Positions 1-56,582 of a stretch of DNA of 56,582 nt are shown here, in pieces. How positions within the stretch are numbered: the stretch's first letter is position 1; each line of letters starts with the position of its first letter. The notes beneath the pieces are model-generated. The model was given only the letters and a program-made list of their open reading frames with translations. It made no database searches and was not told where the DNA came from. Source of the DNA: Desulfogranum japonicum DSM 18378. Lineage in GTDB: Bacteria > Desulfobacterota > Desulfobulbia > Desulfobulbales > Desulfobulbaceae. Location: positions 1-56,582 of the forward strand of contig NZ_AUCV01000041.1 in assembly GCF_000429945.1 (NCBI RefSeq), given 5' to 3'. A program made the position numbers and the translations under genes.

Positions 1-401
1 AGGTATTGTGAGTAACTGGGCAAGCATACGTCAGATTCTTTCTACCCAGTGCAGAATGACAATTTCAATGAAGTGTAAGAACGGTAGTACAGTGCACGTG
101 AGAAAAAGTAGCCGCCCGGATGCATCCCAACAGGAAATTTTGTCAGCTCTTGGAGTGCAAAATCTACCAGGTAAGCAGGTGAAGACAACAATATGAATAA
201 AAAGTAACTGCTCACAGAATAAGAAAAAAAGTAGTGCCATAACGGCACATGCTGAACCGGTAAATATCTGTATTTACGATAAATTGTGATCCAGCGTCAC
301 GAACTTGGGCTAAGATCAACCCTCAACTTATACGTTTCAACACTCATTTTGGGAGGTAAACGACCAGAGCAAACACTAATTACACACGCAATACTAGACG
401 G
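1..401. other. Window edge, no gene supported
   Basis: I see no supported gene in this stretch. A 62-codon plus-strand reading frame near the start and overlapping minus-strand frames have no recognisable motif and no convincing ribosome site. It lies beyond the 3' end of the NAD kinase gene. It may hold the end of a neighbouring gene cut by the window edge, but nothing shows that. Confidence 0.4.
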
Positions 402-1304
402 TTAGCAAAGTTGCACACCTTTATTTTTGCCCAAGCGGCTTCCCCATCCGAGTTTGGACCTGCAGATTTCGTAATAGGAATAATCCTCCAAATGCAATAG
501 TCTAAATTTACGTGATATTTTTTTAATTTCCAATTCATCTCCCTGCAGCATTTCCAGGCAGGACTGGGAATCGTAGCTCACCTGAAGGACCATTTCGTTA
601 TCATTTCCTGCACGTATACAGATTCTGGAATCTCCATCAATTACCAGTGGACGGCTAGTCAGGGTATGTGGAAACATTGGCACCAAAACCATTGCATTCA
701 GTCCGGGATGAATAAGAGGTCCGCCGGCAGAAAGTGCATAGGCGGTTGAGCCTGTAGGGGTAGAAACGATGAGGCCATCTGATCGTTGGTTATAAACAAA
801 CTCACCGTCTATACTCAGCTCAAACTCCATCATGTGTAAAGACAAACCTGAACGTAAGACAATATCGTTTATGGCAACGGCATGTTGCAACCACTTTCCT
901 TTCCTTTTTATTCTTCCTTTCAAGAGGCAACGTTGTTCTTCAATGCATTTTCCAGCCAAGATATTCAACAATACTGATTTTGTTTTTTCCGGTGCCACGT
1001 CTGTCAGGAAACCAAGGCGACCGCTGTTGACACCCAAAAGGGGAATGTCAAATTGTAACATGTCTCTCGCGACGCCTAGGAGCGTTCCGTCTCCACCTAT
1101 AACAATGACCAAATCTGCGAATTCACCTATTACCCTGCGTGGTGCAAATGTCGCACATTTATTGGTGCAATAATTGCGAAAAGTATCTTCAATCATAAAG
1201 GCAATATGGGCCTCTTCTAAACAAGTTGCTACCCTGTTAAGAATAGGGAACACGCCTTTTCGTTCTACACAACCAAGGATACCTATATGAGAAAAAGCCA
1301 GCAT
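402..1304 (-). CDS. nadK: NAD kinase
   Basis: A 300-residue protein of the ATP/polyphosphate NAD kinase family, which phosphorylates NAD+ to NADP+ in the cytoplasm. The hallmark GGDGT motif is seen in IVIGGDGTLL (about residues 72-81), followed by the glycine-rich NSGRLGFLTD segment and the family signature DGLIVSTPTGSTAYALSAGG around residues 176-195. Length matches the family (about 290-300). The ATG at 1304 gives an N-terminus starting directly with the first beta strand (HIGILG). It stands alone on the minus strand, with a family-1 repeat immediately upstream. Its product NADP(H) is a substrate of the NfnB-like subunit encoded upstream, but a shared transcript is unlikely because repeats and about 560 bp separate them. 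Housekeeping gene; confident call. Confidence 0.95.
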   Translation of the reverse strand: MLAFSHIGILGCVERKGVFPILNRVATCLEEAHIAFMIEDTFRNYCTNKCATFAPRRVIGEFADLVIVIGGDGTLLGVARDMLQFDIPLLGVNSGRLGFLTDVAPEKTKSVLLNILAGKCIEEQRCLLKGRIKRKGKWLQHAVAINDIVLRSGLSLHMMEFELSIDGEFVYNQRSDGLIVSTPTGSTAYALSAGGPLIHPGLNAMVLVPMFPHTLTSRPLVIDGDSRICIRAGNDNEMVLQVSYDSQSCLEMLQGDELEIKKISRKFRLLHLEDYSYYEICRSKLGWGSRLGKNKGVQLC

Positions 1305-1366
1305 ACATTCACCGTATAATATTTCCAGGGCACATTATTGATCTATCTGAAATTATTTAAAAAAGT

Positions 1367-1529
1367 AGGGTCGCGGAAAATAATAAATATCCGAAAATTG
1401 CGTAGGATATCGGTTTGGTAACGTCGTCGCGTCAATGGTTTCATACTGGCCGTATTAAACCATTGACGCGACGACGTTACCGAGTTGAGAGACAAGCAAG
1501 ATTGGATAATGTATTTTTTCCGTGACCCT
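1367..1529. repeat. Family-1 MITE-like repeat, copy A
   Basis: A 163-bp element with terminal inverted repeats (AGGGTCGCGGAAAA at the left, complement of AGGGTCACGGAAAA at the right). Inside is a perfect 24-bp inverted repeat (1417-1440 and 1458-1481) with a 17-nt loop. The order of end sequences is opposite to copies B, C and D. It lies between the 5' end of nadK and the 3' end of the Nfn operon. No coding capacity. Likely a non-autonomous mobile element (MITE) or a REP/BIME-like structured repeat. Confidence 0.85.
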
Positions 1530-1540
1530 TAGTCACGCTC

Positions 1541-1593
1541 ATCGGTTAATATGCGAAGGAATAGGATAGCAATGTCCTCCCATATCAACCGAT
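1541..1593. other. Imperfect intergenic hairpin
   Basis: The arms ATCGGTT (1541-1547) and AACCGAT (1587-1593) pair, followed by a second pairing of ATATG with CATAT after one mismatch and a weaker inner helix. It lies between repeat copies 1A and 2a, downstream of the minus-strand Nfn operon. There is no U-run on the minus strand after the stem, so a classical terminator is not supported. It could be an RNA 3' structure or a remnant of another repeat. Confidence 0.35.
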
Positions 1594-1694
1594 AAATAAA
1601 AAAGCTGCTTTGGCAAGTCTTGAGTGTAAGGCGAAACGTCACAGGTAACTCATCACAGGATCTGTATCTTCTGGGTTTCATTCACCTCTGAACT

Positions 1695-1840
1695 GTAACT
1701 GATCACAGGCGCTTCATATTTGGACAAGTGATTTTTTGCAGGTAAGAGCAGACTCCTTAGCCTATCTATGCGTGAAATCGCGATCGTTCAAAGAGATAAG
1801 CGACCTACGGGGACGTCGTGGAGTGTCTGTGATCAGTTAC
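1695..1840. repeat. Family-2 MITE-like repeat, copy 2a
   Basis: A 146-bp element that begins GTAACTGATCACAGG and ends CTGTGATCAGTTAC, giving near-perfect terminal inverted repeats. Its whole length aligns with the reverse complement of copy 2b at 12383-12529; shared internal blocks include TTTGGACAA, TGCAGGTAAG, GCGATCGTTCAAAGAG and CGTGGAGTG. It ends only 24 bp before the stop codon of the NfnB-like gene, so it lies in the 3' untranslated region of that operon. Confidence 0.8.
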
Positions 1841-1863
1841 AAGCACAGGAATCTCTGTTTCAC

Positions 1864-3312
1864 CTACATGCCCATGGTTTCACCTATCAGGAATTTATGA
1901 ATGGCATTGGCCGCAATCTTTGCCTGCCCCATAGCACTGATAACCGTAGCCGCTCCTGAAACAATATCTCCGGCGGCAAAGACCCCAGGTTTGGATGTCA
2001 GCATGGTGGTTTCATCCGTCAAGATAGTTCCCCATTTGCTCGTTTGAATATCAGGGGTTGTCTGTGGAATCAGTGGGTTTGGCTTGTTACCAATTGCTAT
2101 AATTACCGTATCAGCAGGTATGGTGAACTCACTTCCCTGAACTGGAACCGGCCGTCTCCTTCCAGATGTATCCGGTTCCCCGAGCTCCATGCGAAGGCAT
2201 TCAACCCCGGTAACCTGATGACGCTCATTGGTCACAATGCGGATGGGATTGGTAAGGAGATGAAAGACAATTCCTTCCTCGGAGGCGTGATGTATTTCTT
2301 CATCACGGGCAGGCATTTCCTCACGACTTCTACGATAAATAATGGTGGAGTCAGCTCCCAGGCGAAGCGCTGTTCTTGCTGCATCCATGGCAACATTACC
2401 TCCACCCACTGTCACTGCCCGGTGCGGTATTACGGGGGATGTTGCAAAGCGTGGAAATTCAACGGCACGCATAAGATTTGCCCGCGTAAGGAATTCATTG
2501 GCGGAAAAAACACCTATTGCGTTTTCTCCTTCAATGCCGAGAAAAGAGGGAAGCCCTGCCCCTGTTCCAATAAATACTGCATCGAATCCCTGTTTCATCA
2601 GTTGATCGACAGTTTCACTCTTACCTATTACATAATCGGTATGAATGCTCACCCCCTGATTCTTCAACATATTGATTTCATATTGAACTATTTCTTTCGG
2701 AAGACGAAATTGGGGTATACCGTACATCAGTACACCACCTGCCAAATGCAATGCCTCATACATTACTACTTCATGGCCACGGTTACTCAGTTCTCCGGCC
2801 ACAGTGATTCCTGCCGGACCTGCACCAACAACTGCAATCCGTTTACCTGTATGGGAACACGAGGGCTGCTTCTGTATATTATTGTGTTTTCGCGCATAAT
2901 CGGCAGCAAAACGTTCCAGCCTGCCAATGGCCACAGGTTCCCCTTTCTTCCCAAGAATACAACGCGATTCGCATTGAATTTCCTGTGGACATACTCGCCC
3001 GCAAACTGCAGGAAGTGCAGTGTATTTTTTCAGCGTATTCTGGGCATCAAGAAATTTTCCTGCTGCAATTTCTCTGATAAATTCCGGAATCTGTATGTTC
3101 ACCGGACAGCCTTCAACACAACCTGGTTTTTTACATTGAATACAACGTGAAGCCTCGAGTATGGCAACCTCCTCGCTATATCCTTTGGGAACCTCTTCGA
3201 AATTGGCCCGCCGCCTTCGAGGATCCTGCTCCGGCATAGGTTGCCGTGGAATTTTAATTCTTTGTTTTCCTGTACGCTTTTTTTCAAGTATGGGTTTCGT
3301 TTTGCTTTGCAT
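1864..3312 (-). CDS. NfnB/GltD-like NADPH-binding flavoprotein subunit
   Basis: A 482-residue protein of the glutamate-synthase small-subunit / NfnB / SudA family. The N-terminus carries the cysteine motifs for two 4Fe-4S clusters (CIQCKKPGCVEGCP, then CGRVCPQEIQCESRC). The first Rossmann fold for FAD is AVVGAGPAGI with the AGGVLMYGIPQFRLPK segment. The second binds NADP(H), with VGGGNVAMDAARTALRLGAD followed by RRSREEMPAR, an NADP-type pattern. The closing FAD motif is GVFAAGDIVSGAATV. The ATG at 3312 has a GAGGAAATAACT Shine-Dalgarno. It follows the NuoG-NfnA fusion by 12 bp, so the NfnA and NfnB functions are adjacent as in NfnAB. In Nfn enzymes this subunit holds the bifurcating FAD and takes NADPH. 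No glutamate synthase large subunit is nearby, so a GOGAT role is unlikely. Confidence 0.88.
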   Translation of the reverse strand: MQSKTKPILEKKRTGKQRIKIPRQPMPEQDPRRRRANFEEVPKGYSEEVAILEASRCIQCKKPGCVEGCPVNIQIPEFIREIAAGKFLDAQNTLKKYTALPAVCGRVCPQEIQCESRCILGKKGEPVAIGRLERFAADYARKHNNIQKQPSCSHTGKRIAVVGAGPAGITVAGELSNRGHEVVMYEALHLAGGVLMYGIPQFRLPKEIVQYEINMLKNQGVSIHTDYVIGKSETVDQLMKQGFDAVFIGTGAGLPSFLGIEGENAIGVFSANEFLTRANLMRAVEFPRFATSPVIPHRAVTVGGGNVAMDAARTALRLGADSTIIYRRSREEMPARDEEIHHASEEGIVFHLLTNPIRIVTNERHQVTGVECLRMELGEPDTSGRRRPVPVQGSEFTIPADTVIIAIGNKPNPLIPQTTPDIQTSKWGTILTDETTMLTSKPGVFAAGDIVSGAATVISAMGQAKIAANAIHKFLIGETMGM

Positions 3313-3324
3313 AGTTATTTCCTC

Positions 3325-5817
3325 TCAATCTCCCATTTTAAGGGTAGATGTGGGCAAGCATGAAGTGAGATGTATTCCCTGGGGCAATGCTTGAATTTCT
3401 TGGGGCGCATAAGCGTTCCTGCGTAAGGTTAGTTCCTCCCAGTCAACCTTGTGCCCGTCAAAAAAAGGACCATCAACACAGGCGAACTGTGTTTGGTTGG
3501 CTATGGAAACCCTACACGCCCCACACATACCTGTGCCATCAACCATAATGGGATTTAAAGCCACTAGAGTAGGAATATCAAAGGTCTTGGTCAAATCAGA
3601 AACCTGCTGCATCATAAATGTACAGCCGATGATAATACATTGATTAATGTGCTCTTTTTCCGTCACACTGGAAACACCTTCCTGGATGCCACCGTGCATC
3701 CCCCCACTGCCGTCTTTTGTGGCAATGAGTAATTCATCACAGACCTCGGCCAGTTCCTGTTGCCAATAGAGCAGGTGGGATGATGCTGCCTCAATCATAC
3801 ATATTACCCTGTTTCCCGCCTCATGAAGGATTCTGGCCAGGGGAAAGATGGCTCCAATGCCATAACATCCTCCGCCAAGAAAGATGGTTCCTTTTTCCTG
3901 AATGGATAATGGTAGCCCAAGAGGACCGCTGACATGTGCAAGTTGGTCTCCTGCAGTCAGCGAAGTTAACTCTCTGCTGGAACGCCCTACTTCTTCAATG
4001 ATCAACGAAATGGTTCCGGCATTGGCATCCCAATCCGCTAAGGTAAAAGGAGAACGTTCTGATGTTTCTTTGGCCATGAGAATTACAAATTGACCTGGGA
4101 GAGCAAAACGTGCCACCTGAGGTGCTTCAATGATTAACAAGTGCATGTTGGGGGCGATTTCTTTTTTCTCCAGAAGCGCAAAGCCGTTGCAGATTTCATC
4201 TTCTGCTTCATCTACAAGTGTTGTTGGAAGTTCAAAGGCTTTAAGCCCTGGAACAAAATCTGCGACAAGGTGACCTCTGAAGCGTATAGGGATATCTCTG
4301 CAGTTATTACGTGGCTCTCTCTCGAATTTTTCCGGAGCAGGGTCATCTTGAATCAGAGAGGTAATGGTTTCCGCACGGTCAAAATCAAACCCGTTCAACC
4401 CCAGGACTTTAGCTATAAGACAAATAATCATCCATTCTGGCCGTGCTCCTCCCGGCAATATGCTTGACTTGGAAAGAGTGCGAATTTTTCCCGACGAAGT
4501 TTTGAATGTACCGTCAACTTCACTGAGTATAGCAGATGGAAGGACTATGGTCGCCAATTGAGAGGCCATCGATTCAAGACAGTCGATGACCAGTGAAAAT
4601 TCGACATTTTTAAGGATTTGCGGGCTTACCAGTGGTCCATTGGTAATGAGAGCTTGAACCTTGCCCTGCTGCACTGAATCGGACAATTCTTTGATTTTAG
4701 GTGTCTCACAGTCAGCTTCAAAAGGTAAAACAATCAAATGCCCCTGCAGGGCTGTTGCAAGCCGGTCGTATATAAAACGCTCTTCCCTAGTGGTGGTAGC
4801 GCTGATAACAACAACCACCGTGCCCCGTCTCGCTATCAAGCCTTTGCCAACAGACTGCAGCGCATCATCCCAACTCATGGGGATTTGATCACCGTCCTCC
4901 CTTACTAAAGGTCTAGTCAGACGTTTCGTGGAGTTGACGATCTGTGCCGCACCAAAACGTCCCAGGGCGCACAGGCGATCCTCTGCTTCGAAGCCGGGCA
5001 TGGTATAGGCTAGAAGTTTTCCTCCTTTATTTTCAGCCTTAACAGAACATCCATTCGGGCAGAGTATGCAGGCAGAAACACTTTCATGTTCTGGTTTTCC
5101 TTGCCATCGGGCATACCTGTCCATAAGTGTCCCTGTTGGGCAAATGTCGATACAAGCCCCACAGAAGTTACACCCCGATTCAAGGTGGCTTTTATCAAAA
5201 GCTGTACTTATTTTTGACCATTTCCCGCGATTGATGATGCTGATAGCGGGTTCTCCATGGATCTTTTCACATATACGCCAACACCGACCACAGAGGACAC
5301 AGAGATTGTAATCTCGGTCCATAAAGGGATCATCTCTCTCCAGTTTATAGGCAGAATACATGACAGGGAGTTTCAATTCCTGCCTTTCGGAGGTCAGCAC
5401 CATTTCCCGCAGGTCGCATTCTTCCCTGTTTGCACAGAAGCCACAGCGGGTTGATCTGCCAGCTTTTGTTGCTTGTGGTCGATGTGTTTCACAGGGCTCG
5501 CGATGGGGACAGGCAAAACAACTGTTCGGATGCCCTGAAAACAGCAATTCCAAAGTGCAGTTTCGCAGGTCCGTTAAACGTTTGGTGCGAGTGGACACCT
5601 GCATCCCCTGAGTGGCCGGGGTCGTACAGGATGTGGGAAAACCTCGAACCCCTTCTATTTCGACAACGCACATTCTGCATGCCCCGTAGGGAGAAAGATC
5701 TTTGTGGTCGCAGATAGTCGGGATGGAAATACCTGCTTCACGGGCAGCCTGAAAAACTGTTGCCCCTTGTTCAACCTCAACTTCCTGCCCGTCTATGCTC
5801 AATTTGATAGTACTCAT
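3325..5817 (-). CDS. NuoG-like / NfnA fusion iron-sulfur flavoprotein
   Basis: An 830-residue fusion. Residues 1-240 are a NuoG/HydA-type electron wire: a plant-type 2Fe-2S (CDHKDLSPYGACRMC), a His-Cys3 4Fe-4S (HPNSCFACPHREPC), a further CGFCANREEC, and a double 4Fe-4S ferredoxin (CVLCGRCWRIC, CNFCGACIDICP). Residues about 255-530 are a shortened molybdopterin-oxidoreductase-like region with a CxLCPNGC 4Fe-4S site, as in NuoG. Residues about 545-830 are a complete NfnA/SudB-like ferredoxin reductase module, with PGQFVIL, RSPFTLAD, GGGCYGIGAIFPLA and the 2Fe-2S loop GTGMCGACR. No H-cluster motif is present, so it is not a hydrogenase. I chose the ATG at 5817 over an upstream start at 5850 because AAGGAG precedes it and the N-terminus then begins at the 2Fe-2S domain. 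The fusion implies that the Nuo-like and Nfn-like halves form one complex. Confidence 0.85.
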   Translation of the reverse strand: MSTIKLSIDGQEVEVEQGATVFQAAREAGISIPTICDHKDLSPYGACRMCVVEIEGVRGFPTSCTTPATQGMQVSTRTKRLTDLRNCTLELLFSGHPNSCFACPHREPCETHRPQATKAGRSTRCGFCANREECDLREMVLTSERQELKLPVMYSAYKLERDDPFMDRDYNLCVLCGRCWRICEKIHGEPAISIINRGKWSKISTAFDKSHLESGCNFCGACIDICPTGTLMDRYARWQGKPEHESVSACILCPNGCSVKAENKGGKLLAYTMPGFEAEDRLCALGRFGAAQIVNSTKRLTRPLVREDGDQIPMSWDDALQSVGKGLIARRGTVVVVISATTTREERFIYDRLATALQGHLIVLPFEADCETPKIKELSDSVQQGKVQALITNGPLVSPQILKNVEFSLVIDCLESMASQLATIVLPSAILSEVDGTFKTSSGKIRTLSKSSILPGGARPEWMIICLIAKVLGLNGFDFDRAETITSLIQDDPAPEKFEREPRNNCRDIPIRFRGHLVADFVPGLKAFELPTTLVDEAEDEICNGFALLEKKEIAPNMHLLIIEAPQVARFALPGQFVILMAKETSERSPFTLADWDANAGTISLIIEEVGRSSRELTSLTAGDQLAHVSGPLGLPLSIQEKGTIFLGGGCYGIGAIFPLARILHEAGNRVICMIEAASSHLLYWQQELAEVCDELLIATKDGSGGMHGGIQEGVSSVTEKEHINQCIIIGCTFMMQQVSDLTKTFDIPTLVALNPIMVDGTGMCGACRVSIANQTQFACVDGPFFDGHKVDWEELTLRRNAYAPQEIQALPQGIHLTSCLPTSTLKMGD

Positions 5818-5850
5818 GTAATCTCCTTGATAAATTGCTGGTAACGTCAC

Positions 5851-7707
5851 TTATATGACCAGTACCGCCTCAAATTTGCATGCCTGCCGACAGGAACCAC
5901 ATCGGATACACATCTGTTTATCAATATAGTGCGACTCTTTTCTGGCTCCGTGTATAGCATTCACCGGACATGCGAGCACGCAGGCTCCACAACCCGTGCA
6001 TTGATCCACATCAATGGTGAAGTCGATCAAGTCCCTGCAAACTCCCGCAGGACATTTTTTATCCGTAATGTGCGCCAGATATTCCTCTTCATAGTATTTG
6101 AGCGTCGTTAATACCGGATTGGCTGCTGTCTGCCCTAAGCCACAAAGCGATCCATTACGCATGGTAGCTCCAATTTGGCGTAATTTCTCGAGATCGCTAG
6201 GCTCGCCACGCCCTTCTGTAATATCGGTAAGAATTTTCAGCAGATGTTGCGTTCCCATACGACAGGGGGCACATTTTCCGCATGACTCGTTTTCTGTGAA
6301 TGTAAGAAAGTAGCGTGCCATATCGACCATGCATGACTCTTCATCAATAACAATCATGCCTCCGGACCCCATAATCGAACCCACTTCAGCCAGGTGTTCA
6401 TAATCCACGGGGGATTCGATAAACGAATCTGGGATACAACCTCCTGAAGGCCCTCCAGTCTGTACGGCCTTGAGTTTCTTTCCTTCAGGAACACCACCGC
6501 CAATTTCTTCAATGATAGTGCGCAACGACGTACCGAGAGGAACTTCTATCAATCCGGTTCGGTTGATTTTCCCGGCAAGGGCAAATGTCTTTGTTCCACG
6601 GCTTTTTTCCGTACCGTATCCCGCATACCATGCTGCTCCTCTTTCCATAATCGCAGATACTGCCGCTAACGTTTCCACGTTATTTATGTTTGTGGGCTTT
6701 CCAAAAAGTCCTGAGACGGCTGGAAATGGAGGTTTAGGTTTTGGCATTGCCCGTTTGCCTTCGATGGATTGCATGAGGGATGTTTCTTCACCACAGACAA
6801 AGGCACCCGCGCCCTTCTTGATATGTATTTCAAAAGAGAAACCGGAACCCATGATGTTTTGCCCCAATAGACCGTGTTCGTGCATCTGGGCGATGGCACC
6901 TGTTAATCGATTGACGGCTAGAGGATATTCAGCCCTGCAATATACATAGCCGGTGTTTGCACCAATGGCATACCCTGCAATCACCAACCCTTCAAGCACG
7001 GCATGGGGATCGCCTTCCAGTACGGAACGGTCCATAAAAGCGCCGGGATCCCCCTCATCAGCATTGCATATGACATATTTTTTTTCGTCTGCTACATTGC
7101 GAGCAAAAGCCCATTTAATTCCTGTCGGAAATCCTGCTCCTCCTCTGCCACGAAGCCCGGATTCTTTGATTTCTTCAATGACCTGATCTTGTGTAAGGGT
7201 TACCGCTCGGGCCAAACCGTTATACCCTCCGCGGGCTATATAATGATTGACGTTGGTCGGGTCTATTATTCCGCAGTTACGCAAAACAATACGCACCTGC
7301 GGCTTGCTGAAGGGCAATTCTGAAAACTCAGGTAATTCCCCGTTAAATTCAGACGTTACAACTGCCAGGGCCAATGGTTTATGTATTTGGTTATTTATCA
7401 GATGGGATTCAACCAGATGGGAAACGTCTTTTGGGGTTACGCCCTGATACAATACTCTTTGTCCGTCTGTACCTCTCAGTTCGACAAGTACCTCGGCGTA
7501 ACATAGGCCCATACAGCCGACTTCGTATAAATCTGTTTGATTTAGTAGATTATTCGTTATCAATTCTTTTTTAAACGCCCGCAATACCTCCTGGGATCCT
7601 GCAGCCCTGCCGCAGGTAGCGGAGCCTACCAAAACACGGCGCCGATCATATTGTTCAAATTGTCGCCATTCCTCTTTTGCCGTTTGTTGAATCGATGCAA
7701 AACTCAT
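5851..7707 (-). CDS. NuoF-like FMN/NADH-binding subunit (HydB type)
   Basis: A 618-residue NuoF/HydB-type subunit. It has an N-terminal thioredoxin-like 2Fe-2S domain (SATCGRAAGSQ and VGCMGLCYAEV). The FMN/NAD(H) core carries GLRGRGGAGFPTG (about 182-194) and CNADEGDPGAF (about 213-223). The 4Fe-4S site is CGKCAPCRMGT (about 474-484), and a C-terminal double 4Fe-4S ferredoxin has CTGCGACVLACP and CIRCGSCRQAC. This longer form is typical of NAD-linked multimeric hydrogenases, formate dehydrogenases and bifurcating complexes rather than of respiratory complex I (about 440 residues). Its start overlaps the NuoE-like stop by 4 bp, indicating translational coupling. Expected role: exchange of electrons with NAD(H). 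Confidence 0.92.
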   Translation of the reverse strand: MSFASIQQTAKEEWRQFEQYDRRRVLVGSATCGRAAGSQEVLRAFKKELITNNLLNQTDLYEVGCMGLCYAEVLVELRGTDGQRVLYQGVTPKDVSHLVESHLINNQIHKPLALAVVTSEFNGELPEFSELPFSKPQVRIVLRNCGIIDPTNVNHYIARGGYNGLARAVTLTQDQVIEEIKESGLRGRGGAGFPTGIKWAFARNVADEKKYVICNADEGDPGAFMDRSVLEGDPHAVLEGLVIAGYAIGANTGYVYCRAEYPLAVNRLTGAIAQMHEHGLLGQNIMGSGFSFEIHIKKGAGAFVCGEETSLMQSIEGKRAMPKPKPPFPAVSGLFGKPTNINNVETLAAVSAIMERGAAWYAGYGTEKSRGTKTFALAGKINRTGLIEVPLGTSLRTIIEEIGGGVPEGKKLKAVQTGGPSGGCIPDSFIESPVDYEHLAEVGSIMGSGGMIVIDEESCMVDMARYFLTFTENESCGKCAPCRMGTQHLLKILTDITEGRGEPSDLEKLRQIGATMRNGSLCGLGQTAANPVLTTLKYYEEEYLAHITDKKCPAGVCRDLIDFTIDVDQCTGCGACVLACPVNAIHGARKESHYIDKQMCIRCGSCRQACKFEAVLVI

Positions 7708-8168
7708 TCTTTTCCCTCGATGAGTTTACGAGTTGCAGTGCCGGTCATTCGACCAAACACTTTATCGTCAACAACCATTACCGGTGCCAGAGCACACGAT
7801 CCGAAACATGCTACCCGTTCCACGCTGAACGACCCGTCTTCACTTGTCTGGCCGGGTTGTACACCTGTACTTTTTTCCACCGCTTCCAGAATACGGTCAC
7901 TCCCGCGGACATGACAGGCTGTACCGTCACATACCCGGATATGATGTCTACCCGGCGGAATGAAACGAATTTGCGAATAGAAGGTCGCGACTCCATACAC
8001 ATCATTTTCCGAAAGATGCAGATGGTCGGCCACTGCTTTAACTGTTTCTGGAGAAAGACAATGAAAACTTTCTTGCATTTTCTGTAACAGGGGAATGAGA
8101 TTTTCCCTTTCCCTGTCATAAGCAGCAAGCAGGGATGGGAGTAGAGACATTGGGAGGATCTCAGACAT
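7704..8168 (-). CDS. NuoE-like 2Fe-2S subunit (HydC type)
   Basis: A 154-residue thioredoxin-like 2Fe-2S protein of the NuoE/HydC family. The four cluster cysteines are seen in CDGTACHVRGSD and VACFGSCALAPVM. Length fits the family (about 150-170). The ATG at 8168 has an AAGGAG Shine-Dalgarno at good spacing. It is the first redox subunit of the operon and overlaps the NuoF-like gene by 4 bp. It follows the aldehyde dehydrogenase after a 204-bp gap that holds a strong hairpin. NuoE-type subunits dock on NuoF and usually serve structural or electron-storage roles in NADH-dependent complexes. Confidence 0.92.
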   Translation of the reverse strand: MSEILPMSLLPSLLAAYDRERENLIPLLQKMQESFHCLSPETVKAVADHLHLSENDVYGVATFYSQIRFIPPGRHHIRVCDGTACHVRGSDRILEAVEKSTGVQPGQTSEDGSFSVERVACFGSCALAPVMVVDDKVFGRMTGTATRKLIEGKE

Positions 8169-8266
8169 ATGGTACTCCTTTGGATTGTATGAGTAATATA
8201 TATGTATTCATGCTTAAGTCGTGTAATGGAACCCTCGTAGAACCTATAAAGCTCTTTTGCCTGGGA

Positions 8267-8293
8267 TGACGCAGACTCTAGGAGTCTGCGTCA
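8267..8293. other. Perfect hairpin between aldehyde dehydrogenase and nuoE-like genes
   Basis: TGACGCAGACTC (8267-8278) pairs perfectly with 8282-8293 across a 3-nt loop, a 12-bp stem. It lies 80 bp downstream of the aldehyde dehydrogenase stop and about 100 bp upstream of the NuoE-like start on the same strand. No U-run follows it on the minus strand. It is more likely an attenuator or mRNA processing or stability element that sets subunit ratios than a full terminator. Confidence 0.5.
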
Positions 8294-8372
8294 GAAGCAG
8301 AGAGGACATCAAGCAAGAGGGGTCTGGGAGAGTGTCCGATGCAATACTAATGTGCAACGAACAAACAGGTTG

Positions 8373-9854
8373 TCAGTACAGACCGAATTTATCTTCACTC
8401 AAGCTCATGAAGATATTTTTCATCTGGGTATAATGGTCTAGTATGACTTTGTGGGTTTCACGACCGATGCCGGATTTTTTGTATCCGCCGAAAGGTGCAT
8501 GCGCAGGAAGAAGATTATAACTGTTTATCCACATCCTTCCAGTTTCAACGCCATTGGCGACTCGAAATGCGCGGTTGATGTCCTTCGTCCAAACAGCACC
8601 GCCAAGACCAAATTCGCTGTCATTTGCCATGTCGATGACTTCCTGTTCGTCTTTGAATTTTATAGCTACTGCAACAGGGCCAAAAATCTCTTCCTGGGCC
8701 ACGCGCATCTTGTTATTGACATCAACTAAAAGGGTGGGTTGCATAAAATACCCTTTTTCAAGTCCGTTCGAGGAGATACGTTCACCACCGCAGGCCACCT
8801 TGGCGCCCTCTCCCTCACCGATCTTCACATAAGAAAGAACTTGTTCTATTTGTGTCTTGTCGACCAGTGCACCCATTACCGTGTCTTCCTGCCAAGGCAT
8901 TCCAACTTTGACTTCATTAAAGGCTTTGCATGTTGCAGTGATAAATTTATCGTAGATATCCTCGTGAACAAACACGCGTGACCCCGCACAGCAGACCTGT
9001 CCCTGATTGAACAAAATGCCCATTTGTACGCCCTCGATGGCTTTTTCCCATGGAGCATCTGGGAAAAAGATATTTGCTGATTTACCACCGAGTTCCAGAG
9101 TGGCTGGTATAAGTTTTCCTGCGGCAGCATCTGCAATTTGATACCCAATATCGGTGGAACCTGTGAAAGCGAGTTTGCTGAAACCGTTATGTTCAAGCAT
9201 GAATTGACCTGACTGTGAACCACGGCCGGTAACTACATTAACCACACCTGGAGGCAGAACCTGATTGAGTAGTTTCGCAAGCTCAAGCAGGCTTAAAGAT
9301 GTCGTACTGGAAGGCTTGATGACCGTGCAGCAACCTGCCGCGAGAACAGGCGCTATTTTCCATGCCGCCATGGTAAAAGGAAAGTTCCAGGGAATGATTT
9401 GACCTACTACTCCGATAGGTTCGCGGAGAATTATGCTTAATGTCTGGTCATCTAGCATTACAGCTTTCCCTTCTTCGGTTCGTATTGCCGAGGCAAAGTA
9501 ACGAAAATGATCTGAACTCAAAGGGATATCGACATTTTTCGTTTCCCGGATAGGTTTACCGTTATCCAGGGATTCGATCATAGCTAATCTGTCAAGATTG
9601 GCATCGATAAGATCGGCAATTTTCAACAGCATGGCTGAACGTTCTTGAGGGCTGACTTTTTTCCAGGAGTCAAACGCTTTCCAGGCAGCTTTAACTGCAA
9701 AATCAACGTCTTGTTCGGTAGCATCCGGGAATTCGGCTAAAACTTCACCGTTTCCGGGACAATAGGCCTTGCAGGTATTTCCATTTCCAGCGTCTATCCA
9801 TTCACCACCTATCAGCATTTTATAACTGGAATCCATAGGTCTTGGCATGTTCAT
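8373..9854 (-). CDS. NAD(P)-dependent aldehyde dehydrogenase (AldB/ExaC/AcoD-like)
   Basis: A 493-residue ALDH-superfamily enzyme. Seen are the substrate/cofactor segment IIPWNFPF, the coenzyme loop FTGSTDIGY, the catalytic glutamate region LELGGKSANIFF, the catalytic cysteine in NQGQVCCAGSR, and EEIFGPV. The C-terminus (YTQMKNIFMSLSEDKFGLY) resembles acetaldehyde dehydrogenases of the AldB/ExaC/AcoD group, which is the basis for suggesting acetaldehyde or a short aldehyde as substrate. It is the first gene of the operon with the Nuo/Nfn-like complex and is divergent from an AcoR-like sigma-54 activator. The ATG at 9854 has a TTGAGGAAAA ribosome site. Oxidation would yield NADH or NADPH for the complex encoded downstream. 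The exact substrate cannot be told from sequence alone. Confidence 0.9.
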   Translation of the reverse strand: MNMPRPMDSSYKMLIGGEWIDAGNGNTCKAYCPGNGEVLAEFPDATEQDVDFAVKAAWKAFDSWKKVSPQERSAMLLKIADLIDANLDRLAMIESLDNGKPIRETKNVDIPLSSDHFRYFASAIRTEEGKAVMLDDQTLSIILREPIGVVGQIIPWNFPFTMAAWKIAPVLAAGCCTVIKPSSTTSLSLLELAKLLNQVLPPGVVNVVTGRGSQSGQFMLEHNGFSKLAFTGSTDIGYQIADAAAGKLIPATLELGGKSANIFFPDAPWEKAIEGVQMGILFNQGQVCCAGSRVFVHEDIYDKFITATCKAFNEVKVGMPWQEDTVMGALVDKTQIEQVLSYVKIGEGEGAKVACGGERISSNGLEKGYFMQPTLLVDVNNKMRVAQEEIFGPVAVAIKFKDEQEVIDMANDSEFGLGGAVWTKDINRAFRVANGVETGRMWINSYNLLPAHAPFGGYKKSGIGRETHKVILDHYTQMKNIFMSLSEDKFGLY

Positions 9855-9937
9855 TGTCTTTTCCTCAATTTGGTTTACGTGAAACTACTTGGGTCTATTA
9901 AAAAAACAAACGGATTAGCCTCCGATTACCGTCTATT

Positions 9938-9953
9938 AACAAAGTACATGCCA
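9938..9953 (-). promoter_or_regulatory. Candidate sigma-54 (-24/-12) promoter of the ALDH-Nuo-Nfn operon
   Basis: The minus strand reads TGGCATGTACTTTGTT. Against the consensus TGGCAYR-N4-TTGCW, the -24 element is perfect, the GG-N10 spacing is right, and the -12 element has GT in place of GC. The predicted start near 9926 leaves about a 70-nt leader to the ATG at 9854. The divergent gene is a sigma-54 activator, which supports the call. Confidence 0.55.
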
Positions 9954-10039
9954 TTGCCTTCAAATAACTCAACGCATGAAAATACAAACAATATTTCAAG
10001 CAGTTATAGAGTGTTGTTTTTTCTTCTTGCCTTGGACGA

Positions 10040-10063
10040 CGTTATATTTATATAAATATAACG
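10040..10063. promoter_or_regulatory. Perfect 24-bp palindrome, candidate activator or repressor site
   Basis: CGTTATATTTAT followed by its exact complement, giving a 24-bp AT-rich perfect palindrome. Its centre lies about 125 bp upstream of the predicted sigma-54 start site of the operon, a usual distance for an enhancer, and about 138 bp upstream of the activator's own start codon. It may be the upstream activating sequence. A second candidate is the pair of TGTCC repeats at about 10082-10098. Confidence 0.4.
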
Positions 10064-10188
10064 ATTGGACTGTTTCAGGAGTGTCCGGAACTGTCCCAAC
10101 TCTTAGAGCATACCTGTAACATGTGTAGGACATTACCGGCCATAAGGTTGCGGGATGAAATTTTTTACTGTTGAGCGGAGACGTCTAT

Positions 10189-12192
10189 ATGACAGAACAA
10201 ACAGAAAGGCATTCCCAATGTACTTATTCTGCGTGGGAAACATTTTTGATGAACGGAGAGATCGAAGGCCTCAATGTCAGAAAAGAAATACTTGAATCCT
10301 GGAAGCGATGTAGAGAACTTAAGGTCGATCCCTATTGTGGCAGGAGTACCAAAATGCTTGCTACCAGTAAATTTGAAGCACTGCGGGAGAAAAGGAAAAT
10401 ACTGATTGATGTGGCACGACCATTTATGGATAAATTGTACCAGTTTGTCTCCTGTTCGGGCTTTGTCGTTCTCTTAAGTAATGAAGAAGGATATCTTTTG
10501 GCCACCATTGGCGCTAATCAGATCCTTCGCAAGGACTATGACCTGAACCTCAGGCCGGGAGCTTTGTGGATGGAAAGAGAAGTGGGGACGAACAGTATCG
10601 GTACTGTATTAATATTGAAAAGACCGTTCCAGATTTCAGGTACTGAGCACTATTGTTGTAAACATCACTCTCTTACCTGTTCCGGTGCCCCGATCCGAGA
10701 TGATCGCGGAAAAATAATTGGTATTCTCGAAATGTCAGGCCCTGTGCAAAGAACACATTTACATACGTTGGGTATGGTGGTGGCAGCGGTTGAAGCCATT
10801 GAACAGCAACTGCGGGTGGGGCAAAAAAACAGGAAACTCAGTCTGCTTAACAACAGTCTTAATAATATCTTCATGACGGTTTCAGACGGTGTTATTGTGG
10901 TTGATATTAAAGGACAAATACAACAGATTAATCCGGTTGCAGAAAAAATGTTTACCGCCAAAGTTCAGTCCCTTAAAAATAACAATATAGCTCTCTATCT
11001 TGATTGTTGGGAAAAGATCTACCAAAAAATGGTAAACGAAAAGGAGTGTAGCAATATCGATGCACTTGTATCTACAAACAATGGGGTAATGGCGTGTGTC
11101 GTCACCGCAAAACCGATTTATGATAACAACGATGATCTGACCGGAGGAGTTCTTTTTCTTAATCCTCTTCATACCATTAAAAAACTGGTTAACCAATATA
11201 GTGGTTCACATGCGACTTTTACCTTTGAAAATATTATTGGAAAGGGAGACGTTATTCAAAAGGCCGTTAAAATGAGCCGCCTGGTAGCCAGAAATGAAAG
11301 TAATGTTTTATTGTGTGGAGAAAGTGGGACAGGAAAAGAGATGTTTGCCCAAGCTATTCACAATAAAAGTCTTCGCCGTAATGGTCCGTTTATAGCAATT
11401 AATTGTGGAGCTATACCAAGAGAACTTATAGGGAGTGAATTGTTTGGCTATGTTGAAGGAGCTTTTACCGGAGCACGGAAGAAAGGGCGTCCTGGAAAAT
11501 TTGAACTGGCCTCGGGCGGGACTATTTTTCTTGATGAAATCGGTGACATGCCGCTTGAACAGCAAGTAGCATTACTCAGAGTACTGCAGGAAAAAAGTAT
11601 CACCCGCATAGGGAGCGACAAGGTCGTAGTTGTGGATGCCAGAATAATCTGTGCGACTAATAAAGATCTCAAATTAGAGGTCAGCAAAGGAAATTTTCGT
11701 CAAGATTTATACTATAGGCTTAACGTGATCTCCATCGTTTTACCTCCGTTGAGGATGCATAGGGAGGATATACCGTTAATGTTGGATGTGTTTTTGGCTA
11801 AGACATGTAGGGAAATCGGTAGTAAAACGACTGGGGTATCCCCATTGGTTGTAGAGCACCTCCTACAGTACGATTGGCCTGGAAATGTCAGGGAGTTTCA
11901 AAATGTTGTGGAACGAATGGTTAATATATCTGCGGGAGAGAAGATCGGGCTGGACCATTTACCAGAAGAAATATTCGACCAACGATTCCCTTCTATTGAA
12001 CAGGACCATGGGCAGCAGGTTCCTGATATTTTGAGTGAAAGAAAAAAAATCAAAGAGTTGCTGGCAGTGAAAGAACGGGATGAAATTCTTCGAAGAATAC
12101 ATGAAAATCAAGGCAATATCAGCAAAGTGGCAAGAGACATGGGGATTTCAAGAAGTTCTGTCTATCGTAAAATTAAGAAGGTTATCGAGTAA
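10189..12192 (+). CDS. Sigma-54-dependent activator, AcoR-like (GAF-PAS-AAA+-Fis)
   Basis: A 667-residue enhancer-binding protein. The N-terminal half has an AcoR-type GAF sensory domain (about 60-215) with an unusual cluster EHYCCKHHSLTCSGAPI, then a PAS-like domain (about 230-330). The AAA+ core has Walker A GESGTGKE (about 376-383), the sigma-54 contact loop GAFTGA (about 424-429) and Walker B GGTIFLDEIGD. A Fis-type helix-turn-helix ends the protein (NISKVARDMGISRSSVYRKI). I chose the ATG at 10189 because GCGGAG lies 8 bases upstream; an alternative TTG at 10171 has no better site. It is divergent from the aldehyde dehydrogenase operon and probably activates it in response to an aldehyde, alcohol or acetoin-like ligand. 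The ligand is inferred from AcoR and not demonstrated. Confidence 0.9.
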   Translation: MTEQTERHSQCTYSAWETFLMNGEIEGLNVRKEILESWKRCRELKVDPYCGRSTKMLATSKFEALREKRKILIDVARPFMDKLYQFVSCSGFVVLLSNEEGYLLATIGANQILRKDYDLNLRPGALWMEREVGTNSIGTVLILKRPFQISGTEHYCCKHHSLTCSGAPIRDDRGKIIGILEMSGPVQRTHLHTLGMVVAAVEAIEQQLRVGQKNRKLSLLNNSLNNIFMTVSDGVIVVDIKGQIQQINPVAEKMFTAKVQSLKNNNIALYLDCWEKIYQKMVNEKECSNIDALVSTNNGVMACVVTAKPIYDNNDDLTGGVLFLNPLHTIKKLVNQYSGSHATFTFENIIGKGDVIQKAVKMSRLVARNESNVLLCGESGTGKEMFAQAIHNKSLRRNGPFIAINCGAIPRELIGSELFGYVEGAFTGARKKGRPGKFELASGGTIFLDEIGDMPLEQQVALLRVLQEKSITRIGSDKVVVVDARIICATNKDLKLEVSKGNFRQDLYYRLNVISIVLPPLRMHREDIPLMLDVFLAKTCREIGSKTTGVSPLVVEHLLQYDWPGNVREFQNVVERMVNISAGEKIGLDHLPEEIFDQRFPSIEQDHGQQVPDILSERKKIKELLAVKERDEILRRIHENQGNISKVARDMGISRSSVYRKIKKVIE

Positions 12193-12225
12193 GGATACTG
12201 TGTGAGTGAGGAACGAACCACGATC

Positions 12226-12247
12226 TTATCCGTGGTTGGACAAACTC
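12226..12247 (+). terminator. Weak terminator-like hairpin after the AcoR-like gene
   Basis: AACCACG (12226-12232) pairs with CGTGGTT (12241-12247) across an 8-nt loop, 34 bp past the stop codon. No clear U-run follows, so intrinsic termination is uncertain. The region up to 12382 holds nothing else that I can support. Confidence 0.35.
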
Positions 12248-12382
12248 CTCTCCTTAAGGCCATATATATTATTCAGGTATGTTTAGATTGCGCTGCCAGG
12301 GCAAAATGAGGTGGGCAGGTGATAGTGGACACTTTCTTTAGACAGCCTCTTTGCGTTGTATATATTTTTCAGAAGCAGCAAG

Positions 12383-12529
12383 GTAACTGATCACAGGCAC
12401 TCCACGAAGTTTCCCTCTAGGCGCCACCTCTTTGAACGATCGCAATTTCAAACATATATAGACTAACTTATTCTGCGCTTACCTGCATAAAGTCTCGTTT
12501 GTCCAAAGATGCCCCCTGTGGTCAGTTGC
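12383..12529. repeat. Family-2 MITE-like repeat, copy 2b
   Basis: A 147-bp element running GTAACTGATCACAGG to CTGTGGTCAGTTGC. Its reverse complement aligns along the full length with copy 2a at 1695-1840. It sits in the non-coding gap between the AcoR-like gene and the convergent giant gene, 190 bp from a family-1 copy. No coding capacity. Confidence 0.8.
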
Positions 12530-12719
12530 AAATACATTGGAATTTCCCCCCTAGATTAAGAGCTGCTTCACAGTAGAGTAGCCAAGATCGGTGACGAGCT
12601 TTACGGCCTCTCCATTACATTCTTTGTGGAGTTACGTCTTCTGCGTTTGCTCACAGGTTACCTCCTCAAGAATTCATATTTCACTCTTAAGAAAGTGTAC
12701 ATCATTGTCCAACCACATG

Positions 12720-12881
12720 GGGGTCACGGAAATAATAAATTATCCAATCTTGCTTGTCTCTCAACCAGGTAACGTCGTCGCTTCAATGGCTCAATACGGC
12801 CGGTATGGAACCATTGACGTGACGACGTTACCAAACCGATATCCTACGCAATTTTTGGATATTTATTCTTTTCTGCGCCCC
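12720..12881. repeat. Family-1 MITE-like repeat, copy B
   Basis: About 162 bp, oriented opposite to copy A. The inner hairpin arms (12768-12789 and 12811-12832) pair with two mismatches, and the ends are degenerate (GGGGTCACGG and GCGCCCC). It ends 16 bp from the stop codon of the giant gene, so its hairpin may act as the 3' end structure of that transcript. Confidence 0.85.
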
Positions 12882-12897
12882 TTAAACCGAGTAATTC

Positions 12898-15800
12898 TTA
12901 CAGATCGCATACTTCTTTGACCCAATCTTCAAATAGAGAACGTTCTTTGGTTTTCATCTGTTCCCGTGAGAAAGGTGAAAAAATCACAACAATTTCTGGA
13001 GCTTTTTCTTTCTCTTGCCAACGAATGACTTCCAGTTCATGCTTCCACCGACCTTCTGGCCAGTTATGTTCGGAAGAATAGGTATAATCCAGCAGCAGAT
13101 CTTCTACTTCAGCGCCGGATATCCGAAAACAAAAGAAATCAGCAGGCTTTCCGTTTATTACTAATTGCTTCTTCTGGTCAAGTGGGATCATCTCCAGACT
13201 ATAGCTTTGAGTAGACTCTGTACGTTGGGACTGGCTGAGTGAGGTCGCATTGAGGCTTCTCATTTCCCGGCCATCGGCGCTAATCGCACCGGTTATTTCG
13301 GCCTTGGTCCAATAACTGGCATTGCTCAGTTCTCCAGGGTCATTAACAATACGCTTATTACCATCAAAGGTGCCATTCATATGGAGCATAAGAAATTTTG
13401 TTCCATTCCATTTCAGCGGCACATCTTCAAGCAGAATACGAGGGGCGATTTCTTTTTTTATCGTTTTCTCATTGGAAAAACCAAGCGGACCTTTTTCCAG
13501 TTTAACGATTGGCAGGCGCAGGAAAACCCAAGCCCTGGTGGTTGCGGCCAGTGCCTGGTTTTCAAGAGGGGTTACAGTTGCAGCAATTTCTTCTATTGCC
13601 TTATTGGTTCCCTTGCTCATCAAATGCTTGGAGACCGAGTTCAGGTCGGTTGCCACCTTTGAGGCATCGTATCCACTCAAGGCCTTGATTGCCCGTCCGG
13701 CATAGGCTGGGTTGGTGGCATAGGATTGAAATGCCTGGTTCAGGGCACTGAAATAGCCCGATACAGATTTTGTATTGTTTACCGCAGGAATAAGCTGCGT
13801 CTTCAACACTGTAGCGGCCTGGCTCATGGACAAAAGAGAACGTGATTTGTAAGAATTTACCTGAGGTTGAGGAGCTGAAGATGTCGCTGGATCAGCGGAG
13901 AGCCCTACTTTTTTCAGCAGCCAACCATAGCCGAACCGATGTTGATAGCCAGAGGATTCCTTTTTACCCATAGTGCCTGTTCCAGCCGTTGTCTTGAATA
14001 TGCTTTGGTTGCTGCGTGGTACCGCACCGACATTAACGGCCTGGTTAACCTGGTTCATGAAACGGGGATCCTGGGCGGAAAGTGATTGCATTACCGCTTC
14101 GTTGGTTATCTTTGTTGTGACAAGTTCCTGGCGCAGCGCGTTTGCTTCGGAATGATTGCCGGAAGCCTCTGCCATCCTGATTTTCTGCATTCGCTCGGCA
14201 TTAAGCATGCCCGATGCTTTTGAACCTTCCTGCATGGCACCAGCCATATAGTGACGGGACTGGCGCAGAAAAGAATTGCCTTCTTTTTGTTTCGTTGCTT
14301 CCGGGTTGCCAAAGGTAAATATACCAGCTTCCTCAGGTGTTTTGTGCCGCCGCACTGCCCTTGCTTTTTCCTGAAAAACTGGATCATTAAAAAGAGGGCT
14401 ATTTTTTGAAGCACCGTTGTCACTGGCAATGGAGAATGATTTATCAACACTTTTTCCGATAATGTGATAATCGGGCTTGCTAGTATTGCCGCCAATACCT
14501 GCTTCTGTTGCTTTTTTCAAATTATCAATAACAGCGCCAGCCGGATCTTTGATCCCGTATTTCCCCTCTGTGGTGTAATGTAGCCCACCTTTTGTAGAAA
14601 ATTTGTCGCTACCCCGTTCAGCTCCATAGCTGGCGGCCGCTGACTGTGAAGAACTGCCGATAATATCCGCTTTCGATGCGGGTTTCCAGATAACGGTATC
14701 TGCTTTGGGTATAACCCAGCGGTCAGGATATTCATGTACCTTATAGCCACGATTTTTCAAGGCATTGATGAATTGTTTTCCCGAGCCCAGATCACTGAAG
14801 GTACGGTCAATATCACTCATGATGCTTTCAGGTTTGCCGCCTGATTTGATGACAGCCTTTTTGATGCCCAGTTCGTTAATAATATCGTCTTGTTCCTGCC
14901 AGCGCTGCTCATATCCCTTATTGTGTTTGCTGCGGATGTCAGCCATTTCGCCTTCCCACTGCTCTTTTACACGCTGATATTCAGGATGTTTGGTATTAAC
15001 GGTACCATCCGCATTTCTCGCTGTATCAGGGATACGGGCTTCATGTTGTCTGGTGCAATTTTCAAGTGCATTTTTGAGGTCTTCACGCTTGGCAATGACG
15101 CCGTATTCTCCTGCCAGCTCGCCCTGCTTTTTATTGTATTTTTTTCGAAGAGATGGGTAATCACGATGGTTCGTGTTGATGGAACCGTCTGGATTGCGCG
15201 GCACTTCCGCCAGATAGGCTTCGTTAAGCTTGTTTTTCTTATAACGAAAGGCATCAGTGTTATCGGTAAAAGCATCAAAATGTGGCTCTCCTTTGGGCTT
15301 GCCGACTTTTGTCCCGGGAATATCAGCGCCCTTGGTTCTTCCCTGCATGCGCTGACCAACTTTTTCAAAGAGCTTATTCATTACATAGGTGTAAGCAGCA
15401 TTTTCCAGTCCACCCTGCCAGCCGCGATAGCGTATTTTACCGGTTTGCTGGTCTTTTTCCAGGGAGTAATAGCCATCATAAAAGGCCCAGACCACGTCTA
15501 CCGGATTAAGTGCAGCCCTGATGCCGTTCTCAAAGGCTTTTACCGTGCCGCCTTCAATGTAGCCAGTACCAACACCGTGGGTCATGGCCACATAGGCCCC
15601 TCCAGGCACAAACAGCGCTCCAAACATAAGCGAGACGTTGCAGGCAGTCTGAACTTTCTCGGCATACCACAGGCGCTCTTCTGCAGTGACCAGCTTTTGC
15701 CGAGCCGCCTGTTGCTCTTTTACTGTTTCCAGGTAGGCGGCATCGCGCAGGTCTGCAAGCCGTTTGACACGCTCTTCAAGGGGAAGATCAGATTGGTAGA

Positions 15801-18309
15801 CCGCGTCAATATCATTGAACATTTTTTGGGTTGCCCCATACGAGCCCTTCTCACGGTTAGCAGCCAGACGTGGAAGGCGTTTAAGCATCCTGGATTCCTT
15901 TGAAAAGAGATCCACTTCCTCCTCAATCTTTGCAATGAAGCGCTGTTGCTCCCTTTCTTCCCAGATAGTTCTATGTCGAACGATTTTGCCGGTTCGCAGA
16001 GAGGCAATGAGATCCTGCTCAATTTGTAGGTTGGTCATCTGCATCACCAGTTCATCGTCAAGACTCGCACGGATAGCTGGATCAGTTGCCAGGGTAAGCT
16101 CCTTTTTAATCCGCTCCATGTTGTGCTTGATGATATCGATAACCGACTGATGCTGCAAAACTGCAGATTTAATTTCCTCAGGCGTCATGACTGGCGGATC
16201 GTCACCTTCCTCTCCTTCTTCGTTCTCTGGCTCCTTTGACTGACGGCCAACGCTCTGTAACTCCTGCCTGTCCAAATCAGCATCAGACGGATCAATGGGC
16301 CTGGCTTCGCAACCGGAACTCCAGGTATAGATGTAATCCCTTTTGCCTAACCAGGCGGCATGTGCCGGAAGAAACGGAAGCTGGTTAGAGGTATTAACGC
16401 CAGCAAAAAGCTTGAGTGCAACCCGCATCTGTCTCTCCTCGGTATTTGGTTCAGCCAGGACTTCACCTTCAACCGCAAAACTGTAATTATCCTCGTTGGG
16501 ATAGGCGATATTATGAAGCCTGGAAAAGCCTGGCTTGATGGAACCAGCCGGCTTGAGTTGACGGGGAACAGTCAAAGAGCAGGTGAACGGGAACTCGTCA
16601 ATCGAAGTGCGGATTGACTTACCCTGTATGACGATAGTATCGCCAGGATGCATTACTGCCTTGGGATGCTCCCAATGCATTTTATAGTTGTATTCTCCGT
16701 ATGTTAGGGCAATCCTGTCCGGTGGCCGCTCATAGATCAGAGAGGTGGCAGCCGGAATAAACACTCCATGTTCGACGATACCATCGACTTTATTAAGGCT
16801 GTTTTCGTTTGCTACAATGAACCCTTCTTCAGCTGTACGTTTTTTGAAGTTGTCAGCAAATTCAACATGAGATAAAACCCAGCAGCCTTCGTTTCGAGTG
16901 GCATTCAGGGCATCCATTGCCTTCTGGTGACGTTTACGGGCATTGCACTGAGCTTTCAGGGGATTCGGTGGATCACCCAGTTCCCTTATGCCGGTAATAC
17001 AGTGCAGGGCATCTGTTTTCAAATTCTGAAGCCGCTTTGTGATGATATAGCCGCTGTCAAGCAGGGAGCGGGTACTGAGTTCATCCTGATAGATGGCCGA
17101 TGCTGCAGCCATCTGCAAGGTCTCCCGTACCCCTTCAAGATCAGACTCGATCTGTCCGAGCATGGTAAAATAACGGTCTAAAAGCAGATTAAGCCGGGTG
17201 AAATACATATGGGCTTCTGTTGAGGGTTGCTCCTGAAATGGCGCCCATAACCGTTGAAAGCTCTGTGTTTTTTCTCCTTTGTCAGGAATGCCGCAGATAA
17301 GGCGCATGGCTTCAATCGTGTGCAGCAGTGTTTCCTGGTAGTCCTTGATAGACTCTGCTGTCGGCTCAGTAGGAATCTGTTTTATCGGATCACTCTCTGG
17401 TAACTGCTCCCCAATCACCCCCGTATAATGAGACGTTGTCCATAGGACAACCGGTAGAGTCCATTGCTGAGGATTGCAAGGGTCGTTGGCCGGAAAACCT
17501 GGGAAGGCCTTAACCATTGGAGCAGCATTGAGCTTTGGCAGGGTTCCGCCAAGTGCGGCGATCTCATCCAACATACCACTTTGGATCGCATACTCGGATA
17601 TGATGTCAAATTTACCGGCCACAGCACTGTCTGGCTGCCAGATTGAAGCTGTTTTAGTTTGTGTAGTTTGGGAAACATCTTCAAGTGAGCTCTGTGTTGA
17701 TGATCTAGCGGGTTCATGATCCTGAGCCATCATTGGATTCCCTGAAAATGTAATGTCCTGCCGCGGTTCAAGCACCAATTGTGGCATTGCTTTTGCCTGG
17801 GGTAGAGCCATTTCCAGTTGTCTTGCTCTGCTGGCATAATAGATTTGCAAGTCACGTTGATGCAAATTTTCTGTCACCAGGAGCATGTTATAGATGGCAC
17901 GAGTGCATTGCGCATCGTGTTCAAGCACCTCTTTCAAATCTGCAACAGCAGGACTCCACTTCTTTAATTGTATCCTGGTGGCAGCTCTATTCAGCAGGGC
18001 ACTCAAATCATTCTGGCCGGTCTTGACAGCGTGATCAAAAGCCAGTTCTGCCTGTTGAAATTCTTTTTGCTGGTACCAGATAATCCCCATGTTGAACCAG
18101 GCATTATGGAGCGAGGCATCTTTGGTGGTTGCCCTTTGGTAATAGGCAAGAGCGTCTGCCGGATTTGTCTTCTGCACTTTCAGAGCATGACTGAAGGCAC
18201 GGGCAGCATCCACGGGTATTGAATCCGCATCCCCTGGAGTGCTAAAGCAAAAAAGTGTTGATATCAGTACCACCAGGATCAAAGGAATACCCTTTAGCAA
18301 ACCAGCCAT
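12898..18309 (-). CDS. Giant exported protein with N-terminal TPRs, function unknown
   Basis: An 1803-residue protein that I do not recognise. A signal peptide is seen at residues 1-28 (basic start, hydrophobic core LILVVLISTLFCFS, then GDADS). Three or so TPR units follow (about 35-150; NAWFNMGIIWYQQKEFQQAE is a clear one). Then come a helical region, a beta-rich segment (about 540-670), an acidic linker (EPENEEGEEGDD), a long charged coiled-coil region (about 715-875) and a hydrophobic stretch (about 885-915, SLMFGALFVPGGAYVAM). A two-copy motif DGxxNTxHxxY lies about 60 residues apart near 1040 and 1100. A glycine/serine-rich middle and a beta-rich C-terminus (about 1590-1803) complete it. 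The hydrophobic patch after coiled coils recalls secreted toxins or envelope-spanning proteins, but no toxin motif is seen. It is a single gene between repeats, with no immunity gene adjacent. Confidence 0.8.
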   Translation of the reverse strand: MAGLLKGIPLILVVLISTLFCFSTPGDADSIPVDAARAFSHALKVQKTNPADALAYYQRATTKDASLHNAWFNMGIIWYQQKEFQQAELAFDHAVKTGQNDLSALLNRAATRIQLKKWSPAVADLKEVLEHDAQCTRAIYNMLLVTENLHQRDLQIYYASRARQLEMALPQAKAMPQLVLEPRQDITFSGNPMMAQDHEPARSSTQSSLEDVSQTTQTKTASIWQPDSAVAGKFDIISEYAIQSGMLDEIAALGGTLPKLNAAPMVKAFPGFPANDPCNPQQWTLPVVLWTTSHYTGVIGEQLPESDPIKQIPTEPTAESIKDYQETLLHTIEAMRLICGIPDKGEKTQSFQRLWAPFQEQPSTEAHMYFTRLNLLLDRYFTMLGQIESDLEGVRETLQMAAASAIYQDELSTRSLLDSGYIITKRLQNLKTDALHCITGIRELGDPPNPLKAQCNARKRHQKAMDALNATRNEGCWVLSHVEFADNFKKRTAEEGFIVANENSLNKVDGIVEHGVFIPAATSLIYERPPDRIALTYGEYNYKMHWEHPKAVMHPGDTIVIQGKSIRTSIDEFPFTCSLTVPRQLKPAGSIKPGFSRLHNIAYPNEDNYSFAVEGEVLAEPNTEERQMRVALKLFAGVNTSNQLPFLPAHAAWLGKRDYIYTWSSGCEARPIDPSDADLDRQELQSVGRQSKEPENEEGEEGDDPPVMTPEEIKSAVLQHQSVIDIIKHNMERIKKELTLATDPAIRASLDDELVMQMTNLQIEQDLIASLRTGKIVRHRTIWEEREQQRFIAKIEEEVDLFSKESRMLKRLPRLAANREKGSYGATQKMFNDIDAVYQSDLPLEERVKRLADLRDAAYLETVKEQQAARQKLVTAEERLWYAEKVQTACNVSLMFGALFVPGGAYVAMTHGVGTGYIEGGTVKAFENGIRAALNPVDVVWAFYDGYYSLEKDQQTGKIRYRGWQGGLENAAYTYVMNKLFEKVGQRMQGRTKGADIPGTKVGKPKGEPHFDAFTDNTDAFRYKKNKLNEAYLAEVPRNPDGSINTNHRDYPSLRKKYNKKQGELAGEYGVIAKREDLKNALENCTRQHEARIPDTARNADGTVNTKHPEYQRVKEQWEGEMADIRSKHNKGYEQRWQEQDDIINELGIKKAVIKSGGKPESIMSDIDRTFSDLGSGKQFINALKNRGYKVHEYPDRWVIPKADTVIWKPASKADIIGSSSQSAAASYGAERGSDKFSTKGGLHYTTEGKYGIKDPAGAVIDNLKKATEAGIGGNTSKPDYHIIGKSVDKSFSIASDNGASKNSPLFNDPVFQEKARAVRRHKTPEEAGIFTFGNPEATKQKEGNSFLRQSRHYMAGAMQEGSKASGMLNAERMQKIRMAEASGNHSEANALRQELVTTKITNEAVMQSLSAQDPRFMNQVNQAVNVGAVPRSNQSIFKTTAGTGTMGKKESSGYQHRFGYGWLLKKVGLSADPATSSAPQPQVNSYKSRSLLSMSQAATVLKTQLIPAVNNTKSVSGYFSALNQAFQSYATNPAYAGRAIKALSGYDASKVATDLNSVSKHLMSKGTNKAIEEIAATVTPLENQALAATTRAWVFLRLPIVKLEKGPLGFSNEKTIKKEIAPRILLEDVPLKWNGTKFLMLHMNGTFDGNKRIVNDPGELSNASYWTKAEITGAISADGREMRSLNATSLSQSQRTESTQSYSLEMIPLDQKKQLVINGKPADFFCFRISGAEVEDLLLDYTYSSEHNWPEGRWKHELEVIRWQEKEKAPEIVVIFSPFSREQMKTKERSLFEDWVKEVCDL

Positions 18310-18511
18310 GGCAAAATCTCTCTGTATACAACTACTTTTTATAAACGAAATGCTTCAAAATTATATAGTCTGTCACTGCTATGCATGACTCTCCACGCTG
18401 GCGGCAATAACGATCGCGTAAAGATACTGTACCTTCGCAACAGTACACTATCATTTACAACTACCCAACCTTGACAATACTTCAATCTGGTTGAAACACA
18501 GTTACAATACA

Positions 18512-19006
18512 TTAATGCCTGTCGCTATACATAGACCGAAGTTCATTGAACGTATCCCTGCGCAGGATAAGATTTGGTATACTGACGCCGACGGATAAGG
18601 CCATGAGTATAAAGACTGCGTTTAAGCCGCTGCTTATTGTTTGCATGGCGGTTGCACTGAAATCAGCTGCACCCGTTCCATGCAATTCGAGAATTCCCAG
18701 CATCATGCTGTAGATATACTTTCCTGGCACCATAGGGATAACCGATGGAATAGACAGTATCGGCGCAGGAACATGTTTGTCATATGATGCCAAAAGACTG
18801 ACAATACCAATGACAGTGGAGCCGGCCAAGGTACCGACGATTATTCCTCCACCCATTGTTATCCAGCATAGTTTGGCGCCAATACCAAGGGCTCCAAATA
18901 CAAAAATATAAGCCAGAGCTCGTTGGGGAACGTTAAAAAGTACACCGAATCCCATTGCCGCAACACCACCGTAAAGACACCTGATCACAATATGAGAAGT
19001 ATCCAT
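18512..19006 (-). CDS. yjjB: YjjB-like half of a threonine/serine-type exporter
   Basis: A 164-residue membrane protein of the ThrE C-terminal (DUF3815/YjjB) type. It has four to five hydrophobic segments and the typical IPSVIPMVPGKYIYSMM motif. The ATG at 19006 starts five bases after the stop of the YjjP-like gene and gives the usual family length (about 155-165); the longer open frame from 19096 would overlap the upstream gene without reason. With YjjP-like it should form a two-part inner-membrane exporter. In Escherichia coli the YjjPB pair exports succinate, while the fused ThrE of Corynebacterium exports threonine and serine. The substrate here is unknown. Confidence 0.85.
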   Translation of the reverse strand: MDTSHIVIRCLYGGVAAMGFGVLFNVPQRALAYIFVFGALGIGAKLCWITMGGGIIVGTLAGSTVIGIVSLLASYDKHVPAPILSIPSVIPMVPGKYIYSMMLGILELHGTGAADFSATAMQTISSGLNAVFILMALSVGVSIPNLILRRDTFNELRSMYSDRH

Positions 19007-19011
19007 ATCTA

Positions 19012-19788
19012 CTAAAACTTGAAAATGAATAATGAAAGCAGAAATCCCAGTGCGATCATAAAGGATATAAGTAACCCGTTGACCGCACGCAGGCAACCAT
19101 TGAGAATATTCCCCTCCAACAGATCCGTAAAGGCGTTAAACAGTGGGACACCCGGAATCAAAAACAGCACAGAGGTAATAAAAGCCACCTCAAATCCCAT
19201 ATCTGGAAAGAGTTTGTTTGGCAGGCCAGAGATCAATGTTGCTCCGAGCGCGGCAAAGAAGGTGCAAAAATAGGGATTGATCTTTCTTTGGGTAAATTGA
19301 TGACGAATACACTGCCCCGCAACTGTTGACATACAAGCTACAAGCATTGCTGATGGTCTTCCACCTGACAGGCCGCAAAATCCTGCTCCGGAAAGCCCGA
19401 CCATACACGTCACTGTCCAAGCGGCAAAACGTGGCAATGTTTCCAGGCGATCCAACTCGCCTTGTATTTCTTGCAGAGACCACTTTGTTGTATTGATTTT
19501 CCAACTCATACGACTGATGCCGGAGACAACCCTGAAATTGACCCCGGGATGCTTGTTGCGCTTCACGGCACTGAACACATGTGCCTCATTTGCATCGGTA
19601 AGGGTAATAAAAATGGCTTGATGTGTAATAAAAAGTTCGGCACTCACACGAAATTGATGGGCAATTCGATCGATCGAATTGCGGATACGGCTCGTATTTG
19701 AGCCACCTGCCTGCATCATGGATGCACATCGCAAAAGCAACATGCCGAGCTTTTTGATTTCTTGATTTGTTGAAGGAAGGAGTTCCAT
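19012..19788 (-). CDS. yjjP: YjjP-like half of a threonine/serine-type exporter
   Basis: A 258-residue protein of the ThrE N-terminal (DUF1212/YjjP) family. The soluble N-terminal part has the conserved LLRCASMMQAGGSNTSRI segment, followed by about five transmembrane helices, including LSGAGFCGLSGG and FLIPGVPLFNAFTDLLEGN. It is translated just ahead of the YjjB-like gene (five-base gap), so the two are expressed together. No regulator is adjacent. Role: export of a small carboxylate or hydroxy amino acid; the substrate cannot be read from sequence. The ribosome site is weak (ATCCTATAAG). Confidence 0.88.
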   Translation of the reverse strand: MELLPSTNQEIKKLGMLLLRCASMMQAGGSNTSRIRNSIDRIAHQFRVSAELFITHQAIFITLTDANEAHVFSAVKRNKHPGVNFRVVSGISRMSWKINTTKWSLQEIQGELDRLETLPRFAAWTVTCMVGLSGAGFCGLSGGRPSAMLVACMSTVAGQCIRHQFTQRKINPYFCTFFAALGATLISGLPNKLFPDMGFEVAFITSVLFLIPGVPLFNAFTDLLEGNILNGCLRAVNGLLISFMIALGFLLSLFIFKF

Positions 19789-19948
19789 CTTATAGGATAC
19801 ACTTTGAAATTATTCAAATAAACATTTTCCAGCCTGGTATCCAATGAATCTCGGACACGCAAGGCCCAATGCATCTACACCGGGATTAACAGCAACGGTT
19901 GTCCTTTCTGATAACCGGAGAGAAAGGCACAAGATTGACGAGATGAAA

Positions 19949-20111
19949 AGGGTCACGGAAAAAATACATTATCCAATCTTGCTTGTCTCTCAACTCGGTA
20001 ACGTTGTCGCGTCAATGGCTCAATACCGCCAGTATGGAACCATTGACGCGACAACGTTACCAAACCGATATCCTACGCAATTTTTGGATATTTATTATTT
20101 TCCACGACCCT
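19949..20111. repeat. Family-1 MITE-like repeat, copy C
   Basis: A 163-bp element from AGGGTCACGG to CCACGACCCT, same orientation as copies B and D. The inner hairpin is perfect despite a base change shared by both arms: it reads AACGTTGTCGCG on one side with its exact complement on the other, where copies A, B and D read AACGTCGTCG. Both flanks show AAA, a possible short target duplication. Confidence 0.88.
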
Positions 20112-20427
20112 AAAATGAAGTGCACGGGTATAAACGCAAAGAGCACAAGTCCTCTATGACGAGCGTCTTTTCATGCACAACAGAAACATATTTTGGTGGC
20201 AGCGCTAAACTGCATCGGGAGTAAGGCAAGAGCCACGTAATAGTAGTGATTCAATCTTGTCAGAGAGTATTGAATCACACATTCACATTTTCAATCTTAA
20301 CCTTTTAGACGAGGAGGTGTTAGAAAAATGATTTCTTTTTCTTCGTAAGCGAGGGGCATGGGAGGGACGATTACCTATAATCGCCTCTCTCCCCTCACCA
20401 ACGTTTTTCCGCTTTCAGCCTTTCAGA
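20112..20427. other. Non-coding gap with one inverted repeat
   Basis: No gene is supported here. GTGATTCAAT (20246-20255) and ATTGAATCAC (20269-20278) form a perfect 10-bp inverted repeat with a 13-nt loop. GAGGAGGTGTTAGAAAAATG at 20311-20330 is a strong ribosome site in front of only six codons, so it may be a leader peptide or a relic of a lost gene. Confidence 0.35.
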
Positions 20428-20721
20428 TTATCCCAGTTGTGGATTTTCAGTTGATCGGCCAACAGCACGAACCGGTGCGATACAGTCCTGTTGACCTTGC
20501 TCTAAAGGATCAGGAATCTGTTTCCACTCGTGCCCAATAATCCCATAATCTTCTTTACAAAATTCAAAAGCCGCTTCAAGACTTCCAAATGTATATTTAT
20601 TTATATATGAACCATCATCTATGATATCGTATTCGAAAAGAAATACTCCATTTTTACAATCATTTATCATTAACTTTTTTATGTTCGAATCAATTATCTT
20701 TACTTTAGCAATAAATCTCAT
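20428..20721 (-). CDS. Small uncharacterised protein
   Basis: A 97-residue protein that I do not recognise with certainty. The body is a plausible alpha/beta fold: an opening beta strand (MRFIAKVKIIDS), a second strand pair (GVFLFEYDIIDD), then an amphipathic helix (SLEAAFEFCKEDYGI) and a tryptophan-containing strand HEWKQIPDP. The last 20 residues look less regular and the frame may be extended or altered at the 3' end. The DNA is more AT-rich than its neighbours. No ribosome site is evident before the ATG at 20721. The layout resembles small lone proteins often found as orphan immunity-like genes, but nothing near it is a toxin. The gene is probably real and its function is unknown. Confidence 0.5.
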   Translation of the reverse strand: MRFIAKVKIIDSNIKKLMINDCKNGVFLFEYDIIDDGSYINKYTFGSLEAAFEFCKEDYGIIGHEWKQIPDPLEQGQQDCIAPVRAVGRSTENPQLG

Positions 20722-21241
20722 ATTAATAGCATACTAACGTACTGTACCGGTGAGGTACGAAATTGGTTGATTGGGTGGCTACCTCTAAAACCATTTCCCA
20801 TGCAAATCTAAAACCCATTAACACAAGAAATTTGTTTCGCTTTTGGCGAGAATGGTTTCACGGATTCTATTCAATGTTTCACGATGTGGTTCCATGAGTA
20901 CGAATTCATTATTCCGTAGTATTTTTCCGTTTTACAGTACACATCGCAGATTACCATTCCATTGAAAATTGGTATTTTTTCTGTTATTTTTTGCTCAGAC
21001 ATCGATGCCTTCACAGTTATGGCAAAGACCTACATAGTGGTTCCCCCCATTGAACGTATCTTTACTTGCAGTTTGAATAAGAGGAGCATTTTCCAAGGTT
21101 TTTCCTTGAAAACGCTATGCGCTTTCCACGGGAATCGAGTACATTGATTATTCTTACACCTATTTTAGGGTCGTGGAAAAGAATGGAGATAACAATTATT
21201 ATCCGCGTCCTTATTGATTAAATTCACTGTATGGAGGAATC
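20722..21241. other. Non-coding gap with a family-1 repeat remnant
   Basis: No gene is supported. At 21167-21212 the sequence starts AGGGTCGTGGAAAAGAA and ends TTATTATCCGCGTCCT, which resembles the two ends of a family-1 repeat joined with the middle deleted. Short frames on both strands lack motifs. Confidence 0.4.
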
Positions 21242-21745
21242 ATGGGGCCCGATGAAATGCGCGAAAAAGCAATTGATCTGTTTTTAAAACGTTTGCATTG
21301 CAGCCAGGTGTTGGCCATGGTCGGCCAGGAGAAACTGGGAGTACACGAACCTTCCGTCATTAAAGCTCTTGGTTCCTTTGGGGGTGGCATTGGTGGAACC
21401 GGCCATATATGCGGAGCTCTTGTTGGCGCGTCCTGCGTTATCGGCACATTGTACAGCCGCTCAAGCCTGGAGGAAAAGGAAAATCCCCGAATGTGGGCCG
21501 CAACCAAAAAAGTGATGAAATCATTCGAGGAACTCACCGAGGAGTATGGTGGTATAAACTGTGGCCAGATTGCCCGTGTCGACTGGATGAATCGGGATGA
21601 AGTCAAAAACTTTTACGGCAACCCGGAAAGTCGGAGACAACACTGTTTAAAGGTGGTCGGGGAAACGGCCCGGCTGCTTGGTGAGTTGCTGGAAAAGGAA
21701 GCAGAAGTCATGGCCGCCAAGGAAGCAGAAAAAAAAGCAAAATAA
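21242..21745 (+). CDS. C_GCAxxG_C_C family redox protein
   Basis: A 167-residue protein of the C_GCAxxG_C_C family, common in anaerobes and often next to redox enzymes. The cysteine pattern is seen as LHCSQ (about residue 19), GHICGALVGASC (about 58-69), GINCGQI (about 112) and RRQHC (about 138). The family's GCAxxG core is varied here to ICGALVGA. A strong ribosome site (ATGGAGGAATC) precedes the ATG at 21242. The C-terminus is a lysine- and glutamate-rich helix. It is convergent with the TRAP/GlcDF operon and has no co-directional neighbour. The cysteines may bind a metal or serve thiol redox; the biochemical role of the family is not settled. Confidence 0.8.
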   Translation: MGPDEMREKAIDLFLKRLHCSQVLAMVGQEKLGVHEPSVIKALGSFGGGIGGTGHICGALVGASCVIGTLYSRSSLEEKENPRMWAATKKVMKSFEELTEEYGGINCGQIARVDWMNRDEVKNFYGNPESRRQHCLKVVGETARLLGELLEKEAEVMAAKEAEKKAK

Positions 21746-21965
21746 ATTGCATCCCGTGGCGCAAGAAGTACCCGGATATCATACAAGGGTAGCTTTTGCT
21801 GCCCTTTCGCCAGAGTGAAGCCAAGCTAATGCTCCACGGGAAAATCGTGTCAACCTTTCCATCCTGTGCCGATTAATAATCATACTGCGCCCAACTGATC
21901 TCCACCTACGACATGGAGCCCTATACTTCAAGAGAGTGAATGGGAGAATAGAACGAGGTGGGTTC

Positions 21966-22571
21966 TTACTGCCTATTACGTTTATAGAAATAAATGACAA
22001 CCAGTAATTTAGCCTTGGTATCTCCCAGGCTGAAACCTGAGTGTGGGATTCTGGAGTCGAAATAAACATGGTCTCCAGCTTCCATTGTATATTTGGTCTC
22101 GCCATAGTGAAACTCCAACCGTCCCTCCAGGACATAAAAAAACTCTTCCCCTTCATGCTCATACATTTTCTGTAAAGAAAACGGGGCATAGATGAGAAAT
22201 GGCTCCATATTCCTGCCTGGTTTTCCGGCACCCAAAACAGTATAGTCATAACCGGCCAGATCACTGGACTCTCGAACAAGCTTATCGTCCTTTTTACGCC
22301 CAAATACAATGGTACCATCATGCACTGGGCCCGCTGTAGAATTAAACAGCGTGGTGACCTCAACGCTGAGCGCACCTGCAATTTTGTTGAGAGTCGAATA
22401 TGGTGGTGCTTTATCCGAACGTTCCACCTTGGAAAGATACCCTTTGGTCAGGCCTGTGCGATCAGCCAGGTCCTGCAGGGTCATCTTTTTAGAAGTACGT
22501 ATCTTTTTAATATTACCTGATATCAATCGTTCATCGATACTGTCATCGGAAAATCGCTTACCTGACACCAC
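21966..22571 (-). CDS. XRE-family regulator with C-terminal cupin
   Basis: A 201-residue transcription regulator. An XRE helix-turn-helix lies at about residues 18-75 (MTLQDLADRTGLTKGYLSKV). A small cupin at about 125-195 has HEGEEFFYVLEGRLEFHYG and DHVYFDSRIPHSG, which would bind a ligand or metal. This architecture is common in regulators of amine and acid catabolism (PuuR-like). It starts with GTG at 22571, sharing one base with the stop of the GlcF gene, behind a GAGGGGGA ribosome site. It is therefore the last gene of the TRAP-glcDF operon and probably controls it by feedback. A 28-bp inverted repeat upstream of dctP is a candidate operator. Confidence 0.9.
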   Translation of the reverse strand: MVSGKRFSDDSIDERLISGNIKKIRTSKKMTLQDLADRTGLTKGYLSKVERSDKAPPYSTLNKIAGALSVEVTTLFNSTAGPVHDGTIVFGRKKDDKLVRESSDLAGYDYTVLGAGKPGRNMEPFLIYAPFSLQKMYEHEGEEFFYVLEGRLEFHYGETKYTMEAGDHVYFDSRIPHSGFSLGDTKAKLLVVIYFYKRNRQ

Positions 22572-23818
22572 TACTCCCCCTCATCTCCTTTTGCGGCTGT
22601 CCCTTTTGCCAGGTAATAAAGCATCTCCACCGGGTGTGCAACTTGAAGCATATCTTCACGCCCCAATTGTCCATGGAGATTAATATGACAAACCGGACAA
22701 TCGGTCAGCCAGAAGCTGGCGCCTGTTTTCCTGGCATTTTCGGTCTTCACCTTGGACATCCTCGCCGAAATTTCAGGGTATTCATAAAAAAAGGTTCCTC
22801 CCCCACCGCAACAATTCAGGGCATCGCCACTCGGTCGATAGTCAAGCTGAGCAATATGCCGAATCAACTGCTCGGATGGTTGAAAGACGTTCTTTAGATG
22901 GCAGGGTGCGTGATAGGTAACTGGAATAGGCTTGCTGACTGGTTGCAGCTCAAGGATATCCAGATGTTCCTGAACAAAAGACATGATATCAACGACCTTT
23001 TCAGCCAGCTGATTCACGGCCTGTGGATCAAGCCCATATCTTTCAGCCAGCATCGGGTACTCCTTTTTCAATGCCGCCCCGCAAGTCGGGCAGTCAACAA
23101 TAACACTGGTAGCTTCTTCTACCAGTAAACAATTCATATTTTGCCTGATGTTATCTCCGGCCTGATCAACTGCTCCATGGTACAACATAGGGATAGAGCA
23201 GCAAGTCTGTTCTTTTGGGATGATGACTCTGTAACCCATTTGGCTTAACAAACCTACAGTAGCCTTCCCCACCGACTCAAAAATATAGTTGGTCGCACAG
23301 CCGGTAAAATACACCACTGTACCCCGACACTCCCCTTTCGGTTCAATTGTCTCACCCATTGAAGAACGAAATGGTTTTATATTCAAATTCGGTAACCGAT
23401 CTGCAGAAATAGAACCGAACGAGCATTTCTTCAAAAGGCTTTCCGGAATCATACCCTGCCCTTTTTGCGCCAGATTTGCAGCAAATTTTATGCGCTGTTC
23501 CCGAGCCAGCAAATACACCAGTGAACGGATTTCAATACGATCTCCATGCGCCTTCGCCATTTCAGCCCGCATATGCATGAACTTGGAATAGTGATCCACA
23601 CCGGAAGGACAGTTTGCGGCACAGCTACCGCACATAAGGCATTTGTTTATCAGCTCTTTAAGCAGTTTGGATGAAGGTAATCGCCCGGACTCATACGCCT
23701 TGATCAGTTGAATTCTGGCGCGCGGAGAGGCCTGCTCTTCCATGAGTACCTTGTAAACAGGACACACTGCCAGACACACACCGCACTTCCCACATCGGGC
23801 TGAGTTACCGCAGCTCAT
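22571..23818 (-). CDS. glcF: GlcF-like iron-sulfur subunit of a 2-hydroxy-acid oxidase
   Basis: A 415-residue protein with two N-terminal 4Fe-4S motifs (CGKCGVCLAVCP and CLMCGSCAANCP). Two cysteine-rich CCG domains follow (CATNY, CCSIPMLYHG, CPTCGAAL; then HAPCHLKN, CCGGGGTFF, DCPVC), as in GlcF, LldE and heterodisulfide reductase HdrD. It would pass electrons from the FAD subunit GlcD to the quinone pool or another membrane acceptor. It overlaps glcD by 4 bp. Substrates of such pairs include glycolate and D- or L-lactate. Linkage to a TRAP transporter supports growth on an imported hydroxy acid. Confidence 0.92.
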   Translation of the reverse strand: MSCGNSARCGKCGVCLAVCPVYKVLMEEQASPRARIQLIKAYESGRLPSSKLLKELINKCLMCGSCAANCPSGVDHYSKFMHMRAEMAKAHGDRIEIRSLVYLLAREQRIKFAANLAQKGQGMIPESLLKKCSFGSISADRLPNLNIKPFRSSMGETIEPKGECRGTVVYFTGCATNYIFESVGKATVGLLSQMGYRVIIPKEQTCCSIPMLYHGAVDQAGDNIRQNMNCLLVEEATSVIVDCPTCGAALKKEYPMLAERYGLDPQAVNQLAEKVVDIMSFVQEHLDILELQPVSKPIPVTYHAPCHLKNVFQPSEQLIRHIAQLDYRPSGDALNCCGGGGTFFYEYPEISARMSKVKTENARKTGASFWLTDCPVCHINLHGQLGREDMLQVAHPVEMLYYLAKGTAAKGDEGE

Positions 23819-25188
23819 ACAAATTTCCCCGGATTAAACATATTGCCAGGATCAACAGCCTTCTTGATTACCTGCATGAACTCCCTGGAGTCCTCATCCA
23901 TAACTAAGGGGAGAAATTCTGATTTGGCCAGCCCTATCCCATGCTCACCGGAAAGGGTGCCACCCATTTCAGCAGCTGCCGCAAACATGTCATGCACAGC
24001 CTGCCACACCCTGGTCCACTCATCCTTATCTTGCCTGTTGCCGGCAATCAGAGGATGCATGTTCCCATCACCGGCATGGGCAAGGATGCCTGCAGTAAGG
24101 TTATAGTGTGCACATATTTCCTGTATCTTGCGAATCATTGCCGGAACCTTACTGACCGGCACGGTTACATCTTCTGAGACAATGTCCGGCGCGAGTTTGG
24201 CAAATACCCCATAGGAAGATCTTCTGGCTGCCCAGATACGTTCTTTCTCTTCCTCTGTAGCTGCTTCCTCTATGGTAACAGCCCCATGCTGCTTCACTTT
24301 TTCTATTATCTGCCTGATCTCGCGCTCACATGTCTCCTCAGAACCGTCGACTTCAATCAAAAGTGAGCCGTCGGCTTCCCGCGGCAACCCGAGATGAACG
24401 GCATCCTCTATGGCATTGACTGTCATTTTATCCATGAGTTCCATGGCAGCAGGCAAGATACCGGAACCAATAATGTCTGCTACAGACTCGGCAGTATCAT
24501 CCAGATCCTTGAAAGTAACCATCAACGTTTTGGTCGTAACCGGGGCAGGAACAACTTTTACAATGATTTCCGTAATCAGCCCCAACGTGCCTTCTGAACC
24601 GCAGAACAAGGCGGAAAGCCGATATCCGGTGACATCCTTGATATTTCTACTGCCAAGACGTACAACCTTGCCAGAGGCAAGAACGACTTCCAACCCAAGG
24701 ACATAATCCACAGTTACCCCATATTTCAGGCAGCGGGGGCCACCTGCATTTTGGGCAACGTTCCCTCCCATGGTGGACATATTCATTGAACCAGGGTCTG
24801 GCGGAAAGAAAAAACCATAAGGCGCAAGGGCTTTCTGCAGATCACCGTTAATTACCCCTGGCTGAACAATGGCATAGCGGTCACGGGTATTGACCTCCAA
24901 AATCCTGTTCATATGGGTAAAGCAGAGCACGATACCATGCTGTACAGGAACAGGAGCCCCGCAGACACTGGTCCCGGCTCCACGGGCTGTCACAGGAATG
25001 CCATGTCTGGATGCAATCTGCACAATATGACTGACTTCATCGGTGCTGACCGGAAAAAGTACTGCATCGGGTATGGCCTCTTCCAGAAAAGAATCATAAC
25101 TATAACAGGTCAACTCCTCAAGTTGATCCAGGAAACGATCACGACCTACAATATCCACCAGCTCTTTGCTGACAGCAGGATTGAGCAT
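23815..25188 (-). CDS. glcD: GlcD-like FAD-binding 2-hydroxy-acid dehydrogenase
   Basis: A 457-residue flavoprotein of the GlcD/D-lactate dehydrogenase family. The PCMH-type FAD domain has VTARGAGTSVCG (about 60-71), PDPGSMNMSTMGGNVAQNAGG (about 128-148, cited in part) and KDVTGYRLSALFCGSEGTLG. The C-terminal oxidase cap holds HAGDGNMHP and GGTLSGEHGIGLAK, with the conserved metal and substrate histidines. Length is normal for the family. It follows dctM by 9 bp and overlaps glcF, so transporter and enzyme form one operon. Reaction: oxidation of a 2-hydroxy acid (D-lactate or glycolate are the best guesses) to the 2-oxo acid. Confidence 0.92.
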   Translation of the reverse strand: MLNPAVSKELVDIVGRDRFLDQLEELTCYSYDSFLEEAIPDAVLFPVSTDEVSHIVQIASRHGIPVTARGAGTSVCGAPVPVQHGIVLCFTHMNRILEVNTRDRYAIVQPGVINGDLQKALAPYGFFFPPDPGSMNMSTMGGNVAQNAGGPRCLKYGVTVDYVLGLEVVLASGKVVRLGSRNIKDVTGYRLSALFCGSEGTLGLITEIIVKVVPAPVTTKTLMVTFKDLDDTAESVADIIGSGILPAAMELMDKMTVNAIEDAVHLGLPREADGSLLIEVDGSEETCEREIRQIIEKVKQHGAVTIEEAATEEEKERIWAARRSSYGVFAKLAPDIVSEDVTVPVSKVPAMIRKIQEICAHYNLTAGILAHAGDGNMHPLIAGNRQDKDEWTRVWQAVHDMFAAAAEMGGTLSGEHGIGLAKSEFLPLVMDEDSREFMQVIKKAVDPGNMFNPGKFV

Positions 25189-25197
25189 AACAGCCTC

Positions 25198-26475
25198 TCA
25201 ATGGAGAAAAAATTGGGGTAAAACCAGGGAAATCCAGGGAATGTATGTAACCAGAAACAAACAAAACAACATAATGCCAAGAAACGGGAGAACTCCCCTG
25301 CCGATCATGACCAACGGCTGTTTGGTAATCCCTGCAGCCACAAACAGATTAATACCGAACGGCGGTGTTAACATGCCTATCTGAATATTAAGCACCATCA
25401 CAATACCAAAATGGACCAGATCAATATTATAACGCCCCAGTGTTTCCAGAAAAAGTGGTGACAGAATCAACATGGCGCTGACATCATCCATAAAACAGCC
25501 AAGGATAAGAAAGAGAATGTTGACGCTGAACAAAAACAGCCAGGGACTGTCGATATGGGAGATAATGATATCAGCAAGCTGTTGAGGAATCTGCTCAGCT
25601 GTAAGCAGCCAGATAAAAGTCATGGCGCAGGAGAGAATAAACAACAGAGAAGCTGATAACACAGCCGCCTCCTGGCATACCGAAGTGATATCTGTAACCC
25701 TGAACTCCCGATAAATACACAACTCAACAAGCAGAGCATATACCACACTGACGGCGGCAGCTTCTGTGGGGGTGAACAAGCCGCTATAGATACCACCCAA
25801 AACAATCAATGGCAACATCAGCGCCCAGACTCCTCTTCGTGTAGCGGTAACCAATTGCGACAGGGAGGCCCTGGCTTCCACTCGCCAGCCATGTTTCATA
25901 GCCACCATCCAGGTGTAGACCATGAGGCTTACACCTATAAGTAATCCGGGAAACACTCCTGCCATAAACATATCAGACACAGATACATTCATGACCAGGC
26001 AATAGAGAATCATGGGGATGGATGGCGGGATCATAATTCCCAGGGAACCGGATACCGTTATCAGCCCGTATGAAAAGCTTTCACCATACCCTGCCTTGAG
26101 CAAGGCGGGAATCATGATAGAACCAATTGCTACAACAGTTGCAGGAGAAGACCCTGAGATGGCAGCAAAAAAGATACATGCAAGCACTCCTGCCATGGCC
26201 AGACCACCAGGGAACCAACCTACCAGGGCATTAACAAAATCAATCAACCTGCGGGCAATGCCGCCCCTGGTCATAATGGCGCCAGCCAAAATAAAAAAAG
26301 GAACGGCAAGGAGGACAAATTTATCCAGGGCATTGAACAACTGCTGAGCAATGATTTGTAACGGCGTATTGGTAAACAGGACCAGGGAAACGGTGGTTGT
26401 CACGCCCAGAATTATCGCGATGGGTACGCCGGCAAAAAGCAGTATAAAGAAACAGAGGCATATTACCGCAATCAT
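25198..26475 (-). CDS. dctM: TRAP transporter large permease (DctM type)
   Basis: A 425-residue polytopic membrane protein with the TRAP large-subunit pattern. It has about twelve hydrophobic segments, the early motif FAGVPIAIILG, AAISGSSPATVVAIGSIMIPAL, and the later IPPSIPMILY and GMLTPPFGINLFV segments that form the ion/substrate pathway. It overlaps the small permease gene by 4 bp (ATGA). Together with DctP and DctQ it imports an organic acid using a sodium or proton gradient. The gene order (P, Q, M, GlcD, GlcF) suggests a hydroxy acid as cargo. Confidence 0.94.
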   Translation of the reverse strand: MIAVICLCFFILLFAGVPIAIILGVTTTVSLVLFTNTPLQIIAQQLFNALDKFVLLAVPFFILAGAIMTRGGIARRLIDFVNALVGWFPGGLAMAGVLACIFFAAISGSSPATVVAIGSIMIPALLKAGYGESFSYGLITVSGSLGIMIPPSIPMILYCLVMNVSVSDMFMAGVFPGLLIGVSLMVYTWMVAMKHGWRVEARASLSQLVTATRRGVWALMLPLIVLGGIYSGLFTPTEAAAVSVVYALLVELCIYREFRVTDITSVCQEAAVLSASLLFILSCAMTFIWLLTAEQIPQQLADIIISHIDSPWLFLFSVNILFLILGCFMDDVSAMLILSPLFLETLGRYNIDLVHFGIVMVLNIQIGMLTPPFGINLFVAAGITKQPLVMIGRGVLPFLGIMLFCLFLVTYIPWISLVLPQFFLH

Positions 26476-27014
26476 GAATGGACCTCATTTCCGGCAGATG
26501 ACTTTGGGGCCAATATATCGGCCAGTTCCTTCATGCCGAGACAGAAAAAGCGAAACGCCATAACCAGACTGAAAAACGGAATAGGAAGATAAACCAAATA
26601 CATGGGAATACCCATTGTCGGCGAGGTAGTTTCATATCCATATAAACGCCGTACCACTTGAATGGAAAACCAGACAACCAGTCCGAAAAAAACACTGCTC
26701 AAGGTATTGGTGGCAAAACGGAGCACCTGTCGCCAAGGTCTGGCCAGTGATGTGACGATCAAATCCATGGTAAAATGACTGCCGGTTTTCACCCCTATAC
26801 TTGCGCCAAGAAAGGCTATGAACACACCTATATATCTCCCGAACTCTTCAAACCAGGTAAAACTGTAATTAAAGAGATAGCGTGTAAAAACCTGGACAAA
26901 ACCAATGCCCGCAAGCCCCAGAATAGTCCAGACGAGCACTGTTTTTTCGGTACGATCAATAATACGGACAACTGTTTGTATACTCACCTTATTACTCACT
27001 GCGTTAACCGCCAA
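26472..27014 (-). CDS. dctQ: TRAP transporter small permease (DctQ type)
   Basis: A 180-residue membrane protein with four hydrophobic helices and the DctQ-type segments RYLFNYSFTWFEEFGRYIGV and GSHFTMDL. Its 3' end overlaps dctM by 4 bp. The start is uncertain. The frame opens with TTG at 27014, while GTG codons at 26999 and 26987 are equally possible; none has a strong ribosome site. It is separated from dctP by 176 bp without a clear terminator. Confidence 0.88.
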   Translation of the reverse strand: MAVNAVSNKVSIQTVVRIIDRTEKTVLVWTILGLAGIGFVQVFTRYLFNYSFTWFEEFGRYIGVFIAFLGASIGVKTGSHFTMDLIVTSLARPWRQVLRFATNTLSSVFFGLVVWFSIQVVRRLYGYETTSPTMGIPMYLVYLPIPFFSLVMAFRFFCLGMKELADILAPKSSAGNEVHS

Positions 27015-27190
27015 ACTGCCCCAGGGTTAGCCGGAATCATCATCTGCTCTCAATGTCTGTTTTCTGCTCGCTACTCCCGGGGAGATAAACAAGAGAATCA
27101 TTTCAAGGATCTCCTGAATACATTCAACGCTTCAAAGCGCCCGAAATATATTCCTCAAACAACCTCCAGGGAGTACAGCAGAAACAAGTA

Positions 27191-28231
27191 CTATTTATAT
27201 TCGTCAATCTTGGACAACACATAATCAAACAGTTCATCTCCTATTTTTGTGCGATACTTATTCCATACAGGCGTCATAGCCTCACGGAATTGCGCACGCT
27301 CCTCTGAAGTGAGTTCAACAATCTCAACAGCATTCTTTTCAGCAAACTGCTCAATGGAGATACCACTTTTGGGAAGTTTATGATGCAATTCCACATTGAC
27401 GTTCCGATTCACCTCGGTTGCGACTTTCGCAGCTTCCCTGAAAATCATCTGATCGTCGGCAGACAGACTTTCCCAGTAATCCCTTGCCACGATGATAATG
27501 CACTCTGTCACACAATGCTGTGTCTTGGTGATATACTTGTTCACCTCGGTAAAATTCATCAATACTGTGGTCAGGATAGGATTTTCCTGAGCATCTATGA
27601 CACCTGTCTGCAGTGCATTGTAAATCTCTGGAAAAGGAATACCCACAGGGGATGCTCCCAACTGCTTGAAGGTATCAATATACACCGGGGAGTTCATCAC
27701 CCTGATTTTCAACCCCTTCACATCATCAGGCGTATGTACAGGTCGCTTGTTGTTAGACAGGTCACGGATTTCATTTTCCGTCCAGCCAATGGCCATAAAA
27801 CCTTTTTTGGGGAAATAGGAGAAGATCTTATTCTGTACATCCTTATCATCGAGTACCTTGTACAGAGTTTTCCGATCAGGAAACATGAATGGCATATCCA
27901 TAATAGCAGCCTGAGGAACGAAATTCTGTAAAACAGCGGTGCTTATAGTGGCCATCTGCAGAGTACCGGACTGTACCTGCTCTGCCAGGGAACGTTCTCC
28001 ACCCAATTGCCCACCGGGAAAGGTTGCAATATCAATTCGACCTTCCGTCTTCTCTTTCACGTAGGCGGCAAAAGCATCAACCCCTTTGGTCTGTCCATGG
28101 AAGGTAGGTCCAACATGACCAAACTTTACAGTTGCTTCAGCTGCCAGGCTTCCAGCCGATCCTAGTCCAATCAAAGCCAAAGCCAGACAACAGAGCTGCA
28201 AACATTTTTTCACACTTCTCCTCTTTTCCAT
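27191..28231 (-). CDS. dctP: TRAP transporter substrate-binding protein (DctP type)
   Basis: A 346-residue periplasmic binding protein with a signal peptide (basic MEKRRSVKK, hydrophobic core, cleavage near SLAA-EATV). Family motifs include GPTFHGQTKGVDAFAAYV, GGQLGGERSLAEQVQSGTL, the carboxylate-contact region GLKIRVMNSPVY with its key arginine, and DAQENPI. The arginine in KIRVM is the usual anchor for the ligand carboxylate. The ATG at 28231 follows GAGAGAGG. As the first gene of the operon it should be its most expressed member. Ligand: probably the hydroxy acid oxidised by GlcDF. Confidence 0.94.
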   Translation of the reverse strand: MEKRRSVKKCLQLCCLALALIGLGSAGSLAAEATVKFGHVGPTFHGQTKGVDAFAAYVKEKTEGRIDIATFPGGQLGGERSLAEQVQSGTLQMATISTAVLQNFVPQAAIMDMPFMFPDRKTLYKVLDDKDVQNKIFSYFPKKGFMAIGWTENEIRDLSNNKRPVHTPDDVKGLKIRVMNSPVYIDTFKQLGASPVGIPFPEIYNALQTGVIDAQENPILTTVLMNFTEVNKYITKTQHCVTECIIIVARDYWESLSADDQMIFREAAKVATEVNRNVNVELHHKLPKSGISIEQFAEKNAVEIVELTSEERAQFREAMTPVWNKYRTKIGDELFDYVLSKIDEYK

Positions 28232-28344
28232 CAGTACCTCTCTCCACAGGTTTCAAAATAACATGATTGCGGATTCTGCTGTCAGGCCAGAGATTCCTAT
28301 CTGTTCAGTCAACGCGCCAAATGCTCTCTACCATATGTAGGATG

Positions 28345-28372
28345 AATAACATCACTCTGCCAGGATGTTATT
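28345..28372. promoter_or_regulatory. Inverted repeat upstream of dctP, candidate operator
   Basis: AATAACATC (28345-28353) and GATGTTATT (28364-28372) are perfect arms separated by 10 bp. The site is 114 bp upstream of the dctP start and just downstream of a candidate promoter, where a repressor would block transcription. The XRE-cupin protein at the end of the operon is the obvious candidate to bind it. Confidence 0.45.
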
Positions 28373-28398
28373 TTTCAAACCAATATATTGTGTAACTA

Positions 28399-28427
28399 CG
28401 TATAGGGTAAGCGCCATGGCTTGACAA
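28399..28427 (-). promoter_or_regulatory. Candidate housekeeping promoter of the TRAP-glcDF operon
   Basis: On the minus strand TTGTCA (28427-28422) and TATACG (28404-28399) are separated by 17 bp. This fits a -35/-10 promoter with a start near 28392. The -35 hexamer lies in the edge of the family-3 repeat. Prediction only. Confidence 0.35.
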
Positions 28428-28551
28428 CTCCGCTGTATTTATAACTGGTTACAGGGTGCCTGAGTTTTTCGCAAGTAGGCTGACACAGTATATTGGGTCA
28501 TACTCAAACCAAGCTGATTGCGGAAAGATCTGGTGCGCTGTGGGCAGTTAC
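28422..28551. repeat. Family-3 MITE-like repeat, copy 3a
   Basis: The core 28441-28551 (111 bp) runs from ATAACTGGTTACAGGGTGCC to GCTGTGGGCAGTTAC. It aligns along its whole length with copy 3b at 39255-39365, and similarity continues about 20 bp to the left of both. The ends resemble those of family 2 (GTAACT...ACAGG). It lies directly upstream of the dctP promoter region. Confidence 0.75.
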
Positions 28552-29303
28552 TCTATTGTTTTGGTTCTTTCAGGCAGCTCCTACAGCTTGGCATCGGTTA
28601 CGGCATGAATACATTCAAGCAAAAAACAGAGCCGATCATAGAATGAAAGTTTCTTGTTTGTCAACTTTTATTCATTAGTATTCAAGCGCGTTTGCCATCA
28701 TATAAGATAAAGGTATTGATGAAGCACGGACACCTGTAGCGGCAGGCCAATACGAGTATGCGTACAGATGAAACGGCAATGAAAGTGCAGATATCAGAGG
28801 TAAAGACACAGCGAGGCTCGGCTCCATGACAACCATGAACAGACGTAGAGGGCATGGAATCAATGGCTCAGACAAGGAGCTGGTTATCCTTTCTGATCAG
28901 CCTGATACGTTTTCCAGGCAATGCATATTTTCAGGCAGTGGTATCGTCGGTGCTGGAAAAACTGCTGGAAAAATTACTTGGGGACGGATATCTGCAGGAG
29001 ACAAATAGCGTTATCTTCCATGGAAACCAAGCCGGATACAAACTTTCTTCGATTGTTTCCTACAATGAACAGGAGCTTTACCGGAGTGTTCTGGAAGGAG
29101 GCCAGACGCCCCGGATATCTCGTGGGTATATCACATATCAGATCTCAAGTACGCGGTATGGGCGATATACCGGACTGATGCAAACAACATAAATGATAGA
29201 TATTACACAGTCTTGAATCAGCAAGACCTACCTGTCGGTGCACGCGCTGACAGGCCATGAGATATCCGGAATTATTAGTATTTTGATAAAAACCTGGACT
29301 GAT
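28552..29303. other. Gap of about 750 bp without a supported gene
   Basis: Several overlapping plus-strand frames of 60-113 codons exist (28826-29192), but none has a ribosome site, motif or domain that I recognise. The DNA may be the remains of a decayed gene, since hydrophobic and basic stretches switch between frames. Confidence 0.35.
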
Positions 29304-29534
29304 TTACTGGCAGAGCTCCATACCTTTATAAGTGATAAGGGAATATTCACAGTCCATACTGCTTTCTACTGTACCCATGGCGTGCATGGAACGAAGCAAC
29401 TGCTTGGTTTCCTGGACCGACATATTTAATTCACCTGCAATAAACATTGAATCCACGAAATCCGGTCTGGTATTAGACCGCACATTATGAGCAAGAAGTT
29501 CTAAAATTTTATGCATCTGCACTGTCTGACACAT
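29304..29534 (-). CDS. Small winged-helix DNA-binding protein
   Basis: A 76-residue protein whose body reads as a winged helix-turn-helix: an N-terminal helix (MHKILELLAHNVRS), a helix-turn-helix (FVDSMFIAGELNMSVQETKQ), a third helix (LLRSMHAMGTVES) and a short wing (CEYSLITYKG). The ATG at 29534 has GGAGG ten bases upstream; an internal ATG at 29516 has none. Such short wHTH proteins accompany many Desulfobacterota genomes. It lies downstream of and on the same strand as gabT, 364 bp away. Target and role are unknown. Confidence 0.65.
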   Translation of the reverse strand: MCQTVQMHKILELLAHNVRSNTRPDFVDSMFIAGELNMSVQETKQLLRSMHAMGTVESSMDCEYSLITYKGMELCQ

Positions 29535-29853
29535 GGGTGGTATCCTCCAAGCAAGAGTGGCAAGAGAATTGGTATAATTAACGCTAAAAATACAGATCCT
29601 TTATCATGTACAAGCAGCTGCCCTGACTTTTTCCAGGTACACCTGACAACAGCATTACAAATCGGGTACAAGGGAAACTGCAACTCCCCGAAAAAGCTGA
29701 CGCCAGCATGCGGCCTCCCCCAAAGGGATGGCTCTTTGGAATGCGTGTAAACACCCTTTCAATGTCACTTGAGGCAGAGGGAGACATGGAGGCAATCAGG
29801 TGTTTTTTTCCAAAAAGTCCCGAAAAATTCAGGCCAGGTACAAGCTCTTCAGG
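29535..29853. other. Gap between gabT and the winged-helix gene
   Basis: No gene is supported. Frames on both strands (for example 29584-29874) lack motifs and ribosome sites. The gabT terminator-like hairpin lies at its upper edge. Confidence 0.4.
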
Positions 29854-29886
29854 GGCACCTGAGCTCTCTTGCAAGAGTCAGGTGCC
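29854..29886 (-). terminator. Strong hairpin just after gabT
   Basis: GGCACCTGA (29854-29862) pairs with TCAGGTGCC (29878-29886), and the inside is a further perfect palindrome (CTCTTGCAAGAG). It begins 12 bp past the gabT stop on the minus strand. No U-run follows on that strand, so it may terminate weakly or protect the 3' end of the mRNA. Confidence 0.55.
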
Positions 29887-29898
29887 ATTATATAGGTT

Positions 29899-31203
29899 TT
29901 ATAAGGATGCCAGACCGGCTTCCAATATTTCCAAACCTTTGGAGAGGATTTCCTCTTCTATCATCAATGGCATGAGAAAACGGATGACATTACCATTGGT
30001 TCCGCAGGCAAGAATGATGAGGTTACGTTCAAAACAGTAGCGTACCAGCTCCTTAGTTTTAGCAGCTGCAGGCTTTTTCGTTTCGCGATCTTCCACCAAT
30101 TCAATGGCTATCATTGGACCGAGTCCGCGAACATCTCCGATAATGGGATATTTTTTCTGCATCTCTGTCAACCGCTGCTGCAGTGTTTCCCCCAACTGCT
30201 TGCCCTGTTCAAGCAAGCCATCATTTTCGAAAATATCAAAAACAGCGAGAGCTGCCTCACAGGCCAGAGGATTACCGCTATAGGTTCCTCCTATTCCAGA
30301 GGCATGCACGGAATCCATAATCTCTTTTTTACCAACGACAGCACTCAAAGGCATTCCAGCCGCAAGACTTTTCGCGGTAGTTGTCAGATCAGCCTCAACA
30401 CCGTAATGCTCCATGGCAAACATGTAGCCGGTTCTGCCCATCCCACTTTGCACTTCATCAGCAATCAGAAGCACATTGTTTTTCTCACAAATAGCTTTGA
30501 GCTTTTGAAAATATTCTTTTGGAGGAGCAATAAAACCGCCTTCGCCCTGGACAGGCTCAACAATAATAGCAGCAGTCTCCTCGGCTGCTACGTGTCCTGT
30601 AAAAAATTCTTCAAGATAATCTGCACAGTAAACGCCGCAATCTGGATACTGTTTGCCAAAAGGACAGCGATAACAATTTGCGTAGGGCATACGGTAAATT
30701 TCAGGAGCATAGGGCCCCATACCCAGCTTATACGGTTTAACCTTGGAGGTTAGAGACATCCCCATCAAGGTTCGGCCATGAAATCCACTGTCAAAAGCAA
30801 TAATCCCCTGTTTTTTTGTATAATAACGGGCTATTTTTACCGCATTTTCGACAGCTTCCACACCGGAGTTAACGAACATAACAGCCTTGTCACTCTCACC
30901 GGGAACTGCATTGCACAACTTTTCAGCAAGAAGAACCGGAGATTCATAAGGTGACACCATGAAACAGGTATGGGTGAACTTATCCGCCTGGGCTTTAATT
31001 GCCTCCACAACTTTGGGGTGTGAGTGGCCAACATTCATAACCGCAATGCCGCCAGCGAAATCGATATACTCATTGCCTTCTACATCGGTCAGAACCGCCC
31101 CCTGGGCCTTGGCTATATACTTATCTGTGCCACTGACATTTCCTTTTGCGATGTATTTATTGCGCAGCTCATTCAGCTCTGCGTTGGTCCGTTGTGTATT
31201 CAT
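29899..31203 (-). CDS. gabT: 4-aminobutyrate aminotransferase
   Basis: A 434-residue class-III PLP aminotransferase, close in layout to Escherichia coli GabT (426 residues). Seen are DFAGGIAVMNVGHSHPKV, the SGVEAVENAVKIAR phosphate-binding segment, FHGRT, VEPVQGEGGF, IADEVQSGMGRTG with the PLP-contacting aspartate, and the Schiff-base lysine in TTTAKSLAAGMPL. The C-terminal arginine region (GNVIRFLMPL) is present. I chose the ATG at 31203 because AAAGGAAAA precedes it; the frame extends to 31248, but that region overlaps the promoter start. It should convert GABA (or a close omega-amino acid) plus 2-oxoglutarate to the semialdehyde plus glutamate. A strong sigma-54 promoter and two operators lie upstream, with a divergent sigma-54 activator gene. 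Confidence 0.92.
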   Translation of the reverse strand: MNTQRTNAELNELRNKYIAKGNVSGTDKYIAKAQGAVLTDVEGNEYIDFAGGIAVMNVGHSHPKVVEAIKAQADKFTHTCFMVSPYESPVLLAEKLCNAVPGESDKAVMFVNSGVEAVENAVKIARYYTKKQGIIAFDSGFHGRTLMGMSLTSKVKPYKLGMGPYAPEIYRMPYANCYRCPFGKQYPDCGVYCADYLEEFFTGHVAAEETAAIIVEPVQGEGGFIAPPKEYFQKLKAICEKNNVLLIADEVQSGMGRTGYMFAMEHYGVEADLTTTAKSLAAGMPLSAVVGKKEIMDSVHASGIGGTYSGNPLACEAALAVFDIFENDGLLEQGKQLGETLQQRLTEMQKKYPIIGDVRGLGPMIAIELVEDRETKKPAAAKTKELVRYCFERNLIILACGTNGNVIRFLMPLMIEEEILSKGLEILEAGLASL

Positions 31204-31254
31204 TGCATTTTCCTTTGTTAGAGAAACTTCATTAATTGCATCCTCCAAGTTTTA

Positions 31255-31270
31255 AGCAAATGCAATGCCA
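31255..31270 (-). promoter_or_regulatory. Sigma-54 promoter of gabT
   Basis: The minus strand reads TGGCATTGCATTTGCT. It has GG-N10-GC spacing and near-full agreement with TGGCAYR-N4-TTGCW. The predicted transcription start is near 31244, about 41 nt before the ATG at 31203. This is the best sigma-54 match in the window. Confidence 0.8.
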
Positions 31271-31342
31271 AACCGAAGCAGCTTAGCACTATAACGTTAA
31301 TTCAAATAGTTAACAAAACAGAAACAATACTGTCGACACAGC

Positions 31343-31362
31343 TTGATTCAACAATGAATCAA
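31343..31362. promoter_or_regulatory. Enhancer site 1 upstream of gabT
   Basis: TTGATTCA-N4-TGAATCAA, a perfect 8-4-8 inverted repeat. Its centre is about 108 bp upstream of the predicted gabT start. It is repeated 54 bp away (site 2), consistent with five helical turns. Likely bound by the divergent PAS/sigma-54 activator. Confidence 0.72.
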
Positions 31363-31396
31363 ACAATAGAAAGGAATGTATCATGGATCACCACCT

Positions 31397-31416
31397 TTGA
31401 TTCACATTTGAATCAG
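31397..31416. promoter_or_regulatory. Enhancer site 2 upstream of gabT
   Basis: TTGATTCA-N4-TGAATCAG, a one-mismatch copy of site 1 with the same spacer length. Its centre is about 162 bp upstream of the predicted gabT start. Two same-face copies are typical for enhancer-binding proteins. Confidence 0.7.
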
Positions 31417-31649
31417 GGGTGGTTGGGATATGGCTAGCTCAATGCCTGTTTATCCATGAACAGCCTGCTCGCGAACAGGTGCACAATTGATATCATCTTG
31501 ATAATAGGGGAAAATACGTATGACAGATGCAGGTTTGTGAAAACTCGATAATACTATCCATTCCAGACAGGCATCAGGTGACGCAGAAGGAATAGGCATA
31601 ATGGCCACTCATCATGGTATCTGTATCTCACTGATTTTACTCACCATCT

Positions 31650-31770
31650 GTAACTGACAACAGGTGCTTCATATCTGGACAAACACCAGCCTGTATATGC
31701 ACAAAATAAAGATAGTTCAACGAGATAACTGAAAAACTGGAGATCTCGTAAAATGTTTTTGGTCAGTTAC
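31650..31770. repeat. Family-2 MITE-like repeat, copy 2c
   Basis: A 121-bp shorter relative of copies 2a and 2b. It begins GTAACTGACAACAGGTGCTTC and then TATCTGGACAAA, has GATAGTTCAACGAGATAA inside, and ends TTGGTCAGTTAC. It lies between gabT's enhancer region and the 3' end of the activator gene. The shorter length suggests an internal deletion. Confidence 0.65.
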
Positions 31771-31911
31771 GCATGATGGGGTCCAGCGCAGGCTGATTCA
31801 TTTACAAATCAGCCTGCCAAGTCATGGATAGATGGAAGTGTAACTCATCGCTGACTGTTCGCGTCCAGACTACGTGCACGCCTTGGACAAAACAATGATG
31901 AAAGAACGGCA

Positions 31912-33648
31912 TCAGAGATTGTGTTTCTTCAATTTTCGAACCACTGAAGGTTGACTTATGCCAAGCATTACAGCCATTTCTCTTGTTGTTCGACACATGG
32001 TTCTGGACCTGATAAGTACCTGGCGCTCAGTATACTCCACAGCCTCCTGCATGTTCAGAGATACAACATCACTATGGGGTTCCTGAGTTTGGTAGATTTT
32101 TTGCGAAGGCTGCATCAAACTGAGAAGACACTGATCAATGGTGGGCTCATCACTAAATACTACCCCGTTTTTCACAATGTTCTTCAATTCCCTGACATTT
32201 CCAGGGAAATTATACTGCTGTAGTATTCTCATGGTTTCCCAACTGATCTGGGCGTCCCTTCCATATCGCAGGTTATATATTTTGAGATAATGACTGAGCA
32301 AGGCAGGAATATCTTCCCTGCGCTTTCTCAATGGAGGGATTTCCAAAGTAAAACTGTTAAGACGGTAAAAAAGATCTTCCCGGAATTTACCCTGGGCAGC
32401 CAATTGTGAAAGTTGCTGATTGGTCGCGGAAATAACAGAACATTGAACTTGTATGGCCCGAGTTCCGCCCAACCTTCTAAACTCACCATTATCGAGATAC
32501 TTAAGCAGTTTTGCCTGTAACCCCAGAGGCATATCGCCTATTTCATCAAGAAAGAGTGTTCCCCCTTCTGCCAACTCCACCAAGCCTGCTTTTCCTTTTC
32601 TCGATGCTCCTGTAAAGGCACCACGTTCGTAACCAAAAAGTTCTGCTTCAAGCAAGCTTTCCGGCAGGGCGGCACAGTTAATTTCAATGAACGGTTTTTC
32701 CCTGTGTGCACTGTGTTCATGAATGGTTGAGGCAAGCAAACCTTTTCCAGTACCTGAGTCGCCAAGAATCAATATGTTGGTTGCACCAAGCGTTGCCAGT
32801 TTCCCTGCCCTTGTCAGGGTATTTTGCATGGCAGGACTTTCTGCAATGATGCGCTTTTTTTCAGATTTCTGCTGTTGTATCTCCCGTATCTCTTCCTTAT
32901 AACGCTCTGTAAGCTGTTTGCTATGTTCGCATTGGAGTTTCAATGATTCAAGTTCAGTCAGGTCACGTTCATTTACAACAATCAGAAAAATCTCTCCCTG
33001 AGAATCCCGAACCGGAGTGGCTGTACACAACAACTTACGACCTGTCTTCTTCACATGCTGCAGAATCGACTCCTGTTTACCGCTTTGTAAGACTTTGGTC
33101 GTCACAGACTGATCAAACACTCTTTCAGCCACCAGGGTATCAACTCGCCGACCAAGTATTTTCTCAGCTTTCACACCATTTAAAATTTGAGACGCCTTAT
33201 TCACTATGACAACCACACCTTGCCCATTACAGACCCATATGCCATCAGATGAACTGTCTATAATACTTTTCATCTGCAGGGCAATATCCTGCTCAGGTGA
33301 GCCTGACTGAGAACTTGTGCTTTCAGTTTCATGCTCTTTGAAACAAAGAAGCCAGCTTGTCTTTCTATCCTGCATTGTAATGGGTTGAAGAGTGCAACTC
33401 ATCTTTTGATTGTTGAGATTGCAAGGTGCAAGGGTGACAGTTTCTGAAGCAATTGCCTGCTCAAGCGGCAGCCTGATACCCGGGAAAAACAGACGTATAT
33501 TCTTTTGTTGCAGTTCATTTTCCTGGCAGTTGAAACTGTGCATGGCATATCTGTTTGCCCAGATTATTTGACCATGTTCAGAACAAACAAGCATGCCGTG
33601 ATCCAGAAAAGTAAATAACTTCAGGGAATCAAATATCAAATTTTGCAT
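31912..33648 (-). CDS. PAS-containing sigma-54 activator with TyrR-like HTH
   Basis: A 578-residue enhancer-binding protein. Two PAS-like sensory regions occupy about residues 5-95 and 120-235 (the second has SSDGIWVCNGQGVVVIVN), joined to a short coiled coil. The AAA+ domain has Walker A GDSGTGKG (about 295-302), GAFTGA (about 342-347) and GGTLFLDEIGD. The C-terminus is a TyrR-type helix-turn-helix (TTREMAVMLGISQPSVVRKL). I chose the ATG at 33648, behind CAGGAA, because the protein then starts at the first PAS domain; the frame stays open to 33753. No receiver domain is present, so it probably senses a small ligand directly. It is on the same strand as gabT and upstream of it, and is the best candidate to bind the TTGATTCA-N4-TGAATCAA sites. 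Confidence 0.9.
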   Translation of the reverse strand: MQNLIFDSLKLFTFLDHGMLVCSEHGQIIWANRYAMHSFNCQENELQQKNIRLFFPGIRLPLEQAIASETVTLAPCNLNNQKMSCTLQPITMQDRKTSWLLCFKEHETESTSSQSGSPEQDIALQMKSIIDSSSDGIWVCNGQGVVVIVNKASQILNGVKAEKILGRRVDTLVAERVFDQSVTTKVLQSGKQESILQHVKKTGRKLLCTATPVRDSQGEIFLIVVNERDLTELESLKLQCEHSKQLTERYKEEIREIQQQKSEKKRIIAESPAMQNTLTRAGKLATLGATNILILGDSGTGKGLLASTIHEHSAHREKPFIEINCAALPESLLEAELFGYERGAFTGASRKGKAGLVELAEGGTLFLDEIGDMPLGLQAKLLKYLDNGEFRRLGGTRAIQVQCSVISATNQQLSQLAAQGKFREDLFYRLNSFTLEIPPLRKRREDIPALLSHYLKIYNLRYGRDAQISWETMRILQQYNFPGNVRELKNIVKNGVVFSDEPTIDQCLLSLMQPSQKIYQTQEPHSDVVSLNMQEAVEYTERQVLIRSRTMCRTTREMAVMLGISQPSVVRKLKKHNL

Positions 33649-33835
33649 AGCATTCCTGCGATTAATTGTGAACGAACCCGAAATTGTTCGCCCACCAGGC
33701 TGACCTTTTGGCAAAAAAACACTTTTTGGCAGGCACGGGCCGACTGTTTCCATGTTTAATATACACAGCCGATGCCAGTTCCTAAAAAGAGCACATTTTT
33801 TTATGAAAGCAAACTATCATTTTTCTCACACGTAA

Positions 33836-33847
33836 TACAGCGCTGTA
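33836..33847. promoter_or_regulatory. Palindrome next to the histidine-kinase promoter
   Basis: TACAGCGCTGTA is a perfect 12-bp palindrome ending 9 bp upstream of a sigma-54 promoter match. It may be a regulator site that overlaps polymerase binding. Single occurrence in this region. Confidence 0.3.
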
Positions 33848-33856
33848 AAGATAAAA

Positions 33857-33872
33857 TGGTACAGGAGTTGCT
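33857..33872 (+). promoter_or_regulatory. Candidate sigma-54 promoter of the histidine kinase-regulator operon
   Basis: TGGTACAGGAGTTGCT has the exact GG-N10-GC spacing and a perfect -12 TTGCT; the -24 element differs at one base (TGGTA for TGGCA). The predicted start is near 33884, about 78 nt before the kinase ATG. It suggests sigma-54 control of the two-component genes. Confidence 0.55.
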
Positions 33873-33961
33873 CTTTGTATTGCCCATAATATTGTAATAC
33901 AAGACGCTGATTCCGATCAGAGATGACAATATAAACAGGGCATGGCAGGGAGGAAGACTAT

Positions 33962-36169
33962 ATGTTTACCCAACAAAACAAGCCACATACACATGATACA
34001 ACCGACCCGGAGAATGAAAACAACAAATCTCTTATGAAGTTTCAGACCACGACCATCACCACCGTTTTACTCGTTATATTTCTCATTATCCTGGTTGCCG
34101 CCGGGATCAACTATCATGTGGCCGAACATGTTGTCGAAAAAACAGTCATTTCGCATCAGGAAGACCTGACAGGGAAAGCTGTCAGTACTGTCGAACTGTG
34201 GCTGAATCAACAGATGAAAATTCTTTCCGCCACTGCTGATTCGATCCCTCCCGATGATTTCAATGAAGAAAAGGCAACCATGCAACTCCTGCACATGGCT
34301 ATGAAAGCCGGACATTTCAGCGATGTCTATATCGGTACGGAACAGGGAAAGCTCATAGATGGAGCCATGTGGATTCCCCCGGCAGGATATGATCCGAGAG
34401 ACCGTCCCTGGTACCGAAGAGCAGAGGATGCGCAGACTATCAGCTTTACTACGCCATACATTGATCTGGTTACCAATGACCTGGTGATTGCCCTGGTAAA
34501 ACCTTTGATATACCAAAACAAATTTCTGGGTGTCATGGGAGCGGATACCGTTCTGGACAGTTTGGTTGAGAACGTCCTGAACTTTAAACAGAGTGAAAGC
34601 GGATACGCCTTTGTCATTGAGCGAAATGGAACCATCATCATTCATCCCAACCGTGAATATGTCATGCGGGAACACTTGCCTGACATTGAACCTGACCTGG
34701 AATACACAATACAACGACTTGAGCAGGTTCCCTCTGGTACAGTCTCATATTTGAGTGCTTCAGGAGTTGACAGTCTCCTTTCCTTCAAACCCATTGCCAA
34801 CTCTGACTGGATACTCTGCCTGACCATACCCCGCTCTGAAGCATATTCCATTACCAGGGAAACCACCATGATCTTTGCAATGAAGATCGTCCTGCGAATC
34901 CTTGGAATCATAGCCTTTATCGCCCTGCTCGGCTTGGGGGGCGGCAGTCTTTTTCTCTATATTTATGACCGCCGATATTCCACGGCGGTTCAGGAACATG
35001 AAGAACAGCTGAGCCACATCAACAAGGATCTTGAATGGAATATCAGCAAACGCATGGAGGTGGAAACCTATTACAAAAAGGTGTTTGATGTGGCCAATGA
35101 CGCAATCCTTATCAGCCACGACCTGCATTATGTTGAATGCAATCATAAAGCAGAAGAGATTTTTGCCACCACAAAAGAAAACCTCCTCTCCAAAACCATC
35201 CTTGATTTTTGCCCACGATTACAGCCAGATGGATCAAGAAGCACTGAACGACTGCGTCAGATTCTTCTGCAGGCCAAAGAAAGCCGGCAAAACGTATTCC
35301 GCTGGTCATTCATACGAGGAGACGGCAAGGAATTCCCGGCATCTGTCAGCCTCACCACCTTTGAACTCAACGGTCGAGAACTTGTTCTGTCCAGCATTAG
35401 AGATATCTCCAAGCGTGTACGGGCAGAGGGGCAACTGATGCAGGCTCAGAAAATGGCTGCCGCAGGGGAAATGCTGGGTGCCATTGCCCATCAGTGGCGT
35501 CAACCGCTCAATACCCTGTCGACATATATTTCCAGCCTGCAATCAGCGTATTACAATGCCATGCTGTCCGCAGACTTTGTTGAAAAAGTCATTGCCGGTG
35601 CCAATGACCAGATTACCTTCATGTCCAAAACCATTGATGATTTTCGTAATTTCTTTAAGCCTTCCAAAACCAAAGGCCCGGTGGATATTCTCAAGGCAGT
35701 GATTAACGCTGTAAAACTGCTCGAAGCACAGATGCGGCAAAGCGAAATTCTCCTGACCATTCACAATAAAACAGGAGCAAACAGCCTACTTGTGTTTGGT
35801 TACCAAGGAGAATTTGTACATGTACTTGTAAATATTCTCGGAAATGCCAAAGATGCCATCATGGACAGGGTGGAAAAGGAAGATCCGAAAGCTGCAAAAA
35901 ACATTGAGATTCTTGTCTCCTCTGATGAGGATTGGGCTATAATAGAAATTATTGATAGTGGCAGCGGTATACCAGACGAACTTATGGAACGTATTTTTAC
36001 ACCCTATTTCACGACCAAAGGCACATCTTCCGGCATGGGTATGGGCCTTTATATGTCTAAAATGATTGTCGAAAAAGAAATGGGTGGCATGCTCACCGCA
36101 AAAAATACTACCAAAGGAACCAGCTTTACCCTGAAGTTGAAAAAAATGAGTTTGAACGAACACCAATGA
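33962..36169 (+). CDS. dCache-PAS sensor histidine kinase
   Basis: A 735-residue membrane kinase. Transmembrane helix 1 is at about 30-52 and helix 2 at about 302-330. Between them is a periplasmic dCache domain with DPRDRPWYRRA (about 144-154) and GVMGADTVLDSL (about 192-203); the arginine, tryptophan, tyrosine and aspartate recall the amino-acid-binding dCache motif. A cytoplasmic PAS (about 365-480) follows, then a histidine phosphoacceptor region GAIAHQWRQPLNTLS and an HATPase with GSGIPDELMERIFTPYFTTKG. It overlaps the response regulator by 4 bp (ATGA). It should sense an extracellular amino acid, possibly the one imported by the LivJHMGF system downstream, and phosphorylate the sigma-54 regulator. 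Confidence 0.92.
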   Translation: MFTQQNKPHTHDTTDPENENNKSLMKFQTTTITTVLLVIFLIILVAAGINYHVAEHVVEKTVISHQEDLTGKAVSTVELWLNQQMKILSATADSIPPDDFNEEKATMQLLHMAMKAGHFSDVYIGTEQGKLIDGAMWIPPAGYDPRDRPWYRRAEDAQTISFTTPYIDLVTNDLVIALVKPLIYQNKFLGVMGADTVLDSLVENVLNFKQSESGYAFVIERNGTIIIHPNREYVMREHLPDIEPDLEYTIQRLEQVPSGTVSYLSASGVDSLLSFKPIANSDWILCLTIPRSEAYSITRETTMIFAMKIVLRILGIIAFIALLGLGGGSLFLYIYDRRYSTAVQEHEEQLSHINKDLEWNISKRMEVETYYKKVFDVANDAILISHDLHYVECNHKAEEIFATTKENLLSKTILDFCPRLQPDGSRSTERLRQILLQAKESRQNVFRWSFIRGDGKEFPASVSLTTFELNGRELVLSSIRDISKRVRAEGQLMQAQKMAAAGEMLGAIAHQWRQPLNTLSTYISSLQSAYYNAMLSADFVEKVIAGANDQITFMSKTIDDFRNFFKPSKTKGPVDILKAVINAVKLLEAQMRQSEILLTIHNKTGANSLLVFGYQGEFVHVLVNILGNAKDAIMDRVEKEDPKAAKNIEILVSSDEDWAIIEIIDSGSGIPDELMERIFTPYFTTKGTSSGMGMGLYMSKMIVEKEMGGMLTAKNTTKGTSFTLKLKKMSLNEHQ

Positions 36170-37572
36170 TTACCCAGGAATTACGTAACTGCCAGATACT
36201 GCTAATAGATGATGAACAGTCGGAGTTGGATGCATACAGCATGTTACTCCAATCCATGGGTATAAAAAAAGTCATCACGCTCCAGGACAGCAGGAAAACC
36301 CTGCAAACCTTGGATTCCCTGTATTCACCTATTATTTTTCTAGACCTCAATATGCCCTACCTCTCTGGTCAGGAGGTTCTGCAACAGCTCAAACAGGCCC
36401 ACCCCCAGGTACCTGTAATTATTATCACTGCCAACTCTGAGATAGAAACTGCGGTCGAGTGCCTTCGTATGGGCGCGCACGATTATCTTGTGAAGCCCAT
36501 TGACCTGAAAATGTTTAGCTCAGCACTCAGGAATGCTCTGGAAATCAACATCCTCAGACACGAAGTCATGTCGTTGAAAGGGATCTCATTTGGCCGTGAC
36601 GACCAAAGGCATCCGGCTTTCCAGGGAATTATTACGCAAAATCCGGCCATGCTCTCCATCTTTCATTATATCGAATCTGTTGCTGAAAGCGGCATGCCAG
36701 TCCTGATATTGGGTGAAACCGGGTCAGGTAAGGAGCTTCTGGCAAAAGCCATTCACGACATCAGTAATGTTTCTGGGAAATATGTAACTGTCGATGTTTC
36801 GGGGCTGGATGACACCCTGTTTTCCGATACCCTGTTCGGGCATACCAAAGGTGCTTATACAGGAGCTGGCACCGTACGTTCCGGCCTCCTTGAGCAGGCC
36901 CACAATGGCACCATTTTTCTTGACGAAATCGGTGATTTAAGCGAAGTGTCGCAAGTAAAGCTCCTTCGCCTGTTGCAGGAAAAAACCTATTATCCCCTTG
37001 GTTCCGACCACCCCAAGACTTCAACCGCCCGTATCATAACGGCTGCCAACAAGGACCTGACAGTCCTGGCCGGCCAACAGGGTGAATTTCGCATGGACCT
37101 GTACTACCGCCTGAGTACCCACCTGATTCGCATCCCTCCACTCAGAGATCGACGGGAAGATATTCCTCTTATTGTGGCATATCTTGCCCAAAAGGCAGGT
37201 CAAAAAATGGGTAAAGAAGCTGGAGATATCAGTGACGAAGCTCTGCAGATGCTTATGCGCCACCCATTCTGGGGAAATGTCAGAGAGCTTAAAACCTATG
37301 TGGACGACGCCGTTGCGAGAAGCCAGAGCGGGAGAATAGAAAAAGACCTGATTGCCGAACGGTTGCAGCGTGAAATGGAACCACAAAAACGAAACCGTGA
37401 AGTTGCAAGCCTGACCGACCTTTTCGGCACATTTCCGACCCTGGAAGAATTGACCGAAAAGGCTGTACAGGAAGCCATGGAGGTCGCAGAACATAACCAG
37501 AGTCAGGCAGCCCGTTTACTGGGAATATCCCGTCAGGCTGTCAACAAGCGTATTAGCAAACTGAAATCATGA
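36166..37572 (+). CDS. Sigma-54-dependent response regulator (NtrC family)
   Basis: A 468-residue regulator. The receiver domain has LLIDDEQSE, the phosphorylated aspartate in FLDLNMP (about residue 60), and the switch lysine in LVKPID. The AAA+ domain has Walker A GETGSGKE (about 184-191), the sigma-54 loop as GAYTGA (tyrosine variant of GAFTGA) and GTIFLDEIGDL. The Fis-type helix-turn-helix is SQAARLLGISRQAVNKRISK. It is translationally coupled to the kinase. The livJ promoter with a -24/-12 match and a cluster of GTCAAC-type repeats lies just downstream, so livJHMGF is its likely target. Confidence 0.93.
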   Translation: MITQELRNCQILLIDDEQSELDAYSMLLQSMGIKKVITLQDSRKTLQTLDSLYSPIIFLDLNMPYLSGQEVLQQLKQAHPQVPVIIITANSEIETAVECLRMGAHDYLVKPIDLKMFSSALRNALEINILRHEVMSLKGISFGRDDQRHPAFQGIITQNPAMLSIFHYIESVAESGMPVLILGETGSGKELLAKAIHDISNVSGKYVTVDVSGLDDTLFSDTLFGHTKGAYTGAGTVRSGLLEQAHNGTIFLDEIGDLSEVSQVKLLRLLQEKTYYPLGSDHPKTSTARIITAANKDLTVLAGQQGEFRMDLYYRLSTHLIRIPPLRDRREDIPLIVAYLAQKAGQKMGKEAGDISDEALQMLMRHPFWGNVRELKTYVDDAVARSQSGRIEKDLIAERLQREMEPQKRNREVASLTDLFGTFPTLEELTEKAVQEAMEVAEHNQSQAARLLGISRQAVNKRISKLKS

Positions 37573-37584
37573 CACATGCTCCTT

Positions 37585-37649
37585 TGTCAACCATGGGTGA
37601 CAATGTCAACGTAGATTGACGCCCTGGTTGACACACCTTGTTTCAACCA
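37585..37649. promoter_or_regulatory. Cluster of GTCAAC/GTTGAC repeats, candidate enhancers for livJ
   Basis: There are three inverted repeats in 65 bp: TGTCAACCATGGGTGACA (37585-37602), GTCAA-N6-TTGAC (37605-37620) and TGGTTGA-N11-TCAACCA (37625-37649). They lie about 140-200 bp upstream of the predicted livJ start, as expected for NtrC-type enhancers. The adjacent response regulator is the likely binder. Confidence 0.6.
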
Positions 37650-37760
37650 TGCCTCCCTTGTCCTTGCTACCACTCCCTTTCTTCTTTCCTTGGGATAAAT
37701 CCTGCCTCAACGCCTCGGTTCAAGAGGAATTACAGATTTAGGCAGTGTGAATCCACTCTG

Positions 37761-37776
37761 TGGCATACTACTTGAT
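37761..37776 (+). promoter_or_regulatory. Candidate sigma-54 promoter of livJ
   Basis: TGGCATACTACTTGAT has a perfect -24 TGGCATA and TTG at -12 with correct spacing, though GA replaces the usual GC. The predicted start near 37788 leaves about a 74-nt leader to the livJ ATG. Confidence 0.6.
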
Positions 37777-37861
37777 ACTGTCATCTGTGAATTAGCAGAA
37801 GTACACCTCTTTGGTGTGCTGCATCCGCCATCAGGCTAAAATCCACGTAGTAGAGGATAGT

Positions 37862-39097
37862 ATGAAAGTACTCACCAGATGTGCAGTTCCCGTCTTTGCT
37901 CTCTCCCTTGCCCTGACATCGCTGGGCAGTGCCAGGGCGCAAACAGTCAAAATCGGTAATATCATCCCCCTTTCAGGTCCCTCAGCAACCGTCGGCCAGC
38001 AGGGTAAGGCTGCCAGAGAAATGGCCATTGAAGAAATCAATGCTGCTGGTGGAATCAAATCCCTAGGCGGCGCCAAACTTGAGCTGCTTTATGCGGATTC
38101 AGAGTCCAAACCGGAAAAAGGCGTGGCCGAGGCTGAACGACTTATCAACACTGAAAAAGTGAATATTTTGACCGGGTGCTGGAACAGTGCTGTTACCTAT
38201 CCTACCACTGCGGTTGCCGAACGTTACGGCATCCCCTTTATCGTTCCGGTTTCTGTTTCAGATAAAATTACGGATCAGGGTTTTAAGAATATTTTCCGCA
38301 TAGCTGCCAAAGATTCCTGGTGGGCTCGTGATCAGTTCAGTTTTCTTAAGGATATCCAGGATGAATTTGATGTAAAGGTTAAAAAAATCGCCTTTGTTTA
38401 CGAGAACGGCGACTGGGGTAAAGGATTTGCCAATCAGTGGAAGAAGCTGGCTGAGGAAGCCGGTTATGAAATAGTGCTTGATGAACCTTACCCTTCAACA
38501 GCCACTGATTTAAGCCCTGTGGTACAAAAAATTCGCCGCAGCCGCCCGGATGTGCTGATGCTGACCTCCAATGCTGCAGATGCCATTCTGCTTACCAACA
38601 CAATTGCCGAGTATAAAGTAAAGCTAAAGGCGATCATCACCAGTGGCGGTGGTCATGCCGACCCATCTTTCCTCTCCACAGTTGGAGAGAATGCCAAATA
38701 TCTGTTCGACATTGTTGAATGGGAAACAGACATCAACAAACCACGCGCAGCTGAAGTCAATGCAAAATACAAAGAAAAATTCGGCATGAACCTTACCGGG
38801 GAAGCCGTGGATGCCTATGTGGCCATGTATGTTCTGAAAGATGCTCTGGAACGTGCAGGCTCTCTTGATCCTGAAAAAATCAGAGAGGCCCTTGCCGCTA
38901 CCAGCCTCAGCGATGGCCCTGGTATGATCGTGGGATACGATGCAGTGAAGTTCGATGCCACCGGCCAGAACACTGAAGCTTCCATGGTAATGGTGCAGAT
39001 CAATGACATCGGAAATGGGCTGGAGCGCATCTCTATCTGGCCAAAAGCAGCCCGCCGCGCCGGATATACCCCTGTATTTCCGATGCCTAATAAATAA
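37862..39097 (+). CDS. ABC transporter substrate-binding protein (LivJ type)
   Basis: A 411-residue periplasmic binding protein of the branched-chain amino acid/amide family. The signal peptide is MKVLTRC plus a hydrophobic core with cleavage at ARA-QT. Family features include IIPLSGPSATVGQQGKAARE, the AERLINTEKVNILTG hinge and FVYENGDWGKGF. The ATG at 37862 follows GAGGATAG; the frame runs upstream, but that part lies in the leader. It is separated from livH by a terminator-like hairpin and a repeat, which should make it more abundant than the membrane parts. Although named after leucine/isoleucine/valine transporters, this family binds many amino acids, GABA and ureides. The catabolic genes around it favour GABA or a similar compound. 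Confidence 0.92.
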   Translation: MKVLTRCAVPVFALSLALTSLGSARAQTVKIGNIIPLSGPSATVGQQGKAAREMAIEEINAAGGIKSLGGAKLELLYADSESKPEKGVAEAERLINTEKVNILTGCWNSAVTYPTTAVAERYGIPFIVPVSVSDKITDQGFKNIFRIAAKDSWWARDQFSFLKDIQDEFDVKVKKIAFVYENGDWGKGFANQWKKLAEEAGYEIVLDEPYPSTATDLSPVVQKIRRSRPDVLMLTSNAADAILLTNTIAEYKVKLKAIITSGGGHADPSFLSTVGENAKYLFDIVEWETDINKPRAAEVNAKYKEKFGMNLTGEAVDAYVAMYVLKDALERAGSLDPEKIREALAATSLSDGPGMIVGYDAVKFDATGQNTEASMVMVQINDIGNGLERISIWPKAARRAGYTPVFPMPNK

Positions 39098-39109
39098 TTG
39101 ATTCCACAT

Positions 39110-39146
39110 ATTCATGATGGATACGATTTCCGTATTCATCATGAAT
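39110..39146 (+). terminator. Terminator/attenuator between livJ and livH
   Basis: ATTCATGATGGATACG (39110-39125) pairs with CGTATTCATCATGAAT (39131-39146) with one mismatch and a 5-nt loop, followed by GTATTTT. It begins 13 bp past the livJ stop. It probably reduces transcription into livHMGF so that the binding protein is made in excess. Confidence 0.75.
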
Positions 39147-39235
39147 GTATTTTAAGCTGATGCTGCCGCTGCATGAGCCAGAAACTGGCTTTATCGCCCC
39201 AGCTCGTAACTACTGATAAGGGAAGTGACCACGTT

Positions 39236-39365
39236 TGGCAACTTCCCTGCATTTGTAACTACTTACAGGGTGCCTGAAGTTTTCGCAAGCAGGCTGGCGC
39301 AGCGTGGCTGGTCATACGTAAGCCAGGATGATCGTGGAAAGATCAGGCGAGCTGTAAACAGTTAC
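39236..39365. repeat. Family-3 MITE-like repeat, copy 3b
   Basis: The core 39255-39365 (111 bp) runs from GTAACTACTTACAGGGTGCC to GAGCTGTAAACAGTTAC, the same length as copy 3a and similar along the whole core. It is inserted between the livJ terminator and the livH ribosome site, 25 bp before GGGAGG. It therefore sits inside the operon's transcript. Confidence 0.75.
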
Positions 39366-39402
39366 CCCAGCTCTTTTGTCCAGCTCTTCAAGGGAGGTTA
39401 GA

Positions 39403-40290
39403 ATGTTGTACGTACTTGAGGATACCATTAATGGTATCCTTATGGGATCCATTTATGGTTTGACCGCCATGGGATTGACCATCATTTTTGGTGTGCTCAA
39501 GGTCATCAATTTCGCTCACGGCTCTTTATTGATGGTTGGCATGTATGTCAGCTACTGGGCCATACGGCTCACCGGAGTACATCCTTACGTTGCCCTGATA
39601 CTTGTAATTCCGATCATGTTTATCTTCGGGTATTCCCTGCAAAAGATAATAATCAGGCCTATCTTCATTGCAGAGAAAAACGTCAGGGAGCCTGTTACTG
39701 TTATTATTGTTACGACTGGTATCTGGTACATCCTTGACAATCTGACTCTGCTGTTATTCGGCCCCCAATATCGTTCCCTGGGCAATAATCCCCTGCAGGG
39801 GAAGATGTTGGAACTGGGCGAAATGTTTATCTCCATGCCTAAACTTTACGGCTTTGTTACTGCACTGGTTACGGCGGCGGCAGTCCACTGGTTCATGCAT
39901 AAGACAGTCATGGGCAGGGCGATACGCGCAACCAGTATGGATCGTGAAGCAGCCAGCCTCATGGGAATAGACCAGTACAAAATATATAACGTCGCTTTTG
40001 GTATTGGCGCTGCCACTACAGGTATTGCGGCTGTCACACTGATACCATTTTACAACGTCTTTCCCACAGTGGGCGTTCTTTTTGACATCAAAGGTTTCAT
40101 TATTGTTGTTCTGGGTGGTCTCGGTTCCATCACCGGGGCTCTGGTCGGTGGCGTGATCATTGGCCTGATAGAGTCTGTTGGTCCTCAATTCATGACAGCA
40201 ACATGGACCGAAGCTATAGTCTACGGCTTGTTTCTTGTAGTACTTTTTGTCAAACCCTCCGGACTCTTTGGCCAGAAGCATGACTGGTAA
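39403..40290 (+). CDS. livH: ABC transporter permease (LivH type)
   Basis: A 295-residue inner-membrane permease with about eight hydrophobic helices. It shows the LivH family's opening NGILMGSIYGLTAMGLTIIFG and VINFAHGSLLMVGMY, and the EAA-like GLGSITGALVGGVIIGLIE near the end. The ATG at 39403 has a GGGAGG ribosome site. It forms the membrane channel with LivM. The gene order livJ-H-M-G-F is standard. Cargo is an amino acid or derivative as for LivJ. Confidence 0.93.
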   Translation: MLYVLEDTINGILMGSIYGLTAMGLTIIFGVLKVINFAHGSLLMVGMYVSYWAIRLTGVHPYVALILVIPIMFIFGYSLQKIIIRPIFIAEKNVREPVTVIIVTTGIWYILDNLTLLLFGPQYRSLGNNPLQGKMLELGEMFISMPKLYGFVTALVTAAAVHWFMHKTVMGRAIRATSMDREAASLMGIDQYKIYNVAFGIGAATTGIAAVTLIPFYNVFPTVGVLFDIKGFIIVVLGGLGSITGALVGGVIIGLIESVGPQFMTATWTEAIVYGLFLVVLFVKPSGLFGQKHDW

Positions 40291-40322
40291 CCAGATACAC
40301 CCCATTGCTCAAGGAATACGTA

Positions 40323-41327
40323 ATGAACAGCCAACATATAAATAAAATCGCACTGCTGGGGGTACTTGCCCTGGCTTTTGCCCTGCCCCTGGTGGTCCGC
40401 AGCGCAACATATCTTCATATTTTAGTCCTTCTCTTTTTTTACGCCTACCTGACCACGAGCTGGAATATTGTGGGTGGCTTTGCTGGTGTGCTTCCTTTAG
40501 GACACGCTGCATTTGTAGGCATTGGCGCTTATACCTCAACAGTACTTTCTCTCCAATATGGAATAAGCCCATGGATCGGTATGGTTGTGGGAGGCGTACT
40601 GGCCATGATCGCCGGTATTATCATCGGTCTGCCAACCCTGAAAATGCGAGGCGCATATTTTGCTCTGGCAACCATAGCCTTTGCCGAAGGTTTAAGGGTC
40701 ATGGTGGAAAATATCGATTATCTTGGGCCACTGAAAATCAATGGCCCCAGGGGCCTGCAGATTCCACCGCTTGAGACTGGATTCAGCCATTTTATGTTCG
40801 CCACCAAAGAGCCTTATTATTACATCATTCTTATTATGCTGCTTCTAGTCATGTTGCTTACGTATATGGTCAGCCGCAGCAAACTTGGCTACTACCTGGT
40901 TGCCGGTGGTGAAGAACCTGAAGCAGCCATGGCCCTTGGGGTGAACGTTGCCCGAGCCCGCCTGATCGCCATGGCTGTAAGTTCTTTTCTAACAGCACTG
41001 GCTGGAACGTTTTACGCCCAATTTTCCCTCTATATCCACCCCAAATCGATCATTTCACTGGACATGTCCTTTGAAATAGCATTTATCGCCCTCATCGGTG
41101 GTCGTGGTTCCATTGTCGGTCCAATCCTGGGGGCACTGCTGCTCAGACCTGTGAGCGATTTCTGTCGTATCTACTTTGGCGATAGCCTTCCAGGATTACA
41201 TCTGATCATCTTCGGCCTGGTCTTGATTCTGGTGATGCTCTACCAACCCAGAGGACTACAGGAGCCTATCAGTCGTCTGTATCAGCGCATTATAAACCGC
41301 CCACAGCCAGCCACATCAGGGAGTTAA
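40323..41327 (+). CDS. livM: ABC transporter permease (LivM type)
   Basis: A 334-residue inner-membrane permease. It has TTSWNIVGGFAGVLPLGHAAFVG (family hallmark region, cited in part), GLPTLKMRGAYFALATIAFAE, LIGGRGSIVGPILGA and about nine hydrophobic helices. The ATG at 40323 follows AAGGAATACGTA; the frame extends 18 bp upstream without a better site. It is the partner of LivH and lies 32 bp downstream of it. Confidence 0.93.
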   Translation: MNSQHINKIALLGVLALAFALPLVVRSATYLHILVLLFFYAYLTTSWNIVGGFAGVLPLGHAAFVGIGAYTSTVLSLQYGISPWIGMVVGGVLAMIAGIIIGLPTLKMRGAYFALATIAFAEGLRVMVENIDYLGPLKINGPRGLQIPPLETGFSHFMFATKEPYYYIILIMLLLVMLLTYMVSRSKLGYYLVAGGEEPEAAMALGVNVARARLIAMAVSSFLTALAGTFYAQFSLYIHPKSIISLDMSFEIAFIALIGGRGSIVGPILGALLLRPVSDFCRIYFGDSLPGLHLIIFGLVLILVMLYQPRGLQEPISRLYQRIINRPQPATSGS

Positions 41328-41330
41328 GTT

Positions 41331-42056
41331 ATGGCACTGCTACAAGTAGAAAAAATGACAAAGGAGTTTGGCGGTCTGCGTGCAGTTGACTCACTTGACT
41401 TGACCATTGAACCTGGCCAGATTTTCGGGCTTATCGGCCCGAACGGAGCAGGAAAATCAACAGCCTTTAACTGCATTGCAGGTGCGTTTGCTCCAACATC
41501 GGGAAAGATCACCTTTGATGGAGAAGTCATCAATGGAGAAAAGCCCTGGAACCTTTGTAAATCAGGGCTCGCACGTACCTTTCAGATAGTGAAACCATTT
41601 GCCAGCAAAGATGTGCTGTACAATGTAACTGTAGCCAGCTTCAGTACCACCAACAGCCGCAAACATGCTGAAGAAAAGGCCATGGCAGTGTTGGAGTCCC
41701 TGAACTTTGCCGATAAAAAAAACGTACTCGCAGGCAACCTGACCATTGCCGACAGAAAACGCCTGGAAATAGCTAAAGCATTGGCCACGGAACCAAAACT
41801 GCTGTTGCTGGATGAAGTCATGGCAGGCCTGCGTCCCAATGAAGTTGATGAGATGGTCTCAATTTTCCAGGATCTGCGAAAACAGGGTATAACCATCTTT
41901 ATCATCGAACATATCATGCGGGCTATTATGGCGCTCTCTGATCATATTGTAGTTATCCAGTTCGGAAAAAAGATTGCAGAAGGCAGCCCGGCAGAAATTG
42001 CCAATGATGAACGTGTAATCAAAGCATATCTGGGAGATGATTATGTCGTTGCTTGA
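41331..42056 (+). CDS. livG: ABC transporter ATPase (LivG type)
   Basis: A 241-residue ATPase. Walker A is GPNGAGKST, the family region LARTFQIVKPF follows, and Walker B is LLLLDEVMAGL with H-loop IEHIM. The signature site is degenerate: NLTIADRKRLEIAKAL replaces the usual LSxGQ, so the LSGGQ-type serine-glycine-glycine is not evident. LivG proteins often carry such variants, as the partner LivF has the full LSGGEQ. It lies 3 bp from livM and overlaps livF by 14 bp. Confidence 0.92.
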   Translation: MALLQVEKMTKEFGGLRAVDSLDLTIEPGQIFGLIGPNGAGKSTAFNCIAGAFAPTSGKITFDGEVINGEKPWNLCKSGLARTFQIVKPFASKDVLYNVTVASFSTTNSRKHAEEKAMAVLESLNFADKKNVLAGNLTIADRKRLEIAKALATEPKLLLLDEVMAGLRPNEVDEMVSIFQDLRKQGITIFIIEHIMRAIMALSDHIVVIQFGKKIAEGSPAEIANDERVIKAYLGDDYVVA

Positions 42057-42753
42057 TATTCACAATCTAAACGCATCCTATGGGGATGTGCAGGTAATAT
42101 TTGATCTCTCCCTCAAAGTCAATCAGGGTGAAGTGGTAAGCATCATTGGCGGAAATGGCGCTGGGAAATCTACTCTGTTGCGCGTGATTTCCGGTTTGCT
42201 GCCTGCCAGCGGCGGTCAAATTATCTTTGAGGAGAAGGAAATTCAAAAAGACCTGCCTGAAAATATCGTTGCCCAGGGAATAGTTCACGTTCCCGAAGGC
42301 CGTCGCCTTTTTCCGCTCATGTCTGTGAAAGATAATCTCATGGTGGGGGCGTATAATAAACGTGCCAGGGAGGAAAGTGAACAGACCCTACAGGAGGTGT
42401 ACAGCTTACTGCCAAGGCTGGAAGAACGCGAAGATCAGCTGGCCATGACATTATCCGGCGGTGAGCAGCAGATGGTTGCCATTGGCCGAGGCCTCATGGC
42501 AAAGCCCCACATCCTTATGCTGGATGAACCGTCGCTTGGACTGGCGCCCCTGCTCATTAAAGACATTTTTGAAACTGTACGCAAAATTGCCGACCAGGGA
42601 ATGACCGTACTCATGGTTGAACAGGATGTGCGGCATTCACTAAGCTTAAGTGACCGCGGCTATGTTCTGGAACATGGAAGGGTTGTTATGGAAGGACAGG
42701 CAGACCAGATGATCGACGACCCTCACATACGTGAAGCGTATCTGGGTATGTAG
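42043..42753 (+). CDS. livF: ABC transporter ATPase (LivF type)
   Basis: A 236-residue ATPase with Walker A GGNGAGKST, the GIVHVPEGRRLFPLMSV segment typical of LivF, the full signature TLSGGEQQMVAIGRGLM, Walker B ILMLDEPSLGLAP and H-loop VEQDVRH. I chose the ATG at 42043 because GGGAG lies 6 bases upstream; another ATG at 42037 is in the same frame but too close to it. It overlaps livG by 14 bp. Energises import with LivG. Confidence 0.93.
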   Translation: MSLLDIHNLNASYGDVQVIFDLSLKVNQGEVVSIIGGNGAGKSTLLRVISGLLPASGGQIIFEEKEIQKDLPENIVAQGIVHVPEGRRLFPLMSVKDNLMVGAYNKRAREESEQTLQEVYSLLPRLEEREDQLAMTLSGGEQQMVAIGRGLMAKPHILMLDEPSLGLAPLLIKDIFETVRKIADQGMTVLMVEQDVRHSLSLSDRGYVLEHGRVVMEGQADQMIDDPHIREAYLGM

Positions 42754-42974
42754 TGGCTAGAGACAATAAATAATTTGAAAAAATAGCTGTAACAGGATCA
42801 GCGGAATCCCTATGTTTTTTATAGAAAACAAGGTAGTGTTGACTTGTCAGTTTACCTCTTCAAATATTGAAGACTGGCTGTTTCCTCGGAAACAACTGCA
42901 TTGTCGGCAAAACTTTTTTTATAGCAGCAGGTATATTCCCCGTTTTTGACAACAACTCTTTCTGTTTTGTCCAA

Positions 42975-42990
42975 TGGCCTGACTGCTGTT
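42975..42990 (+). promoter_or_regulatory. Weak sigma-54-like match before the semialdehyde dehydrogenase
   Basis: TGGCCTGACTGCTGTT has the GG-N10 spacing but a -12 element of GT. A start near 43002 would leave a 26-nt leader. The 274-bp gap after livF otherwise holds only a short CTTCAA/TTGAAG inverted repeat (42858-42872). Low confidence. Confidence 0.25.
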
Positions 42991-43027
42991 CATCACATGT
43001 AACATCAGGGGAAAAGAGAGGAAAAAA

Positions 43028-44455
43028 GTGATAAAAGCATATCAAACCTATGTTGATGGCCAGTGGCTCGACACAGATAAGACCATGGAGGTTGTCAATA
43101 AGTTTACAGGAGAAGCTTTTGCGTCAGTACCTCTGGCAGATTCAGTGCTCACTGAAAAAGCCATTGCCAGTGCAAAAGAGGCATTCCAGAGTTTTCGAAA
43201 AGCACCTGCCCATGCCCGGGCTGCGATTCTGGATAAAACCGCAGAATTACTGCTGGCAAGGCAAGACGAAATAGTAGATATTCTCTGCAAAGAAGCCGGA
43301 AAAGCCTATAAATTTTCTGTTAACGAGGTACAGCGCAGTGCTGAAACCTTTAAATTTGCGGCAGAGGAAGCTAAACGCCTGCATGGAGAAACCATTCCTG
43401 TTGATGCAAGCCGATTTGGTGAAAACAGGTTTGGTTACTTCATTCGTGAACCTATTGGGGTTATCGGAGCAATTACCCCCTTCAATTTCCCCCTGAACCT
43501 GGTCGCTCATAAACTGGCCCCTGCCATTGCAGCTGGTAATACAGTTGTACTCAAACCAGCTTCTGTCACACCGGTGTCTTCCATCATACTGGCAGAAATA
43601 CTCGAACAGGCAGGCCTGCCCAAAGGGGTTGTAAACGTGGTTATCGGCCCAGGCAGGGAAGTTGGGGATGCCATTGTAGTCCATCCTGACTGTAAAAAAG
43701 TCACCTTTACCGGCTCACCTGCTGTTGGCGATCAGATAATTAAAAAAGCAGGGATTAAAAAAGTTACCCTGGAATTGGGCAACAACTCCGCCACCATCAT
43801 CGAAGCTGATGCAGACCTGGAAAAAGCTGCTGAACGTTGTGTGGTCAGCGCTTTTGCCAACTCCGGACAGGTATGCATTTCCCTACAGCGTATTTATGTG
43901 AACGCAGCCTGCGTCGAAACCTTCAGCAAGCTCTTTGTGGAAAAGGTGAAAGCTCTGCAGGTGGGAGATCCCCTGGAGACATCATGCGATATCGGCCCGC
44001 TGATTGACGACAAAGAGGTTGAACGTATTGATTCCTGGGTCAAGGAGGCGGTACAGCAGGGAGCCGTGATCGCCACAGGCGGCAAAGCAGAAGGTCGTGT
44101 CTATCTTCCAACAGTGCTTACCAATGTGACGGAAGATATGAAAATTATGTGTATGGAAACCTTTGCACCTGTTGTTTCCATTGTTGCATACAATGACTTT
44201 GACGAAGTAATCAACCTGGTTAACAATTCTGAATTTGGGCTCCAGGCAGGCATCTACACCAATGATATCAACAAGGCACTCCAGGCTGTGGATGACCTGG
44301 AGGTTGGCGGTGTAATGATCAATGATACGGCCACATACAGAGTAGACCATCTTCCCTATGGAGGCAATAAGCTCTCCGGTCTTGGCCGTGAAGGTGTTCG
44401 CTTTGCCATGGAAGACATGACCAACATCAAGATGGTTATGATTAATCGCAATTAG
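43028..44455 (+). CDS. Semialdehyde-type aldehyde dehydrogenase
   Basis: A 475-residue ALDH-superfamily enzyme. Seen are ITPFNFPLNLVAHKLAPAI, the coenzyme loop FTGSPAVGDQI, the catalytic glutamate region LELGNNSATII (NN in place of the common GK), the catalytic cysteine in NSGQVCISLQR, and METFAPVV. This variant is found in lactaldehyde/GAPN-like ALDHs. A GTG start at 43028 follows AGAGGAAAAAA. It lies downstream of livF on the same strand, in the GABA module, so oxidation of succinate semialdehyde (or malonate/glutarate semialdehyde) to the acid is the best guess. The enzyme is distinct from the AldB-like ALDH at 8373-9854 and was not derived from it by recent duplication. Confidence 0.88.
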   Translation: MIKAYQTYVDGQWLDTDKTMEVVNKFTGEAFASVPLADSVLTEKAIASAKEAFQSFRKAPAHARAAILDKTAELLLARQDEIVDILCKEAGKAYKFSVNEVQRSAETFKFAAEEAKRLHGETIPVDASRFGENRFGYFIREPIGVIGAITPFNFPLNLVAHKLAPAIAAGNTVVLKPASVTPVSSIILAEILEQAGLPKGVVNVVIGPGREVGDAIVVHPDCKKVTFTGSPAVGDQIIKKAGIKKVTLELGNNSATIIEADADLEKAAERCVVSAFANSGQVCISLQRIYVNAACVETFSKLFVEKVKALQVGDPLETSCDIGPLIDDKEVERIDSWVKEAVQQGAVIATGGKAEGRVYLPTVLTNVTEDMKIMCMETFAPVVSIVAYNDFDEVINLVNNSEFGLQAGIYTNDINKALQAVDDLEVGGVMINDTATYRVDHLPYGGNKLSGLGREGVRFAMEDMTNIKMVMINRN

Positions 44456-44506
44456 GTAACAATCATTCTTTAATCTTATTATCCATGTTCCAGTGGATAC
44501 TATCGA

Positions 44507-44543
44507 CCGTAGATGCTCGAGCATTCACATTGAGCATCTACGG
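44507..44543 (+). terminator. Hairpin after the semialdehyde dehydrogenase
   Basis: CCGTAGATGCTC (44507-44518) pairs perfectly with GAGCATCTACGG (44532-44543) over a 13-nt loop. A competing palindrome ATGCTCGAGCAT overlaps the left arm and loop. It lies 52 bp past the stop codon. No U-run follows. Probable transcript end. Confidence 0.55.
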
Positions 44544-44804
44544 CTCCTCTGACATGCGGTCATGCACCCTATATATAATCGCTACAGACACTGCTCCCCT
44601 TTCTACCCATAAAAAAAAATTGGCTTGATGAAACAGACCCCATGGCATATACCTAACTGGCTCAACTCTATCATCTCATGGGTGACAATACCAAGGCCGT
44701 CAAGGCTCGTCATAAGGCCGAGCAATGGATATCGCATGAACAGGAGAAAATCACCCGCAAGCCATAGACCTTGTTTCCCATGACTTCCGCTTAACCCCAC
44801 CTGA

Positions 44805-45605
44805 TCAGTAATGGAGCAACGACCCTTGCCGCCTGGCTATCTGTAATCCATAGTGAAAAGAGACTAAGCCACCTGTAAGGCACAACACAGCAAATCCGCA
44901 AAGAATCAACAACTCCCATCGGATTGCATCAACTCCAGCACCATTCAGCATAAGCTGGCGCAATCCCCTAAGGCTGTGGGTAATGGGGAGAATCTGTGAA
45001 ATCCATTGCAGCCATCCGGGCAAAACCTCCGTAGGATACATGACCCCCCCAAACAGACTGGCTAAGGAACCAATCGCCCAACTGACCGGACTATTCTGCT
45101 TTAACAAAAGTACAAAGGTGGCTGAAAAAAGGCCAATACCCAAAAAACTTAACAGGGTCAACAATACCAGAGCAACAATAAGGAAAGGATGAGTCCAGTG
45201 AAATACTGCTCCGAACAACGTGCCCAGTCCCAGATAAAAAAGAGCGCGAAAACAGGAAAAAGCAAAAGGATACAGAGAAGAATACAGCAAAATAGCAGAA
45301 GGAGAAACCGGTGTGATCAGAAGAGCCTCTATGGTTCCCAGTGTCTGGCCCTTACGAATTTCTTCCCCCATGCTGGAAACGATAACTAGAAGAATATCCG
45401 TTAAAGCCAATCCAAGCAGGACAAAAGCAAAATAATCTCCGCCATATGGCTGCAGCAGTTGTTCCTGAGGATGTATAATCTTACCCATAAAGAAGAAAAG
45501 CACTGTGGTAATGCACAGTGTTGCGATTTGCGCAGGAAGCCGCAGGGGGTAACTGAGGTCGACCCGGATATCCCTGAGTAAAAAATTCAGTGCCTGGTGC
45601 AGCAT
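44805..45605 (-). CDS. ABC-2 type exporter permease
   Basis: A 266-residue membrane protein with six hydrophobic segments and the ABC-2 layout (RDIRVDLSYPLRLPAQI at the cytoplasmic start, LASLFGGVMYPTEVLPGWLQWISQILPITHSL near the end, cited in part). The segment around MYPTEVLP is the typical ABC-2 motif. Its start overlaps the ATPase gene by 19 bp. It works with that ATPase to export a polysaccharide precursor, lipid or small molecule; the substrate is unknown. The 260 bp downstream (44544-44804) hold no gene that I can support. Confidence 0.88.
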   Translation of the reverse strand: MLHQALNFLLRDIRVDLSYPLRLPAQIATLCITTVLFFFMGKIIHPQEQLLQPYGGDYFAFVLLGLALTDILLVIVSSMGEEIRKGQTLGTIEALLITPVSPSAILLYSSLYPFAFSCFRALFYLGLGTLFGAVFHWTHPFLIVALVLLTLLSFLGIGLFSATFVLLLKQNSPVSWAIGSLASLFGGVMYPTEVLPGWLQWISQILPITHSLRGLRQLMLNGAGVDAIRWELLILCGFAVLCLTGGLVSFHYGLQIARRQGSLLHY

Positions 45606-46594
45606 GATTCCCCTTCCTTCTCTGTGATTCTCTCAAAAAAGTCCTCAAGATGTAAAACTTTACTGGTGCACCCATACACCTGGACCCGGTTTTCCACAAG
45701 CTGTTGCAGAAACCTTGGAATATCCTTTTCTGCACACTGGAGCCGGATTATTTGTCTGTTATTTTCTTCAATACAAACAGGTTGTTCTTCCCCCTTTGGC
45801 ATCGTCAAGATTCCGGGGCGATACCCAATAACTTCAAGCTGAAAGATAGAAATGGTATCGCCCATCCCTATCAAGTCTTGTTTGGACAGATCAGCAAGAA
45901 TTCTCCCCTGATGAAGAATGACTACACGATCGCACACTTCCTGGGCTTCATGCAGGTTGTGGGTGCACCAGAGTGCTGCCATTCTCTCACTGTTGACAAG
46001 CCTGGTTCGGATCAGGTTGCGAAGCTTTCTGGCAGCCACGATATCGATGTTGGAGGTGGGTTCATCCAGCAGCAGAATCTTTGGTGAGGCAAGAAGGGCC
46101 CTGGCAAGGGATACTTTTTGTTTCTGACCACTTGAACAGCGATCAAACCGTTGTTTCCCCAGGTCCGCAAGGCCGACCAATGAAAGCACGTTGTCCACCC
46201 GAACAGATGCGTTTTTTCCCTGTAACCCATACAAAGAAGCGAAAAAAAGAAGGTTTTTGCGCACAGACAGGCGCCAGTAGAAACTGCGTTCATTGGTATT
46301 CACCAGGCCAACCGATTGTCTAATCAGCCTGTCGTGTGTACGTATATCACGACCAAGAATACGGGCATCTCCGCTGTCCGGCTCCAGCAGCCCGGCCAGT
46401 ATCTTTATGAGGGTTGTTTTTCCGGCTCCATTCAACCCAAGCAGACAACAGATTTCCCCTTGGTTGAAACCAAATGAGACGTCCTGCAAAGCAGGTTTCC
46501 GTGAAATTGCAGCAGGCCTCCAGAGCTCCCGTAAGGAGAGCGGGTAATATTTGCAGAGATTCGTGACTTGGACAGCCCCGTTTGCATTCTTCAT
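45587..46594 (-). CDS. ABC exporter ATPase
   Basis: A 335-residue ABC ATPase. Walker A is GLNGAGKTT and Walker B is ILLLDEPTS. The signature is CSSGQKQKVSLARALL, where SSGQ replaces the consensus SGGQ. A C-terminal extension of about 100 residues follows the H-loop (LWCTHNLHEAQ), as in drug and polysaccharide exporters of the DrrA/CcmA type. It starts 4 bp inside the end of the PHP phosphatase gene and overlaps the permease. The N-terminal insert (YYPLSLRELWRPAAISRKP) recalls Wzt/TagH-like exporters of glycans. Confidence 0.9.
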   Translation of the reverse strand: MKNANGAVQVTNLCKYYPLSLRELWRPAAISRKPALQDVSFGFNQGEICCLLGLNGAGKTTLIKILAGLLEPDSGDARILGRDIRTHDRLIRQSVGLVNTNERSFYWRLSVRKNLLFFASLYGLQGKNASVRVDNVLSLVGLADLGKQRFDRCSSGQKQKVSLARALLASPKILLLDEPTSNIDIVAARKLRNLIRTRLVNSERMAALWCTHNLHEAQEVCDRVVILHQGRILADLSKQDLIGMGDTISIFQLEVIGYRPGILTMPKGEEQPVCIEENNRQIIRLQCAEKDIPRFLQQLVENRVQVYGCTSKVLHLEDFFERITEKEGESCCTRH

Positions 46595-47295
46595 CGCTCA
46601 AAGGACATATTGGCAATTATTTTCATGGGATTAGTGAACACGAGTTTGCGCGCCTGTTCCTCACCAATAATAGTGGAAGCACCTTTAATCCCTTGTGACA
46701 AAAGAGGCTTGCGGTACTTTGTGGAATGCCCGTCAGAGGCTAACACGTCAACGACACCTTTTTTCAGGAGGTAGTGCGCACATTTCTTTGCACCTCTCCC
46801 AAATTCACCTACAACACTGCCGGCTGTAACCTGGACGAAAATGCCGTCATCCAGTAATTCCAGTAACAGGTCAGGGTTGGACTTGATAGATGGATTACGC
46901 TCAGGATGGGTAATAATCGGCTTCATTCCGTGTATTCGAAATTGAAACAGTATATTTTTCGCTGTTGCAGGAAGATGCGTATGGGGAAACTCTACCAGGA
47001 TATAATCTGTCTCATTGATAGTGAATTGATTCACCTGCTGAGGTGCAAAAACTGTATTCACATCCGCACCTGTCAGCAGGGTGAGAGGAATGTTCTCCTT
47101 ACGTATCAGGTGCCGCAACCAGGATGCCCTGCGGCTTATTTCAGCAGGGTCATAGAGCTTTTCGTTTACATGCGGAGTTGCGACAATTACATCCACCCCA
47201 TCCTCTGCAGCCATCCTGGCCATGGCCACAGATTCTTCAAAAGTGCGGGGTCCATCATCTATATCAGGCAATATATGGCAGTGAATATCAATCAT
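46591..47295 (-). CDS. CpsB/CapC-type PHP-family phosphotyrosine phosphatase
   Basis: A 234-residue metal-dependent phosphatase of the PHP superfamily (CpsB/CapC/YwqE). Metal-binding motifs are DIHCHILPDIDDGP at the N-terminus, ATPHVNE, and the late HPERNP and DGHSTKYR. In Gram-positive bacteria CpsB removes phosphate from the tyrosine kinase that controls capsule export. I chose the ATG at 47295; the frame opens at a TTG further upstream (47334) with no ribosome site. Here it is the first gene of an operon with an ABC-2 exporter. No tyrosine kinase or glycosyltransferase is in the window, so its partner is unknown. Confidence 0.88.
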   Translation of the reverse strand: MIDIHCHILPDIDDGPRTFEESVAMARMAAEDGVDVIVATPHVNEKLYDPAEISRRASWLRHLIRKENIPLTLLTGADVNTVFAPQQVNQFTINETDYILVEFPHTHLPATAKNILFQFRIHGMKPIITHPERNPSIKSNPDLLLELLDDGIFVQVTAGSVVGEFGRGAKKCAHYLLKKGVVDVLASDGHSTKYRKPLLSQGIKGASTIIGEEQARKLVFTNPMKIIANMSFER

Positions 47296-48020
47296 TGTTC
47301 CGGGTGAAAAATCTCCGGCTGATACCAGATTCAAATAAAAGACAGCAGGTTACCCCTAAACCTAAACATACTTTGACGATATACACCGCTTGTTTTTATA
47401 AAAAATTAATATATTTGTCTACCTGAGCAAGGCAAAATAAGAAGAGCCTATGCCTATGACCGATTACTTGCTCCTTCAGATTCGTTCAGACAGATCCTCT
47501 TATAGGATGGCCCAGAGGGGACCAAATGTAGACTGGTGGGTTGTTTACATTGATACAAACTGCTACTGTTGCTCATAGAAGATATATTCCTCTCGAGGAG
47601 TCTGTCGGAGCATTGCTATTTTTTCTCAGTTTAAGGCGTTTTCAGGCAATCAAGCACAACCATCTAGATACCCAGGACCAATATAAAAATTGGGTTCTGG
47701 TTTGATACGGAGGATGAAAATTGCCGTTGGGAACCCGAGTGGCGCATTCCATGTCTTTCTGCTTCATTGTTGTCGTTGTTCTCAGAAAAACGTTATTAGT
47801 CTTTCGTGATATCTGGTTCTACACGACCTTACTCGGCCTATTTGCAAGAAGAAAAATTTGGGAAATACTATTGTGCTAATATTTTTCTAACCAACCGGTA
47901 ATATCATGTAGCATTAATTTGTACTTGAAACGGGCACAGTGAGGCATACACGCTGAAACAACATGACGCAGCGTTGTTCTCCAAACGGTACCCAGCTCAA
48001 TAAAGCAATATCACTGGCAT
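47296..48020. other. Divergent intergenic region of 725 bp
   Basis: It separates the CpsB-like operon (minus) from the hybrid kinase (plus). I see no gene, family repeat or strong hairpin in it. It is long enough to carry two promoters and regulator sites, but none is clear. Confidence 0.4.
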
Positions 48021-50252
48021 ATGATAAACCTTAAAGTAGTATTAACCGGTCAGCGACTACCCGCTTTGGTTGCTGCAGCATCTTTTTTTGTACTTGTCTC
48101 GACAGTTTTTCTGTTTTGGGTACGGGGGCAGATCAACCAGTATATCTACAATACCATCGACAGACAGCTCCTTATTGCCGCCGAAAGTATCAGCCTCATA
48201 CTGCCCCATGACTATCACATGCGGGCAAAAACACCTGATGCCATCTCTCTTACCGAATACCGGTCGATAGAGACAAAACTGACGCAATTGGCACAGGTAT
48301 CTGGGGCCAAATATATCTGGACAGACATTCTTATTAACGACACGGTGTACCTCACAGCATGCAACAAAACCTCTGGCCCAAATCATCCAGATGCAAAAAT
48401 TCATTATTTCATGCCCTATAAAAACGGCGTTTCAGAGGCTCAGATGGAAGCCTTTACAGGCGATGTCCCCGTCTATGCCACTTTTAAAGACATCTGGGGG
48501 ATGTTTCGGGCTATTTTCATTCCCATCAGCAATCCAGACGGCTCCAAGTACCTGGCTTGTGCTGAATTCACTGTTGATTATGTTGAAATGGTGATTGAGA
48601 GAAGCAACCTGTTTTTCCTGATCGGCTTTCTGGCCTTTCTGACTGGAATTTTTCCGTTCTGTTTTCTCTATATTACGGAATCAAGAAATAACAGTAGGTT
48701 ACTCGAACTCAAGAATTCCCAATTACGGCACAGCAAAGAAAATCTGAAGGCAACTCTTCAATCCATAGGAGATGGTGTTATCGTTACCGATGAACGCGGG
48801 ATAGTCCGCGACATGAATCCTATGGCAGAAAAACTCTCCGGGTGGCAGCTTGCAGATGCCGTTGGCCAAATGCATGACACTGTTTTTCAGTTTGTATCAA
48901 CCGAAAAGCAGATTGAAATACCGAACCAGATCGATACAGTACTCTTCTCAGGAAAAATAGTTGCAGAAGACAGGGATATCAGCCTGGTCACCAAGGATAA
49001 GCAACAGATCGAGGTTATTACCAATGCCGCCCCAATCAGGGGTGAAGAAGCAGAAAGTGTTATCGGTGTTATTCTGGTTATACGAGATGTAACAGAACGT
49101 AACCAGATGGAAGAGAAGATGAATGCGAGTCGTAAAATGGAAGCCATCGGCCTGCTCGCAGGCGGCATTGCCCACGACTTTAATAATATGCTGGGAGGGA
49201 TTATAGGAGCCACGGAATTGCTGGAGCAGCACCTGCCAGATAACACCAATGCAAAAAAAATGCATCGGGTCATCCTCGACTCAGCCATTCGGGCAGCAGA
49301 CCTCACCAGGAAACTACTCGCCTTTTCACGTCAATCGGCGAAAGTCTCAACAACCATCAGCCTGCATGACATTATACAAGAGACTGTAATTCTGTTAAAG
49401 AGCAGTATTGACAGACGGATAACAATTGAAACCCACCTTGACGCAGCACACAATAACCTTGTCGGCGACCCCTCACTTTTACAGAACTCCTTTTTGAATC
49501 TCTGCATTAACGCATCACATGCAATGCCAAAAGGAGGCTTGCTCAATATCAGCACCAAGGAAATTCTGCTCGACACATTTTACTGCGAATCGACAACCTT
49601 TGATCTTGCACCAGGAAGATTTATCGAGTTGGAGGTCAGTGACAACGGTTGCGGTATTTCCCGTGAAAACCTGAACCGGATATTTGATCCTTTTTTTACA
49701 ACAAAAAAACAAGGTGAAGGAACCGGCCTTGGCCTTGCTTCTGTATACGGAACCGTAAAACAACACGGGGGCGCTATTTCAGTGCATAGTACAGTGGGGC
49801 AAGGAACCTCTTTCAGGCTTCTTTTTCCGCTAACGGAAGATGAGACTGTCAGACCGGTTACGATAAACATTCAATTCGGTAGCGGCTGTGTCCTGGTTGT
49901 TGATGATGAGGTTATCATGCGCGACACCGCCAGGTCTATTCTGGAAAAACTCGGCTACAAGGTGCTAATGGCTGAAAATGGACAAAAAGCTATGGAAATA
50001 TTTGCCGTTGAACATGCAAATATCGATGCGGTACTGCTTGATATGGTTATGCCGGTTATGAATGGCCGCGATTGCTTTAAACATTTGAGACGCATTGATC
50101 CGGATGTAAAGGTGATATTGTCCTCAGGTTTTTCAAGGGAAGAGGACTTTCTGGAGATGAAGCTCACCGGGCTTGCAGGATTTATTAAAAAGCCCTATTT
50201 AATGGTGGAACTCAGCCAGGTTGTTCATCAAGCTTTGCATCAAATAACCTGA
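48021..50252 (+). CDS. Hybrid sensor histidine kinase with C-terminal receiver
   Basis: A 743-residue membrane-bound hybrid kinase. Helix 1 is at about 14-34 and helix 2 at about 195-215, with a periplasmic sensor between them that I cannot name. A PAS domain follows at about 245-365 (SIGDGVIVTDERGIVRDMNP). The phosphoacceptor region is GGIAHDFNNMLGG (about 381-393), and the HATPase has DNGCGISRENLNRIFDPFFTT and GTGLGLASVYG. A receiver domain ends the protein with VVDDEVIMRD and the phosphorylated aspartate in AVLLDMVMPVMNG (about 675). It is an orphan: no response regulator is adjacent. The ATG at 48021 has no strong ribosome site. Output is unknown. Confidence 0.9.
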   Translation: MINLKVVLTGQRLPALVAAASFFVLVSTVFLFWVRGQINQYIYNTIDRQLLIAAESISLILPHDYHMRAKTPDAISLTEYRSIETKLTQLAQVSGAKYIWTDILINDTVYLTACNKTSGPNHPDAKIHYFMPYKNGVSEAQMEAFTGDVPVYATFKDIWGMFRAIFIPISNPDGSKYLACAEFTVDYVEMVIERSNLFFLIGFLAFLTGIFPFCFLYITESRNNSRLLELKNSQLRHSKENLKATLQSIGDGVIVTDERGIVRDMNPMAEKLSGWQLADAVGQMHDTVFQFVSTEKQIEIPNQIDTVLFSGKIVAEDRDISLVTKDKQQIEVITNAAPIRGEEAESVIGVILVIRDVTERNQMEEKMNASRKMEAIGLLAGGIAHDFNNMLGGIIGATELLEQHLPDNTNAKKMHRVILDSAIRAADLTRKLLAFSRQSAKVSTTISLHDIIQETVILLKSSIDRRITIETHLDAAHNNLVGDPSLLQNSFLNLCINASHAMPKGGLLNISTKEILLDTFYCESTTFDLAPGRFIELEVSDNGCGISRENLNRIFDPFFTTKKQGEGTGLGLASVYGTVKQHGGAISVHSTVGQGTSFRLLFPLTEDETVRPVTINIQFGSGCVLVVDDEVIMRDTARSILEKLGYKVLMAENGQKAMEIFAVEHANIDAVLLDMVMPVMNGRDCFKHLRRIDPDVKVILSSGFSREEDFLEMKLTGLAGFIKKPYLMVELSQVVHQALHQIT

Positions 50253-50540
50253 TTCAGAGCTGACATGTTGCAAACAAACCAAAATACTCGAGGTACGGCT
50301 AAGCACCAAAAAATTGTCCGCTTTCGCCAGGAATAGAGAAAAATATGTAACATTGCATTTTCTTTTGTAGAAACAATAACTTTTATCAGGTAAGATTTAC
50401 CGTGCTGATACGCTACCGCGACATCAACTATTACAATGCTGTCAGGGAGCTATCCGGGAATGTCCTTTCTCCGCAGCTCGGTGTTATGTTAGAATAACAA
50501 TGCTCGCAGTATTTCGAATATGATTGTGCGTCTTTGTCTC

Positions 50541-50702
50541 AGGGTCACGGAAAAAATAATTATCCAATCTTGCTTGTCTCTCAACTCGGCAACGTCGTCG
50601 CGCCAATGGCTCAATACGGCCAGTATGGAAAGATTGAGGCGACGACGTTACCAAACCGATATCCTACGCAATTTTTGGATAGTTAGTATTTTCCGCGACC
50701 CT
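50541..50702. repeat. Family-1 MITE-like repeat, copy D
   Basis: 162 bp, from AGGGTCACGG to CGCGACCCT, same orientation as copies B and C. The inner stem is partly decayed: the distal segment (CGCCAATGGC versus AAAGATTGAGGCG) has lost pairing, while the proximal AACGTCGTCG arm still pairs. It lies 118 bp before the superoxide reductase start. The 288 bp before it hold no gene. Confidence 0.85.
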
Positions 50703-50819
50703 TCAATTCCTTGACCGGAGAAAAATCTTATTCTCGGCTAACCTATCAGTTCAACATATCCAGCAGACAGCGATTTCATGCTGTTAATTTCCGTTAACAC
50801 TTCAAAGAGAGGTCCAGCC

Positions 50820-51224
50820 ATGCAAGATCGACGAAATTTTCTAAAAACAGCTGCAGCAGTCTCCTTGGTAACTATTGCGGGATCTTCCGCTTCTTTTGCC
50901 AGTGAAAATGGGAAGTACACCAACATTATCTTCACCGAAAAGAATACAGGGAAATGGGCTGGCAAAGAAAAGTCTCATGTCCCTCAGGTTACAGTGACTG
51001 GCAATAAGGTTACAGTGGTAACCCCGCATCCGATGTCCAAGGCGCATTTCATTGTAAGACATACACTTGTACTCGAAGATGGAACTTTCGTGGGTGCAAA
51101 GACCTTTAGCGCCGATGATAAGCCTGAATCAAACTATGAACTGCCTATGGATTACAAGGGTAAAATCATTGTCACCAGCTTTTGCAATCTCCACGATTTG
51201 TGGATTGCCGAGACTATGATCTAA
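50820..51224 (+). CDS. Tat-exported superoxide reductase (neelaredoxin type)
   Basis: A 134-residue superoxide reductase-like protein that reduces superoxide to hydrogen peroxide at a mononuclear iron. A twin-arginine-type signal is seen (DRRNFLKTAAAVSLV, cleavage near SFA-SE). The iron ligands are visible: the lysine and first histidine in KEKSHVPQV, two histidines in HPMSKAH with a further one in VRHTL, and the C-terminal SFCNLHDLW with the cysteine and last histidine. There is no N-terminal desulforedoxin domain, so it is the short class. I chose the ATG at 50820, after GAGAGGTCC. Export across the membrane is inferred from the signal and is unusual compared with the mostly cytoplasmic enzymes. 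It is flanked by family-1 repeats on both sides. Confidence 0.88.
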   Translation: MQDRRNFLKTAAAVSLVTIAGSSASFASENGKYTNIIFTEKNTGKWAGKEKSHVPQVTVTGNKVTVVTPHPMSKAHFIVRHTLVLEDGTFVGAKTFSADDKPESNYELPMDYKGKIIVTSFCNLHDLWIAETMI

Positions 51225-51304
51225 GCAAATTACCGGGAGGCTGTCCAGAAATGGATTTTTTATCCCGTAACTGTTTTATCTTCAAAATGTAACACTCGGA
51301 GACG

Positions 51305-51465
51305 AGGGTCTCGGAAAACAATAACTATCCAAAGATTACGTAGGATACCGGCTCATTTTCCAGACTGCTTCAATGATTCCCTGCCCGTATTGGTCCCATT
51401 GAAACAGTTATGAGAACGAGTTGAGAAACCAGCGAGATTGGATAATGTCTTTTTTCCGCGGCCCT
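51305..51465. repeat. Family-1 MITE-like repeat, copy E (divergent stem)
   Basis: 161 bp with the orientation of copy A. Its ends match the family (AGGGTCTCGG; GATTGGATAATG then TTTTCCGCGGCCCT). The central hairpin is a different sequence from the other four: the arms near 51349-51374 and 51397-51420 pair in about 18 of 24 positions, including CTGCTTCAATG with CATTGAAACAG. So the hairpin is kept while its sequence has changed. Confidence 0.8.
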
Positions 51466-51471
51466 CAACAT

Positions 51472-51528
51472 AGACTCCGATATCATCTCTGTGCCTGTGG
51501 CAAATGTATGGCATCTGCCTCGGAGTCT
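51472..51528. repeat. Inverted repeat after copy E
   Basis: AGACTCCGA (51472-51480) and TCGGAGTCT (51520-51528) are perfect 9-bp arms around a 39-nt loop. It lies 6 bp past repeat copy E. The rest of the gap to 51797 shows only the start-proximal ribosome site of the GH13 gene. Role unknown. Confidence 0.4.
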
Positions 51529-51797
51529 TCTCCTCCCTGCTCTTAAACCACAATCTTCGTTTACGGATAGAGAATATACAGTGAAAAGCAAATAGATAAG
51601 GTCTCATTCTAAAACGGTAGCGAGCCATACTCTGAACCGTTTGCTGTGTCTCGGTACCAATGGTTCAGGATAATACTGAAAAGCAGTAGATACAACAGTT
51701 GGTGACATCGCGTTTGTGGTAGCGGTACGCGATATATACAACCGGCCAAGGCCAAACGATCATCCCGAGGTAAAACTTGCCTTAAGGAGGTGTCCCA

Positions 51798-54700
51798 ATG
51801 AACAGGTTTCATGTGCTTACCCCAAAAGAAGACAGCCTGCTGTGGGTCTGGCGCGATGCGCAGCCGAATAACAGCTCACAACTTTCCTATGCGGCCCGGG
51901 ACAAAGGACGCGACGCAGACGAATGCCGACTATTTGAGGCGCAGCTTGATCACCAGATCCAGGAGCCAGGCCACATTCAGCTCCACACCCGGGAATGGAC
52001 CTGGAAGGACTGCGCTAAATCTCTCCCGCGTACGGATCAGCACCGTTTTCCAGATGACCTTTGGATGTCGGAGGGAGCGACACGGGTTGTGACGAAAAAT
52101 CCGTTTGCAACAGCAAAAGAGAGCGTTCGCATCCATCTTATAACAGCGAAGAAGTACCGGGAAGGCAGAATTTTTATCTGGAGTCCTGGTAGCGCAGGGC
52201 GGTTGCTCTCCTCTGAGGCAAGCGACGAATATGGCCCGATTTTCGACATTTCGTTAACTGAAACGGAAAGGCACTGGTTCCTCTTTAAATTTGTAAGCAG
52301 GGCTGGCGTCTATGAACCAGACTATGCCAACCGTCTATGGGTTGCTCAGGATGGAGAAGAGATTTGGGTGCACAGCCAGGCTCCGGCAATCAGCACTGAA
52401 CAGCCTGTAAGGAAGCCACTTACCATACATGCCTTTCAGCCCGGCCCCCCTGCAACCCCTCTCCTGCACCTCTGGCAGGAAGATTCGGATTTCGTTTTGG
52501 ATGTCTCTGGCACTCCGGATTCTGATGGATGGATGCAGTTTGAATATCCGGTTTATACCGGACGCACATACCGGTTTATGCTACACGATCCCAACCAAGA
52601 GAAAGCTTGGGAGAGTGGTGAGGCGAAACGTAATGTTCATTTGTCCGATGATGGTGTGGCATGGACATATGATGGTGATGGCACCAGGCGCAAGCTCGGC
52701 AAAAAAGGAGTCTGGACCTTGGAGGGTGACCACGAACTGTTCGGCCATCAGCCACATGCGGAGAAAGAGGTTTGTCTTGAGATCGCGGCATGTCCCCCCA
52801 ATTGCGATCTGCAAGCACCTCTGCTTCTTGATGTGTGGGTTAACCGATCCAGAGCACTACTCTATACGGGTCTGGCTGCCGATGAAGACGGGTGCTACCG
52901 ATTCAAAACCTACCCCGAGGTCGTGACCTCGTTTCATTTCCGTTCGAGTGACTCAGCCGAATTCCTGGAACGCCACTTTCTCAAGGTTTCGAACGGTGAA
53001 GACTTAACACATCGTTACATTGTGCTGAATCGTGCAGACACCCTTCCTGCAAAGCCTCTGGATGACCTTTTTAGTAATCCTCCCTTTCCCATTGAGCGAC
53101 CAGGTGCATGGATCGCGGACGGTCAGGTTCGGTTTGCAGTGCACTGCCCCACAGCCGCAGCGGTAGAGGTGGTAGGTGACTGGACAGACTGGGAAGCCTC
53201 CCCCCTGCCCATGCGCTCGACGGAGGATGGAACCTATTGGTGGGCCCACATTTCGGTCGCAAAACTTACTGCCGCACGCGGAGGCTCGCTCCATGGTGCA
53301 TTGTATAAATTCCGACTTAATCAGGTACGCCTGGTGCAAGATCCGGCGGCGGACTGGGTGGAAAATTCGGCTCCGGAACGTGCCTCAAAACTTGTTGATC
53401 ATCAGAATTTCCCCTGGTCTTCCAATGGTTGGCAGCGACCTGGATGGCAATACCTCAACATCTACCAGCTTCACCCATCGATGTTCAGCAAACGTGCCGG
53501 TCACAGCGGACTCAATGCCGTGACACACGAGATGACTGCCCCTGAGGGTTACCTTCGCAAGGTAAACGCCACAGCGATATTGTTAATGCCCACCTGTGAG
53601 TTTTCAGGGGATCACGGCTGGGGCTATAATCCTTCGTTCTTCTACTCGGTCGAGTCTGCCTACGGAGGCCCTGATGCTCTCAAACGCCTGGTCGATGCCT
53701 GTCACCAGAATGGAAAGGCCGTACTGCTGGATGTCGTCTTTAATCACGCCAGTACTTCAGACAATGTTCTGTGGAGCGTTGCCCGCGATAGCTTTTTTGA
53801 TGGCGACACGGAATGGGGAGCAATGATCAACTTCGACCATCCCCAGGTAATGCATTTCTTCGAACGTAACCTTGTCCATTTCATGCAAAATTACAAGATC
53901 GACGGTTTCCGATTCGACTTCACACGGGTCATTCGTTTCGGCGATCAGTGGACCGCCCATGTAAGGCAGCCGGGTTCCGGTGGCGGTTGGAAATTCATGC
54001 AACGACTCCGTAAAGCGGTTCATAAGATAGACGGACGTTGTTTGCTGATGGCAGAAAACTTGCCTAACGATTGGGATCTCACCCATTCCTGGGGTCCCAT
54101 GGACACACAATGGTGTGACGAATTCCATGATCGTCTGGTCGATGCTGTCCGGGGCTGGGACGTGATGGGTAATTTAGCCGATGCTCTTAAGATAACGCAG
54201 GCATCCGACACCCGCTGGCATGAGTCGACAAACTATGCCGAAAGTCACGATGAGGTGGGCAACGAACCAAATCGAATTAGTGCTGTGGCCGGACCAGGTC
54301 AAGGCCTGCGCCGGAGCAAGGTGGCCAGTGCAGCAACGCTCCTTGCCCGTGGTATCCCCCTGTCCTTTATGGGTGCCGAGACGGGCGAATGGCGACAGTT
54401 CCCCAAAGGGGGCGACCAAGCTCTTGATCTGGACTATTACGAACATGACACCGCAGCCTGCTGTTTACGAAACTGGTGGAATCGTCTCTCTGAGATTCGC
54501 CGCGGCAATCCGCGGCTTGAAGGCCCCTCGCCGCTTCGGGTAACCTTCGCACAGGATCGGATGCTGGCCTTCACCCGTGGGGAAGCCAATGATCTCTTCG
54601 TGCTCCTGAACTTCGGTAATTGGTCCGGGTGGCGCTCGCTTGCGGAGCTTAATCTGCCTGAAGGCGAATACAAGGAACTTGTGAACTCGACCTGGGGAGC

Positions 54701-54821
54701 CTATCGAATCAGTTGCGAAGGGGAAGACGAGGACTCCAATGGCGGCTGGGATGCCCGCCTTCACCGAGGCAATTCGTTGCATATCCCTGATTACGGAGCT
54801 GTAATACTGGAGAAACGTTGA
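51798..54821 (+). CDS. GH13 alpha-glucan-active enzyme (branching-enzyme-like)
   Basis: A 1007-residue glycoside hydrolase family 13 protein without signal peptide, so cytoplasmic. The first 430 residues hold three beta-rich modules, each opening with a similar strand (SLLWVWRDAQ, PLLHLWQED, PLLLDVWVNRS). A starch-binding-like E-set domain follows at about 445-530 (AAAVEVVGDWTDWEASPLPM). The TIM barrel has VLLDVVFNHAS, the nucleophile D707 in GFRFDF, the acid/base E753 in LMAENLP, and D818 in ESHDE. An all-beta C-terminal domain ends it. The layout resembles GlgB-type branching enzymes or amylases, but the N-terminal repeats are unusual. The ATG at 51798 follows AAGGAGGTG. Codon use looks more GC-rich than in its neighbours. 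Likely role: glycogen metabolism. Confidence 0.88.
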   Translation: MNRFHVLTPKEDSLLWVWRDAQPNNSSQLSYAARDKGRDADECRLFEAQLDHQIQEPGHIQLHTREWTWKDCAKSLPRTDQHRFPDDLWMSEGATRVVTKNPFATAKESVRIHLITAKKYREGRIFIWSPGSAGRLLSSEASDEYGPIFDISLTETERHWFLFKFVSRAGVYEPDYANRLWVAQDGEEIWVHSQAPAISTEQPVRKPLTIHAFQPGPPATPLLHLWQEDSDFVLDVSGTPDSDGWMQFEYPVYTGRTYRFMLHDPNQEKAWESGEAKRNVHLSDDGVAWTYDGDGTRRKLGKKGVWTLEGDHELFGHQPHAEKEVCLEIAACPPNCDLQAPLLLDVWVNRSRALLYTGLAADEDGCYRFKTYPEVVTSFHFRSSDSAEFLERHFLKVSNGEDLTHRYIVLNRADTLPAKPLDDLFSNPPFPIERPGAWIADGQVRFAVHCPTAAAVEVVGDWTDWEASPLPMRSTEDGTYWWAHISVAKLTAARGGSLHGALYKFRLNQVRLVQDPAADWVENSAPERASKLVDHQNFPWSSNGWQRPGWQYLNIYQLHPSMFSKRAGHSGLNAVTHEMTAPEGYLRKVNATAILLMPTCEFSGDHGWGYNPSFFYSVESAYGGPDALKRLVDACHQNGKAVLLDVVFNHASTSDNVLWSVARDSFFDGDTEWGAMINFDHPQVMHFFERNLVHFMQNYKIDGFRFDFTRVIRFGDQWTAHVRQPGSGGGWKFMQRLRKAVHKIDGRCLLMAENLPNDWDLTHSWGPMDTQWCDEFHDRLVDAVRGWDVMGNLADALKITQASDTRWHESTNYAESHDEVGNEPNRISAVAGPGQGLRRSKVASAATLLARGIPLSFMGAETGEWRQFPKGGDQALDLDYYEHDTAACCLRNWWNRLSEIRRGNPRLEGPSPLRVTFAQDRMLAFTRGEANDLFVLLNFGNWSGWRSLAELNLPEGEYKELVNSTWGAYRISCEGEDEDSNGGWDARLHRGNSLHIPDYGAVILEKR

Positions 54822-54892
54822 ACGGATAGCCTTACTGCTAGCGGAAAGGATGAGTTCCGAAAAAGGAAACTTGGTGTCAGCCTTTAAGCCTG

Positions 54893-54936
54893 ACCTATGT
54901 CTGCCTTGCCACTGCCCGGCAAAGGCGGACATAGGT
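54893..54936 (+). terminator. Terminator of the GH13 gene
   Basis: ACCTATGTCTGCCTTGCC (54893-54910) pairs with 54918-54936 with one mismatch and one bulge over a 7-nt loop, and ATATTTATTTG follows. It lies 72 bp past the stop codon. Confidence 0.7.
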
Positions 54937-55135
54937 ATATTTATTTGAGTCAGGGTATTGGCCATTTCAGCTTCGATCTTCCAGACTTGACCAATACCCA
55001 GTATCAGCGGCACAACCGGTGCCTGTCCATAAACGAGGATTTTCATTCGAGAGTTGGGGTGCGAAGAGTCTGATAAACCATATATCGACCGGTACCAGCC
55101 CCTCTGCATACAACAACTTAAACCAACAATCTCAT

Positions 55136-56044
55136 ATGATCTATGACATAATCGGTGATGTTCACGGCCAGGCAGATAAACTGGAAAATCTCTTTGACCT
55201 TCTCGGCTATACAATGCAAAATGGTCTATATTACCAGGCAGACCACACACCGATTTTCGTCGGTGACCTCATAGACCGCGGCCCGCAACAAAAACGGGTA
55301 CTGGATATTGTCAGGCCTATGGTGACTGAAGGCATTGCACAGACTGTCATGGGTAACCATGAATATAATGCTATCTGTTATCACATCAGAAAATCGAACT
55401 CCAGCAATGGCGAATGGCTTCGACCGCACACTGAGGCAAATACCACTCAACACCAGGTATTTCTGAAAGATTTCCCTCTTGATACAGAGCATACTGTTAA
55501 TACCATTGAATGGTTTACAACACTTCCGCTCTACCTTGATTTAGGTAATTTCCGCGTAATTCATGCGTGTTGGGATCAGCAAACCATCATAAAAGCGCGG
55601 CAGATAGGATGTATCAATGAAAATAACCGGCTCAACCATGAGCAACTAGAGCTCAGTGCTACCAAAGGAACTGAACAATTTTTCATCATAGAACGACTCC
55701 TTAAGGGACCGGAACTTTCAGGCGTTGAGCCATTCCTGGATAAGGATGGTATTGTACGTCATGAGGTGAGAACCCGCTGGTGGGGAGACATCAGCGTCGA
55801 TTCAACATATCGAGACCTCGCCTTCTGGTATGATTCTGATAAAGTGAGTATCCCGGATATATTAGTAGATAACCACAGGCGACTTCCCAGATACACTGAT
55901 AATCTTCCGGCTGTGTTCTTCGGGCATTACTGGCTGAATACAGGAGTTATACAAGTGCAGCAATCCAATGTGGCATGTCTTGACTATTCAGCAGGTAAAG
56001 CAGGGCCCTCGTGGCGTACCGATTTGATACAACTCAAGCGATGA
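55136..56044 (+). CDS. Calcineurin-like metallophosphoesterase
   Basis: A 302-residue phosphoesterase of the ApaH/PrpE/serine-threonine phosphatase group. The metal motifs are GDVHGQ (residues 7-12), GDLIDRGP (about 42-49) and GNHE (about 74-77), with later histidines in VIHACWDQ and FFGHYW. The ATG at 55136 begins right at the first strand (MIYDIIGDVHG); a longer frame from 55019 has no ribosome site and is not conserved in character. The ribosome site at 55136 is weak too. Substrate may be a dinucleotide polyphosphate or a phosphoprotein. It stands alone after the GH13 terminator. Confidence 0.82.
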   Translation: MIYDIIGDVHGQADKLENLFDLLGYTMQNGLYYQADHTPIFVGDLIDRGPQQKRVLDIVRPMVTEGIAQTVMGNHEYNAICYHIRKSNSSNGEWLRPHTEANTTQHQVFLKDFPLDTEHTVNTIEWFTTLPLYLDLGNFRVIHACWDQQTIIKARQIGCINENNRLNHEQLELSATKGTEQFFIIERLLKGPELSGVEPFLDKDGIVRHEVRTRWWGDISVDSTYRDLAFWYDSDKVSIPDILVDNHRRLPRYTDNLPAVFFGHYWLNTGVIQVQQSNVACLDYSAGKAGPSWRTDLIQLKR

Positions 56045-56582
56045 GCACGTTACTTAGTACCAATTTTTACAGTTCATACTGACAGACTGATCGTTTGAAA
56101 TACTTTCAAAATAGATTTCTTCTTATATGATAAAAAATATCCATTCTCAAAATATACCAAAAAGAAATTAACCTTTTCCGGTGGATATTCCGCATCTGGA
56201 GGCCAGATGCATGACAGCCTATTCAATCTTTTCGCTTTAGTTGGCTCTCTATATCGTGTGGTGTATCTGCTAATGTCATTTTCCACACCTCCTTATAAAA
56301 GGAGACAATATTACACAATTTATATGAAACTACCTTCTGCCCCGGACTCGAGGTAGGTTAACATCGTCTTGATTACAGGTCACAATTCTGGTTTCCTTGG
56401 TCCTTATTACTCTGATTGTCGTGGCTGGACGCTGGGGGTACTTTCAGTTTTATATCCGTAGTCTCTTTCGAGCTGACAATTCGTTGTGCCGGTGTCCAGC
56501 CGGTCATGTTAGATCCCGCGCTCTATCGCTTCAGTTCAGTTTTCGACCTCATCGTGACAATCAGAAAAGATAATGACTCTAT
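56045..56582. other. 3' window edge, no confirmed gene
   Basis: No confident gene. On the minus strand AAGGAGG at about 56290-56296 sits before two short frames. One is an 18-codon ATG frame starting at 56279. The other is a 70-codon GTG frame (56074-56286) with a plausible segment (WPPDAEYPPEKVNFFLVYF). They may be one short gene broken by a frameshift. Confidence 0.3.

Follow-up and report, generated by a model that had tools for sequence, protein, structure and literature searches.

What a protein does that runs from a NuoG/HydA-type iron-sulfur chain straight into an NfnA module, and with which partners it would do so, is the question raised by the window analysed here, a stretch of 56,582 nucleotides from Desulfogranum japonicum DSM 18378. 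A preliminary description had proposed a continuous 830-residue fusion, and Pfam, NCBIfam, phmmer and VIA-align bear this out, with the addition that the gene lies on the minus strand, which the description left unstated: one uninterrupted frame (3325 to 5817) leads from an ATG at 5817 to a stop at 3325, and the plus strand across the same interval carries 23 stops. The open reading frame itself covers 3325 to 5850, with an alternative GTG start at 5850 that would give 841 residues. Because an RBS-like AAGGAG lies immediately 5' of the ATG at 5817, the 830-residue form is the likelier product.

A domain search, proposed earlier as a check on the fusion, returned a NuoG-type FeS module, a partial Molybdopterin match and an NfnA module. 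Residues 1-245 (5083 to 5817, minus strand) make up the NuoG/HydA-type FeS module, in which Pfam places Fer2_4 at 14-89 and Fer4_Nqo3 at 175-242 (841-residue numbering) and whose cysteines are conserved without exception across the 20 aligned fused proteins. Judged by motif, it would hold an N-terminal [2Fe-2S] cluster (C36, C47, C50, C64), a His-ligated [4Fe-4S] cluster (H96, C100, C103, C109) and two ferredoxin-type [4Fe-4S] clusters (173-183 and 216-226), besides a CxxCx5C group at 125, 128 and 134. There follows, at residues 246-535 (4213 to 5082, minus strand), a truncated molybdopterin-type domain with putative [4Fe-4S] cysteines at 250, 253, 257 and 283. The earlier suggestion that this region is shortened proved correct, since only 268 of the 715 residues of formate dehydrogenase H (1fdi) align with model residues 243-534 (VIA-align, Z 26.4); the Pfam match (389-481, 841-residue numbering) likewise takes in just the C-terminal part of the profile, 250-352 of 353. 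The domain is probably not catalytic, and a formate dehydrogenase-like molybdopterin enzyme is not favoured on these same values, a complete domain being absent.

The NfnA module occupies residues 544-804 (3406 to 4188, minus strand). NCBIfam PRK06222 spans 558-822 of the fusion, phmmer matches 546-803 to the P. furiosus NfnI small subunit (5jca_S, E 1.9e-70), and the AlphaFold model of 544-804 superimposes on that chain with Z 34 and an rmsd of 2.2 over 256 aligned residues. The module carries an FAD motif, altered nucleotide loops (C651-Y652 and C732) and, overlapped by a Pfam DHODB_Fe-S_bind match (766-803, 841-residue numbering), a putative [2Fe-2S] loop of D760, C765, C768 and C780, close to where the preliminary description had placed it (about 761-770); we take D760 to be a cluster ligand. 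The aligned fused proteins share 27 invariant cysteines, and motif-based cluster assignment leaves two of them over, C651 and C732. The model, built from 20 fused rows, has a mean pLDDT of 70.7 and a pTM of 0.49, with pLDDT below 50 in the FeS region 112-240. Among Foldseek's top 1000 chains, to which the VIA-align comparison extended, the Stn-type chain 9bov is one of the best 50 rows and 8oh5 is not.

A sequencing or assembly error joining two genes, which would have undone the fusion, is ruled out by a second full-length copy, 67% identical, on another contig of the same 5.8-Mb genome, where it sits in its own BfuC-BfuB-fusion-NfnB run, and by fused homologues in other genomes. A count of how often the fusion occurs, also proposed earlier, found it at full length in 9 of 73 family genomes and 11 of 257 class genomes, the own genome counted in both, and in at least 3 of 395 sampled phylum genomes, again with the own genome, among the matches listed, best first; a search of the genus to which the window belongs found none in its six other genomes. 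A scan of public genomes yielded 40 loci, 24 with the fusion, ten with separate NuoG and NfnA genes and six with no NfnA in view (L047, L049, L050, L056, L058 and L059, with L047, L049 and L059 ending at or near a contig end). As the scan used only two peptide patterns, it undercounts. The fused records, mostly metagenome bins, come from Desulfobulbus, Desulfonatronum, Syntrophaceae, Desulfobacterales and others, with single records from Acidobacteria, Neomarinimicrobiota and Omnitrophota; L057 is a named strain, Desulfobulbus rhabdoformis DSM 8777. A CGCG-like tail closes many fused proteins, the second copy (in L009) among them, and is absent from the window copy (near 3325).

It is the partner genes that decide what the fusion is, and in this respect the preliminary description was incomplete. 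In the window, four minus-strand genes form a run: BfuC, a NuoE-type [2Fe-2S] subunit of 154 residues (7704 to 8168; Pfam 2Fe-2S_thioredx), BfuB, a NuoF-type FMN subunit of 618 residues with a C-terminal two-cluster ferredoxin domain (5851 to 7707; Pfam Complex1_51K, NADH_4Fe-4S and Fer4), the NuoG-NfnA fusion, and NfnB, the predicted b-FAD and NADP(H) subunit of 482 residues (1864 to 3312), which starts 12 bp past the fusion stop. Since it is preceded immediately by BfuC and BfuB and followed immediately by NfnB, the fusion reads as the BfuA-type member of what is probably a bifurcating complex. Of the 24 fused loci, 21 show BfuC, BfuB and NfnB around the fusion, and the remaining three are cut by contig ends; BfuB is split over two overlapping frames in L030 and L032. 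NuoG and NfnA are separate adjoining genes in 15 related loci. In the ten such loci from the scan the genes run BfuC-NuoG-NfnA-NfnB-BfuB, and six of the ten show all five; L122, L123 and L125 have the order BfuC-BfuB-NuoG-NfnA-NfnB. The sequence of L124 begins within NuoG, and in L121 BfuB lies on the opposite strand. That genes fused in one lineage stay neighbours elsewhere argues that the NuoG-type, NfnA and partner products work together. Some loci depart from these arrangements. L050 and L058 have BfuC and a NuoG-type gene with no NfnA, NfnB or BfuB adjoining, and in L045, a Spirochaetota record, an NfnB frame of just 181 residues (9488-10033) lies beside NfnA, with no BfuB or BfuC found within the locus. 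A binning or assembly mix is possible for L050 and L051, because their frame lengths are equal up to about 8.6 kb and then diverge, although the two belong to different bins.

Two further minus-strand genes may share the transcript, an NAD kinase gene 559 bp past NfnB (402 to 1304) and an aldehyde dehydrogenase gene 204 bp before BfuC (8373 to 9854); neither was seen beside other loci in a neighbour check of the scan loci. A sigma-54-like site with one mismatch (9953-9939, minus strand) lies 84 bp before the aldehyde dehydrogenase start and beside a divergent sigma-54 activator gene (10171-12192). The site is only suggestive, since the pattern occurs at chance level, with 69 matches in the window against 61.6 expected; sigma-70 and terminator scans of the window were likewise at chance level. 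Between the aldehyde dehydrogenase gene and BfuC, an 11-bp perfect hairpin with no T run (8293-8267, minus strand) could end or attenuate transcription. Farther off lies a frame of 1803 residues (12898-18309, minus strand), the N-terminal part of which is repeat-like.

Does the core formed by BfuB and BfuC belong to the Bfu family? The best PDB matches of the window BfuB are bifurcating HydB, Bfu and Stn chains. FMN (51K), SLBB, 4Fe-4S and C-terminal ferredoxin domains are all found in BfuB, SLBB scoring 26.1 bits, slightly below the Pfam cut-off of 27, and BfuC has the thioredoxin-like 2Fe-2S domain; here we assume that the InterPro numbers given in PMC9304861 correspond to the Pfam names we used. 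The B1 and B3/B4-type cysteines of BfuB align with those of HydB. However, its N-terminal thioredoxin-like motif retains three of the four cysteines of the HydB motif, like Stn-type 9bov, and since all six Bfu core clusters are invariant according to the part of PMC9304861 available to us, this speaks against filing the window complex strictly under Bfu. A remnant of complex I is not favoured either, there being no complete molybdopterin domain and BfuB being closest to bifurcating chains. In six loci (L028, L031, L033, L034, L038 and L044), BfuB is fused to a further GltD/NfnB-like domain (1033-1073 residues, genes near 3.7-7.0 kb of each locus) beside a separate NfnB, and in all six of these domains the Glu126 position is taken by Lys, as it is in Stn-type chains; L121 has a similar partial BfuB-GltD-like frame of 893 residues.

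The NfnB of complex operons groups with NfnAB-type NfnB and apart from GltD-like rows (support 100/100), in a tree that leaves out L051 and L053 as too short and includes one mislabelled GltD-like ORF of L029; the NfnB of L029, inside the NfnAB-type clade, sits with standalone NfnB. The GltD-like class (L081-L089) is our own label, set by identity and by the lack of a neighbouring NfnA. The window NfnB has motifs for two [4Fe-4S] clusters with the Glu ligand, and for FAD and NADP(H). Glu stands at the position of E126, a cluster ligand of NfnL in the available part of PMC9503767, in all 24 NfnB of fused operons, the window NfnB included, and the latter also has Arg at the R201 position. The Stn-type chains 9n5u and 9bov have Lys in place of Glu126, which thereby separates NfnB from Stn but proves no bifurcation, because GltD-like rows also keep the Glu (9/9). 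We had considered Glu126 and Arg201 as proof of bifurcation and dropped the idea, as these rows keep both.

NfnA itself also departs from known NfnAB. In the nucleotide-binding half, standalone NfnA has GGGxG and, later, GP; complex-associated NfnA has GGC[Y/F]G and GC instead, in all 25 fused and all 15 split rows, the first motif reading GGC in 38 of these 40, AGC in L124 and SGC in L125 (read by eye). The third G and the P are kept in 21 of 21 standalone rows, that is, NfnA with NfnB adjoining and neither Bfu nor NuoG genes in the limited flanking sequence covered (the trimmed row L075 reads G and P), and also in the genome's own PyrK. The preliminary description had spoken of a full-length ferredoxin-NAD(P) reductase module; a complete NfnA is indeed present, but these two altered motifs set it apart from ordinary NAD(P) reductase modules. 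The FAD and [2Fe-2S] motifs are retained. Since split complex-associated NfnA also carry the change, it goes with the complex and not, on the aligned sequences, with the fusion. With both motifs changed in 40 of 40 complex-associated rows as against none of 21 standalone rows, the NfnA FAD probably relays electrons and no longer serves NAD(H); we infer that NAD(H) binding was lost at NfnA, which would leave the BfuB FMN as the NAD(H) site.

A tree built from 62 NfnA rows places the 25 fused ones in a single clade (100/98), itself nested within a clade of 40 fused and split complex-associated rows (100/96), with standalone NfnA outside. This tree leaves out L090-L092, L102 and L118-L120, which come from the same genomes as included rows or are shorter cuts, as well as hits covering fewer than 220 positions and rows of fewer than 200 residues. 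As the fused NfnA are a single clade, one fusion event suffices to account for them. By the same token, the motif change is common to one clade and may have been a single event.

Does the complex do the work of standalone NfnAB? Among 23 genomes of genus g7, eight have the fusion complex, 13 have a standalone-type NfnB match (53-59% identity, the match in G022 being partial) and none has both, an exclusion with a chance of about 1 in 11,000 if the genomes were independent, though they are relatives. Separate nfnA adjoins in 11 of the 12 standalone-type NfnB loci examined in this genus; the other, L080, starts inside nfnB at a contig end. The window genome has no NfnB beyond the two complex-associated ones at E values up to 1e-100. 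In some genomes of genus g7 the fusion complex seems to substitute for standalone NfnAB.

The explanation that best accounts for the whole, and which we regard as probable, is a four-subunit bifurcating (or confurcating) transhydrogenase, BfuC-BfuB-[NuoG-NfnA]-NfnB, in which the fusion would be the central wiring subunit and the NfnA FAD a relay. Such a complex would reversibly link NADP(H), NAD(H) and ferredoxin. NADP(H) would react at the NfnB FAD, from which electrons would pass through the NfnA [2Fe-2S] cluster and the NfnA FAD to the NuoG-type FeS chain, and the FMN-FeS core of BfuBC would exchange electrons with NAD(H) and ferredoxin. The direct electron passage between the NuoG-type and NfnA parts that the preliminary description read from the fusion may occur along this route. 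Because its nucleotide pocket is altered in two motifs, which now contain two invariant cysteines and an aromatic residue, the NfnA FAD would pass electrons on inside the enzyme, as a relay or gate; in cells that have it, the complex would do the job of standalone NfnAB. Table 1 of PMC9304861, as far as available, gives physiological potentials near -380 mV for NADPH, -280 for NADH and -500 for ferredoxin; given these values, NADPH could drive the joint reduction of NAD+ and ferredoxin, and the reverse reaction could make NADPH. The conserved four-gene run, the split neighbours, the BfuB ferredoxin domain, the NfnB clade, the NfnA motifs and the exclusivity in genus g7 all count for this arrangement. 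Against it count that motifs cannot prove bifurcation, that GltD-like rows share the tested NfnB residues, that the window BfuB has three of four N-terminal cysteines, that six genomes of the own genus go without the complex and that a single event in one clade may account for the changed NfnA motifs.

It is conceivable that bifurcation sits elsewhere in the complex. Ferredoxin could also be reduced at NfnB, and one may picture two bifurcation sites in series: the NfnB FAD would split the NADPH pair, one low-potential electron leaving by the NfnB 4Fe-4S pair and the other passing via NfnA to a Bfu core with its own FMN-FeS site, while a C651/C732 dithiol beside the NfnA FAD would gate passage and the GltD-like domain of BfuB in the six loci would be a second NADP(H) port. 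We give this only a tentative place, because by our estimate the electrons that remain after the first split may lie too high for a second. That NfnB and NfnA are simply an ordinary NfnAB pair that bifurcates alone (NADPH to ferredoxin, plus NAD+ at the NfnA FAD), with NuoG and BfuBC as a tethered second engine, would agree with the tested cofactor ligands (Glu at E126, Arg at R201, the Asp and Cys of the NfnA [2Fe-2S] loop), all of which are kept. However, a mere tether needs no change in NfnA, and both nucleotide motifs are changed in 40 of 40 rows, even where NfnA is a separate protein, which makes an ordinary pair unlikely.

The two new cysteines could also be taken to mean that the NfnA FAD site has become disulfide-active or cluster-bearing and serves a third acceptor, a thiol or protein disulfide, the complex then not being primarily a transhydrogenase. 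C651 and C732 are invariant in all 20 aligned fused proteins, and in the AlphaFold model they follow two strands of the nucleotide domain (644-649 and 726-731), the ends of which we presume to be neighbours in the Rossmann sheet. In Xfn (5vj7_B), a structurally characterised relative of NfnAB, the first motif is different and GP is kept, so NfnA relatives can vary at these motifs. No candidate acceptor gene recurs in the loci looked at, though, the closeness of C651 to C732 is presumed from the topology of the fold, and in genus g7 the complex seems to stand in for standalone NfnAB, which points to the same job; we hold a third acceptor to be improbable. Least probable is a simple NADPH:NAD+ conduit with no ferredoxin coupling. 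The limits of motif evidence, the tested NfnB residues kept in GltD-like relatives and the cysteine missing from the BfuB N-terminal motif would all allow it, but BfuB retains its C-terminal two-cluster ferredoxin domain, and the non-bifurcating homologues described in the available part of PMC9304861 lack clusters B2-B5.

How does the proposed transhydrogenase compare with known systems? It resembles Stn / Nfn-Bfu, as far as the available parts of PMC10482914, PMC7483475 and PMC9304861 describe it, in its BfuC/StnA and BfuB/StnB core, in a NuoG-type subunit with an inert molybdopterin-type domain and in an NfnB/GltD-type NADP(H) module, and by analogy the overall reaction is probably the same. 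However, Stn lacks NfnA, and its StnC has the NfnB-type domain within the NuoG-type chain (PMC10482914, available part), whereas in the window the NuoG chain has no NfnB/GltD domain and carries NfnA at 544-804, NfnB is a separate protein (1864-3312), and Glu stands where Stn-type 9n5u and 9bov have Lys. With NfnAB (NfnSL), the window shares complete NfnA and NfnB, their FAD and FeS motifs and the NfnB clade; it differs in having NfnA fused to NuoG, tied to BfuBC genes and changed in two nucleotide motifs. HydABC and NiFe-HydABCSL of the Bfu family likewise have the BfuBC core and an A-subunit FeS module, but in the window fusion NfnA occupies the C-terminal place, and neither Pfam nor NCBIfam finds a hydrogenase domain in the fusion beyond the FeS module. 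In patterns B to D of fused Nfn homologues (PMC6405883), NfnA is also part of a longer chain, but there it is fused with NfnB, and the available part of that paper describes no fusion of NfnA with NuoG. Nor is such a fusion named in the titles and abstract openings among the matches listed, a search bounded by its leaving most subscription papers, preprints and all supplements outside. The available part of PMC9304861 leaves 17 BfuB clades with no assigned function, and the present complex might be among them.

One gene cluster thus joins parts of NfnAB and of Stn, both of which couple NADH and ferredoxin to NADPH and which the available part of PMC10482914 treats as separate machines. Having both candidate sites, it is a natural system in which to ask where bifurcation takes place and what role the NfnA flavin has once the NAD motifs have changed. 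If the genes were annotated as fragments of complex I, the way in which the cells make or use NADPH would stay hidden.
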